Source of the DNA: Powellomyces hirtus
Taxonomy: Eukaryota > Chytridiomycota > Chytridiomycetes > Spizellomycetales > Powellomycetaceae
Length of the DNA stretch: 64,000 nucleotides
Direction: 5' to 3'
NCBI GenBank assembly: GCA_025526995.1
Contig: JAHLKG010000022.1
Coordinates: 124,001-188,000, forward strand
Below the pieces are notes generated by a model. That model ran no database searches and was not told where the DNA came from. It was given only the letters and a program-made list of their open reading frames with translations. The position numbers and the translations under genes are program-made. Each line of letters starts with the position of its first letter. Positions within the stretch are counted from its first letter, which is position 1. Positions 1-64,000 of this stretch are shown one piece after another.

Positions 1-52
1 CTTCACAAAAAAGAGCCACTCAGAACCTAAAATGAATGTCCCCCTCTCGTAG

Positions 53-1742
53 ATATACAAAGATGGGCTATGCCGGGAACAATGACCCACAGTTCATTAT
101 CCCCACCTGTCTGGCCACGCGTGAATCACAAACAACCGGAAATGTAGCCTCCAAACGCGGCATTGAGGACCTGGACTACTACATTGGAGACGAGGCGCTG
201 GCCAACTCGAAGACTTACGGCATTTCATACCCGATTCGTCATGGAACTGTGGAGAATTGGGATCATATGGAAAAGTTCCACCAGGCGGCCATCTTCCACC
301 ATTTGCGCTGTGAACCAGAGGACCACCACTTCCTGCTGGTGAGTTCAGCGATAGACGGCAGCTGGGCACTTTGAGAGCAGATCCAACGGAAAGGTTCTTT
401 GGAGCTGGGGCTTTATCTGACCGCGCCTCTTTCCATTTTGACGCCGCCCAGACCGAACCACCTTTGAACCCTCCGGAAAACCGCGAATACACGGCTGAAA
501 TCTTCTTCGAGTCGTTTGGAGCCAAGGGAATGTACATTGCCGTGCAGGCTGTGTTGGCGTTAGCTGCCAGTTGGGCCAACGGCAAGACGGAGCAAACATT
601 GACCGGAACAGTCATTGACAGTGGAGATGGCGTCACCCACGTCATTCCTGTGGTGCGTAATGTGACTCCTCAGCAAACGTCCGCGTGTTGCTGCTCATTT
701 ATTCGCTGAAAACCATGCTTAACCCTGTTGCCGTGTTTTAGGCAGAAGGGTACGTCATTGACTCTGCCATCAAGCACATCCCGATTGCCGGTCGCGACAT
801 TACCCAATTCGTGCAACAACTCCTCCGAGAGCGCGAAAACAGTATCCCACCTGAAGATTCCCTCGAGGTCGCCAAGAGGATCAAGGAAATGTATTCTTAC
901 GTGTGTCCCGACATTGTCAAGGAGTTCAAAAAGTACGAGACGGAGGGCGACAAGTGGTTCAAGCGACATGAGTTTATCCACAGTGTTACGAAAAAGGTGG
1001 GAGGTTTTTGATTGGTGGCTTGGAGAGCTAAATGTTGTGCTGTTTTGTTGTAACACTCATCCTTTCGTCTCTTCGCGCCAGGCGTACTCCGTCGATGTTG
1101 GATTCGAACGATTCCTCGGCCCAGAAATCTTCTTCAACCCAGAAATCGCCAGCCCCGATTTCCTCACCCCTCTTCCCGAAGTCGTTGACCAAGTCATCCA
1201 AGGCTGTCCCATAGACACGCGAAGAGGACTGTACAAAGTACGTCCCCTTTTCCCTCCGCCTCCACCACTCCCTGTATCCTCATTACCTCCTTCTCCCCAT
1301 TTCTTTTCCGTTAGAACATTGTCCTATCCGGTGGCTCCACCATGTACAAAGATTTCGGCAAACGGCTGCAACGCGACATCAAGACCATCGTCGGCGCGCG
1401 GCTCCGCCACTACGAATCGGTCGCGCAAGCCAACCTTCACAAGGACCAACAAATCCAGGCGAAAAACATTGAAGTCAATGTCGTCTCGCATAAGAAGCAG
1501 CGATATGCCGTTTGGTTTGGGGGAAGTTTGTTGGCGGATACGGTAAGAGATGTGACAAATGCAGAGAACAAAGAGGGGAGGTGGAGGGAGTTGGTGTGGG
1601 TGGACAATTTTTTCTCATTTGGTTGTTGACTGTTTCTTTTCTATAGGCCGAATTCAACTCCTGCTACCACACCAAAGCCCAGTACGAAGAGCACGGCCCA
1701 AGCATTGCTAGATTCAATAAAGTATTCGCATCTATCCAATAG
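53..1742 (+). CDS. ARP3: Actin-related protein 3 (Arp2/3 complex), 5' partial
   Basis: Arp3 is a core subunit of the Arp2/3 complex, which nucleates branched actin filaments. Visible exons are 53-338, 452-652, 742-996, 1082-1237, 1315-1542 and 1647-1742; each intron starts with GT and ends with AG and all phases agree. The first visible codons read YTKMGYAGN, the Arp3 N-terminal phosphate-loop region, so only a short first exon lies left of the window. Further landmarks are [12 protein letters not shown], the nucleotide-binding loop [12 protein letters not shown] and [12 protein letters not shown]. The protein ends at a TAG at 1740-1742. The ATG at 36 lies before a likely 3' splice site (AG at 51-52) and is probably not the start. 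The neighbouring GLO3-like gene converges from the right. Identity is very secure; only the upstream exon is missing. Confidence 0.95.
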
Positions 1743-2036
1743 TATAGAGAAGAGAGCGCGCCAATGGTACAAGACTCGAAAAAATCCCATTTCTCTCTCT
1801 CTCGCGACACATTTGCAAATAAGAATATCTCTCTCAAACCATTTGATCCATTGTACCAATGGTCCAACGTCCTCCCCACCGTCCCGCGCTTGTGGTCGGC
1901 TAGTGTAGGTGTTTGTGGTGGTTGTTGTTTCAGATTGCAGCGCCTTCGAGACGAGAACAGTGTCAGGTACACTTGCAGCATTGGCCAATAATTCATGTTT
2001 ATTAGTGGAGATCCTCCATCGATACAAATTTTGAAC

Positions 2037-2097
2037 TCAGTATCGGGACTAGATGCAGAAAAATAAACCCCGCGAAATCAATACTTACTTACTTTAA

Positions 2098-2132
<35 letters not shown>

Positions 2133-3976
2133 AAAAATTTATCACACTCACCGACATATCCTGCAACACCTCTCCCAACTTATTCCCTCCGGTGGCCACA
2201 ATCTTTTTCAGCGTATGAAGGTCGTCCGCGGCCTGGCCGACAAATTTCTGAGCAAAGTCACGGGCTGATTCGCCCAGCATCGCCATCGGGTCGTTGGGGT
2301 CGCCGGTACGGTTGACTCCGCGGTCCGGGCCGGATTCGTCGCGCCCATAGTATTCGGCCGAACCGAAGCCGGAGCGGCCCGAGAAATTTTGGAGGCGGGC
2401 GCGGCCTTCTTTGCTAAAGGGAGAAAAAGATTGGGGTGAGTTGATATGATAGGGATTGCGTGGAGGGGTTGGATAGCCAAGTTTGTTTTGATTTTGTTTT
2501 TGCATCGCTTTTGCTGACCTTTGTGCTTCGTCATAGGTTCCACGTCCAAAGTACTGGTCACTGGAAATGGCTTTCGCAGTTCCAAACCTCTTTGTCGCAT
2601 CGCCACTCTCGTCTTGTCCATACGACGAGGACGAGTTGCTGCCGCTTCTCTGCGCAGATGGGGCAGTGGGTGTCGATCCAAATCCACCTCCAAACCCGCC
2701 GCCCACTCTCATTTTACCCATGCCCATTCCGAGACGTTCCATCATGGCCGCGTCTTCCGCTGACACTTTCTGGGTTGCTGCCGGGTTGGTGTTTGAGTAC
2801 GATTTTACGCTGTTGCCAGCGGCGGAGAGGATGGGGGCAGCGAGACGTTGGCGTTCTTCTTCTTCGCGCCGACGGATGGCTTCGTCTTCTTCGCGTTTCA
2901 GTCTTTCTTGTTCTTCGCGGGCCAAGCGTTCGGCTTCGTCAAAGTTGACGATCTTGGTGGCTTTTTTGGCGCCGAGGCCTTTTTTTGTGGGACGGAGGAT
3001 GTTGGTGCCTGAGTTGGCTCTCAGGGGAGCAGCACCACCAGGAGCAGATGTTGAGCCGAAAGCACTGCCCGAACTGCTACCACCGAATGAAGAAAGTTTA
3101 GAGGCATTGTCAGCCATACCGCCCGACAGAGATGCGGCGGCAGCAGTTTCGGAGCTGATCATGGGAGGTGCGGTGCGCGCTGGGGTAGGTGTGGGCGTCG
3201 GGACGGGGGTGGGGACAGGTTCGGGCTTGGCTGCCGGGGCGGGCGGCTGGTATGTGGTCGATGTGGGCGTCTGTTGCTGCTGCTGCTGGGGAATGCCGGT
3301 GCTTACGTCGTCCCAGTCGGAAAAGAAGTCGTTTCCCTTGGACGCGGTGGTCGATGTCTCTCCGCCGTCTGCGCCTTCCACAACCACTCGGTTAGGATAC
3401 CTAGCAACATAAAATTTCATGAGAATCCCAGGTGCACGGGTCCCAACACTCTCCTTGCTTCCCATCTTCTCACCTCCTCGCATCCTCATCCACCAACTTC
3501 TTCAAGCGTTCCTTGTACAGCCCCGCCGCACGGGTCGTGTACCTCGCTTTAGCCTCCTTGAGATTCCCTGCCCCATTCTGCCTAAAAAACTCGGCCGCAT
3601 TGGCGTTTCCGCCAACCTTCATGGTGCGCAGCTGATCCAGATTCCACTGGTCCAGCGACGTTGATCGCACAAAGGTGACGTGCACGCCCATGTTGCGGTG
3701 CACAGAGGAACAGTCGTAGCAGAGGTACACGCCAAACGTGACCGAGGACCAGGTCGGGTTTTTGGCATTGCAATCGAAACAGACCTGAGGGATGGGAGAG
3801 CAAGGGATTCCGGTGAGATGCGGAAGTGGAAGATGGGGTGTGGGATAACACAACGGGTCAAAGCCAAATGTCAAATAGCGGCGCACTCTCTCACACACAC
3901 GTACCTTGTTTTCGCGCTTTGCCTTCAGCTTTTTAAATATCTCTGCAATCTCGGCAGTGGACACTTCTGCGGCCAT
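2037..3976 (-). CDS. GLO3: ArfGAP of the Glo3/ARFGAP2-3 type
   Basis: A GTPase-activating protein for Arf1 in COPI vesicle traffic at the Golgi. Exons (complement): 3905-3976, 3474-3784, 2519-3400, 2152-2413, 2037-2048; about 512 aa. The N-terminal ArfGAP domain has the zinc finger CFDC-x16-CYDC followed by HRNMG, whose Arg is the catalytic finger. The C-terminal half carries the Glo3 hallmarks: a [10 protein letters not shown] segment and two ISS-type motifs ending in YFGR and YYGR. A Q6 run and a long Pro/Thr/Ala linker lie between. The last exon is only four codons (SRY-stop), recalling the short QDRY-like tail of ARFGAP2/3. Its preceding intron contains a 22-nt G run, and the 105-nt intron 2414-2518 is a multiple of three with no stop, so retention would keep the frame. 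Confidence 0.9.
2098..2119. repeat. 22-nt homopolymeric C tract (G22 in the transcript)
   Basis: The + strand shows 22 consecutive C residues, followed by one G and A-rich sequence. It lies inside the last intron (2049-2151) of the minus-strand GLO3 gene, so the pre-mRNA carries G22. The exact length is unsure because such runs are error-prone in sequencing. Confidence 0.85.
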
Positions 3977-4251
3977 GGTTGACGACGACGTGGCAGCTGG
4001 AGGTGTGTGTGTGTGGAAACAGCTGTGGGAATGGGTTGATCTTCCAAGTGCAAAGCGCAATGGCAAAAGTTCCCGCGCCTTCAAAACGCCAAACGACACA
4101 ACGGGAACTTGCCACGAAACACAAACGCGTGCAACTTCTTCACCATCCAAGTTAGCATTTCTAACACGATTTTGCATTATTGTACATATACATAAGCGAC
4201 CTTCCTTCGTTCACTTCCTTCACGGATTGCCACAAGCATCATATCATCATC

Positions 4252-5253
4252 ATGGCTCCACCGTCAGAAGCTACATACTACTCCCTGCTGAACCTCGTAG
4301 CGCGTGCAGACTCGTTCGCCCCCGCCCTCGAGTCCAGCATCCTGCTCAACCCGTCGCCGTCCGTCGGATACCCGTTGCGCGCTGGCGACCACGACACGCT
4401 GATCGGCTTCGTCAAGCCGCAGCTGATACCTTATATGGAGTCTCACCCATCCGTGTTTACCGTATCGGTGTCCGGTGTGCGCGTGAATGCGTCTCTCACG
4501 ACCAGCGAAGCTAGGACAGCTGCAGTCGAGGCCGTGTTGCGCGAGTGGAGAGATGCGACGCTAGAGAACGGGTTGAAGAAAGTGGAAGACAAGCAGATGT
4601 TCCTGTGTTTGAAAGGATGGCGAAACGAGCGATACTGCGTTCACGGCAGTCGGTCCGAAGGCGTCATCATGCAGCTCGAACGCGCGGCCGTCGGATTGTT
4701 GGGCGTGCGTGCTTACGGATGCCATTTGAACGGATACACTCGCACGCCGGAGGGCCAAGTCAAAATGTGGATTGCCAAACGCAGTGACACCAAGCAGACG
4801 TACCCGGGAATGCTCGACAATCTCGTCGGTGGAGGACTGGCCACCACGACCAACCCGCTGGAAAACATCATCAAGGAGTGCGGGGAAGAGGCCGGCCTGG
4901 ACATTGCTGCGGCGTTCAAAGTAGTCAGCACGGGCGTTCTGTGCTTCTTCCTGGACGATTCAGAACGCGGGTGGGTGCCCGACACCGAATGGGTGTATGA
5001 CCTCGAACTGCCGTCGTCGTTTGACCCGCAACCCGTTGATGGCGAAGTGCAAGCGTTCCACCTGTGGGATTTGGAAACCGTCAAGGAGCACCTGCACAAA
5101 GGAGAGTTTATGAACGAGTCTGCCCTCGTGGTCATTGACTTTTTGATCAGATTTGGACTGGTAACGGCTATGAATGAGCCTGACTACATAGAAATTGTAG
5201 CTAGAATGCACCGAAGCTTGCCCCAGCCGGGACCCCGTTTCGGCAGCAAATAG
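4252..5253 (+). CDS. Nudix hydrolase with N-terminal DUF4743 (YJR142W-like)
   Basis: A single-exon gene of 333 aa. The N-terminal half resembles the DUF4743 module that precedes the Nudix fold in fungal proteins such as yeast YJR142W, for which hydrolysis of damaged thiamine diphosphates is the reported activity. The Nudix box spans about residues 200-224 and ends in KECGEEAGLD, matching the REUxEExGU core with Lys for the first Arg; the usual upstream Glu is Thr. The start at 4252 is the first ATG; an in-frame TTG lies upstream. The stop is at 5251-5253. The gene is divergent from GLO3, with about 275 bp between starts. Substrate is inferred from the family, not from the sequence. Confidence 0.85.
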   Translation: MAPPSEATYYSLLNLVARADSFAPALESSILLNPSPSVGYPLRAGDHDTLIGFVKPQLIPYMESHPSVFTVSVSGVRVNASLTTSEARTAAVEAVLREWRDATLENGLKKVEDKQMFLCLKGWRNERYCVHGSRSEGVIMQLERAAVGLLGVRAYGCHLNGYTRTPEGQVKMWIAKRSDTKQTYPGMLDNLVGGGLATTTNPLENIIKECGEEAGLDIAAAFKVVSTGVLCFFLDDSERGWVPDTEWVYDLELPSSFDPQPVDGEVQAFHLWDLETVKEHLHKGEFMNESALVVIDFLIRFGLVTAMNEPDYIEIVARMHRSLPQPGPRFGSK

Positions 5254-5657
5254 ATTCAGGATACTTATAGACTCTATTATAGATGAATACACAATACGCA
5301 CGACCATCCTTCGCTAGAGTCCCTAAAACGATGGAATATACTAACAAATGCATGACTCAAGTATGAACTTTCGTGAAACTTGAACTTGATTAGCGTGTCG
5401 TTCCATTCAAGGTTTAGACGTCAAAAGTGTCGAATGTCAACAGCTGCGGTGAAGTTTCATCCAAGGAGAAAAGAAGGCGTTTGTTGAAAAAGCCACATTC
5501 GGCCGCGCGCGTTTCATCTCGCTTCTGCCAAGTGAAGAACGAGCAGCCGTCTGAACTTTCACAGAAATCATTGTCCGTAGTTTATGGGATTCGAACAGTA
5601 CTTTCATTCTGTGATCCACAACACCCGCACCTCCTCCTCTTCTCTGACCTCACCACA
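5254..5657. other. Intergenic, no gene seen
   Basis: 404 bp between the Nudix gene and the next start. The next reading frame stays open upstream to 5427, but the codons look like leader sequence and the ATG at 5658 is preferred. It probably holds a 3' UTR and a promoter. Confidence 0.6.
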
Positions 5658-6470
5658 ATGTCTTCCGTCTCCTTCTCCCCACCATCGCAGCCGCACAATG
5701 ACCCAACTCCGACAATGAAAGACCCAACAGTACTCTCACCCCCACCCTCCTTCTTCCCAGCCTTGTCCCTCCGCCAAAAACTCTATATCCTACTAATGCA
5801 CTCCATCGGCGCCGGTCTTCTGGACGCGGGGATCAACTTTGCCCTCGCCTACGCAATGTACCACGGCAAGACGGCGTACCTGTGGGACCTCCCCAACACT
5901 ATCGCCGGGGACGCCGCAATGACAGTCATAATTCAGGGCGTCCTCACTTGGATTATTGATGGAACACTCACACATCAGGATTGCCGAAAAGGCGTAGTAA
6001 AGCCGATTGTTCTAAGCGATACTGCTAAACGTCCCACCACGCACGTCGTGGGCTTCGTGTCGTGGATGGCCCGGGCTTCGCTGGACCTTCTTGAACCGGG
6101 GCTATCTGCCAAAACCCGCCTGATGCGTCTCGCCTCCGCTGCCTTGCGAGGTGCTGTCTTTGCGGCCTTATGCTTGCCGTTTGCGTGGGGCATCGGAATT
6201 GGAATCGCTTGTGCTACCTGGCCGGGTCTCGCGGGGAATACCCCGCTTACCGGATGGGCACCCATGATCTTCAAGGCAGTGTTTACCTTTTTCCTCGGTA
6301 TGCTGGTGACCCCCGTCACTACCGTCCTCGCCATGACACAGCACAGGTCTGTCCCGACCAGCACCGATCTGGAATCCTTCTCGGAACGCGCGAGTGATGT
6401 CACGGCAACCAACGGGAGCGGACCTGCCTTGATTGGAAAAAGTGAAAAGGCTGAGCATAAGGCTAGCTGA
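5658..6470 (+). CDS. Uncharacterised four-helix membrane protein
   Basis: A single-exon gene of 270 aa. After a Pro/Ser-rich N-terminus of about 40 residues come four hydrophobic segments, roughly residues 43-70, 80-102, 160-185 and 196-220. Conserved-looking polar positions (GINFALAYAMY, TIAGDAAMT) sit within the helices, and the tail is hydrophilic. It resembles fungal membrane proteins of unknown function (possibly DUF2456), but I cannot confirm the family. An in-frame ATG at 5427 would add 77 residues of basic, non-conserved-looking sequence, so the start at 5658, in a CACCACA context, is preferred. No enzymatic motif is visible. Confidence 0.7.
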   Translation: MSSVSFSPPSQPHNDPTPTMKDPTVLSPPPSFFPALSLRQKLYILLMHSIGAGLLDAGINFALAYAMYHGKTAYLWDLPNTIAGDAAMTVIIQGVLTWIIDGTLTHQDCRKGVVKPIVLSDTAKRPTTHVVGFVSWMARASLDLLEPGLSAKTRLMRLASAALRGAVFAALCLPFAWGIGIGIACATWPGLAGNTPLTGWAPMIFKAVFTFFLGMLVTPVTTVLAMTQHRSVPTSTDLESFSERASDVTATNGSGPALIGKSEKAEHKAS

Positions 6471-6973
6471 AGACGAAAGGCAAATGGTTGTTTTGCCATA
6501 TAATTTTGATCGGACGGGAAGCAACGTTGCGACGCTTCCTGTGCGCACTGTACATATACATGTCACATAGTTTACGAGTAAATATGAACATAAACACATG
6601 CAATAGTTTGAAATCTGATAGTCGCGAATTGAGGCTAGCTTGAGTCCCATGGGTGTATTATCCACATAGGCTAGGAAGTAAATCCACACAAGTCGACCGC
6701 CGTGCAATGAATCAAAAACTGCGGCTGTCTTTCCGCGACCACGTAGGGTCAGCACCCCAACAAGAGAATAAACTAACGATGGCGGCCCAGGCCGTGGGCA
6801 TTGAGCTTGACGTGTGTGCCCTTAAGAGGTTGCGCAATGTGTAGTTCAGGGCACGCGCCCTAATTGCATTCTTATTGCAGCTGCTTTACACAGACGGTAT
6901 GAGCGCTAAGTGTGTCGCTACATACATACAGACAAGCATGTACTCAAGACAACAAAAGGTATGATATCCCCTT
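6471..6973. other. Convergent intergenic region
   Basis: About 500 bp between two converging genes. Only short reading frames occur in all frames, with no recognisable coding or RNA feature. It probably holds the two 3' UTRs. Confidence 0.6.
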
Positions 6974-8584
6974 TCACTCTTCAATCTTGCTCGTCCGTTT
7001 CGCACTTCCGATATTGGGGGCCGGAGCATTCGAAGCCGTGGCGCCCTGCAGGGTCGACCGCCGTCCACCCGCACGGTCACCAAACGACCTATTCTGCGAC
7101 ACCGCACCCGCAAAATTCACGACCATCTGATGGAACGCGCGCTGGATCCGCCAAAGTTCCTGGATGCGGCTATATTTGGGTCTCCGCAACCCCGTCTCTC
7201 TATCCATGTCCTGCTGCATGACATCTTGGAACTTGAACGCGGCAAGGAGTTTGAGATCCCGCGCGATTTTTAACATGGCGCGCGCGAGGAGAAAGGCGTA
7301 GGCCATGACGAGAACACAACCGGCAGCTACGACGGCTGCGATGATCCCGATGGCTTTCTTGTTACTGCTCTGGAGCTCGGCCATCACGTCGTTCCGGCTG
7401 ATGAGGATAACGAACGCCCAGTGCAAGTTGGCTACCCCGAGATTCACTTCCCCAATTTGCATCGTGAATGTGCCCCCCGGGAGTTTAAGATCAACCGAAA
7501 AGTCGCGCGGGAGATTCGCGAGAAACGTTTTGAGCGTGCCCCCACTGTGCTGAGCAATGTACGTGCTCAACCCCTGCACATTCGCATCCGTCGCTGCCAC
7601 ATCCGCCATGGTCATGACGGAATGCATGCCGGAAGCCGGATCAGTCGGGTCCTGCAGATCGGTGTTGACATACAGCGACCCCTTTATCGACGACGCTAGC
7701 ACAATATCCTTATCATCCTGCACCTCAAACGCATACAATACATTATTGTATGGGATATTCTCGCTCAACCCCTCCAAGAAATCCGCTACAAACGCCGCCG
7801 ACATATCCGCGCTCTGCACCCCCACGGGGACCGATCTGTGATCAAACACTGTCCCCGAATAGCTTTTCCACAGCGATCGCTCGATGGGATACACCTGCGT
7901 CCACCCGCGGGATGTCGTGTCGGTGATATTAACGATATCCACCCAAAACGCGCCGCCGAATTGCGCAAAATCGGTGATGAAATTGAGACCAGGCTGCGGG
8001 GGTGCTGCTTCGATGAAATCCCCCGCAGCGTTGACCGTGATCACTTGGTAGGTGTCGTTGGCGTGCCGCCAGTGGTTCCAGACTTGCGTTTGGGGGTTGT
8101 AGTTGGCCCCGTTCATTTCTCCCGCGGGAACAGATGTGAAGTAGGAGGAGGTGAAGAGTTCTACCCGGGGTACCATGCTGTTGTGCATCAGCTGCAGGAA
8201 GGTGTCGACCTGCGCCGGGGTGGACGCATTATAAAACCCGCGTCTCCAGTTCAAAATATGGTGTTCGACCGATTCCTCCGCCGACCGCAACTTGAAAGTT
8301 ACATCCGACAAGATGCGTTTCAAAATATTATTCTCGAGCGAATTGCCCAACGTCGTGGCCGAGCTGGACGCTGCCGCATACGTCAATCCCCACGCCAAAA
8401 AGGCGACTCCAATGGTGAGTGTTGCTATGAAAGCGATGAGGACCACGGCGATCGGGAGACGCCCGTGTTTGAAGTCCGCCCACAACCGACGAGGGGAGCA
8501 GACCCGGTGCGAGAGTTCACCTTGCTTGCCGCCTTGGCTGGCCGTCGTGTCTGTACCAACGGTATCGCGGGCGTCAGCCTGCAT
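6974..8584 (-). CDS. Membrane protein with extracellular Cache-type sensor domain and no output domain
   Basis: A single-exon gene of 536 aa. TM1 lies at about residues 38-66, followed by an extracellular domain of about 320 residues with the periodicity of double-Cache (PAS-like) small-molecule sensors, then TM2 at about residues 408-435. A cytoplasmic tail of roughly 100 residues begins KIARDLKLLAAFKFQDV and contains a helical stretch ending QMVVNFAGAV. In related chytrid and protist proteins this helix usually leads to a nucleotide cyclase or kinase, but here the protein ends with no such domain. The start chosen is the ATG at 8582-8584; an in-frame TTG at 8617 is not credible. Ligand and partner are unknown. 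Cache assignment is by architecture and would need a profile search. Confidence 0.7.
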   Translation of the reverse strand: MQADARDTVGTDTTASQGGKQGELSHRVCSPRRLWADFKHGRLPIAVVLIAFIATLTIGVAFLAWGLTYAAASSSATTLGNSLENNILKRILSDVTFKLRSAEESVEHHILNWRRGFYNASTPAQVDTFLQLMHNSMVPRVELFTSSYFTSVPAGEMNGANYNPQTQVWNHWRHANDTYQVITVNAAGDFIEAAPPQPGLNFITDFAQFGGAFWVDIVNITDTTSRGWTQVYPIERSLWKSYSGTVFDHRSVPVGVQSADMSAAFVADFLEGLSENIPYNNVLYAFEVQDDKDIVLASSIKGSLYVNTDLQDPTDPASGMHSVMTMADVAATDANVQGLSTYIAQHSGGTLKTFLANLPRDFSVDLKLPGGTFTMQIGEVNLGVANLHWAFVILISRNDVMAELQSSNKKAIGIIAAVVAAGCVLVMAYAFLLARAMLKIARDLKLLAAFKFQDVMQQDMDRETGLRRPKYSRIQELWRIQRAFHQMVVNFAGAVSQNRSFGDRAGGRRSTLQGATASNAPAPNIGSAKRTSKIEE

Positions 8585-9528
8585 GGTGGGTAGGGGTGGC
8601 CTTTGTAGCAATGTCAATACTAATAAAAAATAGTGACTGTTGATGCCGTATTGTCAGGGGAGAACGTTACCCAAACCCAAGGAGATCGAATGGCTCTCTG
8701 TTCCTTATATGCGTTTCGCCCAACTGAGCCATTCGCATTGTTTACGCTCTAAGGACATTACGTGATGCATATACACGTGGTGCGCTTTGTTTATTCAACT
8801 CTGTCCAACCAATGACAATGAACTTAAAAAACTTCGAAAACCGGCACCCGAGCCCCGGGGGATGCCAGATCTTCCTGATATTCGAGCGCGGGAGAGTAAA
8901 GTGCCATTGACAATTGTGCAAGGAATGCGAAATGCCGGACATCCCCGACTAGACAGACAAATGTCTTCCACCGGGGAATAGTGAGTCATCTTAAGACGGC
9001 GAAGGATCTCTCGGCAATACAACCCATTTCTTTGACTTCTATGCCATCTTTCTCTCTACTCATTGCTGCAATGCCTCAGCGCTATGCAAACGGCGCGCAA
9101 CCCACCCAGATTTCCAGGCGGAGTTCACCTCATCTTGGCTTACGTGAGCCACCGGCCTCCGGCTGTGAACGAGAGATTTGTCCGAACGTGCGAATAAGTG
9201 AGTCATTCCACCCTCCGAATTCCCCACCAGCTGAAATTTTTCCACACAGTCTCAACCTACAATTCACACAAAAAATAGACGGCATTGAAGGTAACTAGTG
9301 AAGAGATATGCTTATTCTCCGTGGATCCTTTGTGTTGTTTGCCTTTTCATGCGATGCATGTCGCACACCTCGGGTGCCAAATAGCTTACGTTGTGTTTTG
9401 ACCCCAGTTTTTCTTTTTCAATGCGTTGTAGTTTCAGACCTGTCCTGAATTTGGTTCGGCGTAAAAACGTGGCCTGTTTTGTTTCTAAACCACCACTCCC
9501 AGCCAGTTTTTGCTCAAGTTCTGCCAGC
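8585..9528. other. Divergent intergenic region of about 0.94 kb
   Basis: Lies between the start codons of the Cache protein (minus) and FEN1 (plus). No convincing gene or RNA is seen. It probably carries both promoters and the FEN1 leader. Confidence 0.6.
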
Positions 9529-11183
9529 ATGGGTATCTCCGGTGAGTAGTTCCACAACCACCGCACCGTCACAACCCATCTTTTCCTGACGTCCCCACTT
9601 TTATTTTCTCGTTCCAGGCCTTACCAAAGTAATAGGCGACCACGCCCCGCACGCCATTAAAGAAAGCGACATCAAAAACTATTTCGGGCGCAAAGTCGCC
9701 ATCGACGCATCCATGTCCATCTACCAATTCCTCATCGCGGTCCGACAACAGGACGGAATGCAATTGACAAATGAGGCTGGGGAGACGACGAGTCATTTGA
9801 TGGGGATTTTTTATCGTACGATTCGGATGGTGGAGAATGGGATCAAACCGGTGTATGTGTTTGATGGGAAGCCGCCGGCTTTGAAGGCGGATGAGGTATG
9901 GTTGTGAGGTGTGAGAGGTGCTGAGAGAGAGGTGGAGACTAATTTGTGAAATGTGGTTTTTTTTTTAGCTTACGAAACGGTTGGAGAAACGAACGGAGGC
10001 GCAGGCGGGATTGGATGCGGCAACGGAAGCAGGTACGAGTAAAACATAATCTTCGAATGAAATATGGGATGTTGATAATGGTGGGGTTTGACAGGCGACA
10101 CGGAGAACATTGACAAATTCAGTCGCCGAACCGTCAAAGTCACAAAAGAACACAACATGGAATGCCGCAAACTGCTGAAACTCATGGGGATACCCTACAT
10201 CGAGGTGTATTTCTTTATCTTTATCCATTTTTGCCGCGCACACGGGTCAAGTCAAATCTGATGCTTATAATGTCTATGACCTACCCACACAGGCGCCCTC
10301 CGAAGCCGAATCCCAATGCGCCGCCCTCGCGCGGGCCGGAAAAGTATACGCCGCCGGGTCCGAAGACATGGACACTCTAACCTTCGGCACCCCCATCCTC
10401 CTCCGTCACCTCACCTTCAGCGAAGCGCGCAAGATGCCGATCGCCGAGATCCATCTCGACAAGGCACTTGAAGGTCTGGGAATGACGATGAACCAATTCA
10501 TTGATCTCTGTATCCTCCTCGGCTGCGACTACTGTGACTCCATCCGCGGGATTGGCCCGCACAGAGCTGTCGCGCTTATGAAGGAGCATGGCACGTTGGA
10601 GAAGGTGCTGGCGAGTTTGGATCCGAAAAAGTATCCCGTGCCGGAGACGTGGGAGTATAAACAGGCGAGGGAGCTGTTTAGGAAGCCGGATGTGATTGAC
10701 CCGGAAACGATAGATGTGAGTGGTGGGGCAAATGGGCTTCTGATCGCAATTATTCCGAGGCTGATCTCCCTTTTTATGTACAGTTGAACTGGGAACAACC
10801 CGACGAGGAGGGGATTGTGGAGTTCATGGTTCGAGAGAAGAACTTCAAGTAGGTCTTCATGGCTCTCCTTTTGTCATCCAGCGATAGGAGACTGATCCCC
10901 GTCTTTCTCCCTCCTACAGCGAAGAGCGAGTGCGGAATTCGGTGCAAAAACTCTCGAAGCTACTCAAGCAGGGCACGCAGGGGCGTCTGGATAGCTTCTT
11001 TTCCGTTAAACCCAAAGACCCGAGCGCGGTCAAATCGACATTGGGAAAACGAAAGGTAATGGAGCACATCTTTACCACTTGGTATTGTGATTCAGTGCTC
11101 ATTTGGAATTGTAGGCTGATGATAAGAAGAAAGCTGCCCCTGCCGCCAAAAAGAAGAGTGCCCCAGGCAGACCGCGGCGGTAA
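9529..11183 (+). CDS. FEN1: Flap endonuclease 1
   Basis: A structure-specific 5'-flap endonuclease for Okazaki fragment maturation and long-patch repair (RAD27 in yeast). Eight exons: 9529-9541, 9618-9895, 9969-10032, 10095-10204, 10293-10715, 10784-10848, 10920-11055, 11115-11183; 385 aa. The first exon encodes only MGIS plus one base, and the join restores [14 protein letters not shown]. Metal-binding residues are visible: Asp in DASMSIYQF and VFDGKPP, Glu in [10 protein letters not shown], Asp in GSEDMDTL, Asp in LGCDYCDS followed by the helix-two-turn-helix [12 protein letters not shown]-terminal PCNA-interacting box QGRLDSFF is followed by a basic tail. PCNA itself lies about 37 kb downstream in this window. 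The assignment is very secure. Confidence 0.95.
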
Positions 11184-11471
11184 AATCGTCGTAGTAATCC
11201 GATTAGACTCATCGTATAGCAGCGTAGCGCAGTATACTTCTTGTTGTTGAGACAACATGTACATAGATCTTCTACGCATTCCAGACGAAGGCGAAGTGTT
11301 TCTCTCAGGCATTGTGCCGAAAGAATTTCAATCCGAACCAGTTGAAGAATATGAAGAACACCGTTACGGGACCCAAGAGTGGGATCAGCAGCGCGTAGTA
11401 TGCGTTTCTCTCCATTGCTACCGGAATCTGCTCTCATAACATTAGTAAGTACATTTCAACGACCTGCGTCC

Positions 11472-11834
11472 TCACTCTTGAGCCCGTACATCCATCCTGT
11501 AAATTTTGCTCCCCCTTTCATCCTCCCGCACAAACAACGGTGCGCACAGCGCGTACATTGCGCCCACAAAATAACACCCCGTAGCGACCAACAGCAGCCA
11601 GCCATACATGGGCGTCTTATCTCGCGCGGAATCGGAGAACGAGACTGGGTGGGAGCGAGGCGAGGGTAGGGATTTCATTGTGGGTGTATAGGCGAGCCGT
11701 GTCCGCCATGGGGTTTTCTTGGAGATGTCGTTGGAGAGGAGAGAGGGGAGGGAGTTGGAGTGTGAGATTGTTAGGTGAGAGGGTTTAGATGGTGTTGAGC
11801 GCTTCAGGGCGTTGGTGGTAGTGCGTGGGGGCAT
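11472..11834 (-). CDS. Small single-pass membrane protein, uncharacterised
   Basis: A 120-aa reading frame. The first 75 residues are Ser/Thr/Pro-rich and basic. One strong hydrophobic segment follows (YGWLLLVATGCYFVGAMYAL), then a short charged tail. The ATG at 11832-11834 is chosen because the frame upstream is Cys-rich and not protein-like. The gene lies tail-to-tail with FEN1 and head-to-head with COQ9 (175 bp between starts). The PMYGW motif at the membrane entry looks conserved-like, but I do not recognise the family. Confidence 0.55.
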   Translation of the reverse strand: MPPRTTTNALKRSTPSKPSHLTISHSNSLPSLLSNDISKKTPWRTRLAYTPTMKSLPSPRSHPVSFSDSARDKTPMYGWLLLVATGCYFVGAMYALCAPLFVREDERGSKIYRMDVRAQE

Positions 11835-12009
11835 GGTGGGCGGGGGATGAAAGAGCGGGATGAAAGATGGTGAGGGTGGGGTCCAAACCAGCGATCGTCG
11901 TCGCGTTCCAAGCCACACTTCCACGAGAAGGCAACGCTTGTTCCGCATTTGCTCCGAACAAACTTCACATTTGCAAATTCCATCCTTCTTACATCCTTCT
12001 GACTGGACT

Positions 12010-13273
12010 ATGCTCGCCATTCGAAGATCCGCGGTGGTCTTAGCCAAGCAGCACGGGCGGCCCGCACAAATAATCGCCACCGTCGTCGCTGCCCCCAAAG
12101 CGCTCTCTGCCCGCTACTCCACCGGACCCGAAGCTCCGGACGCAACCGCCAACCGACCTCACATTGACTACAATATCCACTTCCGAGCAGACGAGAGCAC
12201 AAAGGCGCAACCAGCGGCTTCCGAGCCATTGTATGGAGAACAAAATAGGAGTTGGTACAATGACACCGACTAATGTGGGGCGCGCATTCTTTTTCAGGGA
12301 TGTGAAAACCCAACTCGCGGAAGCAGCCCTCAAACATGTACTCACGAAAGGATGGACCGTGCAAGCGCTCGGCGCCGGTGCTAACGATCTTGGCTACCCG
12401 TCCGTGTTGCACGGCTTGTTTCCCGGTGGGGGCGTTGACCTCATTGACTACTTTTTGAAAAAGTCCAAACTGAAGATGCGGAGAGAGATGGAGCATTTGG
12501 ATTTGGACAGGTACGGGACGAATGTCAGAGTTGGCTCTTTTCTGGGAGGTGGTTGTGTTGCTTATGGGTTGGACATTTCAGTATGAGAATCACGGCCAAG
12601 ATCCGAACAGCTTGCATTATGCGGTTGAAACTCACCGCGCCGTATATATCAACGTGGCCAGATGTACGTACATGTACCTATTCACAGGTATCACATAAAC
12701 AACTAAGCACCGATGGAATCTATTATAGGCTCTCGGAATCATGGCACAACCGCAAAACGCGCCCATGTCACTTCGCAACCTCGGGGAACTGGTCGACGAG
12801 ATGTGGTACCTGGCCGGCGACCGATCAGCCGATGTAAGTGAGGCTAAAGTATCACTCTACCTCTCATTGGAGAAATTGCCGCTTATGCGCCCTGGTTTTG
12901 TTGCAGCTAAACTGGTACAGCAAACGAACACTGCTGGCTGGGGTCTACACATCGACCGAACTGTACATGACCCAGGACAGATCACCGGACTTTGAGGAAA
13001 CGTGGAAGTTCCTGGATAGGCGACTCCAGGATGTGGCGTTCTTTGGACGCACGACGTCAGAGGTGAACGACTCAAATTGGTGTTTGGCGGGGCCGAGAGA
13101 TTGTCCACTGACGTTCTTGTAGATCACAAATTACCTGCAGTTTGGCATCAAGAGCGCGTTTGGCGTGCTATCTTCGGTACGTGACGACTGGGGCCTTTCG
13201 GAAGTCAGTTGAATTCTGATAAACGCATTTGCTTTTCCAGATGGGACACAAAACACCATTCGACCGTCGATGA
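12010..13273 (+). CDS. COQ9: Ubiquinone biosynthesis protein COQ9, mitochondrial
   Basis: COQ9 is a lipid-binding protein of the mitochondrial coenzyme Q synthome. Seven exons: 12010-12254, 12298-12510, 12582-12663, 12729-12833, 12907-13062, 13123-13176, 13241-13273; 295 aa. The N-terminus (MLAIRRSAVVLAKQHG) is Arg-rich and acid-free, as in a mitochondrial presequence. Family landmarks are the helix ALGAGANDLGYPSV, LFPGGGVDLIDYF, RNLGELVDEMWYLAGDRS and NWYSKRTLLAGVYTSTELYM, the last being the conserved COQ9 C-terminal region. The first intron is only 43 nt but has a good branch site (ctaat) and restores the phase. The neighbouring PGGT1B gene converges, with 76 bp between stops. Confidence 0.9.
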
Positions 13274-13349
13274 AACTGAACTAATATCTCGCACGTCCAG
13301 CCTCTAATTGTATCTGAATATCCCGCTCACTTGACGTCTCACTCCAATC

Positions 13350-14973
13350 TTATGTATTTATCGCCATTTTCTGGCCAAACGTTTCCGTCAACTTATCTAT
13401 CTGTCCGTCCCTGGTGGACCAGGCTTCTACTGTCTGCAGATGCTTCAGAGTCTCCTCCGATAGCCCTGTAGGTGTATGTAGATGTCGAATAGACGGGGTG
13501 GTTTGGGTGATGGCGAGACCAGATAGGCCGAGATAGGAATGTAGTAGATCTAAGAGCGCACTTGAGTAATTGCGTTCATGTTTGGAATTATGCGGTTTTC
13601 GCAGGAATACCTGGGTAATCGCCGGGCTCTTTCCCAAAACCTCCATGTTTGGAATGCGTCGAATCTAGAAATCTTCTCAAAGCTTTGATATCCACAAACT
13701 CGTAAGCTCCCAGCATCTATGGGCAGAGAGTAAGAGTCAGCGCCAAAACGACAATGGTCGTTCGATTTCCGACGTACTTCGAGACTGGAGCCAACCCAAA
13801 AGGAGTAACACGTATCGGATGCCTTATTCGGCCGCCCATTGAATCCACCTTCCTGCCGCGTCAGCAGCCAGTAAACCAATGCATCCCGGCTCTTGAGTTC
13901 ACCCAACCGTCCCATCAGATGTAGCGATGCAATCGCGCAATACGTTGAGCCACCTGCAACAATGTTGTACGTGAGTGACCCAGGTTTGGAGCGCGTTCAA
14001 TGGAGGCAGACGCCAACCATGTGCTTCTTGCCCCGGTGCCTGGCCAAATGCAGCCTCGTACGTTTGGCTGTCAACAATGTACTTTACGGCGAGATCACGG
14101 TTGATGCCCCGCCAATCATTGAGGATGTAGCTGGTGGCGCATGCGCAGTACAGGAAGCGCATGTCACTCTCATCACTTCCAGCATATGGTATGAAGCTGG
14201 GATAGTGGATTTCAGTGACAGGGCGATGTTCTGAGTAGTGCCACTCGATCCGAACCTTCCATTCGGTTGCTGCAGTTGCTTCATCGAAGTGATTATCGCA
14301 TCACGTTTCACGCGGGATAAATCATCGCCGAGGATGAGGAGACACGCGAGGGCTGTGTATGTCATGGTGATGTGCGCCGAATCTCCCGAATTGGCGGACA
14401 AGCTCTAATAACTGTCTATGAGCTTCACTCGACCAACACGCTAATAGCCATTCTAGCTTCGGCACAAGGGCTTTCGGGCACATACCCCTTGAGTCCACTC
14501 ACCGCGTCTGGAGAGTAAGGGGCGCCAGCGTAGGACCCTCCTCTGAACCCGCAACTTGCGGATCCGGGAACTAGAACATTTGTTTGAATATCACACTGGT
14601 GCGGGAGAGTATCTTGCTAGCGCGATATCGTACCTTCCGGATGGATTTGCTGAGCGTATATCCAATCAATGTACGCCTGTCGGTCTTCGTCTGGGATAGT
14701 TGGAACCTCTCCCAACAAGTCCAAAGCGCCCAGACAAAAATAACCCACAGTCATGCTGTATCGGCAGGGAATGAGACCTTTCCCGCACTAACAGAGAACG
14801 GCCTTAGACGAGTTTACCGGTTGGGGTCTGTGCTCGTGTAATGCCCAGGAAGTAACTTCAAGTGATGCCGAAAGTACTGCAAATCGCGAATTCGACCTTC
14901 CTTGGAAAAAGCTGCTCAAGAATCATTAATACGAGCTCCTGACCACTGATTTCGCACTACTTCTTCTCGCCAT
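13350..14973 (-). CDS. CDC43: Geranylgeranyltransferase type I beta subunit
   Basis: The catalytic beta subunit (PGGT1B/Cdc43) that geranylgeranylates CaaX proteins such as Rho/Cdc42. Nine exons (complement): 14961-14973, 14818-14911, 14634-14755, 14503-14570, 14220-14404, 14018-14175, 13778-13953, 13611-13716, 13350-13549; about 373 aa, the usual family length. Visible motifs: the N-terminal YFRHHLKLLPGHY, the alpha-alpha toroid repeats CGFRGGSYAG, GQEAHGGSTYCA and GGFNGRPNK, the zinc ligands Asp and Cys in DTCYSFWVG and His in DLLHSYLGLSGL. Exon 1 is four codons plus one base. The 3' splice site after it is a tandem GAGCAG. The 44-nt intron 14176-14219 is the least certain junction. Confidence 0.88.
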
Positions 14974-17053
14974 TGTCCAAATCGTCTGTATACGTCGTCT
15001 CTGTCATTTGCAGTCGTTTCGTGGCTGGGACCCAAGTTCAAATTTCAAGATGGTTCAAAAAAGGATCAAACACCTATTTCATAGACGGGCGCGCTCCTGC
15101 TGTGCCACGCGCGCGAACGCCACGCGCAGTCCCAATAGTCGCAGAGAGCTGGGTACTGGCACCAAAACACCACGAGAGGTCCACACATACCGAATAGGAG
15201 CAGCGAGTTGTCACGTGTGTAAGGAGCTGCCTGTGACAGCTGTAGGAGAACTTGGGGGTACTCTAACTATCGCAGTGCGGCATGGCTAAATTAGCCTTTC
15301 ACTGGACCGCGAGTTATATACACGAGCCAAGGATTGGAACGGAACAGAATGCATGAACGGCGGCCGTGTGTGATCTGGTATTGCAATGTAACCAACTGGA
15401 TAAGGTGCCCGGATTCGGTGAACATCGTTCACCGAGGTATCTGATTCCGTGTGCCACTTGATTTTGCGAAGCAGTCAGAAATGTCAGATACCGTTGAGGC
15501 AGTGGCAATCGAAGTGGTGCGTCAAGAGATCTGGGCATCGGCATGTGACGGGATGGACCTGAGTATCCTATGTGGATTAACCATTAGGGAATTGTCTAAC
15601 TGCCTGTCGGGCACGATGTTCTGCGAGACAAGATGTGATGCCGATGGTGAGGCTCACTCTCATGAGCGCCCTCCTTCTCATGATCGCAATGCCTTCACAT
15701 GCAGATGTTTTTGCAATTGTTTTCGCGAAGAGGACCAGGGCGGTTGGTTGAGAGAGCTGCCAATGATTCGCTGTTAAGCCAGCATACACCGATGACAAGA
15801 TCTGCTACACGGCAAGCTCTGATAATCTGGTGCAGCAATGCAGTGTTATGATGCCATTAGAGACGGCCCCTGATTTCGCGACATTCCCTTGCGTCAGTCA
15901 ACTGATGTGGTAACACGAGAGGTCATGAATGACATCCACACTCTGTCATGATGATTGAGGATACCGGGAGTGGTTTTCAAGGGGACTGTCCCGCCGTCCT
16001 GGTGTGCCCGGCATTTGGAGAAGCTTTTCCATTATTCCAGCCCGGACATACCATCCAATTCGAAAACTAGAGCGGTTGAATGCAAATTCTAAACATGTGC
16101 CATTGCCTTCCGAATGGTTCTTGCAATTCAGAAATTAATGGACCGAGCTGTCACCCAACTCGCAGGTGCAATGAAATGTCATATGCATCCTGTCAAGACG
16201 AGGCGGTGTTCCTATCCACTGGATCTGCCGGACTGCCGTCTGTAGGACCTGTGTGCCACATTATCGCCAGTGAATGCGGTCTGGCTATGGGCAGACACAA
16301 CAATGCCGCCCCCGTCCCCGAAAGGACTGGAGAGTCGATGCTCCCTGGACAAAGGCGAGCTCTGTGGCAAGAAGATGGACAGTCAATCAAAGCCAACGTG
16401 TTCCGGAGTCCATGTGTCTTGTGAAAACTCAATGACAAAGAAGTACTGGTTCAAAATTAAATCTTTCTCAGCACTGATCTGTTAGGGATGCCCTGGTGAC
16501 AACTCACTCCAAAAGATGCTGCGCCAGTTGCCTGCCGCTTGTGGACCAAGGATCCTCTAATCCCATCAGCACCAGGTGATGTCGACAGGATCAGACCCGG
16601 TCGATATAGTTGAGCAACGCAGAGGCTGAGGACGGCCAGAGTGGAAACAAGGGTAGATTCTGGATTCTGGCAAGAGATTCGGCTGCGGGTATGGTTGCAG
16701 CGGGCGAAAAGAGACATGTAACTCGAAGGAACGCAACTATGAGCTGCATGCAGTCAAATTTTTCAGTTCGGAGGAAGATGGAGCCAGCCCAGGTGCAATG
16801 GAAAGCGAACAAGAGAAGTCCTCAAGACTTGATGGCGATTGGAAGTCGTAAGCCCAATCATACTCTTCTGAGAGAAAATCTGGCTGCCTTGGAAACGATC
16901 CTTTCGAATAGCCTGCAAATGCTCGCTAGCCACAGGGTCAGTCACAGGAATGAAGAGCTCAAGGGTAAAGAGGACCCTGTCGATTCAACCATGTAGTAAG
17001 TGTCCACCAGTCTACCAAGTCCACTACTATTTAGACGTTAACCACGGCGAGCT
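14974..17053. other. 2.1-kb stretch with no supportable gene
   Basis: All six frames hold only short frames. The longest on the plus strand are 15451-15777, 16080-16424 and 16610-16996; none matches a family I know. The last could encode a basic helical tail, but no start or splice pattern supports it. This is the largest gene-free block in the window. It may be decayed sequence, a long promoter region or non-coding transcription. Confidence 0.5.
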
Positions 17054-17263
17054 TCATAAGACTAAAGGCAGGAGGGGGTCCTGAGGGTTCAGCTGCGTGA
17101 AGAATTCGTCAGGAGCCTGTAGAGCAAAGCAGTGACAGCATTGACGCTGAGCAGGGTGTCAAGAGACAGATGGTGTGCGCGTACCAATTGCCCGAATACA
17201 GTACCTTCTCCATCTTCTTGAATTGTTGAATTGCTCCTTCAACGGAACTTTCAATTGACAAGT

Positions 17264-17746
17264 ATGGAAGCTTTTATTCCAGAAGGCGCTTTGCCCAAGT
17301 TCCTACTCTTTGTAGGTACTATGGCATTCTACAATGGTGTCCAAAGTTTTGTGCCGTCAATGCGTGTGACTAGTCGTATATACGAAAAGACCACGGAAGG
17401 TACGAGTTAGGCACAGTCGATGTTTTTCATATGTTTGCTTAACTAGTTCAGCTGATTCTCCCAAATTGGCAGCTACACCATTGATGTCCCGCATGATGGG
17501 TCTGTGGACCATCACATCAGGAATAGTCCGGGTGTACACCGCATGGAATATCACCAACAAGGCGTAAGTCGACAATGGGATTTTCGAATTTCCTCTGCAA
17601 GCTATGTTCACGGGGATTGAACATACGAACGATTTTGCATTTGCAGGCTCTACACGGTCGCAATGTGGACTTTTGTGTTGGCTGGATTTTCCTTTTATAC
17701 CGAGGTTTTCCTCTACAAGACTGCAAAAATCTCAAGCCCGGGGTAA
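17264..17746 (+). CDS. ERG28: Ergosterol biosynthesis scaffold protein ERG28
   Basis: Erg28 is an ER membrane scaffold that tethers the C4-demethylation enzymes of sterol synthesis. Three exons: 17264-17399, 17452-17563, 17647-17746; 115 aa. Family features are LPKFLLFVGTMAFYNGVQ near the N-terminus, SRMMGLWTITSGIVRVYTAW in the middle, and the following ALYTVAMWTFVLAGFSFYTE. Several hydrophobic helices fit the membrane topology. The acceptor of the first intron is taken as the CAG at 17449-17451 because it alone restores the frame. The C-terminus is somewhat shorter than in yeast. A possible antisense exon pair lies just upstream. Confidence 0.85.
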
Positions 17747-17795
17747 AGTTCCGTGATATTGTCATGTAGAGCCACTTGAGAAACTAGGAAAGCTA

Positions 17796-18074
17796 ATGAA
17801 CCGTGCGCATGCCCAGTGTCTGGCCAGCAATGCTGATCTCTCGTAAGTGCGAAGGAAACTTCCTGCCAGATCGCTATCGCTGCTTAATCATGAACCCTCA
17901 ACCTTCTATAGCAATCTCATTGTTCTGGATGTGGAACTCTTACAGCCAGTACATCTTGGCCTAAATTTTGGGTCTCCTTGGCTGCAGCTACGGACAATGT
18001 ATCGCGTGCAGGATGAACTTTTGGCGTATCAGCGTTGTTTAGATCAATCTGTGTGCTTTCAAGAATTTAAATAA
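17796..18074 (+). CDS. Candidate small two-exon gene, unknown
   Basis: Exons 17796-17842 and 17912-18074 join in phase across a 69-nt intron with GTAAGT and CTATAG ends, giving 69 aa. The intron size and signals match those of neighbouring genes, which is the main support. The product has no signal peptide or recognised motif. The first exon begins only 49 bp after the ERG28 stop, which is tight for a separate promoter, so it could be part of the ERG28 transcript or fortuitous. Confidence 0.35.
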
Positions 18075-18268
18075 TTATTTTTGGCGTAAACGCATACCTA
18101 TGATATGCAGTCATTGTGTAAGCCAATATGCGTCCCAAAATTCAGTAAAGTTCATAATATCACACCGTCGTCGGTGCCTGAAAGCCTGATACGTATCAGG
18201 TATCTTAACAAAGTACATCGGCGCGACGGAGCTTCTCCCGACTTTCCGCGTCATCCGAGAAGTTTGTC

Positions 18269-20808
18269 TTACATGGGCAGGACGGGCCCCCGAGGGGCAA
18301 CGGGCCAGTCCGCGCTCTCAGCCTCCGTTCTGATCCGGTTCGCCTCCTCATTCGCGAGTACAGTGCTGTTATGCACTGGATCCGCACTTCTCTTGTTGAC
18401 GCCATCAAAAGATCTCGAGCTTACGAACCACGCTGCCTTGAGAGCTCTCGCCACATCCGCCTCCTTTTTAGTAGCGTCCCACTGTGACACCCAAGTGAGG
18501 GCTGTCAACATCGCATCGCTCATGTCATCCTTCTTCTTGGCGTCGAGAAAACCCTGTTTCAACTGTGTTGGGCAATTGACTTGATTAGAGGTAAGCAGGC
18601 CCCTGACTACCCTGACCGCAGTGATTTTCTTTCGTCGCGGAATCGCAGGAGTGACCTCGTCGCCTAGAGTTCTCCTGATTTTCTTCGTTTTCTGATCTTG
18701 CAGATTCCACTTGTGCGAGACAGATTGGGGCGACATGACTACGGTAGACCCTTCCCGTCGATCATTGAGCATCGCCAACAACATGCCTTCCACCATCCGC
18801 GAGGCCAATATCTGAGGCGGTATCGATAGTTTTCCATGAACGACACGCCACGACTGTCGTTCAATGATGTACAGGCTTGCGCTGGGTTTTAAGAGGCGTT
18901 CATCCAGTACCCTTTTGCATTCCCGAGCCATCGTGGACAGATCATTGTTATCTGCATTCAAACCCAGAACCCCCCAGTCCAAGATAGTCGGCGTAGTTTC
19001 GTGGTGAATATCATTTTGCGTTGGCAGCTCAACATGCACGAATCCAATGTTCTGCATCCCGCAGTCAATTGCCACAATAGATTTTGGGCGTGACGCGTTT
19101 GCAAATTCTAGAATGCGCTTTTGTATTCGTTCTAGAACTTCGCTTTTGTTCCCCTTCGGCGTCAAGCCAAGCAGGCGAGCTTTGTCGGCTAGTTGCGTTG
19201 CGTTCAAGGTGTGAATATCTGCTGCTTCCTCATTATCCTTATGTTTGGTTGGCAGGACCTCCACAGAGACTTTGGAGTCCCGTAAATACTGCTGGATCCT
19301 TTCAAGAACTTTCGTTTTGGTTCCATTCCAAGGCAAGCCAAGCGAGCGGGCCTTCTCAGCCAGCTGACTTTTATTCATGTGAAGGTTGATTATTTCCTCC
19401 TGGTCATTCACAACAGCTATTTCTTCGTCTTTGTCCGAGTTTTCTTTCGTGAATCCTTTGGACTCCCGTAAATACTGCTGGATCCTTTCAAGAACCTTCG
19501 TTTTGGTTCCACTCCAAGGCAAGCCAAGCGAGCGGGCCTCCTCAGCCAGCTGACTTTTATTCATGTGAAGGTCGATTATTTCCTCCTGGGCATTCACAAC
19601 AGCTATTTCTTCGTTTTTGTCCGAGTTTTCTTTCTTAAATCCTTTGGACTCTAAGACCAATTGGCGTGGCAGTGTTCCTGCATCCCTTCGGTCAACCATC
19701 TCTGACTGTGTTGCGTCAACCGGGTCCTTTACTCCTTGACTGGTTACAGAGACGGTGATAGTTTTCAAGACCCTCATTTGCGCCCAAACGTCAGAAGAGT
19801 TCCTGAATGATTTATGAGCCTGCTGCGCCAGGTTCGATTTGGTCCCCGCGATCGGCAAGCCGACTATAGAAGCGCACGTCTCTACTTCGGCCCTGTCCAG
19901 ATTCCGCAAGCTGATGTCGCATTCAAGCACATAAAGGACAGGAGAATAAACGGATGGCAAGATTGCTGAGTATACATCCAAGAAAGCGATGGACACAAGT
20001 AGCGGCGAGTGCTGAGTTGCGCGTGGCCCTACCCGGTCTGCGTCACTCGCTTTGTGCTTTGAGCCTGGCAGACGTATCGATGAATTCGCACAACGCAAGA
20101 CATCTTGCTGTCGCCGGAATTTAGCGGCAAATCGAGGAGTTTGAGAATTTCATGCAGTTTCGTGATATCTGTATCTAAGAGACTAGATGGACTTAAGAGT
20201 CAGCATCGCCTCCATCTTGAAAGATGCGAATTTGAGATTAAGCACCTATGGAGAGCGGGTAGCGGAACACGGCAGATATGGCCCTTCATCTCCTGTTCTA
20301 GTACCGGCGCTTTACTGAATAGCCTTTGCGCAACTCGTGACGCCAGTTCCGTTGCTGGTTCTTTGGCATGTTTTGTAACATGATAAAAGCGAGCCTGAGC
20401 AAGGAGTTCCGCCGGTGACATGGAAGACAGTCTGCGAGGGCAAGCGTGAGGATACAACTCCAAGGTGCGTTCGCTCTTCCAAAGAGCGAGAGCCACCAAA
20501 CCTAAATGTGGAGTCCGCACGCCTACACACCTTTCGACCAGAAGATTGACTTCCTCACTACTCCATGAAGCGTGTTCCTCTTTCGACTCCTTTTGTGATA
20601 CTATTGCCCTTGCCTGTGTAGTTTCTCCTCTTCTGCTTTCGCAAGAAAAGCGTGCTGATCTTTGTGTGAGATCTAGAGTTCCGCGCTGGACCGCTGCTCG
20701 GCAAGCTATAAAGCCCCGACCGAATGGAATGCATCGCTGAGCATCTAACTGATGAAATCTCAGTATCGAGAACCCTTTACTCCGGACATATAATGCCATT
20801 CGGTCCAT
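18269..20808 (-). CDS. CCE1: Mitochondrial Holliday-junction resolvase (Cce1/Ydc2 family) with an array of SAP domains
   Basis: Cce1/Ydc2 resolves four-way junctions in mitochondrial DNA. The model has three exons (complement): 20246-20808, 20074-20182, 18269-20011; about 804 aa. The Arg-rich start (MDRMALYVRSKGFSILRFHQ) fits mitochondrial import. Four SAP helix-extension-helix modules lie at about residues 259-291, 372-404, 434-466 and 491-523. A fifth is split across the short middle exon (KLHEILKLLDLPLNSGDSK), and a degenerate one may sit near residue 160. The RNase H-like core starts near 535: Asp540 in IVAIDCGMQNIG, Glu608 in YIIERQSW, Asp719/720/723 in KKKDDMSDAM. Known family members have one SAP. 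Modules three and four come from a 186-bp tandem duplication. The two 5' introns (63 and 62 nt) are inferred; otherwise 20200-20808 would be a separate gene. Confidence 0.82.
19271..19642. repeat. Two tandem 186-bp units inside the resolvase gene
   Basis: Units 19271-19456 and 19457-19642 align over their whole length with about nine differences (roughly 95% identity). Each encodes 62 residues: one SAP domain plus an acidic linker. The length is a multiple of three, so the duplication kept the frame. Confidence 0.9.
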
Positions 20809-20908
20809 GTTGTTGACGTGTGAAGATTTGGGAGCGCGTCTCGTTTGTCTTGGTGGACTTGCTGTACTTCGCACCTGTCATTCCTGACACAACCACTCAG
20901 TTGCCAAC

Positions 20909-21990
20909 ATGACAAGCTCAGCTGAAACGCCAGATGCTCCTCGCAATGTTGCGCTGAAGTCATTCTTATCCGGAGGGTGTGGGGGAATAACAATGGTAGG
21001 ACTTGGCGACGTTTTACTTGTAGACTGCAAGTTCAATTGAACGTCTTGTGTGACTAGGTCGGAGTTTCGCACCCTTTCGACCTCACGAAAGTCCTTATGC
21101 AAACTGGGGATATTCACAATAAACCAACACTCCAAGTGATGCGGAGTATCTTGGCACAAAATGGCATGCGTGGCCTTTACAAGGGCGTTTGGCCTGTGAT
21201 GGGAGCAGCACCAGTATGTCAAAGCTCCCAACGTTATTGGTTATAGGCTCTCACCTCCTTTTCTGTAGCCTGTGTTGGCCACATGCATGTGGTCATATCA
21301 TGTAGGACAAGTTCTGATTCGAGATGCGATGGGAGGACCCGGGCGGCCGCTACTACAGAAACCCAACGCGGACCTGATTGACACGCTGACCATAACGCAA
21401 ATCGGAATCGCTGGTGCGTTTTCCGCAGTCCCGACGGCGCTGATTCTGGGGCCAGCGGAGCAGGTCAAAATCCGATTGCAAGTAGCTCGAGCAAGGACTA
21501 CGGCTGTGGGAGAACTCAGACAGATTTGGAAAGAGGGAGGTGTCCGAGGGGTTTTCCGAGGGACGGGGTTGACCTTGATGAGAGATGTACCTGGCAGTTT
21601 CTTCTACTTTGCCACGTATGAAACCATCAAAAGAGCTTTGACGGAAGGTATTGATGCGAAACTGAATCCCGCCACTGTTCTGCTTTCTGGAGGGATGGCT
21701 GGGATGGTCAACTGGACGGTAGCGATACCAATAGGTAAGCGCCCAGGTTCACTTGTTATCCGTCAACAAATACTGATGATTATGCAAACGCAGATACTGT
21801 CAAGTCTCGATTCCAATCGAGTGGTGCTTCAGGATCACTTGGCGCGTGTTTCCGTCAAATTCTCGCCGAGGGAGGCATTCCTGCGTTGTTTAGAGGCCTT
21901 GGCCCGACACTCATTCGAGCGTTCCCAGCCAGCGCGGCATTTTTTGGGGGCGTTGAGGGCAGCAAGGTTGTTCTGAATAAGTTACTCTGA
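20909..21990 (+). CDS. Mitochondrial carrier family (SLC25) transporter, carnitine/ornithine carrier-like
   Basis: Inner-membrane solute carrier. Four exons: 20909-20995, 21058-21213, 21269-21734, 21794-21990; 301 aa, the normal family length. Three repeats are visible with the signature PxD/ExxKxR(L/M)Q: HPFDLTKVLMQ, GPAEQVKIRLQ and IPIDTVKSRFQ, each followed by a glycine-rich GLYKG-type turn. The PAEQVK form in repeat two recalls carriers of the carnitine/acylcarnitine and ornithine group, but the substrate cannot be fixed from this alone. The start is 100 bp from the divergent resolvase start, so the two mitochondrial genes may share a promoter. Confidence 0.88.
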
Positions 21991-22074
21991 GGCACTCATC
22001 AGAACACGTGCAATCAGGAGCTCGCGAGAACATACACTGTCGACAAGATGATCAAGGAGAACTCAAATAGTGAT

Positions 22075-22296
22075 TCAGACAACAATGCGGAAGCCGGCTT
22101 CTGGGGAGGCTGATGGGAATCGAAAACCAGCGTCATCGAGCTGCTCATGCCAAATGGCAGCAGGAGAAACGTACACAGGACCATCAAAGTAGATAGGTCG
22201 CGTCCCACTCTGGTCTGGGTTGATTCGCAGAGCACACCTTTGTAGTAGCTCCTCTAGTTGTCGTCCGAACGTATACTTCCATTCGGACATATCCAT
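22075..22296 (-). CDS. Candidate small protein, unknown
   Basis: A 73-aa frame starting MDMSEWKYTFGRQLEELLQR, with protein-like composition to the end. It is divergent from the next gene, with 52 bp between the two ATG codons. A donor-like GT near the end could splice it to sequence ending around 22014. I do not recognise it; it may be the first exon of a slightly longer gene. Confidence 0.4.
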   Translation of the reverse strand: MDMSEWKYTFGRQLEELLQRCALRINPDQSGTRPIYFDGPVYVSPAAIWHEQLDDAGFRFPSASPEAGFRIVV

Positions 22297-22348
22297 TGCA
22301 GATTTATAGAATGTTTTGGTGCAGCTAAAAATAGACACATTGCATTCC

Positions 22349-23033
22349 ATGGTATCAGAACTCTTTCGTTGGTTCTTCTGTCCACAGGAGTACATCGACT
22401 TGCCAACAACGAGACATTCCACAACTCATGCCTCAACAACAAAACCGGGAAGCAAGCTGAGCCTGAAAGAGGAAACGACGAAGGAAGGCGGTGGAAGCAA
22501 GCTGAACCTGTTCCGCGTGACAGCATTAGCAGTGATTGCTTTGAGTGTAGGTACCAAGATATATGGTACATTTCTGAAACGCACCCACGACCTTGCACTC
22601 GTTCTTCTATTCCAATAGGTGGCTTCTACATCACCGCCCCGGATGCAAATATGCTCATCACCCGTACCAGCTCTTTCACTCAGCGGGTACGCCGCACACC
22701 AGCCACCAGCGCCGAAGATCTTGGCTTCAAATCCTGCGGGTCATCACAGTTCATGATTCCATCTGATGTCGAGACGCTGGGCGATGCAGAGGCAATCGAA
22801 GCATGCAGCAAGTCATCTCTTATTCTAGAAGGGGTCACGCCAGCGAATTATGCGAAAATGACAGCCGTCATAAAAAAGTGCGCTCCGGAAAAAAGAGAGT
22901 ATGGGTCAGGTCTTACAACGGTGTAGCTTATGAGCAATGGCCGTTGGCTCTCACGGTGTCTGCGGATGGAAGGGCGAGCGTGAACATTACGGATGGGGCG
23001 AGTAAACTGGCCGTGCTCTGCGAACGCCCCTAA
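22349..23033 (+). CDS. Uncharacterised membrane-anchored protein with an apparent frameshift
   Basis: Exon 1 runs 22349-22554 and joins exon 2 at 22619 in phase across a 64-nt intron. The N-terminal part is hydrophilic and carries one hydrophobic segment at the junction (NLFRVTALAVIALSVGGFYI), so it is probably a single-pass membrane or secreted protein. Near 22890 the frame changes: coding quality passes from one frame, which would stop at 22924-22926, to another that continues to 23033. The change coincides with an A6 run (22890-22895); one extra A would restore one continuous frame. This is either an assembly error, a real mutation or an unusual splice. No family recognised. Confidence 0.5.
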
Positions 23034-23466
23034 CGCTCAGAGGCAATGAAGGATAAACGTTTCATCTCGTACGTCCATAAGAATCCATAGAGGTTTCGGC
23101 TCATTGGAAGATTAACATCTTTGACTATAAAACACATGGGTTCCGTTGAGAAAGATGTTGATCTAGCTAACGCTTCATCATTTCAATGCAGGCGCCGCGA
23201 TATCTGTTACGGTGACGGCGCCTGGTAGTAGGTGTCTGGACGCATTCACGTTGCCATGATGCCGACACAAAGACTGGGGTATCTTCATCCCCGGGTATCA
23301 GCCCCTGGAAGTATTGGGCATCCTATGTGACCTTCGTCACACTTATGACCCGCTGTGAGCCTCTTCCAACAATGTGACGTTCTACATTCAACGAGGACTC
23401 GAAGGGCGCCGTTACATAGACAACGGGTTACTTTCCGTCCTATCTACCTTTCCTATGATCTCCCAA
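23034..23466. other. Intergenic, nothing seen
   Basis: About 430 bp between converging genes, with only short fortuitous frames. Confidence 0.55.
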
Positions 23467-24112
23467 TCACTCTGAAGTTGGATCTACCAGTATCTCCGAA
23501 GTCGCTTCTGCCGGTTTGTCTAGACTGGCTTGCGTGGGCACATCGGACGCTGGTTCAGCAGTCTTCGTCGGCCCTGTTTCCCAGGGCTTTTTCCTTGGAT
23601 TCAGATTACTTGTACTTGGGGCAGCTTCGTTCAGCTTGTTTGGTATTTGCTTTATGCCGGGCACTTGCTCTCCTCTTGCGACCATTTCACAAATCTCCTG
23701 AAAACTACGTGGATATTGCGCCTCGTCCCTGCCACTTCCATTCACAACTGTGTCTGCTGTGTCAGAATCCAGCGCAATGCCTGACTTCAGCTCCGAATGA
23801 CGGGCAGGATCAGTTTGCAATGTTTTCCAGCTATTGTACGACTCCGGCTTGATGGGCTTTACAAATCTGTTGAAGTAGTTAGAAGGGAAATCTGCGCCCC
23901 GGACGCAGGTAACTGCTCGCTTACTTGGAGAAGTAGAAGAACTTGGCTTTCTGCAAGGCGGCTTCTTTGTCGGCGATGTTGCCATCCTTGTCGGTCGGTG
24001 CTGTGGCGAGAATGCTTTTGAGTCCTTCCTGAAACCGTTTATCGGTTGTCCATGGATATTCCGAGAACTGCTTGAACGCAGCCTCATCTTCAAGAGTGAA
24101 AATGCTGGCCAT
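23467..24112 (-). CDS. PEX39-like peroxisomal import factor (YJR012C/C6orf226 type)
   Basis: Two exons (complement): 23925-24112 and 23467-23866; 195 aa. The middle region holds SFQEICEMVARGEQVPGIKQ, followed by IPNKLNE and then NPRKKPWE. That order (a helix, a PGI-x-x-IP motif and a KPWE box) is the signature of the small fungal and animal proteins recently named Pex39, which help the PTS2 receptor Pex7 in matrix import. The N-terminal exon contains YPWTTDKRFQEGLKSIL, absent from what I know of the yeast protein, so it may be a lineage extension. The C-terminal 45 residues are low complexity. The start is 158 bp from the divergent AspRS gene. Confidence 0.7.
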
Positions 24113-24270
24113 GGCAACTGTGAACTTGCTTGAGAAGGTTTGTAAAACCCAGCTCAAAATGACAGCGGGAATGGTTTTGGAAGACCTGTCAAATCGCAGT
24201 TGACGACAGACGCGTTCCGCTTTCGACTCTTGTTCCTTCACCCCTTCGGGAAAAACAGCTTATTCCTCCG

Positions 24271-26334
24271 ATGCTGCGTTTGCAAAACGGTTCCGTCCGC
24301 AGCGTCGGCAACCTTCTGCGACGATGGCCCAACGGACGCTCTTACACTTGCCGCACGTCCCGGTACTTTGCGACACCTTTCATTTGCCAGGGGCTGGTTA
24401 GCGACCTGGTACCGGCTGATATATCTAGAGGAAAGCGGAGTTACAGCGCAGGGGCGACCAACGCATGGTCCAATGAATTCAACACTACGTCAGGGAAGAA
24501 GCGAACGCACAAATGTGGGGATCTACGATTGTCAGACGTGGGGAAAGAAGTTGTTCTTTGCGGCTGGGCGTTGAACCCGAGAAAAGCTGGCACAGAGATC
24601 TCTTTCATACCAATACGGGATCACGCTGGCACAACCCAGTTGGTCCACGAAGTCGCGGTCGACTTGGCGGATTCAATGCACCTGAGAGATAACATTTTAG
24701 CGGTTACCCCAGAGTCGATAGTGTGCGCTAAGGGGATTGTGCGCGCACGTCCTTCTGAGGCCGTTAACCGTGAGCAAGCTACTGGAGAGGTTGAAGTTGC
24801 TTTGACAGAGTTCCAAGTGTTGAATCCTGCTGAAGGGCTCCCTTTTTCGACGGCTCCTCGGGCTAAACTACCTTCTGAGGAAACGAGGCTGAAATATCGC
24901 TACGTTGATCTACGCAGAGCACATCTTCAGGAAAACTTGCGGAAACGATCCTTGGCCGCACATACCGTGCGAAACTATCTCCACGATCAGGGCTTCACAG
25001 AAGTGGAAACACCACTTCTTTTCAAGTCCACTCCCGAGGGAGCTCGAGAGTTTTTGGTGCCCACTCGTCAAAAGGGACAGTTCTATGCACTTCCCCAGTC
25101 TCCTCAGCAGTACAAGCAAGTGCTGATGTCTGCCGGAATTGATAGATACTACCAGATTGCAAAGTGTTTCCGAGATGAATCACTTGCATCGGATCGGCAG
25201 CCAGAGTTCACACAGATCGATGTGGAGATGAGCTTTGTCGACATGGAAGACGTCATGAAGATGATGGAAGGCCTGGTTAAACGGATTTGGAAGGATGTTG
25301 CTGGGTTTGAACTCCGCGACACCTTCCCGAGAATGACTTACGAAGAGGCAATGGGGAGATTTGGCTCCGACAAACCAGACACAAGATTTGGTTTGGAGAT
25401 CTGCGATATAACGGACATCATCGGATCTGGCGATGCGGAGGAAGGCATCGCAGTGGAGGTCTTCAAGATCCCTAATGGCGCCAATTTGTTGAGCAATAAG
25501 GAAGTTGAGAAAGTGAAGGACATCATTTTGAAAGAAGAGTTTCCATTACTTGGAGGCAAGATCAACCCGGCGGATCTAATCTTCCTCCGAGTGCCAAGTG
25601 ACCTGAATCAGGATTGGACGGCAAAACTGAAGTTTATCAAATCGCCAATGCCGCGGCACCAAAAAGGGATTGCTACAGCTCTGGGTGGTGTGCAGCCCGG
25701 GGATCTTCTGGTCGTAAGTCGACGTGTGGCCGGTTATCTAGGACCTCACACTATTGCTGGAAGGGCACGGCTGCTCATCAGCAAAGTTTTAGCAGCGGCA
25801 AAACATCTGGAACTTGACGACAAGCTCAACTTCCTTTGGGTGCATTCATTCCCACTGTTTTCACCCACCGAGTTCCCTCCCGTGCCAAACAAATCTGCAC
25901 TATTTGAATCAACGCATCACCCTTTCACCGCCCCGACCCCATCATCTCTCTCGGAGATGCCTCACTCCCCAGGGTCGGTTCTAGGCCAGCACTACGACCT
26001 TGTTCTCAACGGACAAGAGATCGGTGGTGGGTCCATCCGTGTTCACGATCCCAAGCTCCAGCGGTACATCTTCTCGCAGATTTTGAGGATGTCGGAAGAA
26101 CGAATTCAGAGCGATTTCGGACACTTACTTGATGCGCTGCAATACGGGTGCCCTCCTCATGGCGGTATGGCGCTGGGATTGGATAGGCTGATGGCCATCT
26201 TGTGTGGAACGAACAGTATTCGAGATGTCATCGCTTTTCCGAAGCTTAGTGGGGGTGACCTTTTTGTGGAGAGTCCCGCCGAGGTAGGGGAGAAATCATT
26301 GAAAGAGTATCATCTGAAAGTTCTGGATCAATAG
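24271..26334 (+). CDS. MSD1: Aspartyl-tRNA synthetase, mitochondrial (bacterial type)
   Basis: Charges mitochondrial tRNA-Asp. Single exon, 687 aa, slightly longer than human DARS2. The start MLRLQNGSVRSVGNLLRRWP is a basic presequence. The anticodon-binding OB fold begins near residue 85 (LSDVGKEVVLCGWA). Class II motifs follow: motif 1 around VRNYLHDQGFTEVETPLL, motif 2 as RDESLASDRQPEFTQIDVE, motif 3 as GGMALGLDRLMAILCG. The GAD insertion typical of bacterial-type enzymes lies between motifs 2 and 3, and FPKLSGGDLF sits near the end. The absence of introns contrasts with neighbouring genes and is compatible with an ancient mitochondrial origin. Confidence 0.95.
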   Translation: MLRLQNGSVRSVGNLLRRWPNGRSYTCRTSRYFATPFICQGLVSDLVPADISRGKRSYSAGATNAWSNEFNTTSGKKRTHKCGDLRLSDVGKEVVLCGWALNPRKAGTEISFIPIRDHAGTTQLVHEVAVDLADSMHLRDNILAVTPESIVCAKGIVRARPSEAVNREQATGEVEVALTEFQVLNPAEGLPFSTAPRAKLPSEETRLKYRYVDLRRAHLQENLRKRSLAAHTVRNYLHDQGFTEVETPLLFKSTPEGAREFLVPTRQKGQFYALPQSPQQYKQVLMSAGIDRYYQIAKCFRDESLASDRQPEFTQIDVEMSFVDMEDVMKMMEGLVKRIWKDVAGFELRDTFPRMTYEEAMGRFGSDKPDTRFGLEICDITDIIGSGDAEEGIAVEVFKIPNGANLLSNKEVEKVKDIILKEEFPLLGGKINPADLIFLRVPSDLNQDWTAKLKFIKSPMPRHQKGIATALGGVQPGDLLVVSRRVAGYLGPHTIAGRARLLISKVLAAAKHLELDDKLNFLWVHSFPLFSPTEFPPVPNKSALFESTHHPFTAPTPSSLSEMPHSPGSVLGQHYDLVLNGQEIGGGSIRVHDPKLQRYIFSQILRMSEERIQSDFGHLLDALQYGCPPHGGMALGLDRLMAILCGTNSIRDVIAFPKLSGGDLFVESPAEVGEKSLKEYHLKVLDQ

Positions 26335-26497
26335 CTAGGAGTATAGAGTTAGGTGGAAGGGATTACAATGGCCAAATTCGTGTAGATGGGTATGTATATT
26401 ATATAGAGTTTCGAGAATGTTTTCAATTAGAGATTGCTTACAGCATACCTCGCCGCAAGGGTCCGCAACTCGCATGTTCGTTTGTAAATACAAATGC

Positions 26498-28674
26498 TTA
26501 CTTGACGGCGTTAACCTCCGCCGCAAGCGCAGCGGCCCCCAAGTTAGTAGCACCAGTGGGTCCATTCATGCCAGGCACTGCGACGGCTTTCTTCCCTTTG
26601 GTCGGATGATGTTCCTGAGCGAGGATTGCTTGCTCCGCCTTTTGGGTGATATCTGCATGATGGAAATGAGATACGGAATGGAGAGCGTCTTTTCTCGCGG
26701 ATCATTCTCCCTCGCTTACATTGCAAGTCTAGCACTCGATCTTGAATGGCATGCAGTCTTTCCGCGAGGGCTTTGGCCGAGTTATCCGCATAGTCCTTCT
26801 GCAAATACGCGGGTGGCGGTGGGATTAAGAGCGTTATGACTGCGTTGGCCAATTGCTCCTTCTGGTGGTCCTGTAGCTGCAACGACTGCTGTTGTTGCTG
26901 CTGATGTGATGGTTGTAGGTGTTGTTGATGTTGTTGCGGATGTTGCGCAAGGGATCCTTGGTGCGGTTGAAGTTGGAGTTGAGAAGCAGCTGCTTGACCC
27001 GATGGATTGACGGCGACAGGATCCTCGCCAACCAAGCTCGGACGCAGACTTATCCGATCAAAGATGTTGTTGATGGCGAGCTTTGATTCGCTTAACATTC
27101 GCATCTGAAAAGAACTGGGGGGTTTAACAAGCGGTTTGGTCCTATTCCTGAAACGAGCACATCATGATACTACTACTTACCCTCTCCTTCCCAGTGTTAT
27201 CTCGTTCTTCCAATCTCTGCTCGAGGTAAGCGCACTCTTGCTTGAGCTTATCAAGACGCTTCTGCTGTGTACCCAGAGTCGAATTATGTACGAGGATCAG
27301 GTCGTTCTTGTCCTGAAAGTCATGTGAAGAGGTTAAGCACTGAGTAAAGCACAGAGGATCACCACTTCGATTCCACCGTACCTTGACCAGTTCCCCGAGT
27401 CGCGCCTGTTCTGACTCAATCTCATCTTGAGATGTTTGAACCGCCCCCATGAGGTCCTCGTTGGTCTCAACGAGGGTTTTGTGTCGCATTAAAATGTCAT
27501 TGATGTGTGGTTCGTTCACGTCGAGATAATCTGGCGGTAAGATGTCGACCACGCTCTGCAAGTACTGTTCATAGATCTGGTACTTTTCTGTAACATGCAA
27601 CGCTTCAGTAAGGATGCACCGGAGGCTTCTGCATGTTTTAGCGGATGGATACCATACTGATGAGGTGTTGAATGTTTGCGTACTTGAGCTGCTCTTGATG
27701 AAGTTGGCGTTGTAGAGTCGAAAGCTCTTGTTCCTATCACAACGATAACGCACTCAGCCGCCGCTTATTTGCATGACATCGTGCAGCCTTAGTGTCTCGG
27801 TTGTACCTTCTGCTCTCGCAGCTTCTTCTCCGTTTGCGCTTTGAGGTTTGCCCTCTGCCGCTTGGCGTCATTCTCTTTCAAGAACTTCTCAAACTTTGTG
27901 ACTCGATCACGAATTTGTTTTTGCTGATAGCGTAAAAAAGGCAGGAAAGGCACAAAAGGCATCAGCTAGACTGTCACTGGCTGCCCAGTCGTATGAACGT
28001 TCTAGCTTCGCAGCTGCTCTAACTAGTAATCATGAAGTCGTTTACCTTGGCCCTAAGACCTTCTTGTCTGTCTTTGCAATCTGCCATTCGTTTCGCAAAC
28101 TCCAATCGCCTCTTTTCCAACTCCGCCTGCACAGCTTGCATTTCCTTCTTCTTTTGTAGCAGCAACGTCGACTGTAATGTCCGTCGTGACTCGAACATCG
28201 AAGGCGTGCGCTGAAAGTGCAAAGGTGTGCATAGGTTACAGATAATTTCCGATGCATATCTGGAATGAAGATTCGTGGACTGTACCTCATTCTGAACAAC
28301 AGGAAGCTGAGGTTGTTGAATGCTATATTAGTGAAAACCCAATCAGAAAGACGGGCTCAAGTATGTAAATCTCAAACGTATGATTACAGTTTTCCTGCAC
28401 GTTGGGTAACGAAAGTCTCGTCGGCGCCATCGACACCCCTAGCAGGCTCGACTACAACTCCTAGCCCATGACCTCCAGCTGTTGTTCCTCGCGCTTGCAA
28501 ACGCGTTCCCCCCGGTATTGCTGGCGCAGATCTCTTCGCACCAGGTGGAACAGTGGCCGAGAAGGTGTGCACGATATGTGTTGCACCCGGCGGTGATGAT
28601 GTCGCGACCACATGATTCGCTGCCGGTTGTGAGGGCTGGCGGGTAGGAGACCGCGATTTTCCTCCAGCTACCAT
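26498..28674 (-). CDS. CFAP73: CFAP73/CCDC42-type flagellar coiled-coil protein (DUF4200)
   Basis: Nine exons (complement): 28388-28674, 28286-28322, 28046-28210, 27807-27923, 27658-27733, 27382-27587, 27181-27312, 26720-27104, 26498-26652; about 519 aa. After a Pro/Gly-rich N-terminus comes a long coiled coil with the family landmarks TPSMFESRRTLQSTLLLQKK, IRDRVTKFEKFLKEND and KYQIYEQYLQSVVDILP. In Chlamydomonas, FAP73 (MIA2) with FAP100 anchors and regulates the I1 inner dynein arm, so the role here is expected in the zoospore flagellum. A Gln/His-rich insertion (about residues 395-430) is unusual. All phases agree. CCDC42 and CFAP73 are hard to separate by eye. Confidence 0.82.
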
Positions 28675-29192
28675 ATCTGCTCGCTTGATGGATTCCCAAT
28701 TTTCCTGATGCGTTGAGGCTCAAAGATTGCGTTATCCTTTCCCTCGAGGATACTACAGCTGGTGACCCAACACCGTAAGCAGGTCTATCAGCAACTTTAT
28801 TGAGAGATTCCTAGTCCCATTTGGTTCTTCAATGAATGTTTTCGGCTAATGGTCAAAAGCTTTATATGAGCGCCTCCTTCGGAGTTTTGATACTGTCAGT
28901 TCTCATTTGACGGCGCGTTCCTGCGTACGTCAACAAGCTCCGCTCAAAGCCACAGTAAGCACATCCAATAGCCGAGACACCCAAAGAGTTTCAAACTATA
29001 GCAAGTGTCAGCCAAACATGTCTTCCACCGGGTCTATACCTGTGTCACCCTTGATAAAACTATGCAAACTTTTTTTGAGGGTCCATCTATTATATCCGGA
29101 CCTATAGATAGTGCTGGTGCTTAAAAGATTCATTCACAATTTATATACTGGCGCGCAACGACGCTGCGACTTATCTCTAAGTAGATATCTAC
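28675..29192. other. Divergent intergenic region
   Basis: 518 bp between divergent starts. An alternative upstream ATG for CFAP73 exists at 28721-28723, in another frame. No other feature seen. Confidence 0.5.
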
Positions 29193-30749
29193 ATGAGCGG
29201 TTATTCTAGTCTTCTTTCGAGCGTCGCTCCCCCCAAAGTACGACCTGGGGCCGTGAGTCCGTTCCCGGAAGGGATCGTCACTGCACCACTTTCGCCCGGG
29301 AATCCCCGGCGAACCAATCGCGTTTCACCGTTTGCCTCACCGCTTCCATCACCGTTCCCAAACCCGTATCCGCTCCCAGATGGAGGACCCCGGAGTCCTG
29401 GCATCTCCGCCGCCGGTGGAGAGCGCTCGCCGACGGGATCAAATGCGAGAATGCAACAGTCGTCGAATGTGCGATCGTCGTTATTCGGTGCCCCTCTGGA
29501 GAGGGAAGGGAAAGGGGGTGGACCAGTGTCCGCATCGCAACCAGCACTGAGTGATGACCGCGGACACGGAGGACGAGCAGCAGGACTGTTACTCGTTCCG
29601 GTTGGAGCGGCGGGCATTAGCCCCCGCAGTAGTGGAATGCTCCGAGGAGAAGGAGGATCATCATCACCGATTCAATCGACCCAGGATATGCTGTTAGGCG
29701 GACAGCGGCGCCCGGTCGGGCCGGCTGCATTATTGGAAAGCATTCAAGCTGCGGGTGCTAGAAAAGCAGGGGGAGGGGATCTGGAGACAAAACGAGCGAA
29801 ATCATCGATGCTCTTTGGAGCACCGCTGGATCGTTTTGATGCAGGCGAAATGGGCGAAATGGGCGGACCCAGACGGCGGTCATTTCAGGGATCGAGTTTG
29901 ACGACCGCGTCACTCCATCAGTCGGCAGTGGACGACATCACACCATTACCGACGGAGGAAGACGATGATGACATGCCACTCGCTGCAGATAGCCCTCTCA
30001 GTCCTGGAGCAGGCGAGGGGGAAGATGCGCCGTCGTCACTTTCTACTGCCCCCGCTCGACGAAAGCCAACGTTCACTGAGGAACGAAGAGACCGCGTCCC
30101 ACCATTAATGGCGGTTCCAAACAAATTTACAAACACTAGCAGCTGGAAGGAAAAGAGCGTACAAATAAACATCAGCGACTTTGACAAGGTTGCTTCCAAG
30201 CTGGCTGATGTGGAAAAGGCAGGATGGTTTGAGGGCCACATGAATATGCAAATGCTCGATGAAATGGAAGGATTCGATGATGATGACGTAGGGGCTGCTA
30301 CGTTTCCAAAGCTTATCCTCCATCGACGGATCAGTAGCAGCGACGACGAAGATCAATATATCATGGCGCAGAACGCCGCTGCACAATTTCGGGCATCGTT
30401 GCCGGGCGATGACGAAAAGCCACAACCGTACGTCCGCCATCTCGTTGGCGCCAAACCAGACTTGCTTCGAGACAGGGAGACCAGACTTGCCACCTTGACA
30501 GCATACAACGCCGCTATTGCCGCTAGTAACCAAGCTAGTAACCAAGCAAAAAATGATCAGGAAATCCTTTCCTCCGCGGCGGTTTCGCCTGACGGGAAAG
30601 AGGGAGCGGATACCCCATCCAACACGGAAAGAAAACTATCAATACCCCATGATGTCGGTTCCCGTAGAGCTTCTGAGCGATCACTTAAAGCGCCGATACA
30701 ACCAGAACCAAAGAAAGGATGGCGCAAGTGGTGCGGTTGTTTCGGTTAA
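29193..30749 (+). CDS. Uncharacterised low-complexity protein with Cys-basic C-terminus
   Basis: Single exon, 518 aa. The first 300 residues are rich in Pro, Ser, Gly and Arg with repeated SPFP/SPLP-type motifs, so probably disordered and possibly phosphorylated. Two similar LFGAPL blocks occur (about residues 96 and 210). A more ordered segment around residues 318-385 (VQINISDFDKVASKLADVEK) precedes acidic stretches. The protein ends KKGWRKWCGCFG: a basic patch with two Cys, which resembles an acylated membrane anchor. No known domain recognised. Confidence 0.7.
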   Translation: MSGYSSLLSSVAPPKVRPGAVSPFPEGIVTAPLSPGNPRRTNRVSPFASPLPSPFPNPYPLPDGGPRSPGISAAGGERSPTGSNARMQQSSNVRSSLFGAPLEREGKGGGPVSASQPALSDDRGHGGRAAGLLLVPVGAAGISPRSSGMLRGEGGSSSPIQSTQDMLLGGQRRPVGPAALLESIQAAGARKAGGGDLETKRAKSSMLFGAPLDRFDAGEMGEMGGPRRRSFQGSSLTTASLHQSAVDDITPLPTEEDDDDMPLAADSPLSPGAGEGEDAPSSLSTAPARRKPTFTEERRDRVPPLMAVPNKFTNTSSWKEKSVQINISDFDKVASKLADVEKAGWFEGHMNMQMLDEMEGFDDDDVGAATFPKLILHRRISSSDDEDQYIMAQNAAAQFRASLPGDDEKPQPYVRHLVGAKPDLLRDRETRLATLTAYNAAIAASNQASNQAKNDQEILSSAAVSPDGKEGADTPSNTERKLSIPHDVGSRRASERSLKAPIQPEPKKGWRKWCGCFG

Positions 30750-30957
30750 AAGAGCTATATACCCATCTGCTTCCATTCTCACGGTCACTCATTCTTGTAA
30801 ATAATGGTCTTTCATCGTCCAAACTTTTGACTCATTGATCACGGCCTTGGTTTCTGTCGCATTCTATGGCACACGGATTGGAGAATTATCTGCTACCCTA
30901 GCTGAGCTCTATCGATGAACTAGATACTTCCTAATGTGGAGTGGTAAATCAGAGAAC

Positions 30958-32480
30958 CTATGCGGTTTCCGGCACGTTCTCCTCCGCCGACGCGGCCGGC
31001 GCTACCACCTTCTTGAGGGCAGCCTCACGTTCCAGAGCAGCCTTTGCACTGTCTCCCATACCGTGCTCGCTGAACATTTGTCGCCATACTATCTCCTCCA
31101 TGTAAGGTTGGCCATCCGCGGGTTGGCAATTTGCAAGGCACGAGTACACGATGACCGTTCCCCAGTCAAGAGCATCAGCGCTGTAATGATCAATGTTCAG
31201 AAAATTCAGCAGCTGCGGCATGGCCTGCAGAATTTCAATCAAAATCAATATTCATCAACGTGAATTCCAAATGCTTCCGAGACTGAGCTCATACCTGGAA
31301 CTCAAAGGTTCTCCGGCCATTGCAGTGCGGGCACGGGGTAATATCTTCTGCCGCCGGTTTGCCGATATCACTCACGAACAAAGGTTCCAGATCATGCCCA
31401 TCCACGTAAGATACGCGACTATATCGCACAACCTGCTCCGGTTCTCGTAGAATACGTTTTTGAAACCGCAAGAAAGCCTTGTCAACGTCCACGTCCGTGT
31501 CTTCATATTTCTCATTCGCATCTGGTTCCTCGATCTGGACGTTCGCCAGCTTGGTCTCCAACGCTGCATCAGCGTGTTCGTCCTCATCCTCATCCCCAGA
31601 GACATCATCATCATCGGCAGAAGGTTTGTCAGCCCCCGGTTCGTCTTCTGAGACCAGCTCATATTCCGGGAAAAGCACATTTTTTATGGCTGAAGAAACG
31701 GACGATGCGGTGGCAGTGCCGGTACACTGGGCTTTGTGTGTCCCTAGATTCCAGTCGAGAAGCTGGTGCTCCCGACTGCAATATCGGGTGGTTTTACAAC
31801 GCGCGCATTGCTTAGATCCATCCAGACCGCACAAGTGGCAAAGTCGTGCTGTGATCGCCGGTCAGATGGGTCTGAACATTCAGTGGAAAACCTTTAATCA
31901 GATGCCACACCTTTGATTTCAATCGCCGGTGTCCCTTCCATCGGGTTGAAATATGGATTTATCTGCGGAAGCTGACTGCGGAACGCCTTGAAGCTAGATC
32001 AAGCGCACAGACAAACCTGGGTCAGCAAAAGAAGCCTTCCAGAGCGTGTCATTTGAGACATACCAGTCTCGCCAGCGCGTTTTATGACATGTTCCGTTCA
32101 TGCAGCAAAAAAGATACAAAACTCGGTGATATGCTTCTATTGGTTCGTCCTCGGGCGTGTAAAACTGTTTGGAAAGGTTCGTCTATATCAGCTCCCGCCT
32201 AGCAAGAACACAAAAACATAGCGACATATACCTGTAGCAAAAGAACCATAGTCTTCTCGCAGACCCCACATTTCAAATCGTCTCCCTTGAGCACTTTCTC
32301 AGGATTGAGCCAGAACTGAGTCGTTTCGAAAAGACAAATATCCCATTAAAAAGTGCTCCAGTCGGCAAATGTCAAATGAGCCCATACCGGCTTTCCGCCG
32401 ATTTTGTTCGGAAAGTCATCGATCGTATATGTGAGCGGTTCGTCAAGAGGTTCCGCAAAGCCCAACTGCACGGCGCTCAT
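30958..32480 (-). CDS. PDCD2: PDCD2-family protein with MYND zinc finger
   Basis: Six exons (complement): 32388-32480, 32232-32315, 32064-32164, 31911-31993, 31295-31848, 30958-31224; 393 aa. PDCD2 proteins act as chaperones of ribosomal protein uS5 in 40S biogenesis. Landmarks: VQLGFAEPLDE at the N-terminus, LKCGVCEKTMVLLLQ, HRVLYLFCCMNGTCH, FRSQLPQINPYF, then the MYND finger (CHLCGLDGSKQCARCKTTRY) and the C-terminal PDCD2_C block with CPHCNGRRTFEFQ and DWGTVIVYSC. The presence of the MYND finger distinguishes it from the yeast Tsr4/PDCD2L type. An acidic Asp/Glu-rich linker lies in the middle. Confidence 0.92.
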
Positions 32481-32708
32481 AGCTGGCCTCAAACTTGGAG
32501 ACGTTCAAAGTGACGGGAAAAAGTGGCAATTTCCTCGGGTTGCTCGCAGAACGCTTTTCTGACGGGCAAGACCGTCTACTATGTTACACGTAAGCAAAGT
32601 CGCAAGCCACATTAGCCACCCCCGCGTACTTGACAGAGATCAAAAGCTGTGGTCTATTATACGAGATTGTTAGAATAATGCAACAAAAAAATGATATGAA
32701 GAATCGTA

Positions 32709-35700
32709 TCAGTAGCTAAATAATCGCAATCGCCCATCATGTCCACCGGTAGCAACCATTCGATTGCACGGATTGAACCCGACTGATGAAACCACATCCG
32801 TATGACCCGCCAACTTCTCAATCACACTGCCCTTGCGAATATCATACAGGTAGGCATGGTTGTCCTCCGATCCAGTAACCAGGAATCGCCCGCAGGGAGA
32901 AATGGCACAGCCTACTTTGGCATGTCGGTTAGCATGCCCATGGAGATGAAGTGTCGGTTTGCCCGTTCTCAGATCCCAGGTTTTGATAGAATCCGTAGCT
33001 GCAGATGTGACAAAGGATGTTTCAAACGCCGATGGAGGATTTTCATAGTCTGCCACACCTATGCAATGTATCGCTCTTTCCTGGGCGTGTTCAATGGTCT
33101 GCACAACGCGACATTCAGCCACGTCCCATATCTGCAGGGACTTGTCCGAGGCCGCGGTGAGGATGAGATGAGATCGATATTTGTTCAAGCAGGCGACAGC
33201 AGTGACGTTTTGGGCAGAGCACGCGAAGGTGGTCGCCAGCTTGTATGAGTTGTAGTTGAGCTGCGGTTTTACTGAGCCAGAATCGGGTTTGTCCAATGTG
33301 TAAGTGTACATGTGAGTCTTGGATCCAGAGGGTATAACGATGAACCGATCTTGATAGTAGAAGCGTGCATTCAAAACATCGCTATGTATAACCCGTGGCG
33401 GTGTCGTCGTGCTGGTTTTCCGAGAGCTGATGGACGGCCGGGTGGTAGTGTTGGCACTGTGTCGGAACTCAAGAAGGGGCTCAGCCTGCAGTACCGTCCA
33501 CAACCGTGCGCTACCATCCATAGACGCCGTAAGCATGAGCTGATTGAACACACCAGTCCTGAGTGTGCTCCAGGTGACGTTCGTAACAGGGCCGTTGTGC
33601 CCAATCAGTGCTTTCGTGGTGTCTTCCGTCGACAGCGGTCGGTGATAACGCACCGAACGATCGACCGAAGACGTAGCTAATGCGAGCCCAGATGGACTGA
33701 ATTCAAGACTGGTGATGGAACCCCCATGATTGACAGACGGAAACAGTTTAATTGATTTCACCACTGCATCTTTCTCAACAAGCGTGACGCATGACCGTTG
33801 TTTTCCAGTAATCAGTTTCCGCGCAACGGGTTTGTTTTTGCCTCTCGGGCTCGATATGTAACCGGACGATTTAACTTTAGAATGAAAAGTGACCGGCTGG
33901 TCAATCAGAGCTCCCTGCTTGTTTGGTTTCTTGGGAGTGACTTTCGTGTGCGTGCGTCGGTCCTGTATCGCCTCCCGTTTCCGCTCTTTAGGTCTAATTG
34001 GCGATTTCATGTCATATACACAAGATGTCGGAGCCGGAAACCCCAGTATTCCAGGTGCTAATCCACTTTTTCCACACACGTCCTTGAGAGCCTTCTGCAC
34101 ATACGTGGGTATGCTCAGCGGATATTCGATTGATCCAGCAGCACTCAGATCCTCAATCGAACGTATACCCAGTTTGCTTAGCTCGACCATGCAATCCCGG
34201 TATACGTTCTTATACCAATCCCCTCTCACATGCTCGGCTGCCGCAGCACTCACAACAGCGTCCAGAGGCATGTCCGCCATAGCAAAAGCATCGTCACCTG
34301 CATTGTCGAGTTCCTTCTCCGCGTGTTCGGTTAGACTGAGAACATTGATCGTCCCGCTAAAGCCATTCCCAGTGACCACCATGCACCTTCTTGGAATGGA
34401 GCACGAGCGCGAAATGGCATACGCGCCTGCAAGTTCCATGTCATCCGCATACTGAAAGTGATGTAAAATCTCATACGTTGCCGGGTTCATCACGATCACC
34501 CCGCTCACACAGCCTACAATCAATCGAATGTTCTTTACCGAGCCATCTTCATCATCAGAGCGTCTCTTCCGGTCGTGCCAACCAGTAGCAATAGTGCTGT
34601 AGTTCAGCGCTATGATGACATTGCTATAATCAATCCGATCCGCTTTCTCTTCCATCTCCGCAGTGGTGTTATCGAATCGATGACTACCATCGCTGTTGAC
34701 GTACGTTATCAACGGCTCTTTCCTCGCCGAACTCGCAGCATCTAATGCTTTGGCAGTTTGATCCAGCACATGTGGGATATCCACGGTTTTCAAGCACCGC
34801 GGTTCACATGGGTTCCCACGACGGGGTACCCATTCATGGAAACGCAGTTTCCCGTCTTCAGACCCAATGCAGAACCGCGACGTGCTCATCGCGATAGACG
34901 TCAGCAATGAGGGCGACAAGATAGCCGATTGGTAAAGACAGCATGTGTTGGCTATATCCCACACTTTGAATGTGCGATCCTCCGAAATCGACAAGAGCCA
35001 TTCATGCGCGTTGGGTGTCGTGCTGCTTGATACAAAAAACGCCGACGCGGTGACTTTGCCCAAATGACCTTGCAGCACAACCGTATGCAGCGTTTCGACT
35101 TCAATCACATGCACGGCATCATCTATGCACGCCGCGATCCAATTGTCGCCAACGTCAAGGCACAGGTGGGCGACTTTGCCTGGCTTCTCTTTCAAAAGCT
35201 TTTTCGGTTCAAGATTGGTCGCGAGTGGAGGAGAGGCAGGAAGGAGCCAGAAGGATATCGCATCCACCGAAGCCGTGACCAGCGTGCGGGGAACAGACCG
35301 GGTTCCGAACCTCGCAGCCAAGATCGGCTTGACGTGTTTTGTGTTCAGTCGGGTCACATTCGCCTCTTCATCAGGGACACCGTTTTCAAACCCAACTATC
35401 GTCACACATGATGATGATTGTGCTTCTGGCGCTTTAATAAGTTTTCCTCGCGGGGACGGAGAAGGAAAAACCAGGTAATTGTCGGTAATGTCCAGAGCAC
35501 CAACCGACAATGGTGCGCGGGCGCGGAACTGGGTTTCTAGTGAGACGCTATACTTTTCGGTGCCTTTCAAGCGTGGGCAAGCAAGCATGCTGAACTTGCG
35601 ACATATCACTTCACTTCCCGCCTTTCAGAGATGTCGTAGTCGAAGGCGTCTGAATCCTCGGAAATGCTTGTAGGCTGCTCGCCAGATTTCGCAGTGGTCT

Positions 35701-35776
35701 GGTCCTCAAACACGCGAGGGCACGCGTTGTGGATCCGCCTCACGTACCGTCTGCGTATGTCCTCAAACAATAACAT
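32709..35776 (-). CDS. WDR27: WD40-repeat protein, WDR27-like
   Basis: Model: exon 1 35748-35776 and exon 2 32709-35589 (complement), 969 aa. If exon 1 is wrong, the start is the ATG at 35586-35588 (959 aa). Numerous WD40 blades appear in two groups, about residues 90-450 and 640-969, suggesting two propellers. Examples are LSISEDRTFKVWDI, LATSSVDRSVRYH and SEDNHAYLYDIRKGSVIEKL; the end reads GHDGRLRLFSY. The C-terminal arrangement (SPCGRFLVTGSEDNHAYLYD, then HTDVVSSVGFNP) matches WDR27, a protein found mostly in ciliated organisms. Other large double-propeller proteins cannot be excluded without a search. Confidence 0.75.
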
Positions 35777-35897
35777 CTACAATTGATGAATACGTTACAA
35801 ATAATGCTTTGATTCTTATTAACATATTGCTGAGGGGATCATCGATCCGTGAGCTACGAAACACTCGCTATCTGAAAAAAAAACACACACTCTCTGT

Positions 35898-38800
35898 TCA
35901 ATTGTCCTGCACTTCCGCAGCCGCCACGCGTTCCTTGCGTTGCTTGAGGTACTCCTTGATATCCGCCAGAGCCGCGTTCTTGCCGGGACTCTTGGGGGCG
36001 CCGTTGGCGTCCATGGCAATGGCAGGCGGGGTTCGCTTTCCGCCCGAGGAGGAGGAAGTGGGACTGCGGTCGCCATTGTTGATATTATTGTTGCTGTTGT
36101 TACTGTTTTGCTTGTCCGATCCCGAGCTTGCATGCGAGCCAGGACGCGATGTTGTTGCTGTTGCTGAGGTAGTGGCAGTATAAGATTGGTACCGGGTAAC
36201 CGAGGGCGGGACATATGCTTGTGGCTGTTGCTGTGTTTGATCGCCATTGTTCACCAGCGCCGACAAGTTGGGTCGAGCCAGGTGCTGCAGTCCGACATAC
36301 GGCGGGAGGGTGGGTGCAGCAGCCGCGGCATCAAGCCCGAAAGCGCCTCTGGGGAGGAAGGCGCGACGCGACAGGGTCGGAGAGTCGTCAGCGATAGTTT
36401 TGACGTCCGATTTCCAGTCCCTCATGGATTTTAGGAAAGCTTCATGCCTCAAAGCTAAATGATTACAACCAGAGACGATCAGTACAAATGTTGCGATCAG
36501 TTGCTCCATCAACTCTTGTTACCCACCTGTGGGGCTAACCTCCACATGTCCCGCCGCCTGTTTATCCTTATCCACAAAAATCTTCCGCATCCACCTTGCA
36601 AAGAAGGACGCACTCCTCGACAACTCGTCCTCAATCTGTTCGTTCACATAGGGGTATTTCTCGCGCAGCTTGTACATATCTTCCAGCGCGCCTTCTTTAT
36701 CCTGGTTGGCGCGGACGCGGTCAAACAGGTCTTTCACTTCGCGCTCGAGTTGGTCGAGGGGGACGCGCGCGTGCAGAGGGTGTTCGCGGAGAATGCGTTC
36801 GGCGGGCCAGCGCTCGGACCACAGGTAGGATTGTGCGTCAGTGGTGGTCGCAGCGACGGCGGCAACATTTGTCATCGAAGCGGTTGCAGCTCCGTTTGCT
36901 GTCGACAAATTGTCCATCGAGTTACCCGCACTCGATTCCCGGGTATCGGTCTGCAAAGCCAGACGACTCGAGCGCATGGGGGCACCCGAGCGGCTCATCA
37001 TTGGCGAGGCAGGACCCCCCGACGCCGTGTCAGTCCTGCTTGGCGCCTGCTGCTGCTGCTGCTGTGACGGCGCAGAGAGATCCAACATCGATCCCGCACT
37101 AGGAGTCGCCGAGCCACTGGGGACGTCTCCCGCAAGTCGCTTCTCCAGGTTTTTCTGATGACACGAATTGATATACTGACGTACCCATCCATACTCCTGA
37201 TACTCTTCGATCAAGTCCAGGTGCTGGAAGACGTCATCGCCCAGGGTGGTTGTTGCTTTCATGATAATGTTTTTGACGGCCAACACGGGCAGATTCACTT
37301 CCTCTCTCATGCCCGTTTGGCGCATGAGCGCTTGCCAGTGTTGCGGGGAATATTCCATCATAAGTACTTGAAGGTCGCGGAACAGGACGCTGATGTTGAC
37401 TGGGCCCGGAATGCTCTTGATGAGTTTCCACATGCACCGTTTGAAAGAGTCCTGCCTGCGGAGATGGAGCTCGCGGCTCGCCATGTTTGTATCGGCCAAA
37501 GCATTCGTAGTGCTCATCAGAAGTCTCAAGCAAACGCTGCAAAAATGCCGAGGATCAGCACATACAGCACTTAAAAACTTTAAAAGCTGAACAGCCCCGA
37601 CGAGGGGAGACACTTACTCAAAGATCAAGTTTCGATTGCACTTTTCCAAAACCCTCAAGACCAGACTGTTCAGATGTCTCAGAATCAGTTCCATAACTTC
37701 CCCATGCGGGTCATCGGCCGGCTTTTTCAGTGAGGGGTCATGTATAACACCGACGACTTCATCCAAAATTTGTAGGACATGGTGCTTGGCCACACAGGAA
37801 GCCGTCGTCGACGAGCTAAAGATGCCCAGCATCGAGACGAGGAGATGTTTGGCGTATTTGTGGGTGATATTGTCGCCAGTGGGGAGCTTGACGACCGTCT
37901 CGCGGAACTGGAGAAGCATGGTCGGGACACATTCGTCCAGGTACGGCGCAACGGCTTCCGGGTCGTTCTGGAGCAGTCGTGCCAGCTGTCGCAGTGCGTC
38001 GGTGGCAATGTGGCGGTCCGGGTCAGTGATGCGGGTCATCAAGATGTCCGCCTTGTACGGTCCTTGCGAGACCAAGGACGGTGCAGGGCGGGCCAGTCGC
38101 TCAAGGAGTTCGGCGCGCGTTGGGGGAGCAGAAGCAGGGACTCCCGCATTGTCAATTCGTCCCAACCCGGTGTAATCTGCCCGCGATGGTGGAGCCGGGG
38201 AGTTGTGGGCACTCATGGTTTGCAGACGTGACGGGCTGCTCGGTTTGAGCGGCGCGGTAGCTCTTTCGAACTCTTCGTAATCAATGGAAAACAGGGGCAC
38301 CTTGGCTCGCGGTGCTGATAGAACGATGGTGGGTTCCGGCTGTTCGGATTCCACTTGCACCCGGGTTGGACTGGCCTTGCCATTCTGGCCCGTCATTCCC
38401 ATCCTTGCATTTGCGGGTTTCGTGTCACGCGGGCTGTTACCACCGCTGGCCCGGCTAGAGGGCATTGAGCTTCGCGCGCTCTGTCGGCTGTTTGGGCTCG
38501 TGCGCTCCGCCCCCATTTTGCTTGCCGCGGAAGGCACGCCAACTTTCGATGCCGCCGGCATGCGCTTCAAGCGTTCCTGAACCAAGCTCTTATCCTTCTC
38601 CGATATCCTTCCGAGGTACGAGTACACCGTATCGCCAATCAACAGATAAGCCTGAGAAATAGCCGCCAGCGCTCCATTTCGTACTGCCGCATCCCGATCC
38701 GCCAGTTGGGATGCAATGAGGGGGAACGCCTTGTTGGGGACACACACATTCATGCTGTTGCGCTGGACGAGGGACGCCAGTTCCTCCAGACACTCGGTTC

Positions 38801-41800
38801 GCGTGCGCGCATTCTTGGACTCGAGGCCTTTGAGGAGATACGTAAACAGCTTGGACGCCGGGTAAACGCGAGTCAGCTGCTTCAATATGCTGCGGATCTT
38901 GACTCGCATGGTTTCTTTCGGGTCTCCCGTCTTGTTGATAAAGAAGGGCAGGAACGACGCTGCTTCATACTCTGACATGTGGTAGCCCTCCCCATCGAGC
39001 AGCGTAAAGAGGTGCTCGAGTAGCTCGAGGCATTTGAGGAACATGCTGGTGTTGGTGTCAAAGAAGCGGAGAGTAACGTATTTCAGGATCAAGTCAGTGC
39101 ACGCAATGTAGCGGGCTTTCAATTCAGCCTCATCGAGATCCACAGAGGATGCAAATGCGGTAATGCTCGCTGGCATGTTAGAAATGGGCTCATCAATCGC
39201 AGTCAAACCCGCAAGGAAGCCCTTCTCCTTGTAGTGATCCGTGCTGAACAATTGCCCATGAACCTGGGGGCTGACAACGCCCTGACACTGGTCAGCCAGG
39301 AACTCGAGCAGTTCGGGTCGCGGAACATCAAAGGTCCACTTATGCATGCCTTTGTCAGCAGCGGCGCGCTGATCTTTTGCCCGCATGTCGGATGATACCA
39401 AGGGTGCACTGGCTTCTTGTGGCGTCTCAACTTCTCGTTTCGCGGGTGCGCTTCCCGAGGAGGGTCGCGACAGTCCCGATTTCCGTGCAGGCGCACCGGC
39501 TCGCGACGAATTGGACGCGCCAGCGGGAGCTGTTGCGACTCTGCGCAGTTTCGCCGGAGTCGCCGGTTTCGCGGTACTGGACGCTGCAACTGCGGCTCCT
39601 CGTGCACCGGTGGGTCTGAGCGCGTCCAGGAACGGCTGAACACTAGCCAAGGAAGCGCCCTTGAACAGATCAGAGCACTTGTCTCTGACAACATCCAGCC
39701 CGACCTGGTCGACCACAAACGCCAAAACGGTCTGGGCGCCTTTACGCACGTCAGCGGTCTTGTCTTGCAAGCACGCAAGAATGGGGTGCACCAAGGGATG
39801 CAGGTCAGGCAGCTTGTCAGTGGCTTCCATTTTTTCACCCAGCCACTTGAGAAGATCTTTGCGCAGTTGCGGCTGCTCGGCCATCAGTGCTGTGGCGCAC
39901 GATGGAGTCATCGAGTCCAATCCGACTGCCGAATGAACATTTTCCAACGCCGCCAGAGCCGCGCCGCGAACGTGCGCCTTCTGATCCACGAGCAAACCCG
40001 CCATGGGCCCAACCAGAGTTTTGGCGTGACGTTCGAAAGGTTTGCCAACTGCGATTGCCAGGTTGCCAATGAGTTCGACAGCGTTCATCGCAAGGTTCTT
40101 GTTGCTATCATTCAATCGGGCTTTGAGCGCCGGTACAAGCTCGTTGCCCAGGTTTGGTTGCAGGCGCTTGTTGCTGGCCTCAATAACTCTGGCAATCTCG
40201 TCCAATGCCTCTTTGCGCAATTTCCACGATGCATCCCCCAGCATATCGATGGTTTCCCCTTTGAGTTCCGTCAGAATGTCGACACGAGGGAACAGGTCTT
40301 CTAGTTCAGCCGTTGTGCCTTCGGGGGCTTGTTTAGTAATCGGCGGTGGAGCTTTGGCCGCGGCTTTCTCAAATTCAGTGTCAATGAGCGCTAGCAACTG
40401 CGGATTCAGGTCTTCGACGAATCTCCGCACATCGGGTCCCATAAACATTCGGATGGTGCCGAGAACGGTGACGGCGTTAGTGCGAACAGCCGCGTTTGTG
40501 TTCCCGAGGGCACCCTTCAAGAACTCAATCAAGTCGCGGACTTGCAGACCGGCCGTGCCGAACTCCAGAAGTGTCATTTGTATCCACATCAGAGAATCAG
40601 CCAACACTTTTGGCGCTTTCTGTTTGCTAATCGTGTCATACGCTTGAGCCAGTACAAACTGGAATGATAGCTTTTCACTGATAGTCGCCAGACAATCTCC
40701 TGCGCTTTTCTTGACTTTCATGTCACCAAGCTTGTCTGCAAGCCCTGGTATAACAAGGATGGCAGCGGTCGTATTATATTGCGGGACTTCCTTGGCAATA
40801 TATTGAAAAACGTTGATCATAGTCGCCATCACTTGGAAGTTGCTCTCCTTCCACCCTGGTTTGCTTGAAAGGGCTCGAGTAAGCGCCTCGCATTCAATAC
40901 CCTCCTTGGGTTCCTGTTGCACTTTCTCGAGAATCGCTTGTACGGCCGCCAGTCGGGTCTTCCACAGTGATTCGGTAAGTTGCTTCATTACGTCAGCGCC
41001 AGCGAATTCCTCCAGCCACTCTGCCGCCGAATCGTCGCTGAATTTGTATGAAATTGGGGCGTCTCCTTTTGAGGCAACCTTGGCGACCGGGGCCGCCGCC
41101 TTAGCTGCTCCAGCAGAAGATGCAGGCTTCTTCTTCAGTCCAGCAGCCTTTGAAAAAGCGAGTTAGCTTCTTGTGGGATACCAAGCGCGTTCATAATGCG
41201 TACCGATGAAGGGGCACTTTTGGTCGGAGCTCGAGAAACCGTCTTCGATCGAGCGGCCGGCGGAGGCGGCGCGTTCTCCTTATTAAGGATTTCCGACGAG
41301 TTAGATGGTCGTAATGTCTGAGACCGGGCGAAAACACTCAGCAATCAGGGTGTGCGCGCGAGTATGAAGCAAACCCCCCTCACCAACGATGGGGAGACAA
41401 GAACAACACAAAAGTCATATGCTTACCTTGACGGGGGCCGCAACTGTCGCTCTGCGCCCAGGTGCAGCAGATGCTTTTGCTGCGCTGCCACCTCCTACGA
41501 GTTTGACTTCCGCTTTATCGCAGTACTCCTTGACCTTGGCAGTCTTTATGTTGTCCAGCTTGTCGAGATAGACTGTCAATACGCGTTCCGATACAACTTT
41601 CATCAGGGTTCCAAGTGCCTCGGCTGCAGACTCTCGAACAACGTTGTCCCCATCTTCCAGGCTCTTGACGAAAGCCTCGCTCAGAGTTTTGATTTCCGGC
41701 TTAGGAGGAAGCTTTCGGGTTGTTTTGAGACATCGAACGGCCCACTGTAGAGTCTCGCTCCGCACTTGTGGGTTTTTGTGGGTGGAGTACGTGACGATGT

Positions 41801-43273
41801 CTTCCACAACTTCGGACATGGAGACCGAGGCGTACACCGCATCAACGGCGCCACGTAATGCATCGACCACATGCTGTTTCTTCTCCTTGAACTTTTCGAG
41901 AAGAAGATGTATGACCATTCCCCGATACTGTGCAAATCCAGATCGTAGCCCGGTAGCAATAGCCTGGACGCAGTTCGCTGCTAGTGTCATAACCACCACA
42001 TTCACATCGGCCATCTTCTTTCCAAGAACCGATACGAGTTCGCCGTATCTTCCATCCTCCAGTCTCGGCTGCTGCGCAATTCCAAGAAGTGTGGTCAGAG
42101 CCTCTTTCCGCTCCTGCCACTTCTTTGAACCAAGCTCCTCGTAGAAGTTCTTGGGAAGCTTATCCAAAATGTTCACCGGATCAACCAGAGTGTACGGGTC
42201 GACTGGTTCTGGTTCCTCAACGCCAGACGGCTCTCCAGTGTCCTCCGCAGCACCACCATCCTCGACAGGGCCTTGAGATTGAATTTTGGCTTGCTCCGAA
42301 CGAAGCAAGCGTTCTGGGACAGCTTTCTCTTGCGGCAGAGCATCGAATTGGTCCTGCAATTCTTTGATCTGAACCGGCTTCAAGTCGTTCAACGAATTGT
42401 TCATAGCAGATCCCAGCCATCGATACAATTCAATGGCCAGGTTGGTGCCTTCAGCGCGAACATTCTTGTCCTTGTGATCGAATATTTTTGATAGCTGTTT
42501 GAGTAGCGGTCTGACGTTGACAACGCCAGACCCAAACTGGTGTAATGCTTCTCGCAGAGCATTCACGCATGCAATAACGTTCTTTGGGGTTTTGTGGTTG
42601 AGCCCGGGAATAATTTCCTCCTGCAATGTGGAGTCATGTTACATTGACACAAATCAAATGTTCGTATAGAGAGGCAACAACTTACAATCACTGGATCGGC
42701 TACATCAATCTCCATGTACATCAATAAAATATCAAGTGCTTTTTGCCGGGTTCCGGCGCGGGTCGAGCCCATACATTTGTCTACAACCATGGAGGCAATC
42801 ACACCTCGAGTTCTACAGATGAAGAGTGGTCAGATTGGACTCCAGATATGATGAGATATCGAAAACATCCCGTCCCATGTCAACGTGATGCCCGGCTTCT
42901 CAACTTCTGATGTCGACATCAGAATGGAACACTTACTTTGAGGCTGACGGTGCGTTGGCAACCCAAGCCAGAACGGCCACAAGGCCGCTCTCTTGTGCGA
43001 CTGCGTTGGCCTCTGAGACCATTTTCTTCAAGTAATCTTGCCATTTCCGATAGGCGTTGTCGTCATCTGGATCGAGAGTCCCAAACAGCGTGGCGAGTTC
43101 ATCATAGGCACCTTGCCTTGCTTTCCAGGACTATATGAGAGAATAGGAGAGAATATATTCCACCATCAATGTACGGATTACATTTAACAAAGTGCCAATG
43201 TCGAGCTGCTTACCTTGTGGACTAGTCTGTCTGGGAGCGGCAAGGATGTAAAGTCCTCCTCTGGCGCGGCCAT
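35898..43273 (-). CDS. XMAP215/ch-TOG family microtubule polymerase with five TOG domains
   Basis: Accelerates microtubule growth by delivering tubulin to plus ends and works at spindle poles. Eight exons (complement): 43214-43273, 42937-43130, 42686-42812, 41427-42620, 41204-41317, 37618-41147, 36527-37536, 35898-36454; about 2,261 aa. TOG1 begins LPLPDRLVHKSWKARQGAYD. TOG2 contains LGSKKWQERKEALTTLL, TOG3 ESLWKTRLAAVQAILE, TOG4 LGDASWKLRKEALDEIA, TOG5 RPELLEFLADQCQG. Basic Ser/Lys-rich linkers, suited to lattice binding, separate them. The C-terminal third is helical then low complexity with Q6 and Asn-rich runs. Yeast Stu2 has two TOGs and about 890 aa, so this is the animal-like form. Splice phases all agree. 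Confidence 0.92.
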
Positions 43274-44087
43274 ATTGCGCTAGGATAGACTTGTGGGTGC
43301 AAACACAGACTAAAACCAAAGACTTTCTGATGTGCGTGTGAGAACAGGAATCATAGCACATCCGGACGCATGACCACCCAGATCAACGAACCTTTGCAAA
43401 TGTGGTCGATCTAGCAACGACGGTCCTAAGCCGCAAAATCACAGTTGTCGTCGCAAAGTGGGTGGGTGGCAGGCGAGACAGTTGCTGAGTGGGAAGTGTC
43501 TCTTGTGCCTAGTAAACCCGGTGCCAAGGATAAAAGAGAGGGTAGATGTGGGATGGCGGGTTGGGAAGAACGGCAGAGTGGGATGCCTCGGACGGGCGGG
43601 CCTTATAAGGATGGAGCGGAGTCTGGGGATGGGAGGGTACTCCGATAAAACTGAGGGTCTTTCCCCTTGTTGAATATCTGTTAGCGTGAACAGTCCGTCA
43701 GCAGTCATTTCAATAGGGATATATGTAGTATCTGTGCGCAGCAGGATGTCCGAACGCGAAGTCTAAACTAGCAAAGCCACCTGCTAGTGAGCCCTCACCT
43801 TTCGAGTCGCGATTGATTATCACCATTGTGAATCCGTTTATGCAGAAGAAAAAAACGCATTTACGTCGTTATAAACTCAAAATACAAGAAACACAGGGAG
43901 GGGGAGTGAAGGGAGGGTGAGACACTGCGTACAGGAGGGGGTGGATATACAAAAATGGATATAAACAGAGGGTTTGAAGTTGAGAGCGTTTTTCGTCGCC
44001 AGGAACTGAGAAACATGTAAGTTTACAGATGGTCACAAAATTGGGGGAAAGGAGAAGGAATGGCACCTGCGCTTCCTTTCTTGACTT
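43274..44087. other. Intergenic, no gene seen
   Basis: About 810 bp upstream of the TOG gene. Purine-rich stretches occur around 43480-43640 and 43890-43930; short frames there look like composition artefacts. It probably holds the TOG promoter and the next gene's 3' UTR. Confidence 0.55.
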
Positions 44088-45426
44088 TCAAGTGTGCAAC
44101 AATTTGCGGAAGAAGCGTCTTAGGCCTCTCTTTTCCGGTTTGGCAGCAGACAATGTACCCGTCTTTGACTTGGCGACAGGAGGGCGGTAAGTAACCGCTG
44201 TCGGGTTCGGTCTGACTTCCGGCATCATGGGCGGTGTAAGGACGGCTGGTTTGGTGTCATCAATGAGAGTAGCAGCAGACATCGGGGAGGCAGGAGGGGT
44301 TCCAAGAGCAGCCGCGGAGCCTGCGCTGCTTTTTCTGCGTCGTTCCAGCGAGCTGTAAGCGGAATCGAGATCATCTATGTCTTCGGCCACAAGTGGCCCG
44401 GCCACGTCAACTGCTTTAGAAAGCTCGGGCGGCGAGACCGAGACGGAAATCGGAATGATGGGCACATCTTCAACCTGATTTGTAGATTCTGCCTTGGGCG
44501 CCTCCGAGTCAGTCAACTTCAATGTCTCGGTCAACACAATTTCTTCGTGTTGCGGTTGCGTATCCGTTTTAGCCGCCACAGCGCAGTACACCACATCTTC
44601 AGCAGTAGAAGATTTGGCAGCACGGGATGTGATTGGTCGCTTAAGCGTTGGCGCATACGTGACGTCAGAGGTAAACGCTTCAACATCATGCAGCAAGTCG
44701 TCCAGCATCATGATGGACCTTCTCTGTTTGATACTCATGCGTCTGAGTCTCAGCATTCCAGGCGACGGGAATTTGTGATCATCAGCAGCATCTATATGAT
44801 GAAATATTGTTAGTCACTATTGTCCGTCGATTTACACATACATAGAAGCCTAGAACATACCATAGTAATTGTCACGATCAAAAAAATCACGTTCTTCGTC
44901 GCCCGAGTCGTCTTCAATAACATGTACTTCAATATCAGAATCTCCCGCAGACTGCGCATTAGGTTTGTCTAGGTCCAGAGGTATCGCTTCATCCATGTGA
45001 AAACGCTCGTCAGATTCACTGACGTCGGACCAAACCGGAGGAGAACGAGTCAGTTCGTTTGAGCGCAGGGTGGTGGTACGCCAGCTTGCGTCGTGCGGGA
45101 GAGCTCGAGTCCTGAGAGAGAGGTCTCTCTGGGCGGAGTTCTTTGTCCACTGTCAGAGTGTTGGAGACTGGGAGCGAAGAAGTGCGCACTTGTGGGTCTA
45201 TGATGAATGAGCGAACTGAGCCGGCGGAAGTGGTGGAGATGGGTTCGGTTGCGGCAGCTGTAGGCTCGACGGTAGCATAGGGTTTCTGCCTCCAGTGTGG
45301 AGTAGCCTTTTTTGCAGATTTTTTCCTGGCTACCCGCCGAGAGGATTGTCTCCGGATAATGAGTTTCCCACCGGTCATGAGAAGACGAGACCGGGAAGAC
45401 GAGGAAGTAGAGTCGTCGGTTGTCAT
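44088..45426 (-). CDS. Uncharacterised low-complexity protein
   Basis: Two blocks are clear. The 3' exon 44088-44791 joins across a 69-nt intron (44792-44860) to a frame with SDVSESDERFHMDEA and an acidic stretch up to about 45040. The 5' block, from the ATG at 45424-45426, is Ser/Arg-rich (RRQSSRRVARKKSAKKATPH) and in a different frame. An additional intron between about 45030 and 45150 must connect them; I could not place it. The C-terminus is basic (KRGLRRFFRKLLHT), possibly amphipathic. No domain recognised. Confidence 0.5.
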
Positions 45427-46513
45427 CGTGGTTCTACTCGATATTGCGGAAACCGAAAGTATGCAGGAAATTGATGGAGAGCGGTGTGTGGTCAATGCGG
45501 ATGAATGAGGTTGGGGGCTGTCAATTGTTCTAGAAAGTTTTTTTGTTCAAGAAGATAATAATGGGGGAAAGGGGGAGAGACGGCATGCGATCCCATATAA
45601 AAGCTATCGATAGTACGGCGCCAAGCAAGTTCAAGACTAACCGCGCGCGAGTGGATTAATCATTCGGACCGACAAGCAAAGCCAAGATGCGGTCACTGAT
45701 GACTACAGAAAGTACCGGAGGCTGTGCACGTGTGAAATAAAAGTGAACCTGGGCCAGAGTGAGTCATCACACCGCACAACGTCACCAACAAACAAACGAA
45801 CAAACACAGCGCTTCCTTCCCAATCCACGTCCCGTGGCTCGGTAGTGTCTCAGCCACCAACTTGAACCGCAATTGAACCCAACGAACGATATGTCGATGG
45901 AGGCTTAGCCGCGCGGTTCCCATCATGCACACAGAAATCAGTAATTCGTCAAAAATCTATTTCACAAGTGCGTTTCTTCCAAATATCAAATATGGCTACG
46001 GAAGCGCATAATCGAGAACAGATAATGGACAGCACATGTTAGCGTGGCCGAAGAGAGACACCAGTATGTGCAAGGATACATGATGATGAATGTAGCGCGG
46101 ATGTATACAAGGAAGAAACCAAATCAAAAGTGACAACATTGTCTGGCGTTGCCGTGCGGTATGAAGACTCTTCATCCTTCGTTGGTAGAGACAACGGACC
46201 ATACTCAGTATATGGGTCAGGCGTACTTCTACATCAACGCAGACATGCCGAGACCATCGGGAAGTTCCTGCGTGCACTTATATAGCACGGAGGATACGAT
46301 GACATGTCAATTACAGTTGCCTTCTTTCATCAGAAAGCCAGGGCCGCAAAGACACAAGTCAAAGCAAGTCACATGACTATTTACACGTGATGTTACTGCG
46401 CATCAAAATAGGCGTAAGCCAACGTTTTCAGTTCACAAACTTTTTGACGCTCTCCAAACGACTCGTTCGTCAAATTTCCAAGGACCTCAGGACGAAACAC
46501 ACAAACGTCAACC
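45427..46513. other. Divergent intergenic region of about 1.1 kb
   Basis: Lies between two divergent starts. Only short frames on both strands. An AT-rich TATAAAA-like stretch is at 45597-45603. Nothing else supportable. Confidence 0.5.
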
Positions 46514-47849
46514 ATGTCGCTTATGGAAATCTCGCAACCGACGGTGGACCGTCTGGACCAGGACAACAACCTGTCCGACCCGTCCGTCGTCACAAAGTAC
46601 ACGACCGGTGCTGACATTGCAAATGGTAAGGCGTCAAAGGAATTCATGGTCCAAACTCGCTCGAACATTCTGAACTTATGTCGTTCTTAGCTGTCATGAA
46701 GCAGCTTCTGCCCCTGGTGGTTGTTGGCGCGCGCATCATCGACTTGTGCTCACAGGGAGACGCTATGATTCTCGCCGAGACCAGCAAAGTGCATAAGAAG
46801 GGAGAACGGGGTATTGCGAGACCGACTTGTTTGTGTGTTAACAACTTGGTGCGGAATTCAACACCCGTCGATGACAACGAGGCTGTCACGCTGAAGGATG
46901 GAGATCTAGTCAAAATGTAAGTTGAAAATGGCGCTGGAGACGGCTCTTGCATAGCGGAGTAAGAGCTGACCCTCGTGCGTCGCTTGCTTTTAGTGATCTT
47001 GGTGTCCACATCGACGGATACATCTCGGCTCTTGCCCATACCACCATTGTCACCAGCACTCCATCTACTCCTATCAGCGGCCCACAAGCCGACGTGGTCT
47101 GCGCCGCGCACTACGCCTCCATCGCCGCCCTTAACCTGCTGACACCCGGTGTGTCCAGCGAGGAGATCACCCAAGCCGTCACCGGCATTGCCGCACACTT
47201 CAACTGCACGCCCGTCCACTCCACCTTCTCTCGACAAGTCAAGCGATTTCTTCTCAACGGCGGCAACTCGATCGCCAACTCCACCGAACCCGAACACGCT
47301 GACGCCGCCGCTGCAGAGTCCTACACTCCCTTTGAAGTCGAGGCCGGCGACGCCTACGTCCTCGACATTGTCCTCTCTACAGGTTCCGGACAAGTCAAGG
47401 ACATCCACCAGCAGCGGCCCAACGTCATCACCCGTGACGTCAACCGCTTCTACAACCTCAAACACCAATCTTCTCGCAAAACCCTCTCCGCCGTCGCTTC
47501 CACCTTCTCCGTTTTCCCCTTCCCTACCCGCTCCCTCCTCGCCCTCGACCGGACCCACCGCATTGGTGTCCAGGAATGCCTCGCTCATTCCCTCCTTGTC
47601 CCGGAATGGATGCAGATTGAACAATCTGGCCAATATGTTGCCCGGTTTGCCATGACAGTCCTTGTCCGCCCGACGTCCGCTGGTGGACCCCTCCGCATCA
47701 CCGCTGCCGACCTCCAGCTGCCGTACGTCCACTCGGAGATTGACATTGGGACGTCGCAGTACGCGGACACAATCAGCGGAAATAAAACCCGATCGACAAA
47801 GAGCAAGAAGGCGATTGCTGCTCCCGCATCCTCCATGGATCTGTCGTAG
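46514..47849 (+). CDS. EBP1/PA2G4-like protein (pita-bread fold, M24 family)
   Basis: Homologue of ErbB3-binding protein 1, a ribosome-associated protein with a methionine-aminopeptidase fold that lacks peptidase activity. Three exons: 46514-46625, 46691-46916, 46994-47849; 397 aa, as in human PA2G4 (394). Landmarks: VVTKYTTGADIAN near the N-terminus, DLCSQGDAMI, KKGERGIARPTCLCVNN, IDLGVHIDGYISALAHT and YNLKHQSSRKTLS. The C-terminus is Lys/Ser-rich. Metal ligands of true aminopeptidases are not apparent, as expected for EBP1. Both splice junctions keep phase. Confidence 0.9.
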
Positions 47850-48399
47850 ATGTAGTCTTACCCCACCTCTCCCCTAACCGTCCTGTCACCATTTATTATA
47901 TTTGTCGCATTTCTTACACGTCACTGTCATAGAAGTCACGTTGTGATAGTTGTTTTCACACCCGCCTCTTTTGTCTATATATTATGCTGGGAAGTCCCTT
48001 AAATACATTGAGGAAGAGGCCGGCTTCCGAAAATGTCATCCTTCAATCATACCAAACTTTTGTTGCCTTGGTATACAAACCCGCACGAGACCATCTCTGA
48101 AGTCGGGTTTTTCCTTATCATCCGCGCCTGAAAGACAACCATCTCAAGAACGTCCCGAAATTCGTTGCGCAAGCAATCCTTTAAAAGAAATATGAATGAA
48201 GCAGTTGTTATTGGGTTTTGTCATTGTCTCTTCAATCGGTTGTCAGAGCAACAACTGAAGAACCGTCTGTGTCCGAACAGCGCGGACGTGGACTCCCTCA
48301 AATCCTTTTGAGACCTCTTCCCCTCCCTCCCTCTTTTTACAAGCAATCTCCGCACCCATTTATACCACTCCTCGCTCCCCACCCCTCACTCATAACACA
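47850..48399. other. Intergenic, PCNA upstream region
   Basis: 550 bp between the EBP1 stop and the PCNA start. Pyrimidine-rich just before the PCNA ATG (48310-48395). No gene seen. Confidence 0.55.
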
Positions 48400-49420
48400 A
48401 TGCTCGAAGCCCGTCTCGCTAAAGCCGCCATCCTCAAGAAGCTCCTCGACGCCATCAAGGAGCTCGTCACGGACGCCAACTTTGATTGCAATGACTCTGG
48501 GATCGCTCTCCAGGCGATGGACAACTCACATGTGGCGCTGGTAGCCCTGATGCTCCGATCCCAGGGGTTCGAGCACTTTCGTTGCGACCGTAACCACTCG
48601 TTGGGTATCTCCTTGGCTAGTCTGAGCAAGGTCTTGAAATGCGCGGGGAATGATGATATGTTGACGATCAAGAGTGAGGAGGATGGGGATATCCTTCAGT
48701 TGGTTTTTGAAAGCCCGAGTATGTCACAGATTCTGGATTCCATTGAATTAATGGTTATTTGAAACGCTCTGCATGTATTAACACAGGCGTTCGAAAAACT
48801 AGGTTCGGACACAATTAGTGAATACGACTTGAAGCTGATGGATATCGACTCTGAGCACTTGGGCATCCCAGACACGGCCTACGACGCCGTTGTCAAGATG
48901 CCCTCGGTTGCATTCCAGCGTATTTGCAGAGATCTTTCTAACTTGAGCGAGTCAGGTAATGCATCTGCCGCGTGCGCCGGTCTCAAACACTCAAAGAAGG
49001 ATGGCTGACGTCAATGAACGACCCACAGTGTCAATCGAAGTGGACAAGGAAGGCATCCGCTTCAGCGCGGCTGGAGAGATGGGTAACGGAAACACCCGTA
49101 TCAAGCAGGGCTCAGCCGTCGACGACGAAGGCGTCGCCACCACGATCGAACTCAACCAGTCGGTGAACCTCACCTTTTCCCTAAAGTACCTCAGCAACTT
49201 CACCAAAGCCACCCCGCTTTCCGACACGGTCAGCCTCAACATGAGTGCGGACGTGCCACTGTTGGTGGAGTACAAAGTTAGCGAGATTGGATACATCAGG
49301 TGAATGACATGTCGCAACTTTGCACAAAGGTTTTGAACTCGAGCGCTGACCATCTCGTTCCCCTTTTTTCGCAACAATTACAGATATTACTTGGCACCCA
49401 AAATTGGTGACGATAACTGA
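48400..49420 (+). CDS. PCNA: Proliferating cell nuclear antigen (sliding clamp)
   Basis: Homotrimeric DNA clamp for polymerase delta, FEN1 and repair factors. Four exons: 48400-48718, 48803-48955, 49029-49299, 49384-49420; 259 aa, the family length. The start [20 protein letters not shown] and the block [19 protein letters not shown] are diagnostic, followed by the inter-domain [17 protein letters not shown] and the end [10 protein letters not shown]. For the first intron the acceptor must be the AG at 48801-48802; the earlier CACAG would break the frame. The sequence is ordinary PCNA with no missing motif. Confidence 0.96.
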
Positions 49421-49654
49421 GCGGCAGAATAGCGTTTCCAGGAGTAGAGGCACTTGATAGTTAGGCCGGCTTTCTTCTATCTAACATTTGGCTCGGGCTA
49501 TGTACATTTCTTTCCAATGCCGTACGCGGCTTTTTTTATTCCCATTGCCTCCATCGATGAGATGTTTTGAGAAATGCAGTGATGGAACTGGTTTTTTTGG
49601 TTTGAATACCACGATAGACCCGTAGCACTATTTCTTCTACGGTCACACAGAGAT

Positions 49655-50160
49655 CTATGGAGCATGCTGAAAAAACGAGTGATGGAACTTTGCAAACGAC
49701 CTCGCCATGTTGGCATTTTTGGCATCCCCCGTTTGCCCGCGAGCGTTGGCGAGCATGGCAAGATGCTCGTACATTGCGCAGCCATTTGGAATGGATTTAC
49801 TGTTTTCATGCTTGCTCTGTGAAAAGAGATGTAATCGATGATTGAGGGAGGTAGGATGGTCCGGTTGCCTTTGCGAGCGGCGAGGTTCTTTCTCGGTCAA
49901 TGAACCTGCTCCATGGCCCTAATGCACAAGCATCTTCTCTTTCGACCAATTCGCGATCTCAGCAGATTTGTGTTTTCCATGGATCCCGCCATTTCCACAT
50001 ATATTGGTCTTTTCCGAAATTTCCTAGATCCGCTTTCTTCCAATTTCCAATAACTTGCCTTTGCCACAGTACCCGATACTTCCAAAAATGCGTTGTTCCG
50101 TAGTTTCCCCCGATTCGCTATTTCACCCTCCAATAGATAAGCGTCCGCCTTCTGCCTCAG
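49655..50160 (-). CDS. Candidate two-exon gene, unknown, 5' end unresolved
   Basis: The 3' exon 49655-49816 encodes a protein-like stretch ending in SFAKFHHSFFQHAP. It joins in phase across an 89-nt intron with a good pyrimidine tract to an open frame 49906 to about 50160 that contains QKADAYLLEGEIANRGKLRN. The frame has no clear initiator, so an upstream exon is likely. The upper segment is helical and charged. I recognise no family. The gene converges on PCNA, 234 bp from its stop. Confidence 0.4.
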
Positions 50161-50845
50161 CGCCGAGGTGCAGAAAAAGAGGAGAGGGTGGCGGGGGAGA
50201 GATGCACGCTTTTATACTGTACACTAGTCGAGGCACTGCACTTGGCCCCTTCTTTGCGTTTTTTTTTTTTTTGCGCACAGGTTGACGAAAACATTATGTG
50301 CTCAATATTGTTCCCGCCAACACGGAGATCACAAAACCCGCTATTGGGAATCCTGGAAGAGAGACCCTTCCAGTAAACTGGTCAATCGAATCAATGACTA
50401 TTCTGAAGCGATTGTACATATTCATTCATGGATGACGCCCGAAGGCGTTCATTGCGCCGCGCAGAGTCGCTTCCCAACCAACCCCAACCAACGTCCTTAG
50501 TATATAAACGCCGCGAGCGTCCCCCTCCGCCGTTGTGCGTTAGGGTTCGGATCTCAATATTACAGTTTTTGAGTATAGCGCAAGTTGGCGTTTCTTTGCG
50601 TTGATCTCGTGGGATGTGGTATGTAAATCACAATTTGAATTGGAAGTTCTGGAGGACATTACCAGCATGTCAGCTCATTCTGTACCACAGTGCTCTATCT
50701 TTAATACTGGAGGTCACGTTGAACAGGTTAAAAGAAACCGACGTGCCCCCGTACTAGTAGACTGTGGAATAGTACAGCAAATGTCCCCTTTTTCCCTCCT
50801 GATTGAGCAAAGTCAACGAATGAGCAATTCTATTTGCAGCTCTTC
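50161..50845. other. Intergenic region upstream of the deacetylase relic
   Basis: About 680 bp. It includes a T13 run ending at 50271 and a TATATAAA sequence at 50501. No complete gene seen. Confidence 0.5.
50501..50508 (+). promoter_or_regulatory. TATA-like element
   Basis: The sequence tatataaa sits about 350 bp before the deacetylase relic. It could be that gene's old promoter, but this rests on the motif alone. Confidence 0.25.
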
Positions 50846-50853
50846 CCACGTTG

Positions 50854-51964
50854 TGCGTGCCAGTAACTGGAAGGCGGCTTGTGAGCCTCAAATTTGATGA
50901 TGGTCCAGCAGAACCCAACACTATCTTGAAATTGAATGAACTCAGCTTGGCAAAACTTACTGCAACGTTCCACCTTAAATGACCTGGCTCAGGGATCCTA
51001 AGATCACGGATATCCTAAAGCGGATCCACAATGAGGGGCATGTGGTCGGGTTCAGTACGTGAGATAAGACTTCCCCAGATTTCCCTCGCCAAACTGACAA
51101 ATGTTGCTCATCCCGTTTTGGATCAACTCGACATCAGCAAAAGACTGCTGGGAAGTGGGGAGGCGCTGGTTGAAATCGAGCTGTTGAACATGGCCAAAGT
51201 TGTCCATGATCTCATTGGCGTGTGGCCAAAGTTTGTCCGCATGCCGCACAAGAAAGTCATTAAAGAAATACTGGAGAAAATATCCAACAACGGTTTTCTT
51301 GTGGGGATGGGAGACTGACGGCTATGGTGATGTGATGCAATCTGAGCCCCGTCTCTTTGAAACAGCATGCTGACTATGTTGAAATGATCGTATTTGTTCG
51401 ACAAATTTTTCATTCAGATTACAATATAACCCTTGCCGCCACGCAAGAGAAGCCAACTCAGACGGCTGACAACATTGCATTTTAAGCATACAAGCAGCCC
51501 ATTGTGCTTTTCCACGACGCCTCCGACGTCACAGCATACACCCTCAATGACACGCTGAGGATCCTCAAAGCTGCTTATCCGGCGGAGTTGGTGATCCTTG
51601 CCGAATGCCTCGCGGTGTCTCCGTGCCGCAAGGTCAATTGGCCTGCGTCGATGCCCAGCGGGCTACGGCAGTACTGCGAGCTCCAATACCGCAAAGACGC
51701 CAACCACTGGCACTTGAACGTTTCCGGATCCGTGAATGCGGACAGCGGCTCCACAGTCGATGAAACGGCAGCTGATGGCACTACAGTTGGGACTAAAGAT
51801 AGCACTGCAGATGACCGGTGGCACTTTAGATGGCACTACAGATAGCAAAGCCGCGAACAGCGACACCGAGGGGGGTCTATAGTGGCATCATGATGGGCAC
51901 GACCGCATCTGAAAGCCTGGTCGCGATGGCGGTCTTTTCAGCCATTTTCATGTACTGCCTTTGA
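50854..51964 (+). pseudogene. Decayed chitin (polysaccharide) deacetylase, CE4 family
   Basis: Family landmarks appear in order but in different frames. CVPVTGRRLVSLKFDDGP carries the NodB FDDGP metal motif; then ATFHL; a stop at 50980; DPKITDILKRIHNEGHVVG in another frame; a stop at 51060; LIGVWPKFVRMPH; a stop near 51316; a stop near 51485; IVLFHDASDVTAYTLNDTLR; a Ser/Thr/Asp-rich linker; and a hydrophobic end stopping at 51962-51964 that fits a GPI-anchor signal. The HxxxH zinc motif expected after GHVVG is not recognisable. In life such enzymes convert cell-wall chitin to chitosan. Frameshifts, stops and lost ligands argue for a dead copy; unusual introns could explain at most one or two breaks. 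Confidence 0.7.
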
Positions 51965-52238
51965 ATTTGACTATCTGCTCCTGCCTTGGTGAAAATTTCA
52001 GCATGTCGATTACTGTTGAAAACATCATCGCCACCAGCTTAGCAGGCTAGGCCGATCATGACGCTTTGCGGGCAATGAAGGATACTAATTTCACGATCGA
52101 ATCAACATTTATTGTGATATAAATGGACTGCAACAAGATTGTCAGGGTATTCTTACCTGTAATCTGGGAATAGCTTGAATGTTTCGTCCAGTGAAGAAGG
52201 ATGCAACGATATCCGTGAGCAGATAGTGAGCACGGAGA

Positions 52239-54871
52239 CTACCAAGACAGCAAACTTTTTAGCAATGATGAAGATCTATCAGAAGAAACGGAAGCGCCAT
52301 AATACCTCGTTGACAGGTATTTGTACTGATAAAAGATTGAAGAGAACTCTAATGGAGCATTCTGTACCGAAGTTGATCAAGATCGTCGACACCCATACAT
52401 ATTGATTGCCCTCATGCCCTACCTTTAGTACCATGCAAACCGTACGTGGGGTTTCAGCTTCAGTCACGGAGGTTGTCTGGCGGGGCCCAGACCATAGGCA
52501 CTTGAACCAGGTGCGAGGCAATGCAACTTCGTTAACAGAGCACACGTCCAAAGTGATGCCAGCTACCAAAACTCATCTGTCAGCCAGAAAGGATGCGGGC
52601 AGAGCACGCTGTTAAACATCAACAGCATACCGGGCAATCGCTGAGGGTCCTTGAGCCTCAACATGATGGCAAACAGTGGGAAGTGATTGACAACTCCAAG
52701 AGCGATCTCAGCCGCGCCATGCAGTATGACGATTGTCACCCGAATCTATGGAATTAAGGCTTGTCAGCAATGCGCGAAATTTACGCTCAACCACGGTCAC
52801 CTACTAAGGAGAAGAGCACGTAATACACCGCAACGGTCGGAAATAGGAATATCAGGAGAGTGAACAGGATCGTTCCCAGCAACAGTTGGTCAAGGCCATA
52901 TTCGACCGAATCGATTCGGTTCTTTTCTGTATTCTTCTTTTTGCCTTGGAGGTGAACGGTCCGTCAGTAAACATGTCGCAGTTGACTTGAGACAAAGGAC
53001 CTTACCTCGGAAAAGCGTAAATAGCGCCACAATCACTTTCACTTGCCAAAAGTACAATTTGCTGGCGACCACATAACAAAGATGCAGATGCAGGGAAACG
53101 AGGGAACCCAAGTCCATGAAGAGCGAGACGCACATCGAGACACCCAGGAAACTAGATATCCCTATCCCGGCAATCACTTGAGATAGGTTCGGACGGAGTA
53201 ATTGGGTCCATCCTACATCAACATTGTGAGTAAATGGCAGAGAGGCAGGTATGCTGTGATTACATGACGCACCACTCCAGAGAGATAGAAGGGAGAGGAA
53301 CATTTCCCCAAGGAAGCCATTGAGCTCCGCATTCAGTTTCAGTCCGGCGGGGGAGCCCATGAGCCAAGATATCATGCTTCGTGCGGTGCCGACCGTAATA
53401 TTCTAATGTGAAAATCGTTAAGTACACAAACGGCGCAGGGGAACCGGTCTTGTACCTACCATGATAAACTCATCGACAAACTGCGCAAAGTAATCCGAAT
53501 TCTCCATCAGGAAAGTTCCCAGTGCAATGCCGAATAGGACATCGTTTGCTATCAGCCAGACGGTATTGTAAAAACTGAGGAATGTAAAATCTGGGATCGT
53601 TAGATCTTGTCTCACTTGAGACACCACAAACAGTCCTGGGACACCACTTACCCGATGTACCGCGCCTGTGCCAACTTGGAGAGCTTGTTTGGGGTTCTGC
53701 GCCAGTGCTGATACTGCTGCGGCCAGAAGCAAGTCTGCTGCAATCGAAGATCGATTTGCTGTGCTAAACAAACGGACATAAGGAATCAAAGAGCGCAAAA
53801 ACACCACTCTACAATCGAACCTGTGGCTGATATGTCTTTCAAGGCTGCTCCTTGAAAGAGCCACGGTGGGAACCTCGCGTTGAAGAACCATATAGCTGCC
53901 AGCGCTATCAGGCGCAAAAATGCCACAAGACAGTTAAACAGATTTTGGAGCATTTGACAGCTCAGCGCATTGTGGATGGCATCGCTGACTCTGTGCAGAG
54001 GACGTCGCCCGCTCAGATGTCGGTTCAGTCCATTGTGAACAGAGCCACAAAGATTGATCTGATCACATCACAAGCTTAGTGTGGAATCACACGGTCGTGG
54101 CTTTCCGTGGGTGATGGGTTTACATACTTGGTGTAAAGTCAACTCCCAGTCCTGAACCGACGGCTCCTGCGCCTTCATCGCAAAACCAGCCTTCCGCTGA
54201 ATGATCGTTCCCCGCTTTGATCCAACCACTCCATTGGTTACAGAGTTCAAACCCATGTTCAAACTATTCAGTGCATCCCTCAGGGTAGATATGTCGAACA
54301 TCAGCGGCTCAAGCGAGTAGTACTGGAGAGCTCGCGAGTTCGCGCGTGAGAAGAAGATCAAGCGTGTAGAACCGCATGGTATCCGCGAGGGTCCTCGGTA
54401 GTACGATCTGGGAATATTGCCGATTAGGATATCATGCCGTTGAGGATGCGGTGTGTTGTGTTATACCTTGAGTCAAGAACACCATCATCGTTCAAGTGGA
54501 AGAAGCCGACGACGGGCGCAGTATGTCTCTTCAAAGAATCTTTGAGATGTCAGCTAGAGCGCAATCCTTGCAAAGATTTTGGACTTTTTACCAAGTGTCT
54601 TTGATGACATCTCGCCACACGCAGTATCGCAGATCCCCACAACTTTCGGCGGGAGCTCCTTATCCTTCACCGACTCCAAAAACGTCTTCAACGCCTCGAT
54701 ACAGCCGGCAGGCACCATCGCGGCAACGCAAATACACAAGTTCAGGGTGGACCACCCGACCAGGTAATACAGTCCCGTGTCCTTCCAACAACGCTGCAGT
54801 TGTTTGGGCCAGAACACACTAGCTATGGCGCTCGACTCCTCCGACTCAGAAACTACTTCTGCGCCGCTCAT
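52239..54871 (-). CDS. GPI1: GPI1/PIG-Q subunit of the GPI-GlcNAc transferase
   Basis: Subunit of the ER complex that adds GlcNAc to phosphatidylinositol, the first step of GPI-anchor synthesis. Twelve exons (complement): 54592-54871, 54467-54539, 54128-54407, 53821-54058, 53652-53763, 53460-53574, 53273-53402, 53006-53212, 52805-52944, 52631-52745, 52446-52562, 52239-52348; 638 aa. Landmarks: VFWPKQLQ at the N-terminus, AQQIDLRLQQ, FYNTVWLIANDVLFGIALG, WLMGSPAGLKLNAELNGFLG, LDQLLLGTILFTLLIFLFPT and NHFPLFAIMLRLKDPQRLP. Several helices are predicted by hydrophobicity. Every junction keeps phase; the last two introns are the least secure. Confidence 0.9.
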
Positions 54872-55297
54872 TCTGCTTTCTGTGCACTACTTGGCCAAAT
54901 GCTTTTAAATGCTAGCAGGAAATATGTATTTGTTGGTTTTAAAATATCTTGGAAGTGTTTTGCTTTGTGTTCTATCTATTCTGCACACACCTTCCCCTCC
55001 GCTTCGGCGCTTGCAATTTTGTCAAGGAATGCAGCAAGGACGACGAATACGACCAGCAGCAAAATGGAAACAGAATATTCGGTGTATGAAATCATGCATT
55101 ACCAACGGACTCAGCCGAAAGTCTATTTGACATGGTGCACGGCCAACCAAATGGACATTTGGAAGACGTCTTCGTCACACGCGTCAAGCAAATCTCCGGA
55201 CGCGACAGCCACAGAAGCCGCAATTTGACATTGCGTTCGCAAACTTTAACACACCACGAATTCGCCAGAACTTTAGTGAGATAAATCTATCGGAACT
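54872..55297. other. Divergent promoter region
   Basis: 426 bp between the PIG-Q and TRAPPC2 starts. Short frames only; no further gene supported. Confidence 0.5.
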
Positions 55298-55914
55298 ATG
55301 TCCAGCAGCTCCTACTTTGTGATTGTAGGAACACGCGACAACCCACTCTACGAAGCAGAATTGGGTCCGCAATCGCGCGCTGACGGTGGAGGGAAGAAGG
55401 ATGAGCATAAACATCTCAACCAATTCATTGTGCACGCTGCGTTGGACGTCGTGGAGGATTTGATGTGGGGCACCAATGCAATGTTAGTCTCGTAGATACC
55501 GGTCCAATTTATTTTGTCGGGATAACTAAATTCGGGTTTAGGTATCTGAAGGTGGTTGACAAGTTCAACGAGTGGTTTATCTCGGCGTATGTGACGGCAA
55601 GTGGTATGTATATGGGTTCAGCTCGTGAGTTCGACGTCATGATTTCACAGCTCAACAAAACCATCTCACAGGAGCCAAGCTGATGCTCTTGCACGACGCT
55701 ACCAATACGGATGGTATCCGAGGTTTTTTCCAAGATACTCATGAGCTATACATAAAGGTAGGGTGGGCAGTGCTGCTCTTACGTGTCTTCCCAGTTTGTC
55801 GCTCAACATATTCTCCATCAGACCCTCCTGAACCCCTTCACCGATATAAATTCACCCATCACATCAACGACCTTCGACACCAAAGTACGAGCGCTGGCGC
55901 GCAAGTACCTATGA
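55298..55914 (+). CDS. TRS20: TRAPP complex subunit 2 (sedlin/Trs20)
   Basis: Longin-fold subunit of TRAPP, the Rab GEF and tethering complex of ER-Golgi traffic. Four exons: 55298-55482, 55542-55603, 55672-55757, 55822-55914; 141 aa, as in human sedlin. Landmarks: SYFVIVGTRDNPLYEAELG, FIVHAALDVVEDLMW, YLKVVDKFNEWFISAYVTAS, KLMLLHDATNTDGIRGFF and LLNPFTDINSPI. The last intron has a second in-frame acceptor 27 nt upstream that would insert nine residues; the downstream one matches the family length. Confidence 0.93.
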
Positions 55915-55955
55915 TTTTGGTGGTGGCCCGATGTGTTTTCTGTACATCTTTGTTG

Positions 55956-57556
55956 TTATATTTGCAAGGTGAAGATGCCACCCCTTCCATCAGTCATGCT
56001 AGCTTCCTGCGCTCGTAAACCAACTCGATAGAGGTACTCTCGTATCGCCGGCAGGACTTTAGCCTTCTGGCCGCGCGAATGATTCCCCGTTCCCGTCACT
56101 ATCACGACTCGACCGGTGAACATCTCGCGCTTCAGTCTTGCAATACTTGCTTCGACCATCTCAACCGCCTCGTCGGGGTGTAGACCATGGAGGTCGATTG
56201 TCTGGCTACCGTCCTTGATAGATGAAGTGGTGTTGCGGCTCTCGAAGATACGCTGCCCAGCCTGGCGATGCAGCTCCTGCACCCTCTCATTGAGCCGATG
56301 AGCCCCAAGTGAGAAGGCTTTGGCTGCTGCTTTATTGCCAGCCAGATATGCTTCAGTAGCTCTGTGGAAAAGCCATCAGGTACGGCTTAGAACAATAATT
56401 GCACGTGGCACAATATATACCTTTGAAAAAGTTTGTTGCGCTGAATGGCTGCATCTATGGCCTCTTGTCGATATCTCAAGTATGAAGCTGCTAGAGTGTC
56501 TCCTGTAGATACCCATTTCACGTCAACGAGCTTCGTGGATCGCCTGTTCGGTGGTTTCGGTGCGGTATATGCGGCGGAGACTGCGGATGGACGTGCGCTA
56601 GGAGGTTTTTTGGCGACATCCACAAATTTCTGCGTAGGTCCCCAGAAATCAATCTTGGGCTTCGAAGCCGGCTTGGGGGCCCCCAATGCAGGAAAATCTT
56701 CCACGGTTGCTACTGGCTGGGCTTTTTTCGTTGCTGTGGAGGCTAGCGGCGAGGATGCGTACCCTGCGTTCTCGGCTCTTCCCATCAGGCTGCCGCCGTG
56801 CGTGAATGGACATGAATCTCCTTTGATACATCCTCCCGCCAGCCAGAATTTGCACACCAATGCCTCCGGGTCATGAGAGTACCAGCAATCTGACCTCAGA
56901 CACTCTCCTGCGAGGAAATGCCGGCACACCTGACGTCCAGGGTCTGCCGTGACGGACTCTACAAAGGATGTGGTCCCATAACCTGAAGTCGGCTGATACG
57001 ACTCGCTTGGTGGCTTCAGAAGAGCTTCCAGCGTCCGCTCCACGTTCCACCCGTTCGCCTCCAGTAGATCTTGTATCTCTTCCATCGACATATCCATGAA
57101 AACTGATTGTAGAATCTCCTCGGGAGAAAGCGCGTTGTATCCTTCTGCTTCTTCATAGCTGAGATACGCATCGTCGCCATCTCCAGCTTCTTCTGAAAGG
57201 TCTGCGGTGTTGGTATATGTCGGCGCCGCGTGCTCCGTGGTCATTGGGTAAAGGGTAAACTCCGGAGCATTCACATTGAATTTGAGAGGCTTCTTGGCAG
57301 TGACGACAGGCTTGACGACACCAATCTCTGCTTCTTCCACATCCAAGCTCTGGCCGCCATACTTGTCATATCCATCCAGGACGTCCCTAACAAAGAATTC
57401 TGCTGGCTTGGCTCCGAGAATGGGTTCAAACACTTCGAGCAGCGCTTCGCATTTATCGGCTGGGTCGAGTGGCTTCCGCAGAATGGTTTTGACGGTGGTG
57501 AGGTACGGTTCTGGGGGTATGCGGCTCTGTATCAGAAGCTTGTGCAGCCACGACAT
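55956..57556 (-). CDS. CCCH zinc-finger and Smr-domain protein
   Basis: Two exons (complement): 56421-57556 and 55956-56361; 513 aa. An N-terminal helical region is followed by a CUE/UBA-like helix set (LSPEEILQSVFMDMSMEEIQ), then two CCCH-like fingers (CRHFLAGECLRSDCWYSH and CKFWLAGGCIKGDSCPFTH), a linker with VEDFPALGAP (a PAM2/SUZ-like FPALG motif), and a C-terminal DUF1771 helix with an Smr domain. The Smr core shows IDLHGLHPDEAVEMV and VIVTGTGNHSRG. Smr domains often cut or nick RNA, and the fungal relatives are thought to act in mRNA quality control. The start is 153 bp from the divergent heme-binding gene. Confidence 0.85.
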
Positions 57557-57709
57557 GAATAACAACGATGGATTGTGGGGAATTGAGTTCGTGAGAACGC
57601 CGGAGATCTTTCGACGCGATTCCCACGTACCCTGGAATTGGGACAGTCAATATCATATCTTTCTGGAACACGCCGTCATTTAGTTCTTGCAGTAAGGGAA
57701 ACGTCAAAC

Positions 57710-58604
57710 ATGTCGACAGCAGAGGTTAGCCCCAATGGACTGCAACAACGAAAGCGGACCGCAGAAACCACGTCCGCCACCCGCACATTAGAGCAGCGGA
57801 AACAATCGCCATCCGCCACAGACCTTGACCCAACCCAGTCCGTTGGCTTCACCTGCCTCCTTGTTATCGCATCGCTCATCATCACAACCATCATCACCAG
57901 CCTGATCATCACCAACAGTTTTACGTTTGGGTACGACGTGCCTAACTGGCGGAAATACGCCTATGTGAGTGGGCGCAGCGGGCGTTTTTGGTCCTCGGGG
58001 GTGCCGGGGGACAGAACTGATCGGTTTGGAAATTCTGTTAGCGACAACCGATAGCGCTGACGACGGAGGAGTTGAGGCAGTATGATGGGAAGGACCCGTC
58101 GAAGCCAATCTATATTGCGATCAAGTACGTTGGTCACGGTCCTTAGGATTCCCTACGCGCTTTCTTGCTGATGGGCTTGTTCTTGAAGTGGTGATATATA
58201 CGATGTCTCAGCTTCTCCGCATTACTACGGACCGGTATGATTACGATGCACATGCTTGAAATGGGTGTCTGAACGATGTATTCACATGGACGGTTCAATA
58301 GGAGGGCGGATACAAGTTCTTTGCTGGCAGAGACGCTGCTCGCGCATACATCACCGGCTGCTTCGAGACGCATCTGACCCACGATCTGCGCGGTCTGAAT
58401 GAGGCGCAGATAAAGGTGAGGCCTGAACAGGAACCAGGCTTGCGAAAAGGCTAGGGTGTGACATCTTTTTGTTTTCAGAGTTTGGACACATGGACGGACT
58501 TTTATGCGAACAGCGACAAATATTTCAAAGTCGGACGGGTGGTACATGACCCGATCGACCCTAGCTCTCCCATTCCGGAGGATTGCAATGCCCCACCACC
58601 ATAG
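57710..58604 (+). CDS. Membrane-anchored cytochrome b5-like heme/steroid-binding protein (MAPR family)
   Basis: Five exons: 57710-57968, 58055-58124, 58189-58234, 58302-58415, 58479-58604; 204 aa. One transmembrane helix near residues 45-70 (FTCLLVIASLIITTIITSLI) precedes the b5-like domain: TTEELRQYDGKDPSKPIYIA, DIYDVSAS, YYGPEGGYKFFAGRDAARAY, then FYANSDKYFKVGRV. This matches fungal neudesin/Dap1-like MAPR proteins, which bind heme through a Tyr ligand and support P450 enzymes such as sterol demethylase. ERG28 elsewhere in the window hints at sterol biology, but no linkage is implied. Exon 1's donor (GTGGGC) is chosen for phase. Confidence 0.85.
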
Positions 58605-58674
58605 ATCAGAGGCGGCTCATTCTGAACTCAATCTGCCTGATTAATATTGCGGGAACGTTCACCAATTTGAATTC

Positions 58675-61072
58675 TCACTGATTTGGCAAACCGCACATGT
58701 CACAACTGCCAGCGCCTGCCGCATTCATGAATGTACAGTATTTACAAGCCCATGGGGCGGCCGCCTTCGCATCGCTTCTCGTTGCTTGCTGACCTCCAAA
58801 ACCTGAAGAGGCGGGTGCCGAGTGCGATCCAGACTCTTTGATGATCATTAGCAAGTTCTGCCAAGATTCGCTGTGCACCAGCTGCTGTGCAAGCTCTTCG
58901 CCGTGCGTTATAGCGATCTGGATCGCAAGATCCAGCCCAATCTAAACAAAAGTGGTTAGTCGAAGATTTGGTCAGTCTCAAGGGAAGCTCGTTTTACCTG
59001 ATCAATGATGCCGAGGCTACGCAAGTACAACAGCACGTGAAATTCGGACAAGGCTTCTGTCAGTTTGCCTGTATCTATGTGCCGATGAAGGGACCCCAAG
59101 TCTTGGCTTTCCACGCCCACTCGGTTTTCAATCGGGAAGGGAGTGCCGGATGTAAAGGTCGGTGATGGCGTTTGTGGGAACCCATGCGTCACCTTGGATT
59201 ACGATGTCAGTATCCTGACTGACATTATAAAGGCGCAAGAATGTGCATTACCGTAACGAGTAAGTATTCAACGGGGAAAGTTGGCCGAGCAGCGTCCTGA
59301 ACCATCAAACCATACTCGTTCTTGTACTTGTAGAATACTTCGGGCACGTAGTGCTCCTCTGTAAGTTGTTTGACTCGCATCAGAGATGGCTCTACCGATG
59401 CCTCTATGATATCATCTCGGACCATCGCCATTGCTGTGTTGGAGACTTGAAAACTAGAGATGTCGATTCCTCCGTCTTCGTTGCCTAATCATTCAAAAGG
59501 CATGGTCAGATGGATGTGATACCGGAGTTGAGAGCGAATACAAACGTTACATACCAACCATGATGCAGGTTACAAATCTGGATCCAAACTTCCCAGTCTC
59601 AGACCATTTGGTTGCGACCGGATGCTTGAGTTGCATATCAGCAGCGAGCATGCACTCGGCCGATGACAGAAAGTATGAATCGGCATGTCGATTGCAAACA
59701 ACGGTGCCCTTGCCGGAGCCATCATCGGTCAGATCCGTATATATCATTCCGACTTTCACAAGTCCCAGCTTTTCAGCCATCTCGCTGACGGACGAGTCTT
59801 CCGGATTTGGCAATTGCAACTGCAGACCATCATATGTTCCTTCCTGCGGCGGCTCGTAAATTGCTGAAACGACCGCTTTCACGCCCAAGGGAACCTCTGA
59901 GTACGGCTCATAGCGGCCATAGAGATACCCGAATCGTTGATGACCAGTGGCACGCCAGTACTTTAGGAAGTTTTCGATCATTCCAGCGGTTTCGAATTCA
60001 ATGTGATCTACCATTCGGAAATTCTTGAGACAACAAAGGTAAGCGTCATGTATAGCATATTAAGTGGTTTTCGGTTTACACATACTTGGCTTTGCAATGT
60101 GACAGCGCCGGGCTGGCATTTTGTGCAGATACCACTTGGCCATGATTCGTGTCCACGACCTGGGCACGGCACTTTGACCTTCAAGTCTAACTCGTCCAGT
60201 GGTGGAAGGAACTGCGAGCTTGTCGGAGGGGCGGTTTTGTTTTTGTCGGTAAGCTGGCGAACGTATGCGTGGAATGTCATATGCTTGATCTTGTTTTCCT
60301 CTAGGTATTTCGTATCCCATGGCTAGAGCACAAGTGGGTTAGCGGTCAGCATTCGAGTTGGCGCACGCAAAGGAATGTACCTGAACAGGCAAACAATATT
60401 CACACATTCCAGATGGACCGTGTTTGCAGCTAAAAGAAGGCAAGATGAGCTTATCTCTGCCGCGTGGTGGTAACCTCTACGTCTCCTCGAAGAGCATACA
60501 CATACAATGTTGGATCCCTGCCGCGCTTCACTGCGCCATCCTGCTTCTCCATAAAATCATCGATAGGATCCTGCTTTACACTGCGCGCTGGCTTCTCAGA
60601 GCTGGGTGACTTTGCTTTGACGTCTTCCTCGCGTTGGAAAGCTATGTACAAGATATCACCGTGTCTGTTGACGAACAGTCAACAGTAAGTAATAATAGCG
60701 AAGTTTTGCGCACTGCGGCATGCTCTTTTTCCGTGCCACACCTCAGTCCGAGAGAGCCAACAGGCTGGCCAGGCGGAACATCTATGATTCTTGATCCTTT
60801 GTCATCCGCAGAGATAATGAGGCTAGCCTCGGCAAATTTCAGCGCGGTTGCGATCTGTGCCCGAGATGTCAGTTTGAGTGCCATGCCGGGCCGATTGAAG
60901 AAAAGCGATGTCTTGACCTTATTGCGGAGTGCCTTGATGTCTTCAGACGCGTCAATGTCTATGCGAGCTTGACCTTCTTTGGAACGGAGACGGATGATCT
61001 AGTGGGGAGCAATCGCAATCGTCAACTCGGATACTATATCAGGTTCAACAGGCGACTTGAGCAACCCACCAT
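58675..61072 (-). CDS. NPL4: NPL4, ubiquitin-binding cofactor of Cdc48/p97
   Basis: Works with Ufd1 and Cdc48 in ER-associated and nuclear protein degradation. Nine exons (complement): 61070-61072, 60742-60998, 60506-60664, 60381-60429, 60086-60322, 59555-60023, 59252-59484, 58998-59192, 58675-58941; 622 aa. The first coding exon is the ATG alone, giving [15 protein letters not shown]. Landmarks: the UBX-like N-terminus, the zinc module [13 protein letters not shown], the MPN-like core from [39 protein letters not shown], and LVTVTHGFPQ. A C-terminal NZF finger ([20 protein letters not shown]) is present as in animal NPLOC4 and absent from yeast Npl4. Confidence 0.93.
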
Positions 61073-61486
61073 TTTGTCGACAAACAAAGGACTATGGATG
61101 TTGAGGTAAAAGTTGACAGGAATCAGAACGGGGAGGTAATCTTTATAGATGTGGATTCAAGTTACAGAGATCACAAATGCACGAAAAAAGTAACGAGGAA
61201 AATTCGTAAAAGTCTCCAAGTCTTTCCGTGACGTGGGATAGAGGTGACCTAGATGTAGCATGCTGCGCGTTCCTCATCTGCTCCCGGCGAAAGAAAGCGA
61301 GTTTTGCAGTCAGTTCCGATTCTTCCACCCAGGACCAAGCCAATTTGCAGAATCGGCAATTTTCCATTCAACGCATGGAGAGGGTTGTTGGACTCGACAT
61401 CACTCGGTAGTCATACCCCCCTTTCACCCCCCCACTCTGCCGCTTTCCTCCGGCACTTATACCCTCGAGTATGCTGGCGACAGTCA
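61073..61486. other. Divergent promoter region
   Basis: 414 bp between the NPL4 and PPR starts. Contains a C-rich run around 61417-61436. No gene seen. Confidence 0.5.
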
Positions 61487-64000
61487 ATGTCGCGACATCT
61501 ATTCCTTGCCTTATCGAAAGCCTGGCATCCCGCCAATCGCGGCTCTTTCTATAGCTCCGCCGCTGAACGCCCGGCGCACATCACCACCCTCAAACGTCAG
61601 TGTCACAGGCGAAAGGAGAACTTGTTTGTCTGCTCAGAATGTACTTCTGGTCGGATTTCCGCGGCCGCCGCCGCTGCGAATCGGACTTCTTCAGCGGCCG
61701 CTGTCGCAGATCGCGTCAAGAGGGTTCCTATGCGCCGCTCTCAGGTCAGGCACTACTCGACGCCGAAACTCGGCGGTCCGCATGAGGTTGTTGCAGGTTA
61801 CCAGGAGAAAGCTGCCGGAACTGTTGACGCAACAGCGACATTTAGCATGCCCCTCGAAACACCAGCAGCCATCGACGCAGCATGGAACATGTTTCTACGG
61901 CTCAAGGACACGCCGCATCAAAGTGACCCGATAGAGGGGGAAATTCGCCATATATTCAATGTGCTGGCGTCTGGTTTACGCACTGGGAAATCTGCGGAAA
62001 AGCTCAGATCGGTTGCTCTCTATATGAAGCGGAGCGGGTTTTCATTGGCATTAAAGGAAGCAGAGCACCTGATCATCGCGCAGCGGATCCTGAGAAATTG
62101 GTCCGAATTGCTCACGGAATACCGATCTCTTCGCTACTTGGCGAAGAACGATGCTGCTTTCCTCAATTGCAGCTCCGAAGTGTATGAATGCGTCGTTGCT
62201 GCCCTGTTAGAACTTGGTAACCACGACGCAGCACGCGCTATGCTCGTCGAACTGGAGCAAAACAGTAGCCTTCCGACTGTACGGATGTTTATCAATCTTT
62301 TCCGAAGTGCGTTGAGTCGGAATGATATGGTCGCCCTGGAGGAGCTTTATCAAAGTCTTGTCCGGCAAGGCATACCACTCAATATAAGATGCTTCGCCAT
62401 CCTCATGACAGCGTGGAAAGATGATAAGGGCCGGATCGAAGAACTACTCCAATCGGCTCAGCATTCCAACCTGGGTGATTTCGAAGCCGATATTGAGTAC
62501 CAAGAAGCGGCGATAGCAGCTTCGTGTCGAGCTGGTTTCCTGGAACATGCGTACGATCAATTGACGCGATTTCGTCACAAACATCCCAAATCAGAGTCAC
62601 AGCAGAACTTCCTCTATGCGGCGATGATCAGAGAGCACCTCCACCGGACAAAGGACCCCCAGCAGGCATTGAACACGGCCGAGAGCCTATTTGCAGAAAT
62701 GATGAGGCTTGGCATAGCGCCCACTGTGAGGACGTACACCGTCTTGATGCACGGTTACTTCAAACACAGATCCCTCAATAAAGTGCTAGAAACCTACGAG
62801 GCGATGGTCAAATCAGGTTTGGAAGCGGATTCCACAGTCTTCAATGTTATTCTCCGAGCGTGCGTGCTACATGGAGATCTCGCGAAGATGGAGGAAGTCT
62901 TCTCTCGACTGCTTGAAACCGGCCTGGAACCGAGCCTGCACATATTAACGAGCGTAATGGCGGGATTTGCATGGCACGGGAGAGTAGACGAGGCTGTCAC
63001 GATTTTTGAGCAGCGCATCAAGGAGAATAGTTTAGAACCTGACGTCGCGTGCTACAACGTGCTGATTCTCGGATTTGGACTGCGGGGAGACGTGAATGGA
63101 TGCATACAGTGGTGGAACAAGATGTTAGAACAGGGTTTATCGCCGGACAGGATAAGCTATACAAGCTTTATGGAAGCCCTCTCGAAATCGGGGGATACCC
63201 GTGTAGAATCAATGTACCAACGCGTTTTTACGACCGAAGTGGAACCCGACGAACGTTCATATGGGCTTCTGGTGAAAGATCGAATACGACGGGGCGAGCT
63301 TGACTCCGCTGTTCAGATCTGGACGGAGTTGCTAGCGAATGGGCTGAACATGGGGCCGACTTCCGTTGCAAATTTGATGGAAGCGTTTCAGGTCCAAGAC
63401 AACATTCCCTTCGCCCGGGATCTTCTGCGTCGCTTTGTGGATAAGGGAGGTGTCATAGATGTCCACGTTTACGGCGTCATGATGAATATGCTTCAAGCCT
63501 CCAGTCGACCGGATGAGATCATCAGAATGTGGCACGGAATGACACAACAGCGCGTGGAGCCAACCGAGAGGATATACCGGCATGTTATCAAAGCACACGT
63601 CGCTGAAAAGGATGCGGAAGGGCTGTGGGCAACGGTCGAAGATATGCGCAGCAGACTATTCGTTCCGCCCGTTAGACTTTGGGAGATAGTCATAAGTTTT
63701 CTGACTACTCTTCGCGGGGCTCCCAACGTTGACAGAGCATATCAATACATGCTGGAGGACAACGTGACACTGTCCGCTCTCTTACTTGACCGCCTGGTGG
63801 AAAGTCCTGTTGCAGAAGCGGATCCGGAGCTGGTGATTCACATCATGCGGCACTGTCTCCAGAAAGGCGAGAAGGCAATGGAAGATGTCAATGCGAGACG
63901 TTTCGTGTACAGATATTTTGTCAACTTGCACGACCAGCGTTATATGGCGGAACTGATTGGGTCCATCATCAAGTCGAGGAATCTCGCTGATCTGAGAGAC
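61487..64000 (+). CDS. Long pentatricopeptide-repeat protein, mitochondrial, 3' partial
   Basis: One open frame of 838 codons runs to the right edge with no stop. The start MSRHLFLALSKAWHPANRGS and the following FYSSAAERP look like a mitochondrial presequence with a cleavage site. An Ala-rich linker follows. From about residue 160 the sequence is alpha-helical with 35-residue PPR periodicity, for example VRTYTVLMHGYFKHRSLNKV, VFNVILRACVLHGDLAKMEE and VACYNVLILGFGLRGDVNGC. Such proteins bind mitochondrial RNA and control its processing or translation; the RNA target cannot be read with confidence. The length suggests a large fungal PPR factor of the Ppr/Aep3 kind, but the family member is unclear. 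A shorter start at 61730 is possible. Confidence 0.88.
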   Translation, partial: MSRHLFLALSKAWHPANRGSFYSSAAERPAHITTLKRQCHRRKENLFVCSECTSGRISAAAAAANRTSSAAAVADRVKRVPMRRSQVRHYSTPKLGGPHEVVAGYQEKAAGTVDATATFSMPLETPAAIDAAWNMFLRLKDTPHQSDPIEGEIRHIFNVLASGLRTGKSAEKLRSVALYMKRSGFSLALKEAEHLIIAQRILRNWSELLTEYRSLRYLAKNDAAFLNCSSEVYECVVAALLELGNHDAARAMLVELEQNSSLPTVRMFINLFRSALSRNDMVALEELYQSLVRQGIPLNIRCFAILMTAWKDDKGRIEELLQSAQHSNLGDFEADIEYQEAAIAASCRAGFLEHAYDQLTRFRHKHPKSESQQNFLYAAMIREHLHRTKDPQQALNTAESLFAEMMRLGIAPTVRTYTVLMHGYFKHRSLNKVLETYEAMVKSGLEADSTVFNVILRACVLHGDLAKMEEVFSRLLETGLEPSLHILTSVMAGFAWHGRVDEAVTIFEQRIKENSLEPDVACYNVLILGFGLRGDVNGCIQWWNKMLEQGLSPDRISYTSFMEALSKSGDTRVESMYQRVFTTEVEPDERSYGLLVKDRIRRGELDSAVQIWTELLANGLNMGPTSVANLMEAFQVQDNIPFARDLLRRFVDKGGVIDVHVYGVMMNMLQASSRPDEIIRMWHGMTQQRVEPTERIYRHVIKAHVAEKDAEGLWATVEDMRSRLFVPPVRLWEIVISFLTTLRGAPNVDRAYQYMLEDNVTLSALLLDRLVESPVAEADPELVIHIMRHCLQKGEKAMEDVNARRFVYRYFVNLHDQRYMAELIGSIIKSRNLADLRD

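What the first reader, a model, noticed from the sequence alone, without database searches (positions are those of the whole stretch)
18269..20808. Mitochondrial resolvase fused to a SAP-domain array
Known Cce1/Ydc2 resolvases carry a single SAP helix pair before the RNase H-like core. Here at least four, probably five, SAP modules precede a core with its Asp/Glu/Asp catalytic set intact. Multiple DNA-grip modules could give a scaffold-like or long-range junction-binding resolvase, relevant to mitochondrial nucleoid organisation.
Basis: partly seen in the sequence, partly recalled or inferred. Interest (0 to 1): 0.75.

Follow-up and report, generated by a model that had tools for sequence, protein, structure and literature searches.

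The report
Fungal mitochondrial resolvase with extra DNA-grips
A chytrid fungus gene encodes what looks like the mitochondrial enzyme that untangles crossed DNA strands, but with about four small DNA-gripping modules in front where its known yeast relatives have one; this is a modest but testable twist on a known enzyme.

Summary
The observation largely holds. The window is from the chytrid Powellomyces hirtus. One uninterrupted frame on the minus strand (18269-20149) carries a Cce1/Ydc2-type RuvC-like core behind a SAP array. All four acidic residues aligned with Ydc2 D46/E117/D226/D230 are present, so the core looks like an active nuclease, not a TEFM- or Mrs1-like one. Two SAP modules pass Pfam cut-offs alone; a third, beside the core, scores like Ydc2's own SAP; a fourth is missed by Pfam but has a SAP-like predicted fold in context. 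Two modules are a young tandem duplication, 177 of 186 nt identical. None of seven other relatives scanned shows more than one SAP match; no other named chytrid was reached. Best reading: the only Cce1-type gene detected in this assembly, with extra, flexibly linked DNA grips that raise avidity (inferred). A scaffold or nucleoid role is untested. New variant of a known kind.

The parts
20246..20808 (-).
   Evidence: codon-usage support for the upstream part is weak
20183..20245 (-).
20033..20182 (-). Exon 2 (deposited model)
19911..20032 (-).
18269..19910 (-). Exon 3 (deposited model) with c4, s1, s2, s3, core and stop codon
20068..20181 (-). e2: SAP-like stretch in exon 2, inconclusive
   Evidence: no Pfam match; as a 60-aa piece, 10 and 3 of 5000 shuffles reach its score; AlphaFold block confidence 39-47
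19805..19909 (-). c4: probable divergent SAP module
   Evidence: no Pfam match; as a 60-aa piece, 4 and 3 of 5000 shuffles reach its score; helices at block pLDDT 81, 82, 90 for P0001 residues 111-140; alone only 59.6
19466..19579 (-). s1: SAP module
   Evidence: SAP_new25 29.4 bits, SAP 26.1 bits alone
19280..19393 (-). s2: SAP module, near-identical to s1
   Evidence: SAP_new25 27.7 bits, SAP 24.0 bits alone
19106..19219 (-). s3: SAP module next to the core, positional counterpart of the Ydc2 SAP
   Evidence: SAP 18.3 bits alone, below cut-off; aligned together with the core to 1kcf
19270..19641 (-). Two 186-nt tandem units (19456-19641 and 19270-19455), each with one SAP and its linker
   Evidence: 95% identical; 9 of 186 nt differ, 7 non-synonymous and 2 synonymous codons
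18437..19078 (-). Cce1/Ydc2-type RuvC-like core; D520 at 19064-19066, E588 at 18860-18862, D699 at 18527-18529, D703 at 18515-18517
   Evidence: PF09159 E 1.9e-14; 1kcf E 3.2e-10 by Foldseek; residues

Best explanation
The gene encodes the Cce1/Ydc2-type Holliday-junction resolvase of Powellomyces hirtus. Shown by sequence and model: a RuvC-like core with the acidic set, a Ydc2-like SAP just before it, two clear SAP modules from a young tandem duplication, a fourth probable one, and stretches between them predicted with low confidence (likely flexible). Inferred: it is imported into mitochondria, acts as a dimer, and cuts four-way mtDNA junctions with metal ions as its yeast relatives do; the SAP beside the core steadies the junction, and the extra SAPs hold the arms or nearby duplex, raising affinity and residence time without changing the chemistry. 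The confidence given is for enzyme identity plus array; for the avidity part alone I would say about 0.5, and the first rival overlaps with it.
Confidence: 0.72

Rival explanations
1. Ordinary mitochondrial resolvase whose extra SAP modules are near-neutral by-products of tandem duplication, with the SAP next to the core doing the work. (It shares the enzyme identity with the best explanation and denies only the avidity part.)
For: s1 and s2 differ at 9 of 186 nt with dN 0.049 and dS 0.057, so no sign of constraint on the pair; none of seven other relatives scanned shows more than one SAP match.
Against: s3, c4 and the s1/s2 pair have diverged widely from each other while the frame stayed open and c4 kept a SAP-like predicted fold, which suggests they are kept. 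Nine differences are too few to measure selection.
Confidence: 0.35
2. A catalytically silent relative put to another mitochondrial use, as with the transcription factor TEFM or the splicing factor Mrs1.
Against: All four acidic residues are present; the two sequence searches of the PDB list 1kcf and not TEFM; the N-terminal motif is SAP as in Ydc2, whereas TEFM has a helix-hairpin-helix motif (PMC9950373, passages).
Confidence: 0.1
3. A resolvase that acts in the nucleus, or in both compartments, where the SAP array tethers it to chromatin.
For: The deposited protein begins without an evident presequence (by eye); SAP modules are common in nuclear DNA-binding proteins (general knowledge); the nuclear SLX4 family also carries SAP (PMC2770170, passages).
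Against: Cce1 and Cce1/Ydc2 of the two yeasts act in mitochondria (PMC2770170, passages); an in-frame upstream ATG adds an N-terminus with 12 Arg+Lys and 4 Asp+Glu in its first 60 residues.
Confidence: 0.12

Closest known systems
Schizosaccharomyces pombe Ydc2/SpCce1 (PDB 1kcf; P0003)
   Same: RuvC-like core, D46/E117/D226/D230 counterparts, one SAP directly N-terminal to the core at similar spacing
   Different: 258 aa with one SAP match; the chytrid protein has 655 aa (deposited) or 784 aa (upstream start) with two further SAP modules and one probable one; 24% or 27% identical
Cce1-type proteins of other yeasts and unnamed sources (P0004-P0009)
   Same: PF09159 at E 3.1e-38 to 6.5e-59 and the invariant acidic residues
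   Different: One SAP match in four of these six (P0004-P0007), none in two (P0008, P0009), at E 10 or better
Metagenome protein P0002
   Same: Closest relative found outside the species, 44-46% identical; core and the tail of a SAP at the same spacing
   Different: Begins in the middle of a SAP, on a 1284-base contig, so its SAP number is unknown; no SAP match in Pfam
Human TEFM C-terminal domain (5ol8, 5ola)
   Different: Pseudonuclease core, helix-hairpin-helix motif (PMC9950373, passages)

Membership tests
Cce1/Ydc2 mitochondrial resolvase (PF09159) | Sequence profile of the catalytic domain above the curated cut-off | tested here: met
   54.4 bits against a cut-off of 23; the match covers positions 1-187 of 258
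Cce1/Ydc2 mitochondrial resolvase (PF09159) | Four acidic active-site residues (their role in Ydc2 is recalled) | tested here: met
   D520, E588, D699, D703 align with Ydc2 D46, E117, D226, D230; invariant in 9 of 9, self included
Cce1/Ydc2 mitochondrial resolvase (PF09159) | RuvC-like fold like that of Ydc2 | tested here: met
   1kcf_A and 1kcf_B are Foldseek ranks 1 and 2; tied with TEFM by VIA-align
Cce1/Ydc2 mitochondrial resolvase (PF09159) | SAP motif directly before the core | tested here: met
   s3, 18.3 bits alone, below the Pfam cut-off as Ydc2's own SAP is; aligned with the Ydc2 SAP
Cce1/Ydc2 mitochondrial resolvase (PF09159) | Mitochondrial localisation | tested here: inconclusive
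   Arg-rich N-terminus only with the upstream start; amphipathicity not above shuffles; no targeting predictor was on hand
Cce1/Ydc2 mitochondrial resolvase (PF09159) | Junction-specific cleavage and dimerisation | not testable with these tools
   needs purified protein
SAP domain (PF02037 / PF18953), as an array | More than one module above the curated cut-off on its own | tested here: met
   s1 and s2 pass in both families; s3 below cut-off; c4 and e2 no match
TEFM/Mrs1-like non-cleaving relative | Loss of the catalytic acidic set (recalled for both; PMC2813881 passage says Mrs1 no longer cleaves DNA) | tested here: not met
   all four residues present

The most novel reading that the evidence does not exclude
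A multivalent resolvase: the dimer carries about eight flexibly tethered SAP modules, binds several mtDNA duplexes at once and so couples junction resolution to nucleoid bridging or segregation, with array length changing quickly by tandem duplication.
Probability: 0.15. Interest if true: 0.7.

Novelty: new variant of a known kind. Interest (0 to 1): 0.42.

Why it matters
The one SAP of fission-yeast Cce1 is reported to be required for stable junction binding (PMC2770170, passages). A natural protein with about four gives a ready test of how SAP number sets affinity, residence and junction choice in a RuvC-type enzyme, and of whether an organelle resolvase can also help organise the nucleoid. 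It would also mark SAP number as a changeable trait in mtDNA maintenance. If the extra modules prove neutral, it is an ordinary family member with a lengthened N-terminus.

Tried and rejected
No transcript was available to settle it.

e1 (20314-20427) as a sixth SAP: rejected; 2949 and 3049 of 5000 shuffles reach its score, and Pfam shows only two sub-threshold non-SAP matches. e2 as a fifth SAP: left open. As a 60-aa piece its score stands out against shuffles (10 and 3 of 5000), but with the second profile 2 of 387 control windows from other open frames reach 5.5 or more, top 6.3, equal to e2; with the first profile none reaches 5.5, top 5.2. Scanned in the whole protein, c4 gets 1.3 and 1.7 bits and e2 0.5 and 1.3, where the best of 2000 shuffles of residues 1-345 reach 4.6 and 4.2 and 95% stay at or below -0.6. 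e2 and c4 were picked by eye before scoring.

c4 folded alone gave mean pLDDT 59.6; its Foldseek list of 6 had no significant match, though the top row is the SAP of a yeast SUMO ligase at E 3.7.

Wider relatives: the first protein search found only the same protein (7995 best candidates scored), the second added P0002, the third listed 8 (7996 best candidates scored); all depend on shared 5-residue words. A scan of viral contigs with A1 found no relative. No other named chytrid homologue was reached, so absence of multi-SAP relatives in chytrids is not shown.

In print: the lists seen (20 of 39 papers; 10 of 14; 6 of 6; 4 of 4; 9 of 9; 8 of 22; 10 of 85) name no multi-SAP mitochondrial resolvase in title or start of abstract. 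Only passages were seen of six papers. Ahn and Whitby 2003 and Sigala and Tsaneva 2003 were seen only in the reference list of PMC2770170.

Coding potential of the upstream N-terminus: frame 0 scores -0.055 per codon against -0.290 and -0.242 in the other frames, with the 90th percentile of random windows at -0.043; weak, not decisive.

Full report
Where it is. The open frame at 18269-20011 on the minus strand is identical, over 94% of its length, to a deposited hypothetical protein of the chytrid Powellomyces hirtus, DFJ77DRAFT_513965, 655 aa; the species is in Spizellomycetales. The window lies in a 29.26-Mb assembly of 60 contigs.

Gene model. The deposited protein (P0001) maps to the window as exon 1 from M 20421, exon 2 20033-20182 and exon 3 18269-19910. 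The open frame goes on upstream of the deposited start to a first ATG at 20808, which gives a 784-aa protein. Its first 60 residues hold 12 Arg or Lys and 4 Asp or Glu, but the helical moment is unremarkable (1410 of 2000 shuffles reach it) and codon usage is only weakly in favour. Modules c4, s1, s2, s3 and the core lie in one uninterrupted frame; c4 begins at the exon 3 boundary.

SAP modules. On P0001 Pfam reports SAP_new25 at E 4.6e-17 and SAP at 2.4e-14. Taken alone, s1 and s2 pass both curated cut-offs and s3 gets 18.3 bits, E 0.0018, below the cut-off of 23.9; Ydc2's own SAP gets 20 bits, also below. In a genome-wide six-frame scan 3 of 17 SAP matches at E 1 or better (7 of 17 over the cut-off) lie in this gene and the other 14 are at separate places; the tool calls such counts lower bounds, and arrays split by introns could be missed. 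A profile made without the window's SAPs scored s1, s2 and s3, as 60-aa pieces, at 17.5, 11.5 and 12.8 bits, with 0 of 5000 shuffles reaching each; c4 at 5.8 (4 of 5000); e2 at 5.6 (10 of 5000); e1 at -4.4 (2949 of 5000). With a second profile, which includes s1 and s3, c4 got 6.5 (3 of 5000) and e2 6.3 (3 of 5000); of 387 control windows none reached 5.5 with the first profile and two did with the second, top 6.3. In whole-protein scans c4 and e2 get only 0.5 to 1.7 bits, above 95% of shuffles of residues 1-345 but below the best of them. In the AlphaFold model, which had almost no aligned sequence there, c4 forms helices 107-111, 115-124 and 133-146 of P0001 with block confidences 81, 82 and 90 for residues 111-140, while the blocks holding e2 and e1 stay at 50 or under. 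Folded alone c4 reaches 59.6. I count two firm, one Ydc2-like, one probable and one open module.

Array history. s1 and s2 sit in two adjacent 186-nt units, 95% identical, differing at 9 nt: seven non-synonymous and two synonymous codons, dN 0.049 and dS 0.057. This is a recent duplication with no clear sign of selection either way. Segments of P0001 at 152-221, 261-285 and 323-339 are predicted with pLDDT under 50, as expected of flexible linkers.

Core. PF09159 matches at 54.4 bits. The two-sequence profile A1 finds 1kcf at E 9.3e-6 over SAP and core together. The model matches 1kcf by Foldseek at E 3.2e-10, then TEFM and RuvC; VIA-align gives TEFM 18.9, Ydc2 18.2, Fowlpox resolvase 17.0 and E. 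coli RuvC 16.4, TEFM and Ydc2 being tied. The model as a whole has mean pLDDT 63.9 and pTM 0.48. The acidic residues aligned with Ydc2 D46, E117, D226 and D230 are present in 9 of 9 aligned sequences; that these positions are catalytic in Ydc2 is recalled. PF09159 has one match in the assembly.

Relatives. The third search listed 8 proteins. P0002 begins within a SAP and gives no SAP match. Of the seven others, five show one SAP stretch at E 10 or better (P0003-P0007) and two show none (P0008, P0009). No other named chytrid protein was retrieved, so it is unknown whether the array is special to this species.

Mechanism. Shown: architecture, residues, predicted fold. From papers, passages only: Cce1 and Ydc2 are mitochondrial junction resolvases (PMC7078210, PMC2770170); the S. 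pombe SAP is stated to be required for stable junction binding (PMC2770170); in yeast lacking Cce1 the X arc of branched mtDNA is more prominent (PMC4872236). Inferred: mitochondrial import, dimeric cutting, and greater avidity from extra SAPs on flexible linkers. A bridging or nucleoid role follows only if single molecules or dimers hold separate duplexes, and nothing here tests that.

Verdict. A real gene and a real SAP array on what looks like a working resolvase, with the exon limits and module count of the finding adjusted. New variant of a known kind, moderate interest.

Noticed in passing
window 10179-10784 +: XPG_I-domain open frame (E 7.8e-29) with a sub-threshold 5'-3' exonuclease match: a FEN1/EXO1/GEN1-type structure-specific nuclease gene about 8 kb from the resolvase gene.
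   Followed up: no
window 21269-21973 +: Mitochondrial carrier gene (PF00153, E 2.3e-22) on the other strand, divergent from the resolvase gene.
   Followed up: no
window 23470-24153 -: PEX14-like KPWE domain (E 1e-22).
   Followed up: no
window 61259-64000 +: PPR-repeat protein running to the window end (PPR_2 E 7.8e-40), possibly an organelle RNA factor.
   Followed up: no
window 20421 and 20808 -: The deposited start of DFJ77DRAFT_513965 lies 129 codons inside an open frame with an earlier ATG; the public model may be N-terminally truncated.
   Followed up: partly
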